From assembly GCA_946538495.1 (NCBI GenBank), contig CAMNGP010000004.1, positions 1 through 46,048 on the forward strand: DNA of 46,048 nucleotides. The letters are read 5' to 3'. Both the position numbers and the translations under genes were made by a program. This stretch comes from an uncultured Candidatus Saccharibacteria bacterium. GTDB taxonomy: Bacteria > Patescibacteriota > Saccharimonadia > Saccharimonadales > Saccharimonadaceae. Below, piece by piece: positions 1 through 46,048 of this stretch (within the stretch, counting starts at the first letter, position 1; every line of letters begins with the position of its first letter). The notes beneath the pieces were generated by a model. The model saw nothing but the letters and a program-made list of their open reading frames with translations, was not told where the DNA came from and did not search any database.

Positions 1-1
1 T

Positions 2-2686
2 AATCAAGAAAAACTCACAAATTCCGAATCTCTAAATCCTGACTCCAATTCAAAAATTGGCGCAAAGCTTCTAACTCTAAACGGTTTTCAAGGGCACTTT
101 CATGAACCGGTCGAGCGCGCCTTTCAAAAAGCGAGAGCAAAAGGCGAGAGGTTAATTGGGAATAATGCAGAACGACGTAATCAAAGCTATCTAAACCGTC
201 TACAAAACTTAATAAGTAGACACGGTAACCGTTTAGAACAAAGATTGTGGGATGAATCGGTGAATCAATTAATTATCTCACCAGATAATATTACAGAAGA
301 TTACTGGCGTTCACAAGAGCAAATACTGCGCGATAACGGACAAGGCCGTACTTTAAATGATTACGAAAAACAGTTCCTCATCGAAGATATTCAAAAAAAT
401 CAACGCGAAAGCCTAAAATCGTGGTCAGATTATCTTGGTAACGAAGACTCACCTTATCCAATTTGGTTTAAAGTTTACGCTTGGGATGGAGTATCCAAAA
501 TGGGTGTATTCGACAAAAACAAGCAACAGTTTGCAAAACGAGATCGGCATACAGTAGCTCCTTACCCTAAGCTAAACCCTGCAACGCTTGCCAAGGTTTA
601 TGGCGTTATTTCAGATTTTTACAATCAATCCGACCAAAGTCGCTACAAAGAAAGTCCTGAGCGCAATACGGAGCTAGAAGCACTAGTTAAATCTGGCAAT
701 TTCAATAAGCTTTATTCCAAAATCCTCCTTAGTGAAAAGGCCATCCTCGAAACTCCAGAGAGAACCGAAGATATCCGAGGTGAATGGATAGAATATTTAC
801 CAGGAGACGAAGAAAAACTTGCCGAAGCCGCCGAAGGCACACCATGGTGTGTAGCAGACCCCGGAACTGGACGCAATTACTTACAAACCGGAAACTATAC
901 GGGATATCAGGAATATGATTCCGAAAGTAAAGCCAAATTTATTCTTTTTCACCTATACGATTCAGAAACCAATAATCTCGCCAGCTCCGCTTGTGCCTCA
1001 ATCCGTCTTGGGCAAGACGGCGAAGTCGCCGAGATATCCGGCCTAGACGATGGCCAGGCCCTCGAAGATTCATTAGTTCCTATCGTAGAAGCAAAAGTTC
1101 GCACACTTCCTGGTGGCGAAGAATTTTTAGAAGCTTTCGCTGATAAAAAACAACTCATAGCCATGGATCACAAAATGCAAAGTGGTGAAGATTTAACAAA
1201 AGAGGAGCTGGAATTTCTCTACGAAATAAACCGCCCAATTAAATCTCTTGAAAAGTACATAGAAGACCCAAGATTAGAAGAGTTAAAAGAGGCTTATGGA
1301 ATAAAATATGCCCTAGAACAAGGAATAGATGCTAATAGTCTAATTCAACATCTAGATCTATATTATATCGCCAGAAACCTAGACACTCTTATCTCTTATG
1401 GTGCAGATATTGATATGGATGATTTAGTCTCAAGGATGGATTCAGATGATATCGCCAGAAACCTAGACACTCTTATCTCTTATGGTGTAGATATTGATAT
1501 GGATGATTTAGTCTCAAAGATGAGCTCATCTAATATCCCCGAAAACCTAGACACCCTTATTTCCCATGGTGCAAATATTGATAAAATAGTCTCAAGGATG
1601 TATTCGGGTTATATCGCCAGAAACCTAGATACTCTTATCTCTCATGGTGCAGATATTAATAAAATAGTCTCAAGGATGTATTCAGGCGATATCACCAGAA
1701 ACCTAGACACTCTTATCTCTTATGGTGCAGATATCAATAAAATGGTCTCAGGGATGTATTCAGGCGATATCACCGAAAACCTAGACACCCTTATCTCTTA
1801 TGGTGCAGATATTGATATGGATGATTTAGTCTCAAGACTACATCCATATGATATCCCCAAAAACCTAGACACTCTTATCTCTCATGGTGCAGATATCAAT
1901 AAAATAGTCTCAGAGATGGATTCAGATGATATCCCCAAAAACCTAGACATCCTTATCTCTTATGGTGCAGATATTAATAAAATAGTCTCAAAGATGTATT
2001 CAGGCGATATCACCAAAAACCTAGACACTCTTATCTCTTATGGTGCAGATATCAATAAAATGGTCTCAGGGATGTATTCAGATGATATCACCAAAAACCT
2101 AGACACTCTTATCTCTTATGGTGCAGATATCAATAAAATGGTCTCAGGGATGTATTCAGATGATATCACCAGAAACCTAGACACTCTTATCTCTTATGGT
2201 GCAGATATCAATAAAATGGTCTCAAGACTACATCCATATAATATCACCAAAAACCTAGACACCCTTATCTCTCATGGTGCAGATATTAATAAAATAGTCT
2301 CAAGGATGAATTCGGGTTATATCGCCAGAAGCCTAGACACTCTTATCTCTCATGGTGCAGATATCAATAAAATAGTCTCAAGGATGGATTCAGATGATAT
2401 CACCAAAAACCTAGACACCCTTATCTCTTATGGTGCAGATATTAATAAAATAGTCTCAAGGATGAGAGCATATGATATCACCTATAACCTAGACACCCTT
2501 ATCTCTCATGGTGCAGATATTAATAAAATAGTCTCAAGGATGAGAGCAGATGATATCACCAAAAACCTAGACACCCTTATTTCCCATGGTGCAAATATTG
2601 ATATGGATGATTTAGTCTCAAGACTACATCCATATGATATCACCAAAAACCTAGACACCCTTCGTCGTCACGGCGCAAACGTCTAA
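2..2686 (+). CDS. Long helical-repeat protein, 5' end outside window
   Basis: The reading frame is open from base 2 to the TAA at 2684-2686, about 894 visible residues, so the gene starts left of the window. A TTG at 245 could be read as a start, but the frame continues upstream without a stop and reads as ordinary acidic/basic protein. The N-terminal part is non-repetitive and has a GTPWCVAD motif near 836-862, resembling the WC(T/V)A motif of some phage and plasmid proteins. From 1370 the protein is about 17 tandem units of 26 or 28 residues with core NLDTLISYGADINKIVSRM, probably helix-turn-helix pairs forming an ankyrin-like solenoid. There are no membrane segments in the visible part. 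Function unknown; a protein-interaction role is inference. Adjacent units are nearly identical in DNA, which points to recent expansion or gene conversion. Confidence 0.85.
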   Translation, partial: NQEKLTNSESLNPDSNSKIGAKLLTLNGFQGHFHEPVERAFQKARAKGERLIGNNAERRNQSYLNRLQNLISRHGNRLEQRLWDESVNQLIISPDNITEDYWRSQEQILRDNGQGRTLNDYEKQFLIEDIQKNQRESLKSWSDYLGNEDSPYPIWFKVYAWDGVSKMGVFDKNKQQFAKRDRHTVAPYPKLNPATLAKVYGVISDFYNQSDQSRYKESPERNTELEALVKSGNFNKLYSKILLSEKAILETPERTEDIRGEWIEYLPGDEEKLAEAAEGTPWCVADPGTGRNYLQTGNYTGYQEYDSESKAKFILFHLYDSETNNLASSACASIRLGQDGEVAEISGLDDGQALEDSLVPIVEAKVRTLPGGEEFLEAFADKKQLIAMDHKMQSGEDLTKEELEFLYEINRPIKSLEKYIEDPRLEELKEAYGIKYALEQGIDANSLIQHLDLYYIARNLDTLISYGADIDMDDLVSRMDSDDIARNLDTLISYGVDIDMDDLVSKMSSSNIPENLDTLISHGANIDKIVSRMYSGYIARNLDTLISHGADINKIVSRMYSGDITRNLDTLISYGADINKMVSGMYSGDITENLDTLISYGADIDMDDLVSRLHPYDIPKNLDTLISHGADINKIVSEMDSDDIPKNLDILISYGADINKIVSKMYSGDITKNLDTLISYGADINKMVSGMYSDDITKNLDTLISYGADINKMVSGMYSDDITRNLDTLISYGADINKMVSRLHPYNITKNLDTLISHGADINKIVSRMNSGYIARSLDTLISHGADINKIVSRMDSDDITKNLDTLISYGADINKIVSRMRAYDITYNLDTLISHGADINKIVSRMRADDITKNLDTLISHGANIDMDDLVSRLHPYDITKNLDTLRRHGANV
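1370..2683 (+). repeat. Tandem 78/84-bp coding repeats (17 units)
   Basis: There are sixteen full units and one partial unit, in two lengths: 26 aa (ADINK[IM]VS form) and 28 aa (DIDMDDLVS form). Units differ mainly at the residue before NLDTL (R, K, E, Y or S), at Tyr/His before GAD, and in the variable MYSGD/MDSDD/LHPYD/MRAYD segment. Third-position identity between neighbours is very high. Confidence 0.95.
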
Positions 2687-2693
2687 CAGAAAA

Positions 2694-2713
2694 GACCGCA
2701 CATTGTGCGGCCT
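2694..2713 (-). terminator. Intrinsic terminator for the 2736-3365 gene
   Basis: The hairpin CCGCAC-att-GTGCGG (2696-2710) is followed on the minus strand by a T-rich run (TCTTTTCT). It lies between the convergent ends of the repeat protein and the secreted protein and may serve both. Confidence 0.6.
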
Positions 2714-2735
2714 CTCTGCAGTGCAAGACTAGGGT

Positions 2736-3365
2736 CTACCAGGACACGTACACGTCCAGGTTGCCATAACCGCTTCCGCAGTCATAGACGACCCCTGTTC
2801 CGGAGCCAAAGGGGACGCTAACGACCGTGCCGTAAGGCAGGTCATCGGAGGCCAGGCAAAGATTGCCATTGCCGTCCATCACGTACCCCTCGTCGCCCAC
2901 GTGGCGACCCGGAATCGAAAGGCCCCCACCAGGCAAAACGTTCTCCGAATAGTAGGTATACGAATACCCACTGCCAGAATCAGTGTGAACGCCCATCCAA
3001 GCAAAGTCGGAACCAGAGATCCAGGTCCCGTCAACGTTGGCGTCAACATAACCGCCACCGTCGTAAGACGGAGTCTGAACCTCAGGCTCGGAAGAGAGCC
3101 AAGCGTCGTATTCGACCTCAGGCTCTTCCGCAATGGGTCCGACCTCGTAGATAACCATCTGAGATGCCTGATCTTTTTCTTTGATCTCAGAAGCCTTTCC
3201 AATCGGAGAGGCAACCCTGTCGAACACGACCACCGTAGGGGTTACGTTCGTTGAAAGAGCCTCAGCGTTAACCTGGCTTGCGAACACAAGATTTGCAAAA
3301 CCAAGCACCTCAACAATTAGAACCGAAAAGAGTACGACAATGCTGCATTTAGGTGACATTTTCAT
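2736..3365 (-). CDS. Secreted protein with C-terminal 3D-like domain
   Basis: 209 aa. Residues about 1-35 form a signal peptide (basic start, hydrophobic stretch, A-x-A-like site near VNAEA). The middle is low-complexity, rich in acidic residues, Gly, Ser and Tyr. The last ~55 residues have LPYGTVVSVPFGSGTGVVYD, then CGSGYGNLDVYVSW; the spacing of SDD, YD and LDVY matches the three-Asp '3D' double-psi beta-barrel of secreted cell-wall lytic enzymes (Rpf/YocH type). Family knowledge suggests peptidoglycan cleavage outside the cell; activity here is inference. The gene has a strong promoter, a leader of about 58 nt and an SD-like GGAAGGGG. It is visibly GC-richer than its neighbours, with GCC/GTC/CTG-type codons, which suggests acquisition or unusual expression. 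Confidence 0.75.
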   Translation of the reverse strand: MKMSPKCSIVVLFSVLIVEVLGFANLVFASQVNAEALSTNVTPTVVVFDRVASPIGKASEIKEKDQASQMVIYEVGPIAEEPEVEYDAWLSSEPEVQTPSYDGGGYVDANVDGTWISGSDFAWMGVHTDSGSGYSYTYYSENVLPGGGLSIPGRHVGDEGYVMDGNGNLCLASDDLPYGTVVSVPFGSGTGVVYDCGSGYGNLDVYVSW

Positions 3366-3428
3366 AATGCCCCTTCCCTTCTTCTTGCTGCTACTTTTAA
3401 GCTACGATGGACAACAATCCATAACTAA

Positions 3429-3457
3429 ATTATAGCATAAGTTGAATAAAAAGTCAA
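3429..3457 (-). promoter_or_regulatory. Sigma70-type promoter for secreted 3D protein
   Basis: TTGACT, a 17-nt spacer and TATAAT preceded by TGc, read on the minus strand. Transcription would start near 3422, leaving a leader of about 58 nt that contains a small ATGGA...TCCAT hairpin and a purine-rich SD. Confidence 0.75.
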
Positions 3458-3492
3458 TGTTTATCCCATATAATCCCGATTATTTGTATCTA

Positions 3493-3501
3493 TGTTATAA
3501 T
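3493..3501 (+). promoter_or_regulatory. Leaderless promoter of murD (TGtTATAAT, 6 nt)
   Basis: The extended -10 ends 6 nt before the ATG at 3508, placing the expected transcription start on the start codon. No SD is present. Confidence 0.75.
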
Positions 3502-3507
3502 TAAACT

Positions 3508-4758
3508 ATGAAAATTGCTATCCTCGGCTACGGCAAAGAAGGCAAATCCCTAGAAGCCTACTTCAAGCAGCATTACCACGATTTAGAATGTGACATTTTT
3601 GACAATTTTTCCTCAGACGAAATTCAAAAAAAGGATTTTTCCACCTATGATATTGTTTTTCGTAGCCCGTCTGTCCCGCCCCTACATCTAAACAACGAGT
3701 CCTCCGCCACTAAATACTTCTTTGACCATTGCCCTTGCCGAATCATCGGCGTTACCGGCACCAAAGGTAAAGGCACTACCTGCTCCTTTATTGACGCAAT
3801 TTTAAAATCCCTCAAGTTATCTTCGCATCTAGTCGGCAATATCGGCTACCCCGCTATAGATATCTTGGATGATCTCAGCAAAAATGACGTCGTGGTTTTT
3901 GAAATGTCGAGTTTTCAGCTTTGGGATCTTACCAAATCACCCCAAACCGCCGTGGTTTTACGTATTGAGCCAGACCATCTAAACGTTCACAAAGATTTCA
4001 ATGATTACGTAAATGCCAAAAGCCATATTGCCGAATTCCAGACCCCAAATGATAATTTGATTTACTTTAAGAATAACCCTAGCTCCGTTCAAATTTCCCA
4101 AAAAAGCCCTGGCCATAAGTTCCCATATCCGTTGGATAATCCTTCTGACGCGCTTAAAGACGTACTAAATTCTATCGAGGTCCCGGGTGACCACAACAAA
4201 GAAAACGCCGAGGCAGCGCTCATCACCGTCGCCGCTTTTCTGGGCACTCCACTTGATAGCTTAATTGCGAAGCATAGATCAGAGCTAAAAGATGCGCTCA
4301 GTAGCTTCAAAGGCCTACCGCACCACCTCGAATTCGTTCGCACGCTCAATGACGTTGATTATTACGATGATTCTTTTTCTGCATCTTCGCCATCCCTAGA
4401 AGTCGCAATCAAAGCTTTCCCTGATAGACCAGTTATTCTCATAGCTGGCGGCAAAGATCGTGGACTCGACCTCACACCGCATAAAAACGCTATATTTAAA
4501 GCACCAAATCTCGCCAAAGCTATCCTGATTGGCGAAACCAGCCAAGCTCTAGCCCAAGACGCCCCAGAAAACAAATTCATTATCGAAGAATCATTAGAAA
4601 ACGCTGTCCATGATGCGCGAAAACTAGCCGAAGGGCTTGCATCATCGACCGCAAAACCTGTAGTTTTACTCAGTCCCGGCGCCGCTAGTTTTGATATGTT
4701 TAAAGATTTTTACGAACGTGGTGAATTATTCCAACAATACGTAAAGGAGCTAAAATAA
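3508..4758 (+). CDS. murD: UDP-MurNAc-L-alanine:glutamate ligase (MurD/MurD2 type)
   Basis: 416 aa, slightly shorter than E. coli MurD. This cytoplasmic peptidoglycan precursor enzyme adds glutamate to UDP-MurNAc-L-Ala using ATP. Visible features: N-terminal Rossmann GYGKEGKS (7-14), ATP loop GVTGTKGKGTT (81-91), the Mur-ligase EMSSFQL segment, EPDHLNVH, and C-terminal SPGAASFDMFKDF matching the Ser and Phe that hold glutamate in MurD. The usual NDSKATN motif reads DDSFSAS, so the Lys that normally sits there is missing. The next gene, joined by a one-base TAATG overlap, looks like MurL. In Xanthomonas, MurL epimerises the terminal L-Glu added by MurD2, so this enzyme may use L-Glu rather than D-Glu (inference). 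Confidence 0.9.
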   Translation: MKIAILGYGKEGKSLEAYFKQHYHDLECDIFDNFSSDEIQKKDFSTYDIVFRSPSVPPLHLNNESSATKYFFDHCPCRIIGVTGTKGKGTTCSFIDAILKSLKLSSHLVGNIGYPAIDILDDLSKNDVVVFEMSSFQLWDLTKSPQTAVVLRIEPDHLNVHKDFNDYVNAKSHIAEFQTPNDNLIYFKNNPSSVQISQKSPGHKFPYPLDNPSDALKDVLNSIEVPGDHNKENAEAALITVAAFLGTPLDSLIAKHRSELKDALSSFKGLPHHLEFVRTLNDVDYYDDSFSASSPSLEVAIKAFPDRPVILIAGGKDRGLDLTPHKNAIFKAPNLAKAILIGETSQALAQDAPENKFIIEESLENAVHDARKLAEGLASSTAKPVVLLSPGAASFDMFKDFYERGELFQQYVKELK

Positions 4759-6005
4759 TGTTTGAATTTAATAGTTTTGGATTTGATTACCTCACGTCCA
4801 CCGCCGAATTCTATTATCAGGGCCCCACCGGCATTCGTTTTTTGGAAAAAATCGAATTTACACCCGCCAAGCGCCCAATCACTCACGACCAACAAAAATT
4901 TTTGATGCGCGCTCTGTTTTTGGCTTTTATTGCATTGGGTACCTCCTACTACAAAGCTAACCCCACCCGCAACGTTAAACTGCATGTCAATATAAATCAA
5001 GCCCAAGCTGATTTCTTTACGCGGATTTATCAAGAAGGGCTTAGCCAATTTGCTTTCGAAAATCACCTTACTCGTAATGATTTGGCTAAATTCGAGCTGG
5101 TTCAGGACGCTCCAAGCAATCTTGATAATCAACTAAATCACGATAGTGTCATTGCTAAAGTCGATAATTATTTGACAGATCAAGACCTTGGTTTACCTTT
5201 GGTTCTTCTTAGTGGCGGCAAAGATTCTCTTCTGACGGCCGAAAAACTATCTCTTGACAATATTAGATTTAAATCTGTCTACATTTCAAACAATGACGCC
5301 GATTTACCAGAGATTGTCTCGTTCTATGGTGAACCACTAGTTATCCGTCGCCATATCGACAAAGAAGCCCTCAAAAAAGCCGGTGGTCTCAATGGCCACG
5401 TACCAATTACGCTTATCAATGAATCTCTAGCACTCGTTCAAGCTATTTTGGCGGATTCCCACGAAATATATCTCGGACTCGGCCGCGAAGGCGAAGAACC
5501 ACACGCCTATATTGATGATCTCCCAGTCAATCACCAATGGTCTAAAACTCCCGCCACTCAACAGGCCCTTAAATCTTATATTCAAAAATGCGTTTCATCA
5601 GACGTCAAAATCCAATCACTTCTTGAAAACAAATCCGAGCTCGAAATTGCCGGCGAATTTGTTAAATTATGTTGGGATAAGTTCGGTAGCCGTTTTTCGT
5701 CCTGTAACGTAGCAAACTACAAACAAGGAGCCGACAATCAATCGCTTAGATGGTGCGGCAAATGTCCAAAATGTGCCAATTCATTTCTCCTGTTTGCTCC
5801 TTATTTGCCCTTAGAAAAACAGCCTTTTGATGGTCGTGATTTATTCCTGGATCCAGATCTCACCGATATTTTTAAAGGCCTCCTTGGCGTAGACGGCCAT
5901 ATTAAGCCATTCGAATGCGTCGGCACTATCGCCGAGCTTCGCGAAGCCTATTCAAAGCGCGACAATAGCTACAGCGCTCTGCCGTTTGAAGTTCCAAAAT
6001 CATAA
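4758..6005 (+). CDS. murL: PP-loop protein, probable MurL glutamate epimerase
   Basis: 415 aa. The ATG overlaps the murD stop (TAATG) and is served by an AAGGAG SD inside murD, so the two are translationally coupled. An ATP-pyrophosphatase loop LLSGGKDSLL lies near residue 150, and a Cys cluster WCGKCPKCANSF near residue 330. Both features, and the position directly after a Mur ligase, fit UDP-MurNAc-L-Ala-L-Glu epimerase (MurL), which uses ATP to invert the terminal glutamate. The family assignment is from memory of MurL and its gene order; the alternative is another PP-loop enzyme such as a tRNA-thiolation or amidation enzyme. Convergent with the M16 peptidase gene. Confidence 0.65.
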   Translation: MFEFNSFGFDYLTSTAEFYYQGPTGIRFLEKIEFTPAKRPITHDQQKFLMRALFLAFIALGTSYYKANPTRNVKLHVNINQAQADFFTRIYQEGLSQFAFENHLTRNDLAKFELVQDAPSNLDNQLNHDSVIAKVDNYLTDQDLGLPLVLLSGGKDSLLTAEKLSLDNIRFKSVYISNNDADLPEIVSFYGEPLVIRRHIDKEALKKAGGLNGHVPITLINESLALVQAILADSHEIYLGLGREGEEPHAYIDDLPVNHQWSKTPATQQALKSYIQKCVSSDVKIQSLLENKSELEIAGEFVKLCWDKFGSRFSSCNVANYKQGADNQSLRWCGKCPKCANSFLLFAPYLPLEKQPFDGRDLFLDPDLTDIFKGLLGVDGHIKPFECVGTIAELREAYSKRDNSYSALPFEVPKS

Positions 6006-6048
6006 AAACCACGACAGTTTATTATTCAAAAATCCAAAAATCGGTTCT

Positions 6049-7320
6049 CTAAAAGTTTAATCTAGTTTCTAACCCAGATATCACAGCTTTTTCAGTCGAA
6101 GATACCGCCGCAAACCCTCTGATGCCAGACCCAGCAAATTCACGTGCCAATTCTATCATTTTTGACTTATCAATTCCTCGAATTAGTCCAGGCATATTAT
6201 CATATTTTTGAATCGTCTCGTTTGTGAAATAGCCATCTGCATAATAATCCGCAATCTGCCCCACTGTTTGTGCTCCCATCTGCAATCTACCCAATGCATA
6301 AGATTTTGCTGCAGCAAAATCTTTATCCGAAATCTTACCATTCAAGGCGTTTGTAAGCTCTAGCTGAATCAAGTCAAAAAGTTCATCGGCATTTTCGACA
6401 TTAACTTCGCCGTCAAAATCCCAATACGAGCTCTTGGCGTTACTTGCCACCGAGCTCCCCATCCCATACACCAAACCTTTTTTACGTGCCGTACCAAAAA
6501 TCCGTGAGTTTGTTGTGCCATTTAAGATATGATTAAGACAATTCATCGCAAACACTTCATCGGGCTCCAAATGTCTTGGCGTCACCAAAGAAAACCCAAA
6601 TGTAATATTTGACGCATCTTTTCTCCTAATCGAAACTGCCTCCGAAGAATGCAAATCGGCTGTAGGAATCTCAAAAGCCTCGCCTTCTTTTAGATCCCAG
6701 TTTTCAAGCATTCGCATTATCTTTCGCTTTCGCCCTCTAATCTTCCCAGCGATAATAAACATCATGTTTTTTGCCGTGTGGGTACGTCGATAATGTTCAC
6801 GAATATCTTTGAGCTCAATGTTCTGAATAGTTTTTAGTCTCTCTGGAACATCCAAAATATCTTCACCCACCGCTTGCTGCACGCGTGGCCAAAGCAAACG
6901 ATAGTAATCATTCATATAGCCAGTCAATTCGCTCCGCACATTAGATTTTTCAGATTTTAGCTCCTCTTCATTAAATCTTGGCTCACAAATCGATACTCGC
7001 TGCAACTCCATAATCCTTTCCCACTCAAAATCCGCACACTCCGTCTCATAACACACCGAAATATCGCTAGTCCAAGCATTGTGATATGCGCCGTTTTTTG
7101 TAAATTCCGCCTCAAAAGCTTGCTCATCACGGTATTTTGCATTCGCACCAAACGCTAAATGCTCCACCACATGAGGAATCTCATAAACATCTTTATTCTT
7201 GGCATATAGCATCCCAGCACGAAACTGTACACGAGTAGACATCACGCTAGCGCCAGGTATGTTTATTAATAGGCCTCTGGCGCCATTTTTAAGATGTATT
7301 TCCTCAACTGAATGCTTCAT
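6049..7320 (-). CDS. M16 family zinc metallopeptidase
   Basis: 423 aa. The inverted zinc motif HVVEH is at residues 50-54, with an acidic helix (EEELKSEKSNVRSEL) about 75 residues later that would supply the third zinc ligand. The single-chain length of about 420 aa fits bacterial M16 processing-peptidase-like proteins. No signal peptide is seen, so it is predicted cytoplasmic or peripheral. It follows secA in the same direction with a 43-nt gap. The upstream DNA has AT-rich TATTAT/TATAAT-like boxes but no SD and no box at the 6-nt position seen for other genes, so its promoter is unclear. The substrate cannot be inferred. Confidence 0.85.
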   Translation of the reverse strand: MKHSVEEIHLKNGARGLLINIPGASVMSTRVQFRAGMLYAKNKDVYEIPHVVEHLAFGANAKYRDEQAFEAEFTKNGAYHNAWTSDISVCYETECADFEWERIMELQRVSICEPRFNEEELKSEKSNVRSELTGYMNDYYRLLWPRVQQAVGEDILDVPERLKTIQNIELKDIREHYRRTHTAKNMMFIIAGKIRGRKRKIMRMLENWDLKEGEAFEIPTADLHSSEAVSIRRKDASNITFGFSLVTPRHLEPDEVFAMNCLNHILNGTTNSRIFGTARKKGLVYGMGSSVASNAKSSYWDFDGEVNVENADELFDLIQLELTNALNGKISDKDFAAAKSYALGRLQMGAQTVGQIADYYADGYFTNETIQKYDNMPGLIRGIDKSKMIELAREFAGSGIRGFAAVSSTEKAVISGLETRLNF

Positions 7321-7363
7321 GATATTGACTTTTTATAATACTTATGGTATAATAAGAATAGAT

Positions 7364-10111
7364 CTACTTTCTCTTAGATTTTTTACCAGCTTTATTCTTC
7401 TTTGAACCAGTCTTTTTGGCTTTTTTCTTGAGTTTCAGCGTTGCCGGCTTCGAAGCACTTTTAGCTGATTTTTTCTTAAACTCATCGTCAAGATTTTTCT
7501 CGCCTTTCGAAATCTCATTTACGCCCCGTTCTGTCTGGGTTTCCGCCATCTTTGTGAGTTCAGACTCGTATTCCTCACCATCAGTTACATCATCGGCTGC
7601 CGCCTCGGCAGGAGTAATTGTAAGCAGAATCTTTAGCACCTCCTCACGCAAATTACGTTGCAAGCCATCAAATAGTTTTTGCGATTCGGAACGGTATTCT
7701 ACCAACGGATCACGTTGCCCAACTGAACGCCAGTGAATCCCTTCACGTAGATGTTGCATATTCTCAAGATGTTGCATCCACAGAGTATCAAGCACTTTTA
7801 GATATACCTCGCGCTCGATTTTGCGCATCGTATCATCGCCAAACTCTAATTCCTTCTTGTGGTAAGCCTCTTCTACCGCTTCAAGCGCTAATTTATAACG
7901 ATCTTTTTCTTTACGCAGCAACCCAATTTCGTGAATTAAATCTTCGTCAAAGTCAAACACCGCCTTAAATTCTTCGTCGAAATTCTTGTTTACGCGCGAA
8001 GAAAACTCCGTCAACATCTTCACTTCTTCACGCATCAAACGCTTAATCTCTGGATAAATCTCCTCTCCATCCAAAATTCTCCTACGCATCAAGTACACAA
8101 CCTTACGATGTCTATTTATCACATTATCATACTGCACCACATTTTTACGTGAATCAAAGTTAAATCCTTCTATACGTTTTTGTGCAGCTTCCAGAGTTTT
8201 TGAAATCGCCTTAGTCTGAATCGGAGTGTCTTCATCTACACCAAGTCTCGTCATCAACATCTTAACACGATCGCCTTGGAAAATTCGCATCAAATCATCT
8301 TCGCAAGAAACAAAGAACTGTGTCGTGCCAGGATCACCTTGGCGTCCGCCACGCCCACGTAGCTGATTGTCAATTCGCCTAGCATCATGTCTTTCTGAGC
8401 CAATTACCACCAAGCCGCCAAGCTCGCGCACGCCCTTACCTAGCTTAATATCAGTACCACGCCCTGCCATGTTAGTGGCTAGAGTAATAGCACCCTTCTC
8501 GCCCGCCTTAGCAATAATCGCTGCCTCGCGCTCGTTGTTTTTAGCGTTCAAAAGTTCATACTTAATACCAAGCCCGTCTAAGTAGCGCGCGATTTCTTCG
8601 TTGTTCTCAATCGAACCAGACCCCACCAAAACTGGCTGGCCTCTTTCGTGGTATTTCTTTATCTCGTTCGCAATCGCTTTTAACTTTCCAGCCTTAGTCT
8701 TATAGATTAAGTCGTCCTTGTCTATACGTTTTATTGGACGATTCGGCGGAATTTGCACCACATCCAAAGCATAAATCTGTTGAAACTCTTCTGCCTCGGT
8801 AAATGCCGTACCAGTCATACCGGATAGCTTCTTATATAGTCTAAAAAAGTTCTGGAACGAAATCGTTGCTAGGGTCATTGATTCTTGTTTTACTGCAACA
8901 CCCTCTTTAGCTTCAATGGCTTGATGTAGTCCCTCGTTATAACGACGCCCCTGCATCAAACGTCCAGTGTGCTCATCTACGATGATCACTTCACCAGAAT
9001 TTGTCACAACGTAATCTTTATCACGCTTAAAGACTATTTCGGCTTTAATCGCTTGATCCAAATGATAAACCAGCCTCATATTCTTGGTAGAATACAGATT
9101 GTCTACACCTAAAATCTTTTGTACTTTATCAATTCCTTCATCAGTCAAAGTCACCGAGCGACGCTTTTCGTCAAAGATATAATCATCTGGCGTCAATCTA
9201 CTTGCAACCTTTGCAAACTGATAATAAGATTCAGGATTATCTCCCGACGGAGCTGAAATAATCAAAGGAGTCCTAGCCTCATCAATTAAAATCGAGTCTA
9301 CCTCGTCCACAATGGCAAAATTTAACTCTCGCTGGCGCAGATATTTAACTTCGCTAGCCATATTATCACGTAAATAGTCAAAACCAAATTCATTATTTGT
9401 ACCATAAGTAATATCGGCCTCATAAGCTTGTCTACGCGTGCATGGCTTGAGATGCAAAAACCTCTCATCGTCATGTTCCTCGTTCTCATACTCTGGGTCA
9501 TAGATAAACGAGGCCTCATTGATAATTACTGCCACCGACAAGCCAAGAAAATCATAAATCGGACCGTTCCAACCAGCATCACGTTGTGCCAAATAATCGT
9601 TTACCGTTACTACATGCACACCACGTCCAGTCAAGCCATTCAAATACGCCGGCAACATCGCAACTAAGGTCTTACCTTCGCCAGTTTTCATCTCCGCTAC
9701 CGCACCCTCATGCAACACCATACCGCCAATCAGCTGCACATCATAAGGACGAAGACCAGTTACGCGCCTTGCAGCCTCTCGTGCCACCGCAAAAACATCT
9801 GGTAAAAGCTCGTTCAAAATCTTGGTATCATCGATCGGCGGACGTTTCTTACCAGTACGATTAATACCCTGTTCTGTACGCGCAATCTTTAACGCCCTAT
9901 CAATTTTTTTCCTGAAAATTTCCGTTTGTGCCCTTAGTTCTTCGTCGGACATTTTCTCATATTTAGGCTCAAGTTTATTAATCTCTTGCGCCTTCTTCCA
10001 AAGCCTGCGTAAAACCTTTTTTTGCGCATCACCAAAAACACCTTGCAGGAATTTAGTAAGTGCCGTCTTATCGGCCAACTTGTCGGTCGGTTTTTTCTCT
10101 TTTTTCGCCAT
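7364..10111 (-). CDS. secA: Preprotein translocase ATPase SecA
   Basis: 915 aa, full length. Membrane-peripheral motor that drives secreted proteins through SecYEG; it would handle the signal-peptide proteins encoded here. Visible features: Walker A MKTGEGKTLVAMLPAYLNG, DEVDS and DEARTPLIIS in NBD1, the preprotein cross-linking region, NBD2 with TNMAGRGTDIKLG and GGRGGRQGDPG, and the scaffold/wing region (GIHWRSVGQRDPLVEYRSE). The C-terminal zinc-binding CXCX8C(H/C) tail is absent; the protein ends in about 40 Lys-rich residues (KKKAKKTGSKKNKAGKKSKR). It has its own promoter about 23 nt upstream and a GGAG SD, so unlike many genes here it has a leader. Confidence 0.98.
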   Translation of the reverse strand: MAKKEKKPTDKLADKTALTKFLQGVFGDAQKKVLRRLWKKAQEINKLEPKYEKMSDEELRAQTEIFRKKIDRALKIARTEQGINRTGKKRPPIDDTKILNELLPDVFAVAREAARRVTGLRPYDVQLIGGMVLHEGAVAEMKTGEGKTLVAMLPAYLNGLTGRGVHVVTVNDYLAQRDAGWNGPIYDFLGLSVAVIINEASFIYDPEYENEEHDDERFLHLKPCTRRQAYEADITYGTNNEFGFDYLRDNMASEVKYLRQRELNFAIVDEVDSILIDEARTPLIISAPSGDNPESYYQFAKVASRLTPDDYIFDEKRRSVTLTDEGIDKVQKILGVDNLYSTKNMRLVYHLDQAIKAEIVFKRDKDYVVTNSGEVIIVDEHTGRLMQGRRYNEGLHQAIEAKEGVAVKQESMTLATISFQNFFRLYKKLSGMTGTAFTEAEEFQQIYALDVVQIPPNRPIKRIDKDDLIYKTKAGKLKAIANEIKKYHERGQPVLVGSGSIENNEEIARYLDGLGIKYELLNAKNNEREAAIIAKAGEKGAITLATNMAGRGTDIKLGKGVRELGGLVVIGSERHDARRIDNQLRGRGGRQGDPGTTQFFVSCEDDLMRIFQGDRVKMLMTRLGVDEDTPIQTKAISKTLEAAQKRIEGFNFDSRKNVVQYDNVINRHRKVVYLMRRRILDGEEIYPEIKRLMREEVKMLTEFSSRVNKNFDEEFKAVFDFDEDLIHEIGLLRKEKDRYKLALEAVEEAYHKKELEFGDDTMRKIEREVYLKVLDTLWMQHLENMQHLREGIHWRSVGQRDPLVEYRSESQKLFDGLQRNLREEVLKILLTITPAEAAADDVTDGEEYESELTKMAETQTERGVNEISKGEKNLDDEFKKKSAKSASKPATLKLKKKAKKTGSKKNKAGKKSKRK

Positions 10112-10133
10112 TTATAACTCCAATCTGCCCCCT

Positions 10134-10142
10134 ATTCTACCA
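10134..10142 (-). promoter_or_regulatory. secA promoter (TGgTAGAAT, leadered)
   Basis: The extended -10 TGGTAGAAT lies 22 nt upstream of the secA ATG. The intervening leader carries TTGGAG as a ribosome-binding site. Confidence 0.6.
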
Positions 10143-10144
10143 CA

Positions 10145-10507
10145 TTATTTCTTCCGAATAAAGAGGTTGCGCCAGTTTCTTTTTTGGCGATGTGGCTGAG
10201 TTTCTAATTTATATCTACGAATTTGGCCAGTCAATTTAGCCTCCACCAAATCTACCCCAGCAAAAACGTTTGAGCACTCATCTTTAGCTGCCAAAACTTT
10301 GCCGCCAGGAATTTCCATCGCCGCCGACAGAGCATATTTCTCTCCCTGTTTTTTACCAATTTCAGAAACCACAACCTTACATACTACATCTTTTTTCGCA
10401 TTATGAGGCAAATAACGATCAAGCTTGCCAATTCGTTTTTCTACATATTTCTTAAAAGGTTCGTCTATCTTATAACCATTTCCGCTCAACTCAATCTTTT
10501 CGATCAT
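10145..10507 (-). CDS. hpf: Ribosome hibernation promoting factor, short form
   Basis: 120 aa of the HPF/RaiA (YfiA) fold: an N-terminal beta strand MIEKIELSGNGYKIDE, helix FKKYVEKRIGKLDRYLP, and a second helix DLVEAKLTGQIRRYK. It lacks the long C-terminal dimerisation domain, so it is the short type that blocks the ribosome A/P sites in stationary cells. The ATG lies just past the serS TAA, with an AAGGAGG SD inside the end of serS, so it is translationally coupled to serS. The basic tail (RQKRNWRNLFIRKK) could bind rRNA (inference). Confidence 0.88.
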   Translation of the reverse strand: MIEKIELSGNGYKIDEPFKKYVEKRIGKLDRYLPHNAKKDVVCKVVVSEIGKKQGEKYALSAAMEIPGGKVLAAKDECSNVFAGVDLVEAKLTGQIRRYKLETQPHRQKRNWRNLFIRKK

Positions 10508-10508
10508 T

Positions 10509-11753
10509 TTATAGTTCCTCCTTATTATTTAAATATGGTTTCAAAACCTCAGGGATTTTCAATTTGCCATCTTTAGTGGCATAATTCTCTATTACTGCCA
10601 CCATCGTACGTGCCAAACTTACCGCTGTGCCATTCAAAGTATGTAAAACCTCTACCGTGCCGTCTTTGCGCCTCACTCTAATATTCAAGTTTCGTGCCTG
10701 GAAATCTGTACAGTTACTACAGCTCGTAAGCTCACGATAGGTTTGATCTGCCGGCGACCAATATTCAATATCATACTTCTTGGCCGCTGGCGCACCAAGA
10801 TCGCCCGCCGCAATATTAATCACCCGATAAGGAATGCCCAATTCTTGCCAAATTTCTTCCTCGGTCGCAAGTATCATTTCGTGCATTTCTTTGGATTTTT
10901 CCGGTAAACAAAAGATATACATTTCTAGCTTGTTAAACTGATGTACGCGGAAAAGACCGCGTGTGTGTTTACCGGCCGAGCCCGCCTCTTTACGAAAACA
11001 CGCCGAAAGCCCTGCGTATTTGAGCGGCAAATCATCCTCATCAATAATTTCATTCATATGATAGCCAGTTAAGGCAATTTCTGCTGTCGCAATCAAAGCC
11101 AAATCCTCACCCTCAATAAAGTATTCATCTGATTGGTCGGATGTTCTCGGGTTAAAACCAGTGCCCTCTAACACTTGCGAGGTCACCAAATCTGGCACCG
11201 TAATAAAATTAAAACCATTTTCAAGCACCTTTTTCAAGCCGAATTGGATTAAAGCGTTTTCAAGTAGAGCCAATTCATTTTTAAGATAATAGAACTTAGC
11301 CCCAGCCACCTTAGCACCACGCTCAAAATCCACCCAATCACGGCTCACGGCATAATCCAAATGGTCTACACCTTCTTTTTTCTTTTCGCCCCAGTTCTTA
11401 ACCTCCACCGAACATTCTTCACCACCTAGTGGCACATCATCAAAAATGATATTCGGCACAGATTTTACTGCAGAAACGCACTCTGCCTCGACCTTAGCCA
11501 AATCTTCCTCAAGACCAACCAATTCTTCTTTAACCTTCTTACCTTCTTCAATTAAAGCTTTGTCTGGTTTGCCACCTTTCATTTTGGCAGCGATTTCGTT
11601 GCGCTTACGACGCAGCTCCTCTACTCTGGCAAGTTCCTTCTTGCGCTTGTCGTCTAGCTTTAAGACGTTTTTTATATCAATTTTGTAGCCCTTCTCACGG
11701 GTCGACTTCTCTACGAGCTCTAAATTGTCTCGAATAAACTTCACATCTAACAT
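10509..11753 (-). CDS. serS: Seryl-tRNA synthetase
   Basis: 414 aa from the ATG at 11753 (MLDVKFIRDNLE), the typical SerRS start. A longer reading from a GTG at 11774 would begin MWYNGLN, but those codons are the promoter -10 (TGG TAT AAT), so that start is rejected. An N-terminal coiled-coil arm of about 100 residues binds the long variable arm of tRNA-Ser. The class II motifs are FRKEAGSAGKHTRGLFRVHQ (motif 2) and LNGTAVSLARTMVAVIENY (motif 3). It charges tRNA-Ser and leads the serS-hpf unit. Confidence 0.96.
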   Translation of the reverse strand: MLDVKFIRDNLELVEKSTREKGYKIDIKNVLKLDDKRKKELARVEELRRKRNEIAAKMKGGKPDKALIEEGKKVKEELVGLEEDLAKVEAECVSAVKSVPNIIFDDVPLGGEECSVEVKNWGEKKKEGVDHLDYAVSRDWVDFERGAKVAGAKFYYLKNELALLENALIQFGLKKVLENGFNFITVPDLVTSQVLEGTGFNPRTSDQSDEYFIEGEDLALIATAEIALTGYHMNEIIDEDDLPLKYAGLSACFRKEAGSAGKHTRGLFRVHQFNKLEMYIFCLPEKSKEMHEMILATEEEIWQELGIPYRVINIAAGDLGAPAAKKYDIEYWSPADQTYRELTSCSNCTDFQARNLNIRVRRKDGTVEVLHTLNGTAVSLARTMVAVIENYATKDGKLKIPEVLKPYLNNKEEL

Positions 11754-11762
11754 ATTAAGACC

Positions 11763-11771
11763 ATTATACCA
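11763..11771 (-). promoter_or_regulatory. serS promoter (TGgTATAAT, 9 nt)
   Basis: The extended -10 ends 9 nt before the ATG at 11753. The predicted transcript would have a leader of 2-3 nt at most. Confidence 0.7.
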
Positions 11772-11885
11772 CACACGATGTTATTATTGATAATTACACT
11801 TCATTAATTCGAACGCTTTTAATTAATAAAACGCAAGTTGGATAACGACAAACTATTATATAAGCTTTACGAAAACAAAAAACTA

Positions 11886-12626
11886 TTACCGCATTTCGTT
11901 GTATAGTTTTTGCCAATCAGCCAAGTGTAGATCGCCTGGCCGAGCATTTAAATCAAATTTTAGCAATTCGAAAACTCGCTTTAATTCTTCTTTAGATTTT
12001 ATCCCAGACAGATTATGAATCAATTTTTTGCGTGGGGCCTTAAAACCCTGGCTAATTAAATAAAAAACTTCGTCAGTGACCACTGGGGCATGTGGCTCCA
12101 AAATCACAACTTGACTATCCACCTTTGGCGGTGGCGTAAACTCTTCGCGCGGCACCACTGGGCCAACTGCCACCTTAGCCCTATTTTTTGCAAAAAGCGA
12201 GAGCATAGTTTCTTTTTCGTCAATTATACGTTCGGCTACCTCTTTTTGTAATAACAAAACCACACGACTAGGCAAATTCGACAGTCTCAAAACCTTCTCA
12301 ATAATCGGACTCGTAATATAATACGGTATATTCCCAGCCACCACATACGACCCGTTAATTTTACCAAAATCATACTGCAAAATATCCCCATGGATCACTT
12401 CTAGATTCTTGCCAGGAAATGACTTCGGCAAATTTGTCGAAAGCCTTTCGTCAAATTCTACCGCAATCACCTTATTGAATCGCTTTAATAGAGAAGACGT
12501 CAAAAACCCTAGTCCTGGACCAATTTCCACGCACAGCTCACCTCCACCAGTCAAATCAGCAATTTCCTCCAAAATCTGGCGATTTTTGAGCCAATGTTGC
12601 CCTAATGATTTATTAGTACCAACCAT
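11886..12626 (-). CDS. ksgA: 16S rRNA dimethyladenosine transferase RsmA/KsgA
   Basis: 246 aa from the ATG at 12626 (MVGTNKSLGQHWL). An earlier in-frame ATG at 12686 lies deep in the upstream gene and adds 20 unlikely residues. KsgA dimethylates two adjacent adenines in helix 45 of 16S rRNA during small-subunit assembly. Visible motifs: SLGQHWLKNRQI, SAM site VEIGPGLGFLTSSLL, NIPYYITSPII (catalytic N-I-P-Y), EFTPPPKVDSQVV, and the C-terminal domain. The start overlaps the end of the Rpf-like gene by 14 nt, giving the rpf-ksgA order known from Actinobacteria. A GGTGGT SD-like stretch precedes the ATG. Confidence 0.95.
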   Translation of the reverse strand: MVGTNKSLGQHWLKNRQILEEIADLTGGGELCVEIGPGLGFLTSSLLKRFNKVIAVEFDERLSTNLPKSFPGKNLEVIHGDILQYDFGKINGSYVVAGNIPYYITSPIIEKVLRLSNLPSRVVLLLQKEVAERIIDEKETMLSLFAKNRAKVAVGPVVPREEFTPPPKVDSQVVILEPHAPVVTDEVFYLISQGFKAPRKKLIHNLSGIKSKEELKRVFELLKFDLNARPGDLHLADWQKLYNEMR

Positions 12627-13647
12627 GTGCATACCACCAAGCAATCGCTTGGCTCCATCCGCCGTAGCGCCCATTAACATACCCAATCATCCAGCGAATC
12701 TGGGTTACCGGATTCGTCTCCCAGTCTGCCCCCACCGAAGCCATCTTGCTACCCGGCAAAGCCTGCGGAATCCCATATGCACCCGAAGATGCATTCCTAG
12801 CATCATACCTACATCCGCTCTCTCGATAAATCAAATCAATCGCATACGACAAATCAGCTTCACTCACCCCTGCCTGACGTGCCCAATTTGCACAAGTTTC
12901 TTGCTCTGGCCGCACGGACTTTTTCGCACCAACCGCCACTACTCTTGATACCGGCTGTCGCACAACTTCCTCGCCAGCCTTTTCTCTTGATACTTCTTGG
13001 TTATCTTTATATAACACATTATAATACACCCGTTTCATCCCTACTTCACCTAGCTGTTTAACCTCAGAAGTTCCGGCCGCCATGTTATAATCGGGCACCT
13101 TTTCTTCGCCAAACGGAATCTCTTCCTCCACCGTGAGTGTACGACCACCATTTCGCTTAATCTCATAAATATTGGCCGTACCAGCCTCTAAGAAATGGGT
13201 GTTTGGCACCATTGCCATCTCGTCGCCGTCATACAAAGTAATTCCAGCATCCTCCGCAATCCTTTGAGTGTCGTAACTTGCAGTCATTAAGTATTTTTCA
13301 GTCTTACCATCTTTTACCACCACCGGACGCGCTCTATAGATATTAACGAAAAAATCATCAGCATTAATCTCGGAATCAATTTTAGGTTCCACAATGTCGC
13401 CTTGATTAATAATAATATTCGCCCGTTCCAAAGCCTCAGCTACTGTTTTAGCCTCAGTCCTTACAATTAGCTTATCGCCCTCGTCATAAAAAGTCACAAA
13501 ATGAGAATCAGATTCCGCGTACAAACCATCACTACCTTCAGCAAAAGTAGATCTAACGTTATTTTTAATTGCGAAACCAAAAAACAACACTAAAGCAATA
13601 GTACCGACTAAAATCAGAGCTTGATCGATCTTTCTCGAAAGCCTCAT
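12613..13647 (-). CDS. Rpf-like protein: DUF348/G5 and lytic transglycosylase domain
   Basis: 344 aa. Basic N-terminus then one membrane anchor (about 11-27); two DUF348-like segments (FVTFYDEGDKLIVRTEAKTV and YLMTASYDTQRIAEDAGI); a G5-like strand region (EEEIPFGEEKVPDYNMAAG, then GKxGMKxVxY-like EVGMKRVYYNVLYKDNQEV); and a C-terminal lysozyme/SLT-like domain (DLIYRESGCRYDARNASSGA, then YGIPQALPGSKM) with the catalytic-type Glu in YRES. The layout resembles RpfB of Actinobacteria, a peptidoglycan-cleaving resuscitation factor, but with an SLT-type catalytic part. Probably anchored outside the membrane. ksgA starts within its last codons, and a probable small RNA lies just upstream. Confidence 0.88.
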   Translation of the reverse strand: MRLSRKIDQALILVGTIALVLFFGFAIKNNVRSTFAEGSDGLYAESDSHFVTFYDEGDKLIVRTEAKTVAEALERANIIINQGDIVEPKIDSEINADDFFVNIYRARPVVVKDGKTEKYLMTASYDTQRIAEDAGITLYDGDEMAMVPNTHFLEAGTANIYEIKRNGGRTLTVEEEIPFGEEKVPDYNMAAGTSEVKQLGEVGMKRVYYNVLYKDNQEVSREKAGEEVVRQPVSRVVAVGAKKSVRPEQETCANWARQAGVSEADLSYAIDLIYRESGCRYDARNASSGAYGIPQALPGSKMASVGADWETNPVTQIRWMIGYVNGRYGGWSQAIAWWYAHGWY

Positions 13648-13653
13648 GTTTAA

Positions 13654-13662
13654 ATTATATCA
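13654..13662 (-). promoter_or_regulatory. Leaderless promoter of the Rpf-like gene (TGaTATAAT, 6 nt)
   Basis: The -10 ends exactly 6 nt before the ATG at 13647. It lies downstream of the small-RNA terminator, so the gene can be transcribed independently. Confidence 0.75.
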
Positions 13663-13683
13663 CAAAAATCACAACAACATAAA

Positions 13684-13705
13684 AACTCGCGTCTTTAGGC
13701 GAGTT
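13684..13705 (-). terminator. Terminator of the small RNA
   Basis: The 7-bp stem AACTCGC/GCGAGTT with an 8-nt loop is followed on the minus strand by TTTT. On the plus strand it is followed by CTTATTTT, so it could act both ways. Confidence 0.8.
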
Positions 13706-13814
13706 CTTATTTTCTAATTCCTAGGTGGTTAATTTAGCCAAAACAGCTCTACACTCTCCACCCTTTTCTCCCAACGGCTCAGGCCTCTTTCAACGTCGGA
13801 TCAGGTCCAAACCT
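13684..13814 (-). ncRNA. Probable small RNA of unknown family (~131 nt)
   Basis: The only stretch over 300 bases without a protein gene in this part (13648-13998) holds a complete transcription unit on the minus strand: promoter 13821-13848, predicted start near 13814, and an intrinsic terminator ending at 13684. The 5' TAGG-TT-TGG can pair with CCACCTA near the 3' side, and an inner AGCC pairs with GGCT, so a folded RNA is plausible. I found neither the SRP GGAA/AGCAG core nor the conserved core of the c-di-AMP (ydaO) riboswitch. It could be a regulatory leader of the downstream rpf-ksgA operon or a free-standing RNA such as a 6S-like one. Confidence 0.6.
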
Positions 13815-13820
13815 AATTCT

Positions 13821-13848
13821 ATTTTAGCATAGGCTTTTCGGCTGTCAA
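13821..13848 (-). promoter_or_regulatory. Strong sigma70 promoter for the small RNA
   Basis: TTGACA, a 16-nt spacer and TAAAAT with TGc in front, read on the minus strand. It is one of the few full -35/-10 pairs in the window, consistent with a stable RNA. Confidence 0.75.
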
Positions 13849-13983
13849 CCTTGTTTTTTAAAAATCTTTATGTTTTAATATGTTTCCGAAAGTCACCAAA
13901 TTAACAGAGATAAAAACCAAAAACCGAACAAACAATTATTGACAAATGATATTTATTATTTTATTAGCATAACTACTATTTTG

Positions 13984-13992
13984 TGTTATACT
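13984..13992 (+). promoter_or_regulatory. Leaderless promoter of the CPTC membrane protein (TGtTATACT, 6 nt)
   Basis: The -10 ends 6 nt before the ATG at 13999 and decides that start over an upstream in-frame ATG at 13939, which would place the promoter inside the coding region. Confidence 0.7.
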
Positions 13993-13998
13993 TACTAT

Positions 13999-14613
13999 AT
14001 GAATTGGAGGAAATGGTGCGACGAGTTTGTTTTAGCTGGCAAAGGAATTTTGCTTGCTACTAAAGAAAAAAGATTCTGGTATGGTTTTATCCCGAGTTTT
14101 TTCTTCTTCGGTTTACTAATCAATCTTCTTCAAGGAGGTTTCTCAAAATTTGAACTAATGCACGCTTTAGGATTTCCTCATTGCTTCAAAATCATCACCG
14201 ATAGTTTTCTCGCCATTTTTGGCGTTAATCAGCCTTTCTTCGATTGGCTTCCAGTTTTTGCCATTTCCCTGCTCCAGGGAATCCTAATTGGCCTTATTGT
14301 TCTTCTCTGGCAAAAGAAAAAGGACCAAAACTCCGCCAATCTCGAAAAAGCCGGCATTATCACCGGTCTCATTGCGCTAGGCGCCGGTTGCCCAACCTGC
14401 GGCACTACTTTACTTACCCCACTCCTTGGTGCCGTCTTTTCCACCGGTAGCCTCGCCATCGCTGGCACAATTTCTATCATCGTTACCATGCTGGCCATCA
14501 TTATTGCAATTTTATCCCTCAAGCGCCTCGGCGAAGAAACCTATGTTATAATTATTAACGAAGAATATCTCGCTCGCAAATCAAAGAAGGAGGCTAATGC
14601 AAAAAGCGCTTAG
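13999..14613 (+). CDS. Polytopic membrane protein with CPTC motif
   Basis: 204 aa from the ATG at 13999 (MNWRKWCDEF). Hydrophobic segments: about 27-47, 62-75, 84-104, 119-139 and 142-168. The segment LGAGCPTCGTTLLTPLLG places a CxxC pair (Cys131/Cys134) within a membrane helix; other Cys include the HCF at about 61-62. The downstream gene, overlapping by 17 nt, encodes a DsbA-like thioredoxin-fold protein with CPYC. The pair suggests thiol-disulfide exchange across the membrane, with this protein recycling or feeding the DsbA-like partner as DsbB, VKOR or CcdA do (inference). I do not recognise the family by name. Confidence 0.8.
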   Translation: MNWRKWCDEFVLAGKGILLATKEKRFWYGFIPSFFFFGLLINLLQGGFSKFELMHALGFPHCFKIITDSFLAIFGVNQPFFDWLPVFAISLLQGILIGLIVLLWQKKKDQNSANLEKAGIITGLIALGAGCPTCGTTLLTPLLGAVFSTGSLAIAGTISIIVTMLAIIIAILSLKRLGEETYVIIINEEYLARKSKKEANAKSA

Positions 14614-15286
14614 AATATCTGGCATTATCGCAATTATCGTAGTAATCATTGCCGCCATTGCCGCCAGCATGAATACTAAACCATCAAATTCCGACAAAAT
14701 CTGGGACGAGGCTATGACCATAGGCAACAAAGACGCTAAAAACTACTTTGTAGTCTATTCTGACCTAGTTTGCCCATACTGTGTCGCCTTCGAAAATGCC
14801 ATTGTCGAACACGAAGAAGAATTCAAAAAATACATCGAAGAAAACGATATCCTGTACGAAGTTAGGCTTTCTGATTTTCTTTACGAATATGGCGAAACCA
14901 ACCCAATCAACTCGCGCTACTCCGCCATAGCTACTTACTGCGCCAAAAACGAAGGCAAATTCTGGGATTATTATAATCTAGCTATCTCTAAAGTTTGGAA
15001 TGATTTCTTTAAATCTGCTGGCAAATCTGCAGTTTCCAATATGTCAAAACTTGGCAAAGATTATTGGATAAAAATCGGTAAAGAAGCAAAGCTAAGCGAT
15101 GATTTCGAGAACTGTGTTAAAAATGACGAGCCGCTTGCCGAGATACAAAAGAATGCCGAAAAATCCGCCAAAATCGCTCGTGGCATGCCGTTTTTCAAGT
15201 TTAACGATTATACTAGTTCCGGCTTCGATCTTTCCTGGGGGTGGGAATACGTCCAAATGTATTTCCAAGCTGGCTTAGATAGTTAA
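14597..15286 (+). CDS. DsbA-like membrane-anchored thioredoxin-fold oxidoreductase
   Basis: 229 aa. The N-terminal membrane anchor spans about 7-25; active site SDLVCPYCVAFENAI has Cys59 and Cys62; the cis-Pro loop is ARGMPFFKFNDY near 195. The helical insertion typical of the DsbA/thioredoxin_4 fold lies between them. The catalytic domain should face outside, where it would introduce or rearrange disulfides in secreted proteins; the Cys-bearing adhesins of this window are possible clients. The ATG lies inside the end of the upstream gene behind a GGAGG SD. It overlaps the convergent rarA by 4 bp at the stops. Confidence 0.88.
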   Translation: MQKALRISGIIAIIVVIIAAIAASMNTKPSNSDKIWDEAMTIGNKDAKNYFVVYSDLVCPYCVAFENAIVEHEEEFKKYIEENDILYEVRLSDFLYEYGETNPINSRYSAIATYCAKNEGKFWDYYNLAISKVWNDFFKSAGKSAVSNMSKLGKDYWIKIGKEAKLSDDFENCVKNDEPLAEIQKNAEKSAKIARGMPFFKFNDYTSSGFDLSWGWEYVQMYFQAGLDS

Positions 15287-16464
15287 TTCGCTTTAAAAAT
15301 CTTCTCGTTTTTGATGCTATCTGGTAAATAATTCCTATCTAGATGGAACCCAGTTTCCCATTTCTGCCCCTTACCATACCCCAAGTCCTTCATTAATTTG
15401 GTAGGAGCATTCCTTAACCATATCGGAACAGGCTCGCCACGTGTTTTGCGCGCCAAATCTAAAGCTTTATACCAAGCATCCGCCGAATCTCGCGACTTCT
15501 TAGATTTCGATAAGGCAATACAGGTATGAGCCAAAATCAAGCCTGACTCTGGCATCCCCACTCTTTCCACTGCTTGAAAACATGCCGTCGCCAAACTTAA
15601 CGCTCCGTTCCCAGCTAGCCCAATATCCTCCGAAGCAAAAATCACCATCCGCCTTGCAATAAATTTAGGGTCTTCTCCGACTTCCACCATCCGCGCCAAA
15701 TAATATAGCGCCGCATCTGTATCGGAACCTCTCATAGATTTGATAAATGCAGAAATCGTATCGTAATGATTGTCACCTTTTTTATCATATCCTGGCATTT
15801 TTTTGCCCGCGGCTTCAATCACAATCTTTTCGTCAACTTTGTCCGCCAGTGACAAAGCCAACTCCAAATCGCCCAAAGCCGAACGTGCATCGCCCCCAGA
15901 TAGTTCCGCAATCAAATCCAAAGCTTTTTTAGAAACACGTTTGGTGGCCTTCTCGGTTTTAACCGCTCTTTTTAATACCTCTAAAATTGCATCCTTGGAA
16001 AGCGAAGATATCACCACAACTCTAGATCTACTAAGAAGAGGCGAAATCACTTCAAAAGATGGATTTTCCGTCGTAGCCCCAATCAAAGTTATTAAACCAG
16101 ACTCTACGTGTGGTAAAAAGGCATCTTGTTGCGCTTTATTAAAACGATGAATTTCGTCCACAAATAAAATTGTTCGCGTTTTTAAATTCCAGTTTAGTTT
16201 TGCGCGTTTTACCACCTCCTCAACATCCTTTTTACCAGCCGTTACCGCCGAAATCTCTACGAAATCCGCTTTAAACTCACGCGCTAGAATCCGCGCCAAA
16301 GTTGTCTTGCCAGTTCCTGGTGGCCCCCAAAAAATCAAATTCACCGGCTCGCCTTTACGCACAATTTCCGTCAAAATTTTGCCATCACCAATAATTTCGT
16401 CCTGCCCCAAGACCTCAGACAATTTCGCAGGCCTCATCCTCTCTGCTAACGGTATCCTATTCAT
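15283..16464 (-). CDS. rarA: Replication-associated recombination protein RarA (MgsA)
   Basis: 393 aa from the ATG at 16464 (MNRIPLAERMRP). A longer reading from a codon at 16521 would begin upstream of the promoter -10 and is rejected. AAA+ clamp-loader-like ATPase: Walker A GPPGTGKTTLARIL, Walker B ILFVDEIHRFNK, sensor 1 IGATTENPSFEV, and C-terminal MgsA oligomerisation domain (PIWLRNAPTKLMKDLGYGKG). RarA acts at stalled replication forks. Convergent and 4-bp overlapping with the DsbA-like gene. Confidence 0.95.
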   Translation of the reverse strand: MNRIPLAERMRPAKLSEVLGQDEIIGDGKILTEIVRKGEPVNLIFWGPPGTGKTTLARILAREFKADFVEISAVTAGKKDVEEVVKRAKLNWNLKTRTILFVDEIHRFNKAQQDAFLPHVESGLITLIGATTENPSFEVISPLLSRSRVVVISSLSKDAILEVLKRAVKTEKATKRVSKKALDLIAELSGGDARSALGDLELALSLADKVDEKIVIEAAGKKMPGYDKKGDNHYDTISAFIKSMRGSDTDAALYYLARMVEVGEDPKFIARRMVIFASEDIGLAGNGALSLATACFQAVERVGMPESGLILAHTCIALSKSKKSRDSADAWYKALDLARKTRGEPVPIWLRNAPTKLMKDLGYGKGQKWETGFHLDRNYLPDSIKNEKIFKAN

Positions 16465-16471
16465 GATATAT

Positions 16472-16477
16472 ATTATA
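16472..16477 (-). promoter_or_regulatory. rarA -10 box (TATAAT, 7 nt)
   Basis: The box ends 7 nt before the ATG at 16464. The preceding triplet is AGG rather than TGn. Confidence 0.65.
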
Positions 16478-16528
16478 CCTAATTCTCTACTTTTTTCACA
16501 AACATAACCATTTTTCCACAAGGAAATC

Positions 16529-16558
16529 TTTACAAAACAAAAACATTTATGCTACAAT
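16529..16558 (+). promoter_or_regulatory. Promoter of the 16589 membrane protein gene
   Basis: TTTACA, an 18-nt spacer and TGc-TACAAT. A leader of about 25 nt follows and carries AAAGGAG as SD 8 nt before the ATG. Confidence 0.65.
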
Positions 16559-16588
16559 CAAACTAATATTAATTAAAGGAGTTATATT

Positions 16589-17032
16589 ATGTCCGACTAT
16601 GAGGCATACAAATTAATTAACACTTATGGTGGAAGCAGCTATGGAAGCTCAACAGACGCCCTAGCAGGAGCCGGTATCTGGACGATTATCGCTGCTATTA
16701 TAGCAATCGTTGGCGGTATCTTAGTCTATTTCCTTTTCGTTAAGTCTAAAAACGAGCCAAAAGGCAAATTCGGCAAATGGCTCAAAGAATTCTTAAGCTT
16801 CAAAGTAATGTGGATCGAACCAATTCTTAAGGTTGCCTATTATGTCGCTACTATTTTCGTAGCACTCTTCTCCTTCTCATTCCTAGCTTTAGGTGGCTAC
16901 GGCGTTCTCATGTTCTTCCTCTGGTTGATCCTCGGTCCAATTATTGTCCGTCTCGTCTACGAAGCATCCATGATGTTTATCATGATCTGGCGTAATACCA
17001 AAGACATTGCTGACAACACTAAGAAAAAATAG
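16589..17032 (+). CDS. Small integral membrane protein
   Basis: 147 aa, family not recognised. A Gly/Ser-rich N-terminus (about 13-27) is followed by three hydrophobic segments: about 30-50, 78-98 and 101-130. A basic segment between the first two (KSKNEPKGKFGKWLKEF) should be cytoplasmic, and the C-terminus is Lys-rich. The gene stands alone with its own promoter, leader, SD and intrinsic terminator, which suggests substantial expression. Codons are regular, supporting a real gene. Confidence 0.8.
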   Translation: MSDYEAYKLINTYGGSSYGSSTDALAGAGIWTIIAAIIAIVGGILVYFLFVKSKNEPKGKFGKWLKEFLSFKVMWIEPILKVAYYVATIFVALFSFSFLALGGYGVLMFFLWLILGPIIVRLVYEASMMFIMIWRNTKDIADNTKKK

Positions 17033-17046
17033 TTTCTAGCAGCAAG

Positions 17047-17078
17047 ATATCCCCTCCTCCATGGAGGGGATATTTTTA
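17047..17078 (+). terminator. Intrinsic terminator after the 16589 gene
   Basis: The perfect 11-bp stem ATATCCCCTCC/GGAGGGGATAT with a 5-nt loop (17047-17073) is followed by TTTTATTT. Confidence 0.92.
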
Positions 17079-17107
17079 TTTCAAAATTCCCCAAAATCCA
17101 AAAACTA

Positions 17108-17116
17108 TGGTATAAT
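17108..17116 (+). promoter_or_regulatory. tRNA cluster promoter (TGgTATAAT)
   Basis: The extended -10 lies 11 nt upstream of the mature tRNA-Phe 5' end. Confidence 0.75.
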
Positions 17117-17127
17117 ATACCACACAT

Positions 17128-17203
17128 GGTTCTGTAGCTCAGTTGGTAGAGCAGAGGCCTGAAGAGCCTTGTGTCGCTGGTTCAAGTCCAGCCGGAACCA
17201 CCA
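17128..17203 (+). tRNA. tRNA-Phe (GAA)
   Basis: Full cloverleaf: acceptor GGTTCTG/CGGAACC, D-arm GCTC/GAGC, anticodon loop CTGAAGA giving GAA, T-loop TTCAAGT, CCA encoded. Confidence 0.97.
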
Positions 17204-17225
17204 TTAACAATCTGCCGTAATAATT

Positions 17226-17302
17226 GGGCCGGTAGCTCAGCAGGTTAGAGCACGGGCCTTTTAAGCCCGGTGTCGAGGGTTCGAGCCCCTCCCGGCTCAC
17301 CA
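17226..17302 (+). tRNA. tRNA-Lys (TTT)
   Basis: Acceptor GGGCCGG/CCGGCTC, anticodon stem CGGGC/GCCCG with loop CTTTTAA giving TTT, T-arm GAGGG-TTCGAGC-CCCTC, CCA encoded. Lies 22 nt after tRNA-Phe. Confidence 0.97.
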
Positions 17303-17316
17303 ATTATCATACGGCT

Positions 17317-17393
17317 GGGCGGTTAGCTCAGTTGGCTAGAGCGCGTCTTTGACGTAGACGAGGTCAGAGGTTCGACTCCTCTATCGCCCACCA
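17317..17393 (+). tRNA. tRNA-Val (GAC)
   Basis: Acceptor GGGCGGT/ATCGCCC, anticodon stem CGTCT/AGACG with loop TTGACGT giving GAC, T-arm AGAGG-TTCGACT-CCTCT, CCA encoded. Its last 18 bases are repeated at 17493-17510. Confidence 0.97.
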
Positions 17394-17394
17394 T

Positions 17395-17433
17395 AGAAAT
17401 AAAAAGAAGGCCTTTAGGTCTTATTTTTATTTC
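17395..17433 (+). terminator. Terminator of the tRNA cluster
   Basis: A long AT-rich hairpin with a GGCC-ttt-AGGTC tip (AAATAAAAAGAAGG against TCTTATTTTTATTT) follows tRNA-Val. It is nearly the same design as the one after tRNA-Glu. Confidence 0.8.
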
Positions 17434-17510
17434 TGTAATTGTGCATACGAGAGTCGGACCGTAGGTTCGCATCGAGCGAAGCGAGATTCCTTCTCCTCTA
17501 TCGCCCACCA
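17434..17510 (+). repeat. tRNA-Val 3'-end duplication behind a structured spacer
   Basis: Bases 17493-17510 repeat the last 18 bases of tRNA-Val (CTCCTCTATCGCCCACCA at 17376-17393) exactly, 117 bp further on. The spacer after the terminator has a TTCGC-atcga-GCGAA hairpin and no gene. This is the usual trace of site-specific integration at a tRNA 3' end; no integrase is in the window. Confidence 0.8.
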
Positions 17511-17521
17511 CAAAAATCAAG

Positions 17522-17545
17522 AAACTCCCGAAGGGGGTTTATTTA
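17522..17545. terminator. Convergent terminator between tRNA region and 17556 gene
   Basis: The hairpin AAACTCCC-gaa-GGGGGTTT is followed on the plus strand by ATTTATTT. On the minus strand it is followed by CTTGATTTTTG, placing it at the end of the 17556-18053 gene. Confidence 0.7.
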
Positions 17546-17555
17546 TTTAAATCAT

Positions 17556-18053
17556 TTAAATTTGTAATACTATTATCCGCACAATAAAGAATAAAAGCGC
17601 AACGATAATTGCGCTAAAACCTGTCCAAAACGCTGAAGTTAACTTGACGCCACGTTTGATTTTCTGATATGATTCCCAACTCGTCACGATTAGGCCTAAC
17701 AATACAGCAATCGCGAGGCATATATAACCAATGCCGCTAGGCAAACCAGAAACAATTACTCCACCAATTCCAAGATTAGACGATAATGTCACCAACCCGC
17801 CAACGTAGCCGATGAGACTAAGCGTGACACCAGCAATTGCAAAAATCAGTGCACGATTACTCATACGCTCGACATCCGCCTTAATCACATCTAGGTCCCT
17901 TGACCAGCCCCTAACTTTGGTAACTTTGGGGCCCAAAAAGGCTAGATTGGATTTATCAGGTTTTTGATTTGCCAAATCCTTAGCAGCTTTCATGCGCTCC
18001 GCATCGATTTGCTTAGATTTCGACGCCCATTTTTCGGTAGCACTATCCGCCAT
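17556..18053 (-). CDS. Membrane protein with soluble N-terminus
   Basis: 165 aa from the ATG at 18053 (MADSATEKW). The in-frame ATG at 18083 would put the -10 box inside the gene. The first ~70 residues are soluble and charged, rich in Lys, Asp and Ala. Three hydrophobic segments follow: about 74-95, 99-122 and 142-163. Family not recognised; no enzyme motif is seen. Divergent from hisS. Confidence 0.75.
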   Translation of the reverse strand: MADSATEKWASKSKQIDAERMKAAKDLANQKPDKSNLAFLGPKVTKVRGWSRDLDVIKADVERMSNRALIFAIAGVTLSLIGYVGGLVTLSSNLGIGGVIVSGLPSGIGYICLAIAVLLGLIVTSWESYQKIKRGVKLTSAFWTGFSAIIVALLFFIVRIIVLQI

Positions 18054-18060
18054 ATTTATT

Positions 18061-18069
18061 ATTACAGCA
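18061..18069 (-). promoter_or_regulatory. Promoter of the 17556 gene (TGcTGTAAT, 7 nt)
   Basis: The extended -10 ends 7 nt before the ATG at 18053 and supports that start. Confidence 0.55.
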
Positions 18070-18155
18070 TTATTACTACGCACACAATGAATATATAAGT
18101 GATGGAGAATTGCAAAAAAACGTTGAGGGCGACCGACCCCCAGTAAGTTGTTTTG

Positions 18156-18164
18156 TGTTATAAT
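18156..18164 (+). promoter_or_regulatory. Leaderless promoter of hisS (TGtTATAAT, 6 nt)
   Basis: The -10 ends exactly 6 nt before the ATG at 18171. The alternative TTG start at 18153 would encode MCYNYG across this box. Confidence 0.78.
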
Positions 18165-18170
18165 TATGGC

Positions 18171-19502
18171 ATGAAAAAAATCAACACTTCACCAATTTCT
18201 GGCACCCAAGAGCTTCTTCCCAAAGTTCAAGCCAATTTTGATTCTCTCAAAACAAAAATCGAAGATAGTTACAAGCAGCACGGTTATTATAAAATCGAAA
18301 CACCAACAATCGAACGCACAGATGTACTATTGGCTAAAGCTGGCGGCGAAACCGAAAAGCAAATTTACAAAGTCATCAAAACTGCAGAATCTGAAGCTTC
18401 TGCCGACCAGGCGCTTCGTTTTGACCACACCGTTCCAATCGCCAGATATATTGTTGAACACGAAAACGACTTAATCTTTCCACTCAAAGTATCACAAATC
18501 GGTCTCAATTTTCGCGGTGAACGTGCTCAAAAAGGGCGTTTCCGTGAGTTTTATCAATGTGATATTGATATAATTGGCCGCGATTCCCTACCTCTAGCCT
18601 ATGACGCCGACGTCATCTCAACCCTGTTAGATACTTTTAATTCATTTGAACTAAACACACCAATACTAGCTCGTATTAACAACCGCAAAATCCTTTCTGG
18701 TCTTCTGGAAGCTCTAAATCTACAAGAAAAATCCCAAGAAATCTATAGCATTATCGATCACGCAGAAAAAGTCACCCCAGAACAAACCAAAGTTTCCCTC
18801 GAAGAATTAGGACTAGACAAAGAGGATGTTAAAAAAATCCTCGCCTTCATTGAGCTTCACGGCGAACGCTCATTTGTCATCAAAAATCTTAGCAATCTTG
18901 AAATAAGCAACGAAACATTTACCTCCGGAGTCGCCGAATTAGATCAGGTTCTCTATCTCCTAGAATCAGCCGGCCTCCAAGAACAAATCGAAGCCGACAT
19001 GAAAATCGTCCGTGGGCTAGATTATTACACGGGCACCGTTTTTGAATTCATCTTGCCAGAACATAAAAACATTGGTTCGGTTTGTGGTGGCGGACGCTAT
19101 GAAAACCTCACGAAACACTTTAGCGACAAAGCATTCCCAGGCGTAGGTGGCTCAATCGGACTCACTCGCTTGTTCTATGTCTTAAACGAAGTAAACTTAT
19201 TGCCACAATTTAACGAACTCATCGATTACGCAATTATCCCAGTTTCCGAGCATGAATTCGATGAAGCTATCAAAGTAGCGCAAAAAATCCGCCACAAGAA
19301 AAACAGCACCACTATCATTTTTACCGATAAAAAACTTGGCGACAAAATCAGCTATGCTACTAAAATTGCCAAAAATGGCATCGTGATCGGTGAAGCGGAA
19401 ATAGAATCTAAAACATTGCAAGCCAAAAATTTCGAAACTGGTGAAACAACCGAAATTAACGTTGAAGTAGAATCCAATCCAGAAGATTTCTGGGCAGATT
19501 AA
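18171..19502 (+). CDS. hisS: Histidyl-tRNA synthetase
   Basis: 443 aa (MKKINTSPISGTQELLP). Class II enzyme that charges tRNA-His: motif 1 region with LRFDHTVPIARYI, motif 2 FRGERAQKGRFREFYQCDID, the histidine-binding segment RGLDYYTGTVFEF, CGGGRYENLT, and motif 3 GGSIGLTRLFYVL. An anticodon-binding domain is at the C-terminus. The next gene starts one base after the stop, so the two are likely co-transcribed. Confidence 0.96.
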   Translation: MKKINTSPISGTQELLPKVQANFDSLKTKIEDSYKQHGYYKIETPTIERTDVLLAKAGGETEKQIYKVIKTAESEASADQALRFDHTVPIARYIVEHENDLIFPLKVSQIGLNFRGERAQKGRFREFYQCDIDIIGRDSLPLAYDADVISTLLDTFNSFELNTPILARINNRKILSGLLEALNLQEKSQEIYSIIDHAEKVTPEQTKVSLEELGLDKEDVKKILAFIELHGERSFVIKNLSNLEISNETFTSGVAELDQVLYLLESAGLQEQIEADMKIVRGLDYYTGTVFEFILPEHKNIGSVCGGGRYENLTKHFSDKAFPGVGGSIGLTRLFYVLNEVNLLPQFNELIDYAIIPVSEHEFDEAIKVAQKIRHKKNSTTIIFTDKKLGDKISYATKIAKNGIVIGEAEIESKTLQAKNFETGETTEINVEVESNPEDFWAD

Positions 19503-19503
19503 A

Positions 19504-20100
19504 ATGCGTAACCCTAACCTATCGCAACATTTCTTAAAATCTCCAAAGCTAGCACTATTTTTGATTGGTCATTCAAATCTCAAGAAACGTGACACCGTCA
19601 TAGAAATCGGCGCCGGTTCAGGAGTAATCACCAGCGCCTTATGTTATCGCGTAAAGCAAGTTATAGCTATTGAGCCAGACCATCAAACAGCCCAAAAACT
19701 CAGAGAAAACCTCACCAAAAGAAACATCACAAATGTGCAAATAGTAGAGGAGGACTTTTTAGATTACGAATTGCCTACTACTCCATATAAGGTATTCAGT
19801 AATCCACCCTTTCATCTTAGTTCCAAAATCGTACACAAACTCATCGAAGCTGACAATCCACCAGAATCGTTTTATCTAATACTGCAAAAACAATTCGCCC
19901 TAAAGCTACTAAATACCGATCGTCACTACACTTCAAAATTAGGCCTAGAGTTAATTCAAAACTATCAAACTAAGATACGATTACCTCTGAAACCTACAGA
20001 TTTTACTCCACCACCCGCCGTGCCAACGGTGTTATTTGAAGCCAAAAAAATCTATTTCCCTTCCAAAAATGCCCCAGATTGCCTCGACCAAAGTTTATAA
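19504..20100 (+). CDS. Erm-like 23S rRNA adenine N6-methyltransferase
   Basis: 198 aa. Erm/KsgA superfamily: N-terminal SQHFLKSPKL, SAM motif I VIEIGAGSGVITSAL, acidic IEPD, EEDFLDY, and catalytic motif IV SNPPFHLSSKIV (N-P-P-F). The 'SQHFL' start and N-x-x-F favour Erm over RsmA, and a clear RsmA gene exists at 11886. Erm enzymes methylate A2058 of 23S rRNA and confer macrolide-lincosamide-streptogramin resistance; that substrate here is inference. At 198 aa it is shorter than typical Erm (about 245), with a reduced C-terminal domain. It lies one base after hisS, with no SD visible. It overlaps the convergent ABC exporter gene by 49 bp. Confidence 0.8.
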   Translation: MRNPNLSQHFLKSPKLALFLIGHSNLKKRDTVIEIGAGSGVITSALCYRVKQVIAIEPDHQTAQKLRENLTKRNITNVQIVEEDFLDYELPTTPYKVFSNPPFHLSSKIVHKLIEADNPPESFYLILQKQFALKLLNTDRHYTSKLGLELIQNYQTKIRLPLKPTDFTPPPAVPTVLFEAKKIYFPSKNAPDCLDQSL

Positions 20101-21827
20101 TACTCACCCTTCTTCTTTAACAACTCCTTATGTGTGCCCTGTTCCACAATTTTACCAGCATTCAAAACAACAATCATATCAAGGCCAGCAATTGTCGATA
20201 AACGATGCGCCACTACGATTGACGTTCGCCCCTTCATCAAGTTTTTTAAAGCACCTTGAATCAAAGCCTCAGATTCCGAATCCAACGCCGAAGTCGCTTC
20301 GTCCAGCACCAAAATTGGCGCATTTTTCAAAATTGCCCTCGCAATAGCAATTCTTTGTCTCTGTCCGCCAGAAAGCTTTACGCCCCTTTCGCCCACCATC
20401 GTTTCGTATCCATCTGGCAAATCTTTAATGAATTCCTCGGCATTTGCTAATTCTGCCGCCCTCACAACTTCGTCATCGGTGGCATCAGTTTTTCCATAGG
20501 CGATATTCTCAAATATAGAACGGTGGAATAACGCCGATTCTTGCGGTACATATGCAATACTCTTTCGTAGAGATTTTTGTGTTATGTCACGAATATCTTT
20601 TCCGTCCACCAAAATCGCGCCCTCTGCCACATCATCAAACCTCAAAAGCAACTTAATCAAAGTCGTCTTACCAGAACCAGACACGCCAACCAATCCAACT
20701 GATTTACCAGCTGGAATTTTTAAAGAAAAACCATCAAACAACCGGCCTTTTTTATCCTGATGCCCAAAGCTGATATTTCTAAATTCTACACTGGCCTCAT
20801 CGATAACAAGCTTTTTATCCGTTTTGTCATCTATAATATACGGTGTATCGAGAATGCTAACCATTTCCTTTGCATCACCAAATGCACGATTAATATTACG
20901 TAGGATATGATTAATAGTCCAGGTATTCGACAACAAATTATTAGATAACGAATACAAAAATACAATATTAGCAATTGAAAGACCAAACCACTCATGGCTC
21001 ATCACCATAAACACAATTAAAGCCGCAAAAGTAACCATATTTACCGAATTCATGGATAGATTTCGCCAAAAAGATATTTTTGCCACATCAATAGTCGCAT
21101 CATGAGTACGCCTTGTCGCTCGGCTAAACCGCCTAGCCTCAAAGTTTTCCCTAGCGTAAGATTTAACCGACAATTCATTCGTAATCGAATCCGCCAATTG
21201 GCCAGTCTGTTTATTTTCCGCATTTGCCAACTTCACATCGTACTTTGTAGTTTTATAATACGTCACAATGGCGACCGTTAAATACAAAATCACATATGAC
21301 AGAAGAATAATAGCAAATGGCAAACAAACGAAAGATGCAGTACCAATTGAAAAAATAATCGAAAGAATTAATGGATAGATATTCCAAACAAAACTTGATT
21401 TAAAACGAATAAACGCATTTGGCAATTTGTTGGCCGCAGAAGTAAGTGAACCAGAGAATTTGTTATTATGAAAAGTCATCGATTGATTAATGACGGCATC
21501 AAATGCCATTTTGCTAAGAAGCTCTGCACATTTAGCATCTAAAGTCCAATCCAACCAATCCAGAACACGTACAATAATCAAATTATTAATGCTTGAAGCG
21601 GCAATTGTCAGAACAAGTATCTCGGTATAATTCGCTAGCTCAAAATCACCGCCCGACAACCTCCCGACAATACTAGAAGTACCCCAAGGAACAATCACAT
21701 TTGAAACAAAAACCCAAACTGGAATAATTCCAAACAGTATAAAAGTTCTAGCCTTAAATTGCATTAAGGCCATCCAAAAATAGTGCAATACTCTTTTTAC
21801 ATAAATCGGTTTTTTCTTTTGAGCCAT
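20052..21827 (-). CDS. ABC exporter, fused membrane and ATPase domains
   Basis: 591 aa half-transporter. The membrane domain (about 15-320, six segments) is followed by an ATPase with Walker A GVSGSGKTTLIK, Q-loop YVPQESALFHRSI, signature LSGGQRQR, Walker B ILVLDEATSALD and H-loop AHRLSTI. This is the MsbA/multidrug/lipid exporter class; it should dimerise and export lipids, peptides or drugs. The substrate is unknown; the adjacent Erm-like gene makes a drug-export role conceivable but unproven. Divergent from glyS with only 14 bp between the start codons. Confidence 0.93.
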   Translation of the reverse strand: MAQKKKPIYVKRVLHYFWMALMQFKARTFILFGIIPVWVFVSNVIVPWGTSSIVGRLSGGDFELANYTEILVLTIAASSINNLIIVRVLDWLDWTLDAKCAELLSKMAFDAVINQSMTFHNNKFSGSLTSAANKLPNAFIRFKSSFVWNIYPLILSIIFSIGTASFVCLPFAIILLSYVILYLTVAIVTYYKTTKYDVKLANAENKQTGQLADSITNELSVKSYARENFEARRFSRATRRTHDATIDVAKISFWRNLSMNSVNMVTFAALIVFMVMSHEWFGLSIANIVFLYSLSNNLLSNTWTINHILRNINRAFGDAKEMVSILDTPYIIDDKTDKKLVIDEASVEFRNISFGHQDKKGRLFDGFSLKIPAGKSVGLVGVSGSGKTTLIKLLLRFDDVAEGAILVDGKDIRDITQKSLRKSIAYVPQESALFHRSIFENIAYGKTDATDDEVVRAAELANAEEFIKDLPDGYETMVGERGVKLSGGQRQRIAIARAILKNAPILVLDEATSALDSESEALIQGALKNLMKGRTSIVVAHRLSTIAGLDMIVVLNAGKIVEQGTHKELLKKKGEYYKLWSRQSGAFLEGK

Positions 21828-21842
21828 GCTATAATTATAACA
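21827..21842. promoter_or_regulatory. Interlocked divergent promoters of glyS and ABC exporter
   Basis: The plus-strand -10 TATAAT at 21830-21835 (with TGc) ends 6 nt before the glyS ATG at 21842. The minus-strand -10 TATAAT at 21839-21834 (with TGt) ends 6 nt before the ABC ATG at 21827. The boxes share two bases, and each TGn element overlaps the other gene's start codon. Confidence 0.8.
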
Positions 21843-23191
21843 TGGGTAAATTAGATAATATTGTCAGCCTCTGCAAGCGTCGTGGGTTTATTTTTCCTGG
21901 TAGCGACATATATGGCGGTATGGCTGGCACTTGGGACTTTGGCCCATTAGGGGTCACCTTAAAAAAGAAAATCGAAAAAGCATGGTGGAAATTTTTCGTC
22001 GAAAATCAAGAAAACATGTACGGTATAGATGCGGCAATCATTATGAATCCTCGCACCTGGATTGCTTCTGGTCACACGGCAACTTTTTCCGATCCGTTAG
22101 TCGAGTGTAAAGAATGCAAGTCGCGTTTCCGCGCTGATAAGATCGCAGATAATATTAGCGAATCTGTCACTACGGAAGAGTTTTTAGCCACGCACACTAA
22201 GTGTCCAGTTTGCGGCAAAGAGAATTGGGGGCCAATTCGAAAATTCAATATGATGTTTTCAACCCGCGTCGGAGCAGTATTACCAGACGACAATGCCGAC
22301 CTCACCGAAAAATCCACTACCTATCTTCGTCCAGAAACCGCCCAAGGAATTTTCACCAACTACAAAAACGTTGTCGACACCTTCTACCCAGACATACCTT
22401 TTGGCCTAGCCCAACAAGGGAAAGCTTTTCGTAACGAAATAAGCCCTCGTGATTTTATCTTGCGCGACCGTGAATGTTCACAAATGGAAATTGAGTATTT
22501 TGTACATCCCACCACATGGGAAGATAATTTCGAAATAATGCGCAAATTGCAACATGAATTTCTTGAAGAAGTCATTGGTCTACCAAAAGACAAAATTCAC
22601 GAATACGAAGTGCCCGAAGCCGATCGTGCCCACTACAGCAAGCGTACTATTGACTTCATGTTTGACTATCCAAACGGCGAAGAAGAGCTTATGGGCTTAG
22701 CCTATCGTACAGATTTTGACCTCAAAAATATCGAACGTGAATCCGGCAAATCAATGGAATACCGCGACAAAGTTACTGGTGAATCCTTTGTTCCGCATGT
22801 TATCGAACCTTCAATCGGCATCGAACGCTTATTCCTTGCCATCATTTCTAATGCCTATTCCGAAGAGACGGTCGGTGACAAAAACGAAATCCGCACCGTG
22901 CTAAAGCTCCCCAAAAACCTTGCGCCATATAGATTCTGTGTTTCCCCACTACTCAAGAACAAACCAGAATTAGTCGTCAAGGCAAAAGAAGTCTATCAAA
23001 TTCTTAAGAAAAAATATAGCAATGTCACATGGGATGATTCAGGCAACATCGGCAAACGCTATCGCAAACAAGACGAAATTGGTACACCAGAGTGTATCGT
23101 CATCGATTTTGATACTCTAGAAAACAACAGTGTCACGGTTCGTGACCGTGACACTACCAAGCAAACAAGAGTACAAATCTCAGATTTGTGA
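21842..23191 (+). CDS. glyS: Glycyl-tRNA synthetase (dimeric, class II)
   Basis: 449 aa, the single-chain alpha2 type. Motifs: RPETAQGIFTNYKN, motif 2 FRNEISPRDFILRDRECSQM, motif 3 PSIGIERLFLAI, and a C-terminal anticodon-binding domain (APYRFCVSPLL onward). A four-Cys cluster CKECKSRF...CPVCGKENW in the insertion domain probably binds zinc. It charges tRNA-Gly. Convergent with ppa, with a single base between the stop codons. Confidence 0.97.
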   Translation: MGKLDNIVSLCKRRGFIFPGSDIYGGMAGTWDFGPLGVTLKKKIEKAWWKFFVENQENMYGIDAAIIMNPRTWIASGHTATFSDPLVECKECKSRFRADKIADNISESVTTEEFLATHTKCPVCGKENWGPIRKFNMMFSTRVGAVLPDDNADLTEKSTTYLRPETAQGIFTNYKNVVDTFYPDIPFGLAQQGKAFRNEISPRDFILRDRECSQMEIEYFVHPTTWEDNFEIMRKLQHEFLEEVIGLPKDKIHEYEVPEADRAHYSKRTIDFMFDYPNGEEELMGLAYRTDFDLKNIERESGKSMEYRDKVTGESFVPHVIEPSIGIERLFLAIISNAYSEETVGDKNEIRTVLKLPKNLAPYRFCVSPLLKNKPELVVKAKEVYQILKKKYSNVTWDDSGNIGKRYRKQDEIGTPECIVIDFDTLENNSVTVRDRDTTKQTRVQISDL

Positions 23192-23192
23192 A

Positions 23193-23720
23193 TTACTTCT
23201 TGAAACGTTCAATCGACTTTTTGATGATGTCTTTTGCTTCATCCAAGCCAAAGAATCCTTTTACCTCTGTAGTACCAGGTTTCTTCAAATCTTTGTAATG
23301 GTTGAAGTGATGCTCGATCTGCTTCAAAGTTTGCGCAGGCAAATCTTCTAATTTTTGATAAGCATCGCCATTATTACGATCGTCCGCCGGCACACAGATA
23401 ACTTTATCGTCTACTTCCCCGCCATCTACAAATTTCATTACACCTAGAATCTTCGCCTTCATCCAAATACCAGTAGTAAGAGGCTGATCAGTAATCATAA
23501 GAACATCGAGTTCATCGCCATCCTCATCTAAAGTCTGTGGTATGAAACCGTAATTACATGGTTTTGCGAATGCCATAGGTTCTACACGATCAAGCATAAA
23601 ACACGCATGTTCGCGATCCCACTCTATTTTATGATTTGAGCCAGTCGGAATCTCAATTACTACATTTAATTCGCCATTTTCATAATCGCCCGGCGTTAAT
23701 ACTTTATTAAAATCTGCCAT
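23193..23720 (-). CDS. ppa: Inorganic pyrophosphatase (soluble, family I)
   Basis: 175 aa. Hydrolyses PPi to phosphate, driving tRNA charging and nucleic acid synthesis. Signature acidic residues are in PCNYGFIPQTLDEDGDELDV and GGEVDDKVICVPADDR, with KxxxxxE-type IPTGSNHKIEWD near the start. The C-terminal helix and length match bacterial PpaA. It has its own promoter and an AAAGGAAAA SD. Confidence 0.97.
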   Translation of the reverse strand: MADFNKVLTPGDYENGELNVVIEIPTGSNHKIEWDREHACFMLDRVEPMAFAKPCNYGFIPQTLDEDGDELDVLMITDQPLTTGIWMKAKILGVMKFVDGGEVDDKVICVPADDRNNGDAYQKLEDLPAQTLKQIEHHFNHYKDLKKPGTTEVKGFFGLDEAKDIIKKSIERFKK

Positions 23721-23743
23721 ATTTTTTCCTTTCTTTAGAGAGA

Positions 23744-23752
23744 ATTATACCA
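23744..23752 (-). promoter_or_regulatory. ppa promoter (TGgTATAAT, leadered)
   Basis: The extended -10 lies 23 nt upstream of the ATG. The leader carries an AAAGGAAAA ribosome-binding site, so this is not a leaderless unit. Confidence 0.65.
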
Positions 23753-23757
23753 TATTA

Positions 23758-24453
23758 TTATACCTTTGCCGCAATTCTAGCCAACTTTAAAACTTTAGCC
23801 ACCAAATCACCATCTGCTTTAATTCTCTTAACCACATTTAGCTCCGAAACATACATGAGTCTCAACATTTTTATTTCATTGGCACCATATTCACCGCCTT
23901 CCGCCTGGACAAATCCTTCCTCTCCTAAATCCCAATTATAATTAAAATCTGCAGATAGTTTTTCGCCATGTACATCCCGATACAAATTTATCTCTCCGCC
24001 ATGCGCCTTAACTAAATTTAACCAGAACCACCCTTCTATTACTTCAACATTTGCTCCATCATTCAGACCATTAAAACATTGATCAATTATCTGAAAAAAA
24101 TCAGGAGAATCCGATCCTTCCGCATTTTTATTTACTTGCCTTAAGAAATTACCGGCAATTTCTAACTTACCTAAATCTTTTATTATTTCACCAAAATGTT
24201 TTACCATCCTGACGCTAGTTATTACACCAAGTTCACTTTTTCCGCAATGAATATTATAATCACTAAGCGTGAACATCTCTATGCCACCCGCAAGTTTAGA
24301 TTTTTCTTTGCGTACACCCTTTGCTATTGCAGAAATCTTACCCATTGGTGTAATAAGGTTTATAATTCGGTCCGCTTCAGAATAGTTCGTACGCCTAAGT
24401 ACGTATCCCAAAACCCTAATATCATTTTTAGCTATATTTCTCTGCATAAGCAA
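23758..24453 (-). CDS. recO: DNA repair protein RecO
   Basis: 231 aa. N-terminal OB-fold (IRVLGYVLRRTNYSEADRII, then LITPMGKISAIAKGVRKEKSK) and a helical C-terminal domain, without the zinc-binding Cys cluster of some RecOs. RecO helps load RecA on gapped DNA with RecR. A GGAGG SD sits 6 nt before a TTG at 24453 and 12 nt before the ATG at 24447; the spacing favours the TTG, but both are possible. It overlaps the response-regulator gene by about 20-26 nt and is the last gene of a kinase-regulator-recO unit. Confidence 0.85.
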   Translation of the reverse strand: MLMQRNIAKNDIRVLGYVLRRTNYSEADRIINLITPMGKISAIAKGVRKEKSKLAGGIEMFTLSDYNIHCGKSELGVITSVRMVKHFGEIIKDLGKLEIAGNFLRQVNKNAEGSDSPDFFQIIDQCFNGLNDGANVEVIEGWFWLNLVKAHGGEINLYRDVHGEKLSADFNYNWDLGEEGFVQAEGGEYGANEIKMLRLMYVSELNVVKRIKADGDLVAKVLKLARIAAKV

Positions 24454-24775
24454 GAATATCCTCCGGCATCATGTTGTCTTTGTTTAATACTCCGACCACC
24501 CCATAGTTAGACAGATTTTTGTTCGTAAAATCCAGCGAAGACACCACCACAATCGGCACTTTTACCGTATCAGAATAAGAAGCCATTTCATTCAAAAAAG
24601 TAAATCCATCCGGGCCATCTAGCAAAATATCCAAAAAAACTAGAGAGGGCATAATACCATTCGAAATCTCTTCCATAGCCGAAATAGCATCGCCAAAAAC
24701 CCGCACTTCAAAATTCTTACAAGCCCTCCCAATGCATTCTGCCATCATTCTATCGTCATCTATCACAAAAATCAT
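24428..24775 (-). CDS. Single-domain response regulator (receiver only)
   Basis: 115 aa with receiver features only: acidic pocket DDD (6-8), phosphoacceptor Asp49 in VFLDILLDGPDGF, Ser pair in VVVSS, and a Lys near residue 99. There is no DNA-binding or output domain, so the signal is probably passed by protein-protein contact. The start overlaps the kinase stop as ATGA, so it pairs with that kinase. Confidence 0.9.
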   Translation of the reverse strand: MIFVIDDDRMMAECIGRACKNFEVRVFGDAISAMEEISNGIMPSLVFLDILLDGPDGFTFLNEMASYSDTVKVPIVVVSSLDFTNKNLSNYGVVGVLNKDNMMPEDILAYAEKYS

Positions 24776-25455
24776 ACAAATAAACTCGCCTGTCGTGAAA
24801 TCGGTAATTCTACGAAAAAACTAGTACCATCACGATGTCTTACTGCGCCCACTCTCGCATTCATATATTTAGAAAACATAGAAGCAATATAAAGCCCAAG
24901 TCCAGAAGATCCCGGCCGCATTGCAACTGAAACCGGTTTCTCTATCCATCCCCGTTTCATTTCGCGCCAAACATCAATTGGCAAAGTTGGGCCATAATCA
25001 CGCACCGTAATCCTTACATAATCACTAGAATCCTTTACGACTAGTTTAGCCTCCGTGCCTTCGCCAGAATAATGCATAGCATTTAGTAAAAAATTATATA
25101 CTACGCTATATAGCAAATCACGGTTAGCTGTCACCAAACGTGCACGATTTGAATACTTTATAAATAAATCCCGCCTATTATAGTCAAACAAATAACTGAG
25201 TTCTCGTGAAACATCATCACAAACCGCACGCACAGAGACCGGCTCCATCTCAAAGAGCCCATCTTCTAGGCGTCGTATCTTAGCTAAGTCGTTTACCTGT
25301 TTAATCGCTCTTTCCGATACGCTAATCATGTCTGAACGTATTTTTTCGTCCTTGGCATTTGCACCTTCAAAAGCAAAAGCTAATTGCCGAATTAAAGCCA
25401 AAGGCGCCTTTAATTCATGCGCCGCCACCAAAATCCCGTCTACCTCACTCTCCAT
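24772..25455 (-). CDS. Soluble histidine kinase lacking a sensor domain
   Basis: 227 aa. The HisKA domain begins almost at the start, with H13 in AAHELKAPLALIRQL. The HATPase_c domain has N-box NFLLNAMHYS, DYGPTLPIDVW and GSSGLGLYIASMF. There is no membrane segment or PAS/GAF domain, so the input must come through a partner or the helical region. Transcribed first in a kinase, receiver, recO unit; the ATG is preceded by a -10 box at 7 nt. Confidence 0.92.
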   Translation of the reverse strand: MESEVDGILVAAHELKAPLALIRQLAFAFEGANAKDEKIRSDMISVSERAIKQVNDLAKIRRLEDGLFEMEPVSVRAVCDDVSRELSYLFDYNRRDLFIKYSNRARLVTANRDLLYSVVYNFLLNAMHYSGEGTEAKLVVKDSSDYVRITVRDYGPTLPIDVWREMKRGWIEKPVSVAMRPGSSGLGLYIASMFSKYMNARVGAVRHRDGTSFFVELPISRQASLFV

Positions 25456-25462
25456 ACCCCCA

Positions 25463-25471
25463 ATTATACCA
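25463..25471 (-). promoter_or_regulatory. Promoter of the kinase-regulator-recO unit (TGgTATAAT, 7 nt)
   Basis: The extended -10 ends 7 nt before the kinase ATG at 25455; the short spacer is G-rich. Confidence 0.7.
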
Positions 25472-25475
25472 CTAA

Positions 25476-26237
25476 TTAGGCGTTGAAGGTAATTGTCTCT
25501 AAGAGTGTATTGAAATCTTGTTCGAAGAATGTTGAATCGGTTTGCAAAATCGCTGTTTTATCACGAATCTTAAAAATCACAATTATTCCACTCATTTCCG
25601 TACCAGGAATTGTACCAGTATAGCGATTTGCTGTGAAATCCTTAATCGTTACGGCTTGCATCGTCAAATTAGCATCTTTGCGATCCATTGCTTTTTGGTA
25701 CTCAGAAACCACATCATCAAAACCCTTGTCTCTTATCGTGAGTTCGAGAGCATAAACCGAATCCTTCTTTATGGGATCAACTTGTCCAGGATTAAAATAG
25801 GCTTTAAAATCTCCGCCGTTCGTCGCGTCAGACGCAACATACACACTCCAAGTCTTTGGATGCTCGAACGTCAATTGTCCATAATCTGATGGCCCAGAAA
25901 ACGGCTGATAAGGATTTTTTTCACGCGCCTGAAATTCTGCCTCCATTTTAGCGGATTGTTCGTCTTTTGCGGCCGCCACCGCCACTGCAATTTGCCCTTC
26001 GACATCAGAGCTTACCTCGCCATATTGCACCGCCATCCAAATAAATAAACCAATAAACGTTAGAGCTAGCAACGAAAGCGCCACAATAGCAATCGTCTTA
26101 ATTAGCCCGACGTTATCCTTATGGCTATCAACTGGCACCTGAACCTGCTGTACCATCGGTCTTGCCATTGGTGAAGTAGTAGGCTCATTCATATTACTTG
26201 TATCCGCCTGCATATTAGGCAACTGATAATTATCCAT
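25476..26237 (-). CDS. Single-pass membrane protein with extracytoplasmic domain
   Basis: 253 aa from the second ATG at 26237 (MDNYQLPNM), chosen because the -10 box directly abuts the first ATG at 26243. The N-terminal ~40 residues are soluble and rich in Pro, Gln and Met; one membrane helix lies at about 44-68 (IAIVALSLLALTFIGLFIWM); an outside domain of about 170 residues follows (TFEHPKTWSVYVASD..., PGTEMSGIIVIFKIRDKTAI). The outside part resembles PsbP/DUF-type single domains seen in Gram-positive membrane proteins. No catalytic motif is visible. Confidence 0.8.
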   Translation of the reverse strand: MDNYQLPNMQADTSNMNEPTTSPMARPMVQQVQVPVDSHKDNVGLIKTIAIVALSLLALTFIGLFIWMAVQYGEVSSDVEGQIAVAVAAAKDEQSAKMEAEFQAREKNPYQPFSGPSDYGQLTFEHPKTWSVYVASDATNGGDFKAYFNPGQVDPIKKDSVYALELTIRDKGFDDVVSEYQKAMDRKDANLTMQAVTIKDFTANRYTGTIPGTEMSGIIVIFKIRDKTAILQTDSTFFEQDFNTLLETITFNA

Positions 26238-26243
26238 AATCAT

Positions 26244-26252
26244 ATTATATCA
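26244..26252 (-). promoter_or_regulatory. Leaderless promoter of the 25476 gene (TGaTATAAT, 6 nt)
   Basis: The box ends 6 nt before the ATG at 26237; the spacer itself reads ATGATT. The same ATGATTATGG arrangement occurs at 42923. Confidence 0.75.
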
Positions 26253-26254
26253 TA

Positions 26255-26455
26255 TTACTTACTAAAATCTTCTGACAATACCTCAATCTCGTTTTTGAGT
26301 TCACTTAAATCTTTTTCGACTTCCTTGGCTAGCTTAACTGCATCTTGATACTTGTCTGTAGCCTGCTCCAAACGAAAATCGTCCGAATAAAACCATTCGA
26401 CCTTCTTATCCAGTTCTTCAATTTTTTGGTTTAGGCTTAATTTTTGATCACTCAT
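26255..26455 (-). CDS. xseB: Exonuclease VII small subunit
   Basis: 66 aa, a helical hairpin typical of XseB (LNQKIEELDKKVEWFYSDDF and YQDAVKLAKEVEKDLSELKN). It overlaps the end of xseA by 8 bp, with an AGGAG SD inside xseA. It partners XseA in single-strand DNA degradation. Confidence 0.93.
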   Translation of the reverse strand: MSDQKLSLNQKIEELDKKVEWFYSDDFRLEQATDKYQDAVKLAKEVEKDLSELKNEIEVLSEDFSK

Positions 26456-27632
26456 TTTTTCTCCTCTCAGTTATACTTTTTACAATTGCCTCAATTTCAT
26501 TATTAAATGTTGTAATTTTTACAACATTACCTGGAGAAATCTTACCACTCAAAATCGCATATCCTTGCTCTAATATTTTTTCTGGATTCAAAACCTCCAA
26601 AAGTTTAATCTTTTGTTTTATTAATTGTTCAAGATTAGAATGTTTTTCTATTATCAATTCCAAACATTTGCGCATCTTCTCTTGGTTTTGTTCTAACATC
26701 GGATTGATGTATTTCGCAATGATGCTCTTAGACATTCGCTCAACCTTATCCCTATTCAGACTTCTTGCCTTTTCTACTTCCTGTAAAACAATCTGCTTCG
26801 TCCGATTCATAGTTTTTAGTAGTCTAATCTTTTCTTCTTCACGATCTTTCGTAAGCATTTCCGCTGCGTTAGACGGAGTTGAAGCCCTAACGTCAGCCGC
26901 TAAATCAGCCAATGATTCGTCCACCTCATGACCAATACCTGTAATCACTGGAATCTTGCTGGCCGCAATTGTACGAACTAGTTTTTCGTCATTAAATGCC
27001 GATAAATCATCCGCAGAGCCCCCTCCACGTAAAATCGCAATCACTTGTACGTCACCATGTTGGTTGAAATATTCCAATGCCCTTATAATCTGGTCAGGAG
27101 CATCCGCCCCTTGAACTTGGGTATGTGCAACTTTTATCTCTAAACCACCCCACCGCGCATTAATAATCTTAATAAAATCGGCATATCCCGCCGCACCCGT
27201 ACTCGAAATCACCCCAAGCTTCGATAAATCACTCGGCAAACTACGCTTTTTGCTTACATCAAACAATCCCTCTTCGGTTAACTTCTTCTTCAATAATTCA
27301 TAGGCCTTCTTCAAACTCCCTTCGCCCACAGGTCGAACAGATTGGACGGTTAATGAGAATTTTCCCCATTTCGTAAGTTTTGGAAGGCCAGTCACCGCCA
27401 CTTTCATCCCATCCTCGAGTGGTGTCCTCAGGCTCCATAGTGACATAAAACAGCTAATACTAGATTCTTCGTCTTTTAGATCAAAAAACACCCATTTGCC
27501 TTGATTCACCTTAAAACTTGCAACCTCCCCCACTATTGTTACTGATGAATATGCGTATTCCAACGTTTGGTTCACGACGGCAATAAACTCAGTAGGAGTA
27601 AAATTAACAGACGAATCCGATTGTAAACTCAT
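26448..27632 (-). CDS. xseA: Exonuclease VII large subunit
   Basis: 394 aa. N-terminal OB-fold (YAYSSVTIVGEVASFKVNQG, WVFFDLKDEESSISCFM), catalytic domain with GVISSTGAAGYADFIKI, RGGGSADDLSAFNDEKLVR, TGIGHEVDESLADLAADVRA and STPSNAAEML, and a coiled-coil C-terminal half that carries the small subunits. It cuts single-stranded DNA in repair and recombination. The ATG overlaps the upstream TGA as ATGA, so it is coupled to the membrane protein. Confidence 0.95.
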   Translation of the reverse strand: MSLQSDSSVNFTPTEFIAVVNQTLEYAYSSVTIVGEVASFKVNQGKWVFFDLKDEESSISCFMSLWSLRTPLEDGMKVAVTGLPKLTKWGKFSLTVQSVRPVGEGSLKKAYELLKKKLTEEGLFDVSKKRSLPSDLSKLGVISSTGAAGYADFIKIINARWGGLEIKVAHTQVQGADAPDQIIRALEYFNQHGDVQVIAILRGGGSADDLSAFNDEKLVRTIAASKIPVITGIGHEVDESLADLAADVRASTPSNAAEMLTKDREEEKIRLLKTMNRTKQIVLQEVEKARSLNRDKVERMSKSIIAKYINPMLEQNQEKMRKCLELIIEKHSNLEQLIKQKIKLLEVLNPEKILEQGYAILSGKISPGNVVKITTFNNEIEAIVKSITERRKNE

Positions 27633-28669
27633 TTATTATCCTTAATAGCTTTATAATATGGATAAGATCCCGATGCGATCGTAAATACCAATGTAATCAC
27701 GCGTGTCATTACTGTAACAATGGTTGCCGTTGGAAAATCAACGCCAAGAGCAATCATTACTCCAGCCATCCCAAGCTCATATAACCCATACGGTACAATT
27801 CCATCAAATACCGAGCCGATTGCTTCGCCCACCATAATATACGGCAATAATTCCCATCTACCCAACGAAAGCGCCACAATATAATAAGTCCCAACTTCAC
27901 AAAAACTATATATTAGCCCCCACAGTGCCGGTTTTTTCAAATATCGCTTGTTTTCCTTTGCCATTTTGACGCTCTCATGTATATCTGCAAAATAATCACT
28001 AATCTTGTCATATCGCATAATTTGCTTCTTATAGCCAAAAGTAAGCAATCTAACTAAAGAGTTCAGCGTTTTCGAAATCGTTCTCGCAAAAAACTCTATT
28101 CGTTTTTTGCTGCTAGCTACAAATATCACAAACCATAGTGCCAAAAATACGCCAAAATTCATCACGAGAGATACCGGAATAATCCATTTTGCTTCGTTCG
28201 GAATTAGGCCAAACCCCAATAACACCAAAATCGCGACTAAAGCCTGAAGATAATTAATAACCGTAGTTACAGCATAACGAAATAGGTACAAAAAACTCGC
28301 CTGCCCAGCTGACACATTGAATGGCGCCAATCTGTACGTTAAAAAAGCCAAACCCCCAATTCCACCCGCCGGCACTGCATGATTAACAAAGTTTAACTCC
28401 GTCGATATCAACAAAATCTCCTTATTTGGAAACCTTTTTACGCTTTTTCTATTTCTAAGATAAGAAAAGAAAATCTTTCCGCAGGCAAAATACATAAACA
28501 ATTGTTCCGGAATCAACAAAAGCAAAACAAACGCATTCGTTTCGCCTAAATGATGAAAAGTGTCTACAATATCCGGCCAGTTTTGATAAACCACATACCC
28601 CACCAAAACAGCCGTCAGAATAATCAAAACCGTACGAAAAGAAAACCACTTACGCTTTTTGGTAGTCAT
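27629..28669 (-). CDS. UPF0104/AglD-type polytopic membrane protein
   Basis: 346 aa from the ATG at 28669 (MTTKKRKWFSFR). A GTG at 28687 would read MWYNSF through the promoter and is rejected. About eight hydrophobic segments. Family features: PAGGIGGLAFLTYRLAP in the first third and GEAIGSVFDGIVPYGLYELGM in the last third, as in the lysylphosphatidylglycerol synthase membrane domain / glycosyltransferase-associated UPF0104 family. There is no soluble synthetase domain, so a role in lipid-linked sugar or lipid handling is inference. First gene of an operon with xseA and xseB. Confidence 0.85.
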   Translation of the reverse strand: MTTKKRKWFSFRTVLIILTAVLVGYVVYQNWPDIVDTFHHLGETNAFVLLLLIPEQLFMYFACGKIFFSYLRNRKSVKRFPNKEILLISTELNFVNHAVPAGGIGGLAFLTYRLAPFNVSAGQASFLYLFRYAVTTVINYLQALVAILVLLGFGLIPNEAKWIIPVSLVMNFGVFLALWFVIFVASSKKRIEFFARTISKTLNSLVRLLTFGYKKQIMRYDKISDYFADIHESVKMAKENKRYLKKPALWGLIYSFCEVGTYYIVALSLGRWELLPYIMVGEAIGSVFDGIVPYGLYELGMAGVMIALGVDFPTATIVTVMTRVITLVFTIASGSYPYYKAIKDNK

Positions 28670-28675
28670 AAAAGA

Positions 28676-28684
28676 ATTATACCA
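28676..28684 (-). promoter_or_regulatory. Leaderless promoter of the UPF0104-xseA-xseB operon (TGgTATAAT, 6 nt)
   Basis: The -10 ends 6 nt before the ATG at 28669. It begins only about 7 bases beyond the rpmA terminator. Confidence 0.78.
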
Positions 28685-28710
28685 CAAAAAAATAGCCCCT
28701 AAGGGCTATT
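28685..28710 (-). terminator. Intrinsic terminator after rpmA
   Basis: The perfect 8-bp stem AATAGCCC/GGGCTATT is followed on the minus strand by a run of seven T. Confidence 0.93.
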
Positions 28711-28713
28711 CAT

Positions 28714-28986
28714 TTAGCGTACCTCAACTCTCACGCGCGGCAAGCTTTTGCCCGAAAAATGAGTTTTCTTTGTTTTTACGAAAGTAACTACACCATCTTT
28801 TGCAGCGTGAATCGTAAAATTGCGCGACATATAAGTACCTGGACCAGCAATCTTAGTAGCACCAGTTTGACGAACCAAAACTTCGCCATTTTTGACTTTT
28901 TGGCCACCAAAACGCTTTACGCCGAGGCGCTGGCCAGCATTATTATGGACATTTTTGGCGGTACCGCCAGCTTTTACATGTGACAT
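28714..28986 (-). CDS. rpmA: Ribosomal protein bL27
   Basis: 90 aa. Large-subunit protein whose N-terminus reaches the peptidyl transferase centre. It starts MSHVKAGGTAKNVHNNAGQR, with no cleavable N-terminal extension of the Firmicutes type, and continues GVKRFGGQKVKNGEVLVRQ. It lies directly after the methyltransferase gene with an AAGGAAAAAG SD. The usual partner rplU (bL21) is not adjacent. Confidence 0.95.
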   Translation of the reverse strand: MSHVKAGGTAKNVHNNAGQRLGVKRFGGQKVKNGEVLVRQTGATKIAGPGTYMSRNFTIHAAKDGVVTFVKTKKTHFSGKSLPRVRVEVR

Positions 28987-30237
28987 TTACTTTTTCCTTA
29001 AAATTAATATATCTCTCGCCACGACCTGATCTTCTCGATGATAAAGAAGCCCCTCGCGCGATTTATTATTAACATTATACCCCAAATCGGAAATTTGGTC
29101 AAGTAAATCTAATCTTTCGTATTTACCATCTTCGCGCAGCCAAGCCGGTATGGCAATTGTTACAGGTGTATCTTTTTCAATCTGCGTGCTTAAATTCTTC
29201 AAAAATCCCAGAATTATATTGCCACACTCCTGCTTTTGCTCTTTTAGCTCCACTTCTGATGGAATTTTGGAAAACGGCCTACCAAGATAACCCTCACACG
29301 CTACTGCATCAATCGGTTGATTCCATTTAAAAGAAGTGGCATCGCCTTGCGAAATCTGGAAACAGTTCAATTCGAGGGGATCCGGAGCCTGGCAAGGCGA
29401 GGACAAGCGCCAGCCGCCCGTGGCGACGGGCCGGCTGGACGCGCCCCGAGAATGAACTGTTTTAGATTTCGCAAGCCACTCCAAATTTTTTTTTGAATAT
29501 TGAATCATCCGCTCATTAATATCGGTACCGTATGCACGGTAGCCCATCAGCAAAGCCTCTTGTAAAACAACGCCAGTCCCACAAAACGGATCCAAAATCC
29601 TAGAGCCTTCAGGCAATATACCGCATAGATTAATCAAAATCTGCGCCAGCTTAGGTGGCAACATGCCAACCTTAGTATCCCGTGCTGGCCGTGCTTGGTC
29701 GCGTTTCGCATAAGCATCAATGTCTTGCACGCCAACCACACGAAACCATTCGTCATCGACCTTAATTAACTCTACTTTTCGCTCATTCTTACCACTAAGT
29801 CCATTGTACAACGACGTTGCCGTAGAGAGTACAGCATCCTTACTTTCCACCACCCTCACGCTTCTACCGTGTCGCACCAGAATCTTTTTCAATTTCAGCG
29901 CTTCGTCTAATGCCGTTTTTTGCGATGCCTTTTCGGAATAATCACTCACTCCAATTGTAATCTTACCCCCTGATAAGCCTTGCAAAAACTCCAGTGGTTT
30001 TTGTTCTAACAAGACTGCGAGCTTGAGACATCCTCCTAATTGGTCGATATTCAGTGGCATCGAAATGTCTTCTGAGGGGATTCCGCAGTTGCTACGATGA
30101 CTTAGCGACGAACCCCGCAAAGACGGGCGTGATGAGCGACCCCAAAAAGGCATTCGATGCCACCCAACACCGCTAACCGCTTCAAGCTCCGCTAAAGATA
30201 TTTCTGGCTGACGTCCCAGTACTGCTAAATATTTCAC
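28987..30237 (-). CDS. Trm11/TrmG10-like tRNA guanine methyltransferase with two inserts
   Basis: 416 aa with a GTG start, supported by a -10 box 6 nt upstream. The N-terminal THUMP-like region starts MKYLAVLGRQPEISLAELEA; the Rossmann methyltransferase domain has motif I ILDPFCGTGVVLQEAL (about 214-229) and TDINERMIQYSKKNLEWL. The family usually makes m2G/m2,2G at position 10 of tRNA. Two things are odd. Residues about 25-62 and 254-298 are in-frame peptides encoded by GC-rich palindromic elements, both containing SSRP. The catalytic (D/N)PP(Y/F) motif IV reads ACEGYLG, so activity may differ from the family. rpmA starts at the next base. Confidence 0.8.
   Translation of the reverse strand: MKYLAVLGRQPEISLAELEAVSGVGWHRMPFWGRSSRPSLRGSSLSHRSNCGIPSEDISMPLNIDQLGGCLKLAVLLEQKPLEFLQGLSGGKITIGVSDYSEKASQKTALDEALKLKKILVRHGRSVRVVESKDAVLSTATSLYNGLSGKNERKVELIKVDDEWFRVVGVQDIDAYAKRDQARPARDTKVGMLPPKLAQILINLCGILPEGSRILDPFCGTGVVLQEALLMGYRAYGTDINERMIQYSKKNLEWLAKSKTVHSRGASSRPVATGGWRLSSPCQAPDPLELNCFQISQGDATSFKWNQPIDAVACEGYLGRPFSKIPSEVELKEQKQECGNIILGFLKNLSTQIEKDTPVTIAIPAWLREDGKYERLDLLDQISDLGYNVNNKSREGLLYHREDQVVARDILILRKK
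29346..29475 (-). repeat. In-frame palindromic element A
   Basis: Terminal arms 29346-29379 and 29444-29475 are near-perfect inverted repeats (arm begins CTTGCGAAATCT, then AACAGTTCA, ending GGGG). The 74-bp core 29374-29447 is strongly GC-rich and holds its own hairpin CAGCCG...CGGCTG. It is translated without a stop. The core ends, GGGGCGCGTC and GGATCCCCTC on the coding strand, match those of element B. Confidence 0.8.
30054..30163 (-). repeat. In-frame palindromic element B
   Basis: Arms 30054-30079 and 30140-30163 are inverted repeats (GTGGCATCGAA, TG, CTT ... GGGG). The 70-bp core 30074-30143 is GC-rich, with coding-strand ends GGGGTCGCTC and GGAATCCCCTC plus a shared CGCCCGTC. It encodes WGRSSRPSLRGSS against RGASSRPVATGGW in element A. 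The arms of A and B differ from each other. Confidence 0.8.
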
Positions 30238-30243
30238 GCTTAT

Positions 30244-30252
30244 ATTATAACA
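30244..30252 (-). promoter_or_regulatory. Leaderless promoter of the methyltransferase-rpmA unit (TGtTATAAT, 6 nt)
   Basis: The -10 ends exactly 6 nt before the GTG at 30237, which identifies GTG as the start. Confidence 0.75.
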
Positions 30253-31668
30253 CTACTTCCTAAAATCTATCGCGGACTTTCTACGCTCCATCACATGATA
30301 AATCAAAAATGTCAACATCAATACAACCGGGATGGTCAGACCAAGCACAAACGTACCGCCACCCATCTCGCTCGTCATATTCCCAGTATTTGGCACCAAA
30401 ACCTCTTCTTCGTCTTGCTCATGAATAGCCTTAAAAGTTATATTCTGATGTACGACTACTCTCAGAATCTGCTCGTCAGTCAATTTTTCACCCTTCTTTA
30501 TAACCGTACCATCATCCAATGTTACATCTTGATCAGCTATCCAATACACAAAATGATACCCATCATCAGCTTCTTGTCTTGAACCAGATGGATTATCGCC
30601 AGACATCAGGTTCTCATCCGTTATGCCAATTATTTTACCAAAATCATCCGATTCGTACACGACTCTATACTGTTTTGCATAATACTGTACATTAGTGCTT
30701 GCTCCACCCCTAGCAAAACCAAATACTAAATCCAGACCTTCTTTTTGAATTGATTCATCTATTCGAGCATAAATATTTCCGCCTATTTTGGGATTAATAT
30801 TGAAGGTACTCCCGTCAGCCCCATACTGTGAATAAATATAATTATAACCACTATTATTTGCAGTTACGTATTTGTTCCTTAAATCTAAGTTACCTTGTGT
30901 TTCTATATTTTCAGCCGTTGGTTGCAAATTAATCAAATCTTTTGCGAACATATTTTCCTTCGAAAGAACATCTACGCCATTGGCTCGATTACGAATTTGG
31001 CAAGACTGCGCGCTATCAATATCCCCAATAACGAAATACAATTGATCCGAAGTCGCGATTTTTGATGTATCATTTTTTGCATACAACTTTAGCTCCAGCT
31101 CCACAAAAAACTTTAAATTATCCGAAATCATAGCTGGTTTTATTCCAGGGACCAAAGTTTCACAGGTCGAATCACTATATACATCATTAAGAGCGAACCT
31201 AACCACCCCACCATCAGTCCTAACCATTACGGCGTAAGGATCGTCATCTGTATTCACCAGACCATCTATCACAATCTTCTTAACAATGGATTTCGCCAAA
31301 TATCCACCCTGAGTCATAGTATAATACACGTCATTGCTACTACCGTTTAGGGCGTTAGACTTAATGTATCCAATGCGAGTGCAGGAACCATTATCCTTTT
31401 TAAAATACCCTTTTTCCCACTTTGATGAATTCGAAAAAGTCAATTTAAAGCCATTGCCGCCAGTAATTAACGGGGTTAAACTATTAATCAAATCTGGGTT
31501 CGCCTGCACATTAGTTTTCGTTACGCCAGACTCCACATACTCCCCCAAATCAACCCCGCCACTATATTCTATTCCGAATTCATTAGCAGCAAAAGTATTC
31601 TGAGTACGAAAAAACACTCCAAAAAATGCAAATAGTATTAAATAAATAAAAATGTTTGATTTTTTCAT
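30253..31668 (-). CDS. Surface protein with VPNTG sorting-like tail
   Basis: 471 aa. Signal peptide about 1-28 (MKKSNIFIYLILFAFFGVFF..., cleavage after NTFA). A large extracellular region follows, ending in a beta-rich InlB/Flg_new-like repeat (YHFVYWIADQDVTLDDGTVI ... NITFKAIHE). The C-terminus has VPNTG (425-429), a hydrophobic segment and a basic end (ERRKSAIDFRK), the layout of a sortase substrate. The unrelated protein at the right edge has VPDTG in the same place. A leader with AGAAAGG precedes the ATG. Likely cell-surface adhesin or host-contact protein (inference). Confidence 0.85.
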   Translation of the reverse strand: MKKSNIFIYLILFAFFGVFFRTQNTFAANEFGIEYSGGVDLGEYVESGVTKTNVQANPDLINSLTPLITGGNGFKLTFSNSSKWEKGYFKKDNGSCTRIGYIKSNALNGSSNDVYYTMTQGGYLAKSIVKKIVIDGLVNTDDDPYAVMVRTDGGVVRFALNDVYSDSTCETLVPGIKPAMISDNLKFFVELELKLYAKNDTSKIATSDQLYFVIGDIDSAQSCQIRNRANGVDVLSKENMFAKDLINLQPTAENIETQGNLDLRNKYVTANNSGYNYIYSQYGADGSTFNINPKIGGNIYARIDESIQKEGLDLVFGFARGGASTNVQYYAKQYRVVYESDDFGKIIGITDENLMSGDNPSGSRQEADDGYHFVYWIADQDVTLDDGTVIKKGEKLTDEQILRVVVHQNITFKAIHEQDEEEVLVPNTGNMTSEMGGGTFVLGLTIPVVLMLTFLIYHVMERRKSAIDFRK

Positions 31669-31696
31669 TTTTGTTTGTATAACCTTTCTGGTTACG

Positions 31697-31725
31697 ATTA
31701 TACATCAACTCGGCACAAGAATCAA
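31697..31725 (-). promoter_or_regulatory. Promoter of the VPNTG surface protein
   Basis: TTGATT, a 17-nt spacer and TATAAT. The predicted start lies near 31690, leaving a leader of about 20 nt with an AGAAAGG SD. Confidence 0.65.
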
Positions 31726-31751
31726 CCCAAAAAAGTCCTCAATCTTTTACA

Positions 31752-32987
31752 CTATTTTGTAATCAAAAACTTATTTTTACCTTTTTTTATAATTGCGGTT
31801 TGCTTGAGTTCTAAATCTTCTGTAACTTTTGTACCATTAATCGTTATTGCCCCTTGCGTCAAAAACTCTCGAGCCTTTTTCTTCGATTCTGCCAAACCAC
31901 TATTCACCAACGCATCTACCAGCATTACGCCATTTTTCTCTACTGGCAAATATTTAGCAAATTCAAGAATCTCATCTTCATTGAAATCCGCAAAATTGGT
32001 TTCACGACTAAACAACATCGCCGTCAAATTTTCAATCGCTTCAGCATTTTCACGCCCGTGCACTACTTCCGTAGCTCCACGCGCCAACGCCCGTTGCGCG
32101 ATGCGCTTCTCTGGAGCCTCTGAATGCCTCTTTAAAAAACCTTCGATCGTTTCTTTATCGTAAAGCGTATAAATCTTAATTAAATATTCTACGGATTCGT
32201 CAGGTTGATTCAGCCAAAATTGATAGAAGTCAAAGATGGAAGTATAGTTTCCGCCACCATTATCAGAGCCGGCCAACCAAATTGCATTTCCTTCACTTTT
32301 ACCAAACTTGCGCCCACTCACCGGGTCAATCACTAATGGCGTACTCCAAACGTCGGCATCGCCATTTTCTAACCGCCTAATTAGATGAATCCCAGAAGTA
32401 CAGTTACCATATTGATCCGCACCACAAAGCTGCAAATCTACGCCATGTTCACGATAAAGATGCAAAAAATCATAACCCTGAATCAAAGTATAAGAGAATT
32501 CCGCATAACTAATCCCAGAGCCACCTTCACCAATTCGATTTTGCACAAATTGTCGGTCGAGTAATTGTGTCATCGAAAACGCCTTCCCCACCTCCCGCAA
32601 AAAATCTAAATACTTCATTTCGCGGAACCAGTCGTAATTATCCACCATCGTCACGTTTTCGGTATTAATTACCCGTTCAATTTGCGACTTAATACAAGCC
32701 TTATTATGTTCAACTTCGTCAAGCGGTTTGAGCTCGCGCTCGCCATTTTCCTTTGGGTCGCCAATCTGACCAGTAGCTCCGCCCACCAAAAGATACGGTT
32801 GATACCCATGGCGCACAAAACAAGCGCACATCATCATCGCCGCCAAGTTTCCAATCGTCAAAGAATCCGCCGACGGATCCGCACCCCAATAAAATTTTTT
32901 ATTCTTACGGTTGTCCAAATCGGCCGGGTTTTCTATGGTGGTTTCGGCCATAAAACCACGATAAATCAATTCTTCTGATAACTTCAT
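31752..32987 (-). CDS. tyrS: Tyrosyl-tRNA synthetase
   Basis: 411 aa, class I. The N-terminal catalytic domain has GADPSADSLTIGNLAAMM at the HIGH position and KFGKSEGNA at the KMSKS position; an S4 RNA-binding domain ends the protein (MLVDALVNSGLAESKKKARE, FLTQGAITINGTKV). Tyr/tRNA-binding segments SYTLIQGYDFLHLYREHGVD and LQLCGADQYGN are present. The HIGH motif reads TIGN, losing both His. Otherwise the length and order are normal. Confidence 0.95.
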   Translation of the reverse strand: MKLSEELIYRGFMAETTIENPADLDNRKNKKFYWGADPSADSLTIGNLAAMMMCACFVRHGYQPYLLVGGATGQIGDPKENGERELKPLDEVEHNKACIKSQIERVINTENVTMVDNYDWFREMKYLDFLREVGKAFSMTQLLDRQFVQNRIGEGGSGISYAEFSYTLIQGYDFLHLYREHGVDLQLCGADQYGNCTSGIHLIRRLENGDADVWSTPLVIDPVSGRKFGKSEGNAIWLAGSDNGGGNYTSIFDFYQFWLNQPDESVEYLIKIYTLYDKETIEGFLKRHSEAPEKRIAQRALARGATEVVHGRENAEAIENLTAMLFSRETNFADFNEDEILEFAKYLPVEKNGVMLVDALVNSGLAESKKKAREFLTQGAITINGTKVTEDLELKQTAIIKKGKNKFLITK

Positions 32988-32993
32988 AAAATG

Positions 32994-33002
32994 ATTATAT
33001 CA
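32994..33002 (-). promoter_or_regulatory. Leaderless promoter of tyrS (TGaTATAAT, 6 nt)
   Basis: The box ends 6 nt before the ATG at 32987. Confidence 0.75.
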
Positions 33003-33017
33003 TACGCTATATCTGGT

Positions 33018-33089
33018 GTGCCATATTTAGTACACTACATCTAGCGTTAACCCTCCATGTGCTATGTTTAGCATACCACATCTAGCGTT
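33018..33089 (-). repeat. Imperfect tandem duplication at the rnhA 3' end
   Basis: Two 31-bp copies (33018-33048 and 33059-33089, period 41) share 26 of 31 bases, and all five differences are transitions. The upstream copy contains the last codons and stop of rnhA; the second is untranslated. A G-C pair in a possible small hairpin is replaced by A-T in the other copy. Confidence 0.75.
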
Positions 33090-33508
33090 GCACCTTCACG
33101 TGCCTTATTAGCCCACTTATCCGCCAACTCGTTAAATTCGGTCCCAACATGTCCTCGTACCCATTTTAATGTTACCGGATACCGATGGTACAACTCGTAC
33201 AACTCCTGCACAATCTCAAGATTCATAATTTCACCCTTTGACTTACGCCAACCCCGCACCTTCCAACCATCCGCCCATTTAGTGAGTACATTAATCCAAA
33301 ACTCTGAGTCGCTATAAATTTCACAGCCTTCTTCCCCAGCGTATTTAATAGCCGCAATCATTGCCTGGCCTTCCATTCTAATGTTGGTAGAATCCTTTTC
33401 CCGTCCCAAAACTACTGGCTTAGCTACGCCATCAGCCACTTCTATTACTGCAAACCCACCCGGACCAGGATTTGGGCTTGCACTACCATCAGTCCATAAA
33501 ATTTTCAT
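33068..33508 (-). CDS. rnhA: Ribonuclease HI
   Basis: 146 aa. Degrades RNA in RNA-DNA hybrids. Catalytic carboxylates: Asp7 in WTDGSASPNPG, Glu46 in RMEGQAM, Asp67 in YSDSEFW, and the final Asp in NELADKWANKA after the VRGHVGTEFNELAD loop. The ATG has a -10 box 6 nt upstream. The last codons (TLDVVC) lie within a tandem duplication. Confidence 0.95.
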   Translation of the reverse strand: MKILWTDGSASPNPGPGGFAVIEVADGVAKPVVLGREKDSTNIRMEGQAMIAAIKYAGEEGCEIYSDSEFWINVLTKWADGWKVRGWRKSKGEIMNLEIVQELYELYHRYPVTLKWVRGHVGTEFNELADKWANKAREGATLDVVC

Positions 33509-33514
33509 AATTAT

Positions 33515-33523
33515 ATTTTATCA
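33515..33523 (-). promoter_or_regulatory. Leaderless promoter of rnhA (TGaTAAAAT, 6 nt)
   Basis: The extended -10 ends 6 nt before the ATG at 33508. Confidence 0.65.
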
Positions 33524-33572
33524 ATTATTATATATACGCGCAATTTATTCATATCAATCTAAGGATTAAAGA

Positions 33573-33595
33573 TTTTAGGATCTTCTTTCCTAAAA
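33573..33595 (-). terminator. Hairpin between the 1018-aa gene and rnhA
   Basis: The 8-bp stem TTTTAGGA/TCCTAAAA with a 7-nt loop lies just past the 3' side of rnhA's promoter and 5' of nothing coding. The 33624 gene ends downstream of it on the minus strand, so it more likely marks an element in the 33524-33623 gap. The tract after it is only weakly T-rich (TCTTTAATCC). Confidence 0.35.
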
Positions 33596-33623
33596 CTACC
33601 CGATCGATGCAGATTAATAAATA

Positions 33624-36600
33624 CTAATTTTTAATGACACACCGAACTGATAAGCCATTAGACTTAAAATCAGGAGTATCAGTATTAATAGTATCTGGAC
33701 CAACGTAAATTTTAAAAATGTAAGATCTTTCTTTATTAGATGCATGTGCCGTAGATGACCAATATTGACCATAGCCTCCACGACCATACACGGAAACTGA
33801 ACCAGTATTAACATAGCCAGAATAAAGATAATTATTAGGATACTTACGCCAGCGCAAAGAAGCAGCTGTAGAAGCTTGATTTGTTCCAGTACCGCCCATC
33901 TTACGATCTAAATAAGAAAAGCTCGGAACTCTATTCGCCGCATCAGACACACCTTGATTTATATTACCAGTACTAATACCGCCCAACGGAATTTGCCAAC
34001 CAGCTGGACAAATAGAAGTTGTATTATGATCGCCACCACTAGAATAATCGCCAGTATCCGCAATAGCGGCCGCCCAGGTATAATAATTCCCATAGCTGTA
34101 AACACTATTAGCATTGCTCGTCATGCTATCTACTGCAGAATCAGTATTCTGATTGTTGTAACGTGGAAATCTATAAACTTGATTAGAACCAGTAATGTTC
34201 GCAGTGCTATACAAGCTATTCGCAGTAGTAGAGCCAAAGGTGTTGGCTGTTTCCGAATTCGCTAGGCCAGTAAACACCCCCCCAAAGCCTTGACTTAAAC
34301 CAGCGCTTCCCCAGTTGGGGTTGACAGAGTCATTGTCTAACCTCAAATTTTCAATCATCCAACAATTACCATCAACCAATTTGGCCACCGCATAAGTATT
34401 ATTATCACGTTGATCCGTAAGCGCCGTAACATCACCAACATTCATATCTGAACATCCATTCCATTTCTGGATACTACCAGCGCTAGCAACCCACTTGGCG
34501 TATAGCTTAAGACCACTCGTTGCATATCGTTCAGCGGAAAACGTAATGCTTTCATTTGGTCCGTAATTAGTACCCGTACCATCAGCTTTAGTATTCCAAC
34601 CAGCAAAACCATATCCAGCTCTTTGGAAATTAGAAGCCCAAAGAGTTACAGTTGTAGCGCCTGCATAAATACTTTGATTTCCCATTCTAGTCGGTGAATT
34701 GGCACCATTATCATCGTAACAAATACTATTAGGTGGACAAATCCATTGCGCGTAAAGCGTGATATTGCCCAAGTCGATCACACTAGCTCCATCCGCATAA
34801 CTAGTTCCACTACCATCAGCCTTTGTATTCCAACCGCCAAACGCTAAATTAGTTGGCGCCGTAAACGTATTATTAGATAAATTAGTAGCTATACCATTGT
34901 CAATTTTCTGGCTATCCATCGTACCGCTTCCACCATTTGCATCAAACGAGACCGTATAATAATTCGCTACTAAGCATCTTACAGTAAAACCAAAGTATCT
35001 ATCGTCATTTAGTGAAGGCCTTACTCTAGAATTCCCAATACTCACTCTAAAAGATGACTCTCCCCAAATCTCACCACCGCCATCATGATATGTCGTGCTA
35101 GACCAATACCCTCCATAACTATTCCTGTCAATTATAGTATTATCGGAAATCCTACCAGAATAAAGATAGTTATTCGGATATTTTCTCCATCTATTTGATG
35201 CTTCTACAGTCCTCTGGTCAGCGCCCGTCCCACCGAGCTGATAGTCTAAATACGAAAAACCTCCTTTTAGACTTCCAGTCGCACCGTCATTACCATCTAC
35301 GCCACCGTGCGGCAATGTCCAGCCAGCAGGACAAATCGAAGTTTCAGGCTCACCACGTTCAACCACACTAGTATTTGCCACTGCGGCTGACCACGTATAA
35401 TAATTTCCGTAACTAAAAACATTCTGATCGGCATTCGTCATAGACGAGACAGTATTCTCTGTATTGTTTCCGTTGTATCTTGGAAAACGAAACGCTGCAT
35501 AATCGCCAATTATATCAGACCATAAGCTATACAAGGAATTTGCGGTCGTCACTTCAGCGAAATTTTCATTTTCCGAATCAGCCAACCCCCGAAATCTCCC
35601 ACCAAAACCTTGTGCCTTCGATCCATCATTAGACCCGCTTGTTCCAAGCCTTAAGTTCTCAATCATCCAACAGTTGTCATCGGCCAGTTTAGCCACCGCA
35701 TATACGTTATTATCACGAGCGTCAGTTAGTGCCGTCACATTACCTTCTTGCATGGCATTGCAACCAGCCCAATCTTGAATATTTCCAGCCGACCTTATCC
35801 ATACGGCATATAGCGGAAGAAGATTAGTCTCTGAATTCGCATAGGCCATTATATCCTCATTAACAGTAATTGTTTCATTTGGCCCAAACACTAGCCCATC
35901 GCTTACTGCGCTGGCTAAATCATTCGCAAAAGTCGCAGAGTTCGGATCCAGTTGTTCAGTACTCCAACCTGCAAAACCATAGCCAGCTCTCTTATAGTTA
36001 GATGCATACAAATCTAAGCTGTCGCCTAAGTTCACGTTTTCATGCTGCACCGCCATATCATTACCATCATCCGCACCGTTACCATCATACACAATCGTAA
36101 TTGAATGGCAAGAAACTGGTGTAGTTAAATAATAGGTAATAGTATTACCTTCCGACATCTTATATAGACCAGCTCGTTTATCAGCCGAAACAGAAGCGCC
36201 ATAGCGAACATTGATCTGATCACCACCATCAGCCGAAGCACTATCCTTACTAAAAATCGGAACAATCTCATTCGTTAATCCAAAAAAGGTATTAGAATGC
36301 ACATCAATAGTCTCACTCATCGATATACCCCAAGTATTCAACTTGCCTTCACCAATTATTGTCGTCGGCGCCAAGCGAGTACCAGTCGATGGCGCGATAT
36401 ATTCACTCGTGCTATCTCCATTCAAATATAAGTTATTATCAGTTCCACCCGAAACAGATACCGTATATCCAGCCGCACAAGTACTTTCTGCAATAATCAA
36501 ACTACCCTCAATGTTTGCCCCACTATCCTGATCCGCCGCAACATTGACCGTTGTTTCACTCGGTACCGTCAAGGCATTCGAACTCGCAGCCATTACGTTT

Positions 36601-36680
36601 TCACCATAAGCAAAAGAAAAGCCTATCGCAACAATGGCAAAATACTTTAATATATTCAAAAAGTGTTTGTGTGGAGACAT
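33624..36680 (-). CDS. Large secreted protein with two Fib_succ domains and InlB-like repeats
   Basis: 1018 aa. Signal peptide about 1-31 (MSPHKHFLNILKYFAIVAIG...NVMAAS). Then a beta-sandwich region, an InlB/Flg_new-like unit (KRAGYGFAGWSTEQLDPNSA), a Fib_succ-major (TIGR02145-like) domain (IQDWAGCNAM ... NCWMIENLRL ... ICPAGWTLPHGG ... YWSST ... VRCL), two more InlB-like units (DANGGSGTMDSQK ... FGGWNTKADGSG ... LYAQW; FQRAGYGFAGWNTKADGTG ... LYAKW), and a second Fib_succ domain reaching the C-terminus (GLSVRCVIKN). Paired Cys flank the domains. There is no sorting motif or C-terminal anchor, so it is released or attached another way. Probable surface or host-contact protein (inference). Confidence 0.9.
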   Translation of the reverse strand: MSPHKHFLNILKYFAIVAIGFSFAYGENVMAASSNALTVPSETTVNVAADQDSGANIEGSLIIAESTCAAGYTVSVSGGTDNNLYLNGDSTSEYIAPSTGTRLAPTTIIGEGKLNTWGISMSETIDVHSNTFFGLTNEIVPIFSKDSASADGGDQINVRYGASVSADKRAGLYKMSEGNTITYYLTTPVSCHSITIVYDGNGADDGNDMAVQHENVNLGDSLDLYASNYKRAGYGFAGWSTEQLDPNSATFANDLASAVSDGLVFGPNETITVNEDIMAYANSETNLLPLYAVWIRSAGNIQDWAGCNAMQEGNVTALTDARDNNVYAVAKLADDNCWMIENLRLGTSGSNDGSKAQGFGGRFRGLADSENENFAEVTTANSLYSLWSDIIGDYAAFRFPRYNGNNTENTVSSMTNADQNVFSYGNYYTWSAAVANTSVVERGEPETSICPAGWTLPHGGVDGNDGATGSLKGGFSYLDYQLGGTGADQRTVEASNRWRKYPNNYLYSGRISDNTIIDRNSYGGYWSSTTYHDGGGEIWGESSFRVSIGNSRVRPSLNDDRYFGFTVRCLVANYYTVSFDANGGSGTMDSQKIDNGIATNLSNNTFTAPTNLAFGGWNTKADGSGTSYADGASVIDLGNITLYAQWICPPNSICYDDNGANSPTRMGNQSIYAGATTVTLWASNFQRAGYGFAGWNTKADGTGTNYGPNESITFSAERYATSGLKLYAKWVASAGSIQKWNGCSDMNVGDVTALTDQRDNNTYAVAKLVDGNCWMIENLRLDNDSVNPNWGSAGLSQGFGGVFTGLANSETANTFGSTTANSLYSTANITGSNQVYRFPRYNNQNTDSAVDSMTSNANSVYSYGNYYTWAAAIADTGDYSSGGDHNTTSICPAGWQIPLGGISTGNINQGVSDAANRVPSFSYLDRKMGGTGTNQASTAASLRWRKYPNNYLYSGYVNTGSVSVYGRGGYGQYWSSTAHASNKERSYIFKIYVGPDTINTDTPDFKSNGLSVRCVIKN

Positions 36681-36702
36681 TTTTATTTTTCTTTTAGTTG
36701 TT

Positions 36703-36729
36703 TATGTTAATATATGACCTATTAACATA
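36703..36729. promoter_or_regulatory. Inverted repeat in the leader of the 1018-aa surface gene
   Basis: The perfect 9-bp arms TATGTTAAT/ATTAACATA are separated by 9 bp. The repeat lies between the -10 box and the start codon; it could be a repressor operator or an mRNA hairpin near the 5' end. Confidence 0.5.
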
Positions 36730-36732
36730 ACC

Positions 36733-36738
36733 ATTATA
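36733..36738 (-). promoter_or_regulatory. -10 box of the 1018-aa surface gene
   Basis: TATAAT on the minus strand, with predicted transcription start near 36726 and a leader of about 46 nt. There is no strong SD; an A-rich AAAAGAAAAAT stretch precedes the ATG. Confidence 0.55.
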
Positions 36739-36788
36739 ACGCAAATTTATAAAAAAATCAAGTCTTAAAACATAAAGTTTTCCACAAC

Positions 36789-38792
36789 CTATTCAAAAAC
36801 TGGCAAATCTTCTGGAAACGGATCAAAATCCTCGCCAAACTCATCGTCTTCAAAATCTGTAAATCCATCCCCATCTTGGTCATGATACCCACTCGAACCA
36901 TACGGATTATATCCGAGCTCCAGCAAAAATCTGGAAGGCATATTATAGTTCCTACTACCAAACGAATATCTGGAAGCTGCATACGTTAAAAACAATTTCT
37001 TCATTGCTCGAGTCATACCAACATAAGCCAATCTTCTCTCCTCCTCCAAATCCGCTTCATCTTCGGATCTACCACTTGGAAACAGACCGTCCTCCATTCC
37101 CACTAAAAATACCACCGGAAACTCCAAACCCTTAGCTGCATGCATAGTCATCAAAGTAACTGAATTCTTACTCACCTTTTCGTCTGCCGAAGACATCAGC
37201 GCGGCATCCGCCAAAAAATCATCTAAACTCTCATAGTTTTCAGCATTCCCAGCTAATACTTCAAGATTACGCATCCGTTCTTCTGCACTAGGCGTACCAT
37301 CATTAGTCAAAGTTTTAAAGTCAAAATAGTCTATAGCATTTTGCACAATCTCACTAGGATTTACGCTCTGATCAACTTTTCTAATAAAATTAACTAGTCG
37401 CAAAAATCCATTTCTGGCTTTTCCGCTCGAAAGAATCGTCTCTAAATCGATATCCAGAAGAGGCTGATTACTATCCACCTCATTCATCGCAACCAAAACC
37501 TTACCCAGTGACGCTTCGCCAACTCCGTTTAATACATTCTGCACAACCCTAGCCAAACTCACTTGATCTCTCTGATTCACAATCAATTTCAAAATAGCCA
37601 AAACATCTTTCACTTCCTTACGATCATAGAATCTCACCCCACCCACAATCTTGTACGGAATCTGATAATTCATGAACGCCTTTTCAAAACTATACGACTG
37701 TGCATTGGTACGATAAAGTACTGCAAAATCCGAAAAATCACCATATTCTCTCTTTAAAAGCATTATTTGTCTCGCTACAAAATTTGCTTCGTCGTCTTCG
37801 TCTCGCAATGATTCTATATCAATCGGCTCACCCTTTTCTGCCTCAGTAAACAACATTTTATCTGTACGAACTTTATTGTTATTAATAATCTTCTGCGAAG
37901 CTTCCAAAATATTCCCAGAAGAACGATAATTCTGCTCCAGTTTAATAACCTTTGCACCCGGAAAATCCTTCTCGAAATTCAAAATATTTGTAAAATCAGC
38001 ACCTCGCCAAGAATAGATCGATTGCCAATCATCACCCACCACACAAATATTCTGTTTCTCATTTACTAAAAGTTTCACGATATTGTACTGAACACTGTTA
38101 GTATCCTGATATTCATCAATTAGAATATGCTCAAATCGTTTCTGCCATTTTTTTCTAATTTCAGGAAATCTTTTTAATAGCTCTAACTCTTTTAATAAAA
38201 GATCATCAAAGTCCAAAGCCTGCGCTTGTTCTTTTTCTTTTTCATATTTTGCAAAAATCTTCGCGATATGCTTTTGATTTGGATAAATAGCCCGAGCTGC
38301 ATATTCCTCTGGCCCACTTCCTTGATTCTTTTCACTAGAAATAATCGAGTGAACGGTTTTGGGTTTTAGATTCTTATTGTCGGATAGTTTTAGCTCTTTT
38401 ATCACGCGTCGAACAAGCGAAATCTGATCATCGGCATCATAAATCGTAAAATTATGGTCTAGCCCCATCGCGTCAGCCTCTTCTCGCAAAATACGTACTG
38501 CAATGCCGTGAAATGTCCCCATATATGGCATAAAACTACGCGGTGGCTCATCGCCACCATCCTGGTGCAACATCTTAAATAACCTATCCCGCATTTCTTT
38601 AGCTGCTTTATTGGTAAAAGTCACCGCCAAAATATGACTTGGCAGAACGCCATGAGTAATCAAATTCGCAATTCTATGTGTAAGAGTTTTAGTCTTGCCA
38701 GAACCAGCTCCCGCCAAAATTAGCAACGGCCCCTCCAGAGTTTCTACCGCCTCCTTTTGTGCAGAATTAAGCCCCTCCAAAATTTCATTCAT
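36789..38792 (-). CDS. pcrA: UvrD/PcrA-type superfamily I DNA helicase
   Basis: 667 aa. Motifs in order: ILNSAQKEAV-like Q motif, Walker A LAGAGSGKTKTLTHRI, TFTNKAAKEM, DEYQDTN (motif II), GDDWQSIYSWRGAD (III), EQNYRSS (IV), and TMHAAKGLEFPVVFLVGMED with RRLAYVGMTRA (V-VI). It unwinds DNA 3' to 5' in repair and replication-transcription conflict. The protein ends in a short acidic tail (DFEDDEFGEDFDPFPEDLP) instead of the usual PcrA C-terminal Tudor-like domain. The start is fixed by a -10 box 6 nt upstream. Confidence 0.95.
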   Translation of the reverse strand: MNEILEGLNSAQKEAVETLEGPLLILAGAGSGKTKTLTHRIANLITHGVLPSHILAVTFTNKAAKEMRDRLFKMLHQDGGDEPPRSFMPYMGTFHGIAVRILREEADAMGLDHNFTIYDADDQISLVRRVIKELKLSDNKNLKPKTVHSIISSEKNQGSGPEEYAARAIYPNQKHIAKIFAKYEKEKEQAQALDFDDLLLKELELLKRFPEIRKKWQKRFEHILIDEYQDTNSVQYNIVKLLVNEKQNICVVGDDWQSIYSWRGADFTNILNFEKDFPGAKVIKLEQNYRSSGNILEASQKIINNNKVRTDKMLFTEAEKGEPIDIESLRDEDDEANFVARQIMLLKREYGDFSDFAVLYRTNAQSYSFEKAFMNYQIPYKIVGGVRFYDRKEVKDVLAILKLIVNQRDQVSLARVVQNVLNGVGEASLGKVLVAMNEVDSNQPLLDIDLETILSSGKARNGFLRLVNFIRKVDQSVNPSEIVQNAIDYFDFKTLTNDGTPSAEERMRNLEVLAGNAENYESLDDFLADAALMSSADEKVSKNSVTLMTMHAAKGLEFPVVFLVGMEDGLFPSGRSEDEADLEEERRLAYVGMTRAMKKLFLTYAASRYSFGSRNYNMPSRFLLELGYNPYGSSGYHDQDGDGFTDFEDDEFGEDFDPFPEDLPVFE

Positions 38793-38798
38793 CGTTTA

Positions 38799-38804
38799 AT
38801 TATA
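38799..38804 (-). promoter_or_regulatory. Leaderless -10 box of the helicase gene (TATAAT, 6 nt)
   Basis: The box ends 6 nt before the ATG at 38792. The preceding triplet is ATG rather than TGn. Confidence 0.65.
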
Positions 38805-38806
38805 CA

Positions 38807-40357
38807 TCAAATGCCAGTTAATGGCACGATGTCCGCGCCCAAATGTCGAAGCCTTGCTGCAAAATCCTGATATCCGCGATTAATCGGATAAATATTGCGC
38901 AGAATCGATTTACCAGGTGCCGCCAACATACCTATTAACACAACCACTGCGGGGCGCAAGGCTTGTGGTGCCACTAGCTCTGCTGGCCGCCAATTAGTTG
39001 GTCCCTCAATATAGACACGATGTGCATCCAAAAGCTCAACCTTCGCGTTTAAATTAGTTAACTCCGTAATATATACCGCACGGTTTTCAAAAACCCAGTC
39101 ATGTATTAACGTGCGCCCCTCCGCCGTTGCCGCGATTACCGAGAAGAAAGGTAAATTGTCAATATTTAGCCCCGGAAACGGCATCGGATGAATCTTGTCT
39201 ACCGGTGCTACTAATTTGGATTTCTTTATCTTTAAGTCTATTAGTCTAGTCCTGCCGTTAGCTGAAAAATACTCTTCTGATTTTTCAAATTTAGCATTCA
39301 TATTCTTTAATACTTCCAACTCTAATTCCAAAAACTCAATCGGTGCTCTAAGAAGCGTAATTTCAGAATGCGTAGCTAGTGCCACCGCGATAAAGCTCAT
39401 TGCTTCGATTGGGTCCTCCGACACACTATATTCTACATCACAGTTTATCTGCGAACGCCCATAAATAGTTAATCTTGTAGTGCCAATCCCTGTAATTTTT
39501 ACACCAAGTTTTTCCAAAAAGAAGCACACGTCTTGCACCATATAATTCGGCGAGGCACCCACAATCGTAGTTTTACCTGGGAACATCGCTGCCGCCATCA
39601 AAACGTTCTCTGTTACCGTATCGCCGCGCTCTGTTAAAATAATATATCTCTCAGATTTATCCTGCAAAGCTTTTTGATCTACTTCCACCTCATAAAAACC
39701 ACTATTACAAGTTGCATCAACCTTCAATCCATAGCTTTCCAAAGCTTTTAGATGCGGCTCTACCGTACGAGTGCCAAGCGAGCATCCTCCAGCGTATGGG
39801 ATCCTAAATTTGTTGTAACGATGTAGCAAAGGCCCCAAAAACATAATAATCGAGCGTGTCCTTCTTGCGGCCTCCACATCCATTTCGTCTAATTTCAATT
39901 CACGCGGTGATATAATTTCTAAATCACGATGGCGGTTTTGCCAATGACATTTTACGCCAATCGACTCTAAAACCTCAATTATTCTAAACACTTCTTCAAT
40001 CCTTGCCACCCGATGCAAGACGGTTTTTCCAGTATTAAGTAGTGCTGCACAAAGCAAGCCCACAGCAGCATTTTTCGACGTGTTCACAGTAATCTCACCA
40101 GATAGTTCCTTACCGCCAACTATCCGAAAGCTTTGCGATGCCGAGTCGTTTATAGAGAGAATCTGCTTTCCTAGTGCCTCAGACAGCTTTTTTACCATCT
40201 CTAAAGAAATATTTTGGCTTCCCTTCTCAATCCTATGAATGGCCGATTGCGAAGTTCCCACCGCCTTGGCTAAATCCTCTTGAGTCCAGCTTTTCTCAAG
40301 CCGCATATGCTCAATAGTTTCGCCAATAAGTTGTTGATAAGTACCTACCTTTTTCAT
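38807..40357 (-). CDS. murA: HTH-fused UDP-GlcNAc enolpyruvyl transferase (MurA)
   Basis: 516 aa, about 90 more than normal MurA. Residues about 8-65 are an XRE/Cro-type helix-turn-helix (TQEDLAKAVGTSQSAIHRIE and flanks). From about 75 on it is MurA: KN at 95-96, RRTRSIIMFLGPLLHR, active-site Cys192 in AGGCSLGTRTVEPHLKALE, DKIHPMPFPGLNIDNLPFFS, and a final GYQDFAARLRHLGADI. MurA commits UDP-GlcNAc to peptidoglycan synthesis. The same chain could therefore bind DNA and regulate genes, or the HTH could serve protein contact (inference). Cys at the fosfomycin-binding position is kept. Confidence 0.92.
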   Translation of the reverse strand: MKKVGTYQQLIGETIEHMRLEKSWTQEDLAKAVGTSQSAIHRIEKGSQNISLEMVKKLSEALGKQILSINDSASQSFRIVGGKELSGEITVNTSKNAAVGLLCAALLNTGKTVLHRVARIEEVFRIIEVLESIGVKCHWQNRHRDLEIISPRELKLDEMDVEAARRTRSIIMFLGPLLHRYNKFRIPYAGGCSLGTRTVEPHLKALESYGLKVDATCNSGFYEVEVDQKALQDKSERYIILTERGDTVTENVLMAAAMFPGKTTIVGASPNYMVQDVCFFLEKLGVKITGIGTTRLTIYGRSQINCDVEYSVSEDPIEAMSFIAVALATHSEITLLRAPIEFLELELEVLKNMNAKFEKSEEYFSANGRTRLIDLKIKKSKLVAPVDKIHPMPFPGLNIDNLPFFSVIAATAEGRTLIHDWVFENRAVYITELTNLNAKVELLDAHRVYIEGPTNWRPAELVAPQALRPAVVVLIGMLAAPGKSILRNIYPINRGYQDFAARLRHLGADIVPLTGI

Positions 40358-40363
40358 ATTTAA

Positions 40364-40372
40364 ATTATATCA
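40364..40372 (-). promoter_or_regulatory. Leaderless promoter of murA (TGaTATAAT, 6 nt)
   Basis: The box ends 6 nt before the ATG at 40357. Divergent from the pgk promoter 25 bp away. Confidence 0.75.
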
Positions 40373-40393
40373 CGACATGAATATTTGTAAATA

Positions 40394-40402
40394 TGTTATA
40401 AT
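40394..40402 (+). promoter_or_regulatory. Leaderless promoter of pgk (TGtTATAAT, 6 nt)
   Basis: The box ends 6 nt before the ATG at 40409. Confidence 0.78.
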
Positions 40403-40408
40403 CATCTC

Positions 40409-41467
40409 ATGAAAACACTTCAAGACCTTGATCTCCATAATAAAACTATTCTCGTAAGAGTAGATTACAATGTGCCGATTAGCAGCGGAAAAATCACCAA
40501 TGACCTCAGAATTCGTGCCAGCCTACCAACCATTAACTATCTCTTAGAAAAAGGAGCCAAACAGATTTATCTGATTTCTCATCTTGGTCGTCCAGAAGGA
40601 AAACCTGTCAAAGAATTCTCTTTAGCTCCAGCTGTAAAAACCTTAAAAAAACTCTTGCCCAACCAGACAGTTGATTTCTTGGAGCTTCCTAGCAACAATA
40701 ATGCATCAAAGCACTCAGACGCCAGAATAGTATTACTTGAAAATCTACGTTTTGACCCTGGCGAAGAAGATAACTCAACAGAATTCGCCAAAAAAATCGT
40801 CAATATGACTAACGCAGAATTATTTGTTCAAGATGGCTTTGCGGTGTTACATCGAACTCATGCGTCTACCGAAGCAATTGCAAAGATACTGCCGTCCTGT
40901 ATTGGACTACTAGTTGAAAATGAACTAAAAAATCTCACCAAAGTCATCAAAAATCCCAACCACCCAGCGCTGCTTGTCATCGGCGGAGCCAAAATCACCG
41001 ACAAATCCCCACTCATCGCCAAGTTGTCTTCCAAATTTGACCACATAGTCGTAGGCGGCAAAATTGCAGCTGACGGTTACGAATCTAATGATTCAAAAAT
41101 TTATGTCGCCGAAGATTTCGACGAAACTTCAGAAGGCAAAAAGCTAGACATCGGCCCCGTCTCAACCGCCAAAATCGCCGGACTCATCACCGATGCCAAA
41201 ACAATCCTCTGGAACGGTTTGCTAGGTTATGCCGAAGACCCCACTTATGCCACATCATCCACTATCGTCGCCGAATTAATCGGCGAAAAAACCGACGCCA
41301 CCACAATTGTCTGCGGTGGAGACACTACGGGTTTTGTAGAAAACCTTATGGAAAAACATCAAAACCTTAAATATTCCCTCATTTCCACTGGTGGAGGAGC
41401 TAGCCTAGAGTTTATCCTCGGCAACAAATTACCTGGACTTGAAGCGATTAAACATACCTCACTTTAA
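40409..41467 (+). CDS. pgk: Phosphoglycerate kinase
   Basis: 352 aa, about 40 shorter than most bacterial PGKs. Glycolytic ATP-forming step from 1,3-bisphosphoglycerate. Visible: VRVDYNVPISSGKITNDLRI, ISHLGRPEGK, LLENLRFDPGEEDN, QDGFAVLHRTHAST, VIGGAKITDKSPLI, ILWNGLLGYAEDP, CGGDTTGFVE and STGGGASLEFILG. The substrate-binding residues are present, so the shortness reflects trimmed loops rather than lost core. It overlaps the convergent pyk by 20 bp at the 3' ends. Confidence 0.95.
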   Translation: MKTLQDLDLHNKTILVRVDYNVPISSGKITNDLRIRASLPTINYLLEKGAKQIYLISHLGRPEGKPVKEFSLAPAVKTLKKLLPNQTVDFLELPSNNNASKHSDARIVLLENLRFDPGEEDNSTEFAKKIVNMTNAELFVQDGFAVLHRTHASTEAIAKILPSCIGLLVENELKNLTKVIKNPNHPALLVIGGAKITDKSPLIAKLSSKFDHIVVGGKIAADGYESNDSKIYVAEDFDETSEGKKLDIGPVSTAKIAGLITDAKTILWNGLLGYAEDPTYATSSTIVAELIGEKTDATTIVCGGDTTGFVENLMEKHQNLKYSLISTGGGASLEFILGNKLPGLEAIKHTSL

Positions 41468-42881
41468 TCGTATCCGTTCCTGCTTTATCGCGATCACCAG
41501 ACACAATTACTACCAATAATTCTTCTCTGCCATATTTGCTTTGCAGTTTTCTTGCATCTTTCAATTGCTTTGCTAATTCATATCCATAGTTTTCCGAATA
41601 TTCACGGCAAAAAGCCGAATTGCCATAAATCAAAGCCAATTGATTAGCCACTCTTTGATCGGATGCCGCAGTCACTATTGGCATATTTGGCCTTTCTGCC
41701 GCCATCGCGGTAGCCGTTGCACCAGAAGCAGTCTGACAAACAATCAAATCTGCCTCAATTCTCTCCGCCAATCTAGCCACAGCGCTCGAAATTGCATCAT
41801 ACACTTCAGATTTTCCGCCCTCTGGACTTCTCGAAATAGTTGCAATTTGAGAATGATTTTGTGTATAAATAATTACTTTTCGCATTTCTTCTACGGTTTC
41901 TACCGGATATTTACCTACAGCGGTTTCGTCCGAAAGCATCACCGCATCCGCACCCTGCACAACAGCCGTCGAAACGTCAGACACCTCCGCCCTAGTTGGC
42001 TCAGGATTGTCTACCATTGAACTTAACATTTGCGTAGCCACAATACAAAGCTTGGCATGAGCACGGCAAAGCGTAATAAGCTTCCTTTGTACAATCGGCA
42101 CCACTTCGGCGCCCGCCTCCACTGCCATATCGCCTCGAGCTACCATTATTCCATCAGCCACTTCTACAATTTTTTCTAGATTCTCTTCACTTTCAACCGC
42201 TTTTTTTGTTTCAATCTTTGCGATTACTTTTGCCGTAGAACCATAAGAAGCAAGAATCTGTTTTAGTTTTTCAATGTCGTCTGCAGATTGCACAAATGAC
42301 AACGATACGTAATCATAATCGCATTTTACCCCATATTCTATGTCGGCCAAATCTTTAGGCGTCAAAATGTCTCCGCCAAAATCCGTATCGGGCAAATTCA
42401 ACCCTTTTTTAGACATCACAAAGCCATCATTCAAAACCTTCACCTTAACCGCCGTGTCAGAAACTATCTCAATTACCTCAGTCTTAATCTTCCCATCAAA
42501 CATAAACAAAGGCTCGCCTACTTTAGCTTTTTCGGCTAGATTAAACTGCACTGGCAAAGTCATTCCGCCGTCATGTTCAAACTCCTTTGCTTCTAGTACT
42601 ACCTCATCGCCAGCCTTTAAATCCAAGTGGTTATCCTTAATCATACCTAAACGAATCTTTGGGCCCTGCAAATCTTGAAGAATTGCTACACTCTTACCTT
42701 TTTTAATCGCTGCTTCGCGAATCCATTTTATCTGTTGATCTCTTTCTTCATTTGAACCATGAGAACAATTCAAACGGCAGCCATTCGCCCCCGCCATTAT
42801 CACTTTTTCAATCATTTCTTTGGAATTAGTCGATGGCCCAATTGTCGCCAATATCTTTGTTCGCTTAAAAAATCTTTTCAT
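41448..42881 (-). CDS. pyk: Pyruvate kinase
   Basis: 477 aa. Final ATP-forming step of glycolysis. Visible: TKILATIGPSTNSKEMIEK, GANGCRLNCSHGSNEERD, LQDLQGPKIRLG, KIETKKAVE, MVARGDMAVEAGAEVVP (active-site loop), TQMLSSMVDNPEPTRAEVSD, QGADAVMLSDETAVGKYPVE, and a C-terminal domain (ASGATATAMAAERPNMPIVT). There is no extra PEP-utilising domain. The ATG is 7 nt from a TAAGAT -10 box that sits in a large palindrome shared with the divergent gene. Confidence 0.97.
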   Translation of the reverse strand: MKRFFKRTKILATIGPSTNSKEMIEKVIMAGANGCRLNCSHGSNEERDQQIKWIREAAIKKGKSVAILQDLQGPKIRLGMIKDNHLDLKAGDEVVLEAKEFEHDGGMTLPVQFNLAEKAKVGEPLFMFDGKIKTEVIEIVSDTAVKVKVLNDGFVMSKKGLNLPDTDFGGDILTPKDLADIEYGVKCDYDYVSLSFVQSADDIEKLKQILASYGSTAKVIAKIETKKAVESEENLEKIVEVADGIMVARGDMAVEAGAEVVPIVQRKLITLCRAHAKLCIVATQMLSSMVDNPEPTRAEVSDVSTAVVQGADAVMLSDETAVGKYPVETVEEMRKVIIYTQNHSQIATISRSPEGGKSEVYDAISSAVARLAERIEADLIVCQTASGATATAMAAERPNMPIVTAASDQRVANQLALIYGNSAFCREYSENYGYELAKQLKDARKLQSKYGREELLVVIVSGDRDKAGTDTIKVRYV

Positions 42882-42887
42882 AGTAAT

Positions 42888-42923
42888 TATCTTAACACAA
42901 ATTATTCTATTTGTGTTAAGATA
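42888..42923. promoter_or_regulatory. Palindromic divergent promoter/operator between pyk and the 42929 gene
   Basis: Perfect 15-bp arms (42888-42902 and 42909-42923, arm TATCTTAACACAAAT) flank a 6-bp centre. Each arm contains a TGtTAAGAT -10: minus-strand 42897-42889 for pyk (7 nt to its ATG) and plus-strand 42914-42922 for the 42929 gene (6 nt to its ATG). The symmetry could bind a dimeric regulator. Confidence 0.7.
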
Positions 42924-42928
42924 TGATT

Positions 42929-43354
42929 ATGGTAAACAAAAAACACAAACTTTCGCCCATTCAAAAAATCATAATCGTAATTATAGTCTCAGTCATGGCA
43001 ATCACTATTGGCTTTGCAATTGCTTCATTTTTCCTGCAGCCAGAAAATCTTACTAAGGCAAAAATCTCAAATCTAGCCACAGATTATTATGAAAACTATC
43101 TCTACGAAAACCTCATAAATTCCGAAAAATTCTCTGGCAATATTGATGCCACCATGAGCGAGTATAAAGATAGAGGGCTTTCGACCATCACGCTACGACA
43201 ACTACTCCTTCACGACCAGTCCAAGAATGCCTCACTCGCTAATGAAATCAAAAACTATTGCGACGAAGAAAAAACCACTATCAAGTTTTATCCCGATGCC
43301 CCATATTCTCGTGGCAGTTACCACGTAGATTATCACTACGTTTGCAATTTCTAA
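42929..43354 (+). CDS. Small membrane-anchored protein
   Basis: 141 aa from the ATG at 42929 (MVNKKHKLSPIQK). An ATG at 42923 directly abuts the -10 box and is less likely. One N-terminal hydrophobic helix (about 14-35, IIIVIIVSVMAITIGFAIASFF) behind a basic start, then an outside domain of about 100 residues with three Cys (NYCDEEK and YVCNF among them). Possibly a lipid-independent anchor with a small extracellular domain. Family not recognised. Confidence 0.78.
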   Translation: MVNKKHKLSPIQKIIIVIIVSVMAITIGFAIASFFLQPENLTKAKISNLATDYYENYLYENLINSEKFSGNIDATMSEYKDRGLSTITLRQLLLHDQSKNASLANEIKNYCDEEKTTIKFYPDAPYSRGSYHVDYHYVCNF

Positions 43355-43361
43355 GATTTTT

Positions 43362-43370
43362 TGCTATAAT
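43362..43370 (+). promoter_or_regulatory. tRNA-Glu promoter (TGcTATAAT)
   Basis: The extended -10 ends 8 nt before the mature tRNA 5' end. Confidence 0.75.
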
Positions 43371-43378
43371 AATTCCAC

Positions 43379-43453
43379 GGTCTCGTAGTATAACGGTTAG
43401 TACATCGGGTTTTCATCCCGACAACGCGGGTTCGACTCCCGCCGAGATCACCA
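43379..43453 (+). tRNA. tRNA-Glu (TTC)
   Basis: Acceptor GGTCTCG/CGAGATC, anticodon stem TCGGG/CCCGA with loop TTTTCAT giving TTC, T-arm GCGGG-TTCGACT-CCCGC, CCA encoded. Its last 19 bases recur at 43620-43638. Confidence 0.97.
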
Positions 43454-43491
43454 ATCATAAAAAGAAGCCCTTTAGGGCTTATTTTTATGAT
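43454..43491 (+). terminator. Terminator of tRNA-Glu
   Basis: The long hairpin ATCATAAAAAGAAGCCC-ttt-AGGGCTTATTTTTATGAT has one mismatch. Its design copies the terminator after tRNA-Val. Confidence 0.85.
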
Positions 43492-43638
43492 TTACGAACT
43501 AGGTGGGAGGCGAACCCACAGAGTTCGCTCGTGGTAGGAGCCGAATAAATATCTAGAATTTATTCTAGATATTTTGAGGCGACGCCCCACGAATTGATTT
43601 GCGCTTTAGCGCAAATCAAACTCCCGCCGAGATCACCA
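43492..43638 (+). repeat. tRNA-Glu 3'-end duplication behind three hairpins
   Basis: Bases 43620-43638 repeat the last 19 bases of tRNA-Glu (43435-43453) exactly, 185 bp downstream. Between them are hairpins GCGAAC...GTTCGC, AAATATCTAGAAT/ATTCTAGATATTT and GATTTGCGC-ttta-GCGCAAATC, and no gene. The downstream surface-protein gene ends 3 bp past the copy. The arrangement parallels the tRNA-Val copy at 17493. Confidence 0.8.
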
Positions 43639-43641
43639 TTT

Positions 43642-46048
43642 TTATTGTTTTCTTTTACGAATAATTCGAAGTGTGGCTACAGAGACAATGAAGGTTATTA
43701 GCATAGTGCCGCCTGAGGCTGCTGCAACGATAGCCGCTTTCGTAAATGCTCCAGTGTCAGGTACAGGAATATCGCGCTCAGCTGCGTTACGACCACCCAC
43801 TTGATTAATATGACCCTTAAACCAAGCAGGTAAAAGCTCCATGTTGCGGAATTTATCAGATGGCCAGTTATCACCATTGCTCACCTCATCAGCGCTCGCG
43901 ATACGCACAGCAAGATATTCGTGATTAGCACTTAACATCTCATCTGAATTCTCTATGGTATCGACAATTTCTTCGCCTGGAGCAAGATCGGTAAATGGAA
44001 CTTCTTTGTAGACTGTTTTATTAACCGTATTATAATATACTAGCTTACCATTTTTGTGGCCGGGACCCAGCGATTTAGCAGTCACAGTGTAGGCATCGTG
44101 GTTACCACGATTATGGAAATCATATTTCAAATTAGTGATTTGGACTTGCCCTTCACCCGCATCGATTGGATACTCAGACTGCACGCCAATGTCGGCATAG
44201 TCGCCATTACGACTGGTGGCACCTAGTACATAATACTGTGGATTATTATAATCAGCTTCGGGTAGCTCTAATTCAAGCGAGTAAATGTCGCCTGGAGCTA
44301 GAGTGGGGATTTCATAATCTGCTAGCTCGACATATTGATCACTCGATTCGCCTTTTTTCTTTAGATAGAGTGAGAATTTATCAACATGGAACAGGCCTGT
44401 GTTTTTCAGAAGAACATCTACTTTTGCTACGTTAGTATCAACTCCCAAGTTCCTCAAATTGGTAACGTCGGCAGCGAGAATTGAAATGTGGTTGGTAGCG
44501 GCTCCAGACATTGCGTACATGTCGGCTTGGCCTTCCACCCAATCTGGGTCAACGTATTCGTAGTTTTGTGCTGTGTAGATAATAAACGGAACGGCGGTAC
44601 TACCAGAAATCGCATTGTTACCGACAAAGAGACCAGCATAGTAAGTTACGTTGGAATTCTCATCGACGTTTGTAACTAATACAGGATCGTAATTACATTC
44701 GCCATTAGCTTTGACGTAACCAACGAGATTCTGGCGAGAGTCAACATTGGAAAGATAAGAAACCATGAATGTTTCATTCAAATCACCGATAATCTTGAAC
44801 GGAGCATATGGGAGGGTATGATTGTCGTCGCCAAATTCGAGAGTTTTCTCGTCGGCTTTTGTAGAGCTATAAAGTTTGCCATCTTCTATGAATGTTAGTA
44901 CTGGTTCACCATTTTTGTTAGTAAACTGAGCGCCCCAAGCGTTCGTAAAGTTAGCTACTATATTGCCTTCGGTGTCAATTACGTAAGTAATGATTACGTC
45001 TGCAAAATCGTTCCAGACAGTATATGCTGCGCTTGGTTTGCCGTCATAGACTCCTACATCGAAAGAAGCAATCGTCCCCCAGATATTACTTTTGATGACA
45101 TTACCGTCCCATCCATCGCCGTTTTTGCGGAAGAGCATGATTTTGCGTTCGCCATCAACGAGGCCTTCTGGATCAGCGTCGTCGTTGGTGTAAGCAAAGA
45201 TATATGGTTCACGATCATCTTCGTTTCTACCAGTAGTTACGCCAACGCCACCGTAAATATAATATGAATCTGACGAGACATATTCTTGGCCTTTAAAGCT
45301 GTTGGTGTCAGGGTCGAATTTCGCAATCATGATTTCACCGCTCTTTGCGACATCGGTTAAGGTGGCACCGTTGCTGCCGTCATTTGTGAGACGTCGCCAT
45401 ACGAGATAAGATTGGTCTGGGTAAAAACCTTTTGTAAACTTGGCGTCAAAGTCTTGACCGGGGTCTTCAGTGACCGGGCGCGGCTCGCTCATCTGCTTTG
45501 CGGAGCCGTCGTAAATCGAATAGTTTAGTTCCCCGTTGTTGTTTGCAAAAACCGTGACTGCGTTTAGCTCGTTGGTGGGATGCTTAATAATCTGAGTGCC
45601 GCTATACGGATAGACATTTTCGGCAATCTGATGAGCATAATCATAATTATTGGTAGTTTGAGCGTCAGATGTATTCGAGAGAGTGGGCGTAGTCGGTCCG
45701 CCGCCAAAACCCGTAGGCTCCAAGGACGAAGATTTAGCTTTCTTGGTGGGTTTGTCGAGATTGTCGAGATTCCAAGTGGTCTCGCCCTCTGGCATTTTGA
45801 TTGTGCCGGCTGGTTTGCTACCATAGTCGCTCGCGATCAACTCTTTCTGCTTTTCTTTGATGGTTTCTTGTAAATCTAAGTCTGTGGTATAGGTGATTGC
45901 GTCGTCTGTTTCGGTCATATTATTAAGGAAATCGTGGGAACCTTTCACGAAAGTGAATGTTGCCACCGTTCGTCCAAGTACCTTTGCTCTTAAGCCTATT
46001 TCACCTGAAACGTTAAGACTATAAAAATCAAATAATGGTAAAACGTGG
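43642..46048 (-). CDS. Large surface protein with VPDTG tail, 5' end outside window
   Basis: The frame is open from the TAA at 43642-43644 to the right edge with no stop. A GTG at 45966 could be read as a start, but the frame continues upstream (…SGEIGLRAKVLGRT), so the gene starts beyond the window. At least 800 residues are visible. The N-terminal visible part has repeated short beta-strand blocks like a propeller (GELNYSIYDGSAKQ, SYLVWRRLTND, KPSAAYTVWNDF); the later part has CARDB-like Ig-fold sequences (VAKVDVLLKNTGLFHVDKFS, LAPGDIYSLELELP, FHNRGNHDAYTVTAKSLGPG). The C-terminus is VPDTG, a membrane helix and a basic end (RIIRKRKQ), matching the VPNTG protein. Probable cell-wall-anchored adhesin (inference). 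Confidence 0.88.
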   Translation of the reverse strand, partial: HVLPLFDFYSLNVSGEIGLRAKVLGRTVATFTFVKGSHDFLNNMTETDDAITYTTDLDLQETIKEKQKELIASDYGSKPAGTIKMPEGETTWNLDNLDKPTKKAKSSSLEPTGFGGGPTTPTLSNTSDAQTTNNYDYAHQIAENVYPYSGTQIIKHPTNELNAVTVFANNNGELNYSIYDGSAKQMSEPRPVTEDPGQDFDAKFTKGFYPDQSYLVWRRLTNDGSNGATLTDVAKSGEIMIAKFDPDTNSFKGQEYVSSDSYYIYGGVGVTTGRNEDDREPYIFAYTNDDADPEGLVDGERKIMLFRKNGDGWDGNVIKSNIWGTIASFDVGVYDGKPSAAYTVWNDFADVIITYVIDTEGNIVANFTNAWGAQFTNKNGEPVLTFIEDGKLYSSTKADEKTLEFGDDNHTLPYAPFKIIGDLNETFMVSYLSNVDSRQNLVGYVKANGECNYDPVLVTNVDENSNVTYYAGLFVGNNAISGSTAVPFIIYTAQNYEYVDPDWVEGQADMYAMSGAATNHISILAADVTNLRNLGVDTNVAKVDVLLKNTGLFHVDKFSLYLKKKGESSDQYVELADYEIPTLAPGDIYSLELELPEADYNNPQYYVLGATSRNGDYADIGVQSEYPIDAGEGQVQITNLKYDFHNRGNHDAYTVTAKSLGPGHKNGKLVYYNTVNKTVYKEVPFTDLAPGEEIVDTIENSDEMLSANHEYLAVRIASADEVSNGDNWPSDKFRNMELLPAWFKGHINQVGGRNAAERDIPVPDTGAFTKAAIVAAASGGTMLITFIVSVATLRIIRKRKQ

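Follow-up and report, generated by a model that had tools for sequence, protein, structure and literature searches.

Gene pair and its surroundings

The window, i.e., the whole stretch of 46,048 nucleotides analyzed here, belongs to a Candidatus Saccharibacteria draft genome (G000; 0.58 Mb in 15 contigs, 79% complete). Two adjacent genes lie on its plus strand: murD2 (3508..4758), which encodes a MurD-family ligase of 416 amino acids, and murL (4758..6005), which encodes a 415-amino acid protein of the MurL glutamate epimerase family. Read directly from the DNA, the murD2 stop overlaps the murL start in TAATG (4756..4760, plus strand), with one base in common to the TAA (4756-4758) and the ATG (4758-4760), and AAAGGAG, the likely murL ribosome binding site, is located inside the end of murD2 (4743..4749, plus strand) with a spacing of 8 nt to the ATG; translational coupling of murD2 and murL is therefore plausible. 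A promoter scan gave matches no more numerous than in shuffled sequence. There is a TATAAT at 3496-3501, 6 nt ahead of the murD2 start and with no matching -35 box; its placement would suit a leaderless transcript.

A preliminary description of this DNA had read the pair as a Mur ligase with an altered motif coupled to a PP-loop protein with WCGKCPKC. The open reading frames are exactly as described: the window MurD has DDSFSAS where E. coli MurD has NDSKATN, and SGGKDS and WCGKCPKC are both present in the second protein. In profile searches, the window MurD reached 278.7 bits against TIGR01087 (MurD; cut-off 211.95) and thus belongs to the MurD family. The proposed comparison of the second protein with MurL gave a match to NF041275 (E 9.4e-61, 205.6 bits, residues 2-398), with no other relevant profile matched and no better family found. 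Please note that this score falls short of the curated NF041275 cut-off of 700 bits; that cut-off is reached by none of the 380 genomes of our phylum draw, indicating that it is the limit of a Xanthomonadales-specific model and not that of the family. The named organisms with the closest MurL are Candidatus Saccharibacteria sampled from rumen, gut, and the environment. A chance pairing or a chimeric contig was considered and ruled out, since relatives repeat the pair with identical neighbors.

Elsewhere in the window, 245-2686 (plus strand) encodes an 813-amino acid protein in which near-identical repeats (NLDTLISYGADINKMVS...) form a long array that looks ankyrin-like, and there are two KsgA/Erm-type rRNA methyltransferase genes, of which the one at 11886-12686 (minus strand) looks like KsgA and the shorter one at 19504-20100 (plus strand) may be Erm-like.

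Motifs and predicted fold of MurL

The PP-loop SGGKDS of MurL spans residues 152-157 (5211..5228, plus strand), and G153-S157 are invariant in both MurL alignments. A zinc-like site of the form C(x)16CGxCxxC is predicted, with Cys316 (5703..5705, plus strand) as its first ligand and WCGKCPKC (residues 332-339; 5751..5774, plus strand) also assigned to it; Cys316 and WCGKCPKC are both near-invariant. Outside this motif, Cys387 (5916..5918, plus strand) is invariant in 110/110 rows. A Pfam search of the window MurL returned no domain and no significant QueC match, and phmmer against the PDB returned no match; relatives surfaced solely by fold search with the AlphaFold2 model (pLDDT 92.6, pTM 0.92). 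The highest similarity was to QatC, with a Z of 19.0 over 329 residues, i.e., almost the whole length including the N-terminal part, followed by QueC (Z 13.2) and Cap9 (Z 12.2), with other PP-loop proteins at 7-9. The fold similarity of the PP-loop domain together with SGGxDS places the window MurL among the QueC-like PP-loop proteins. For comparison, the cysteine motifs are C(x)8CxxCxxC in QueC and C(x)19CGxCxxRR in QatC, and MurL goes unmentioned in the 2026 QueC family survey from which they are taken (PMC13329287). The window MurL thus resembles QueC, QatC, and Cap9 in its predicted fold, SGGxDS, and C(x)nCGxCxxC, whereas by homology it would act on a UDP-muropeptide.

The QueC reaction includes ATP-dependent activation of a carboxylate. 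MurL has reportedly been published as a protein without known domains, and its discoverers are said to have proposed adenylation of the L-Glu α-carboxylate. We infer a QueC/QatC-like active site for MurL from the structural model, which would be fitting for ATP activation of a carboxylate; a requirement for ATP and the release of AMP have been reported for MurL (PMC8788868). In such a reaction, MurL would adenylate the α-carboxylate of L-Glu, epimerization would then take place at the acidified α carbon, where Cys387 is a candidate for the acid/base, and the last step would be hydrolysis. The QatC/QueC-like model, in this way, offers a concrete active-site hypothesis for MurL.

Exclusion of MurI and linkage to MurD

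In the phylum draw (380 genomes, sampled evenly; MurL called on a strong match, MurI on E<1e-25), MurL occurs in 58 genomes, MurI in 115, and both in none, against 17.6 expected (Fisher p 1e-10, relatedness ignored). The family draw gave MurL in 64/199 and MurI in 81/199 genomes, and both in two against 26 expected (p 6e-16, relatedness ignored). MurI and MurL near-completely exclude each other. The two overlap genomes also fit this rule, because one of the two enzymes in each is without active-site residues. G438 has MurD-MurL-MurI in one locus (L315, G438:C2:760500-768000) and its MurI reads GSTQ instead of GCTH, while G442 keeps MurI and has a distant MurL-like protein with a GGGKDG PP-loop (the last Ser is gone) and no MurD beside it. 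The G438 MurI has lost its second catalytic Cys, and this locus is possibly a transitional state. With MurL at such frequencies in the phylum and the family, the expectation of the preliminary description that the route would be unusual for a reduced genome does not hold.

Of the 58 MurL loci in the phylum draw, 51 have MurD beside or fused to MurL. These comprise 11 fusions with MurL first, 32 loci with MurD directly downstream, and eight with MurD upstream; among the other seven are contig ends and a second copy. Fusions of the reverse order, MurD first, were found in five further family members. Where genomes of the family have MurI, it usually lies next to MurD in convergent orientation, so that the gene beside MurD is MurI or MurL in turn. 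One contig filed as a Bifidobacteriaceae MAG (L154) bears a Saccharibacterial MurD-MurL pair and is probably mis-binned.

MurD pocket residues follow the partner enzyme

In E. coli MurD, Lys348, Thr321, Ser415, and Phe422 contact D-Glu mimetics (PMC3527612), and R358K, at the Lys348 site, is part of the switch published for X. oryzae MurD2 (PMC8788868). The window MurD has Ala292 at the site of Thr321 (codon 4381..4383, plus strand), Arg318 at the site of Lys348, i.e., Arg358 of X. oryzae MurD2 (4459..4461, plus strand), and Phe401 at the site of Phe422 (4708..4710, plus strand). We aligned 160 MurD proteins, 57 rows from MurI genomes, 96 MurL-linked rows, and seven further rows, the MurI labels being assigned by genome and not always by adjacency. 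Thr321 together with Lys348 (E. coli numbering) was found in 57/57 MurI-genome rows and 0/96 MurL-linked rows, and also in the seven further rows, six of which are from genomes with neither enzyme and one of which is the stand-alone second MurD of G469. Site 348 is Lys in all 57 MurI-genome rows and Arg in 78/96 MurL-linked rows, and site 321 is Ala or Ser in all 35 main-clade Saccharibacterial MurL-linked rows. At site 422, in the Saccharibacterial set, Phe occupies 35/35 MurL-linked rows and Tyr or Val 40/40 others. The G469 genome (L333, L286) contains a fused MurD-MurL of the Ser/Arg type in addition to its stand-alone MurD of the Thr/Lys type.

When all columns of the Saccharibacterial set were scanned with no prior choice, perfect separation of states was obtained at 321 and 422. 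Within the window's genus, 11 of 416 MurD columns separate the MurL and MurI states, including 321, 348, and 422, and the chance of at least three of the five named pocket positions being among the separating columns is p 1.3e-4 (hypergeometric). On a MurD tree built without the signature columns, the partner of MurD changes at least 11 times, and the independent pairs on well-supported branches agree with the signature in 7/7 cases (sign test p 0.016). As judged from these alignments, the discriminating changes in MurD are Thr321 to Ala or Ser, Lys348 to Arg, and Phe at 422.

The altered motif that served as a clue in the preliminary description is indeed changed; its loss of Lys (K319) is not diagnostic, and the change of Thr321 to Ala with Lys348 to Arg is. 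K319 was dropped as a diagnostic residue, as Ile or Phe stands there in MurI-genome rows too. The same applies to the site of E. coli Asp182 and X. oryzae Glu197, where the window MurD has Asp156 and so carries only one, the Arg358 site, of the two published switch residues of X. oryzae MurD2: Asp is found in 48/96 MurL-linked MurD, Glu is also common in MurI-genome MurD, so that within this phylum the site is no marker of the group. Arg at the Lys348 site alone is no proof of L-Glu use, because streptococcal MurD has Arg there too (GGLDRG in 3lk7). Since E. coli MurD, a D-Glu enzyme, in addition has Phe at 422, the residue code is to be read as holding for this phylum only.

The same locus with and without MurL

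Loci of the window's genus keep SecA, an M16 peptidase, and MurD together, and MurL is present or absent. The M16 peptidase-like gene (YfmF/YfmH-like; 6049..7320, minus strand) is a marker of the conserved neighborhood outside the pathway; whether or not MurL is present, most g1 loci examined have it next to MurD or to the MurD-MurL pair. The identity of the peptidase is 81-91% for one set of congeners and 60-67% for a second set. MurL is found at the SecA-M16-MurD locus in the window, G109, G157, G461, G519, and G547, and is missing at the same place in G287, G472, G498, G531, G551, and others. In the MurL tree, the window MurL falls in a 35-row Saccharibacterial clade (support 100), and MurL trees roughly track MurD in this clade. 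The MurI of the genus belongs to another MurI clade than that found elsewhere in the family, and it does not lie next to MurD. The simplest reading, with a direction suggested by unrooted, quick trees, would be that MurL was lost, another MurI was reacquired, and MurD reverted. Genus g8 has a second, separate import of MurL and MurD2. The tree implies repeated switching, probably with returns to MurI included, and suggests that the lineage may have switched between the L-Glu and the textbook routes several times. These comparisons indicate that the MurD-MurL pair evolves as a switchable module, in which the MurD pocket follows its partner from MurI to MurL and, apparently, back.

D-Glu sources and alternative explanations

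The window's genome has one MurD. Its assembly, at 79% completeness, contains no MurI above cut-off and no member of PF01063 (the D-amino-acid transaminase family), and five MurL congeners that are 98-100% complete (G109, G157, G461, G519, and G547) agree with the murI absence that had been named as a check, having no MurI and at most a weak paralogue. Among the other Mur enzymes, the genome has MurA (38807-40357, minus strand, in the window) and MurC (L004); the draft yielded no MurE, which we read as incompleteness because all seven congeners searched have it. The MurA carries a fused N-terminal XRE-type helix-turn-helix (helix-turn-helix at ~11-65, MurA at 75-510), an unusual fusion for a cell-wall enzyme. 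MurD with neither MurI nor MurL occurs in five near-complete congeners (G287, G490, G506, G531, and G537), where it is of the Thr/Lys type, and also in other genomes of the phylum.

The weak paralogue could in principle supply D-Glu and make MurL redundant. This MurI-like protein (G000:C2:22505-23161, i.e., L002:1504-2166) matches glutamate racemase at full length but weakly (34 bits), and most of the genus keeps it, whether or not a true MurI or MurL is there as well (congeners L124, L125, and L320-L327). However, its first catalytic Cys is missing in all copies examined (AN where MurI has ACN), that of G157 has lost the second as well, and both are retained in every true MurI examined from the phylum; moreover, it coexists with true MurI in G472, G498, and G551, which argues for a paralogue with another role. 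It is therefore not a likely racemase, and we regard this source of D-Glu as extremely unlikely. The idea that this reading frame is a decayed murI left after the arrival of MurL was likewise rejected, since it coexists with true MurI in those three congeners and forms its own clade.

Cultured Saccharibacteria are epibionts, and the window MurD could be an ordinary D-Glu enzyme that receives D-Glu or muropeptides from a host, with another role for the MurL-like protein. The five congeners with MurD and neither MurI nor MurL suggest that an outside supply may exist in the genus, but these carry Thr321/Lys348 where the window has Ala/Arg, and MurL adjoins or is fused to MurD, excludes MurI, and conserves its active-site motifs; we consider host supply very unlikely. 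Given the patchy distribution and the draft state of the assembly, one might also take the pair for a recent import or a mis-binned contig that is atypical of the organism. The probability of this appears close to negligible, as the SecA-M16-MurD-MurL synteny recurs in congeners with flanking proteins 82-94% identical and MurL sits inside the well-supported Saccharibacterial clade. We hold it highly probable that the window pair represents the MurD2-MurL route in a Saccharibacterium. The preliminary description had proposed this route, L-Glu addition followed by epimerization, and the MurL profile match, the MurI/MurL exclusion, and the pocket co-variation argue for it, next to the gene identities, the coupled arrangement, and an assembly with no recognizable MurI. 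The ligase would add L-Glu, and MurL would then invert it to the D form; that the window proteins catalyze the MurD2 and MurL reactions is what we would expect by analogy with the known enzymes.

Relation to known systems and implications

MurD2 (XOO_1320) and MurL (XOO_1319) are known from Xanthomonas oryzae, Micromonospora and Salinispora have confirmed orthologues, and the L-Glu route is published for some Gamma- and Alphaproteobacteria and rare actinobacteria (PMC8788868); weak orthologues are reported in cyanobacteria and eukaryotes (PMC5808125). A search of the open literature gave no relevant paper linking MurL with Saccharibacteria, Patescibacteria, or CPR. The window pair is like that of X. 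oryzae in its two families, their adjacency, the Arg at the Lys348/Arg358 site, and the lack of a recognizable MurI or D-amino-acid transaminase. It differs in that its MurL is ~30-33% identical to Xanthomonadales and actinobacterial MurL, its MurD has Asp rather than Glu197, its group has Ala/Ser where the Xanthomonadales and Micromonospora copies examined keep Thr321, and its relatives include fusions as well as cases in which this same locus has lost MurL. With the canonical MurD and MurI of E. coli, most bacteria, and Saccharibacterial relatives, it shares the MurD fold, and its MurD locus is orthologous to that of MurI-bearing congeners, whereas its pocket is changed at 321, 348, and 422 and MurI is absent from the assembly. 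The locus is a further example of a known route; the fusions, the presence and absence of MurL, the residue signature, and the repeated switching are the new pattern.

With moderate confidence, we favor a broader reading in which Saccharibacterial MurD would act as a chirality switch, having moved between D-Glu and L-Glu several times and in both directions through residues 321, 348, and 422 at each change of partner between MurI and MurL, with some lineages being Ser321/Lys348, unlike Xanthomonas, and in which MurL would be a QueC/QatC-type adenylating enzyme turned epimerase. The L-Glu route appears common in the Candidate Phyla Radiation, a group that the open papers found leave out. Close loci with and without MurL in one genus amount to a natural mutagenesis experiment, and their comparison, where the earlier approach relied on a few mutants, names the MurD residues that likely set the chirality of glutamate.
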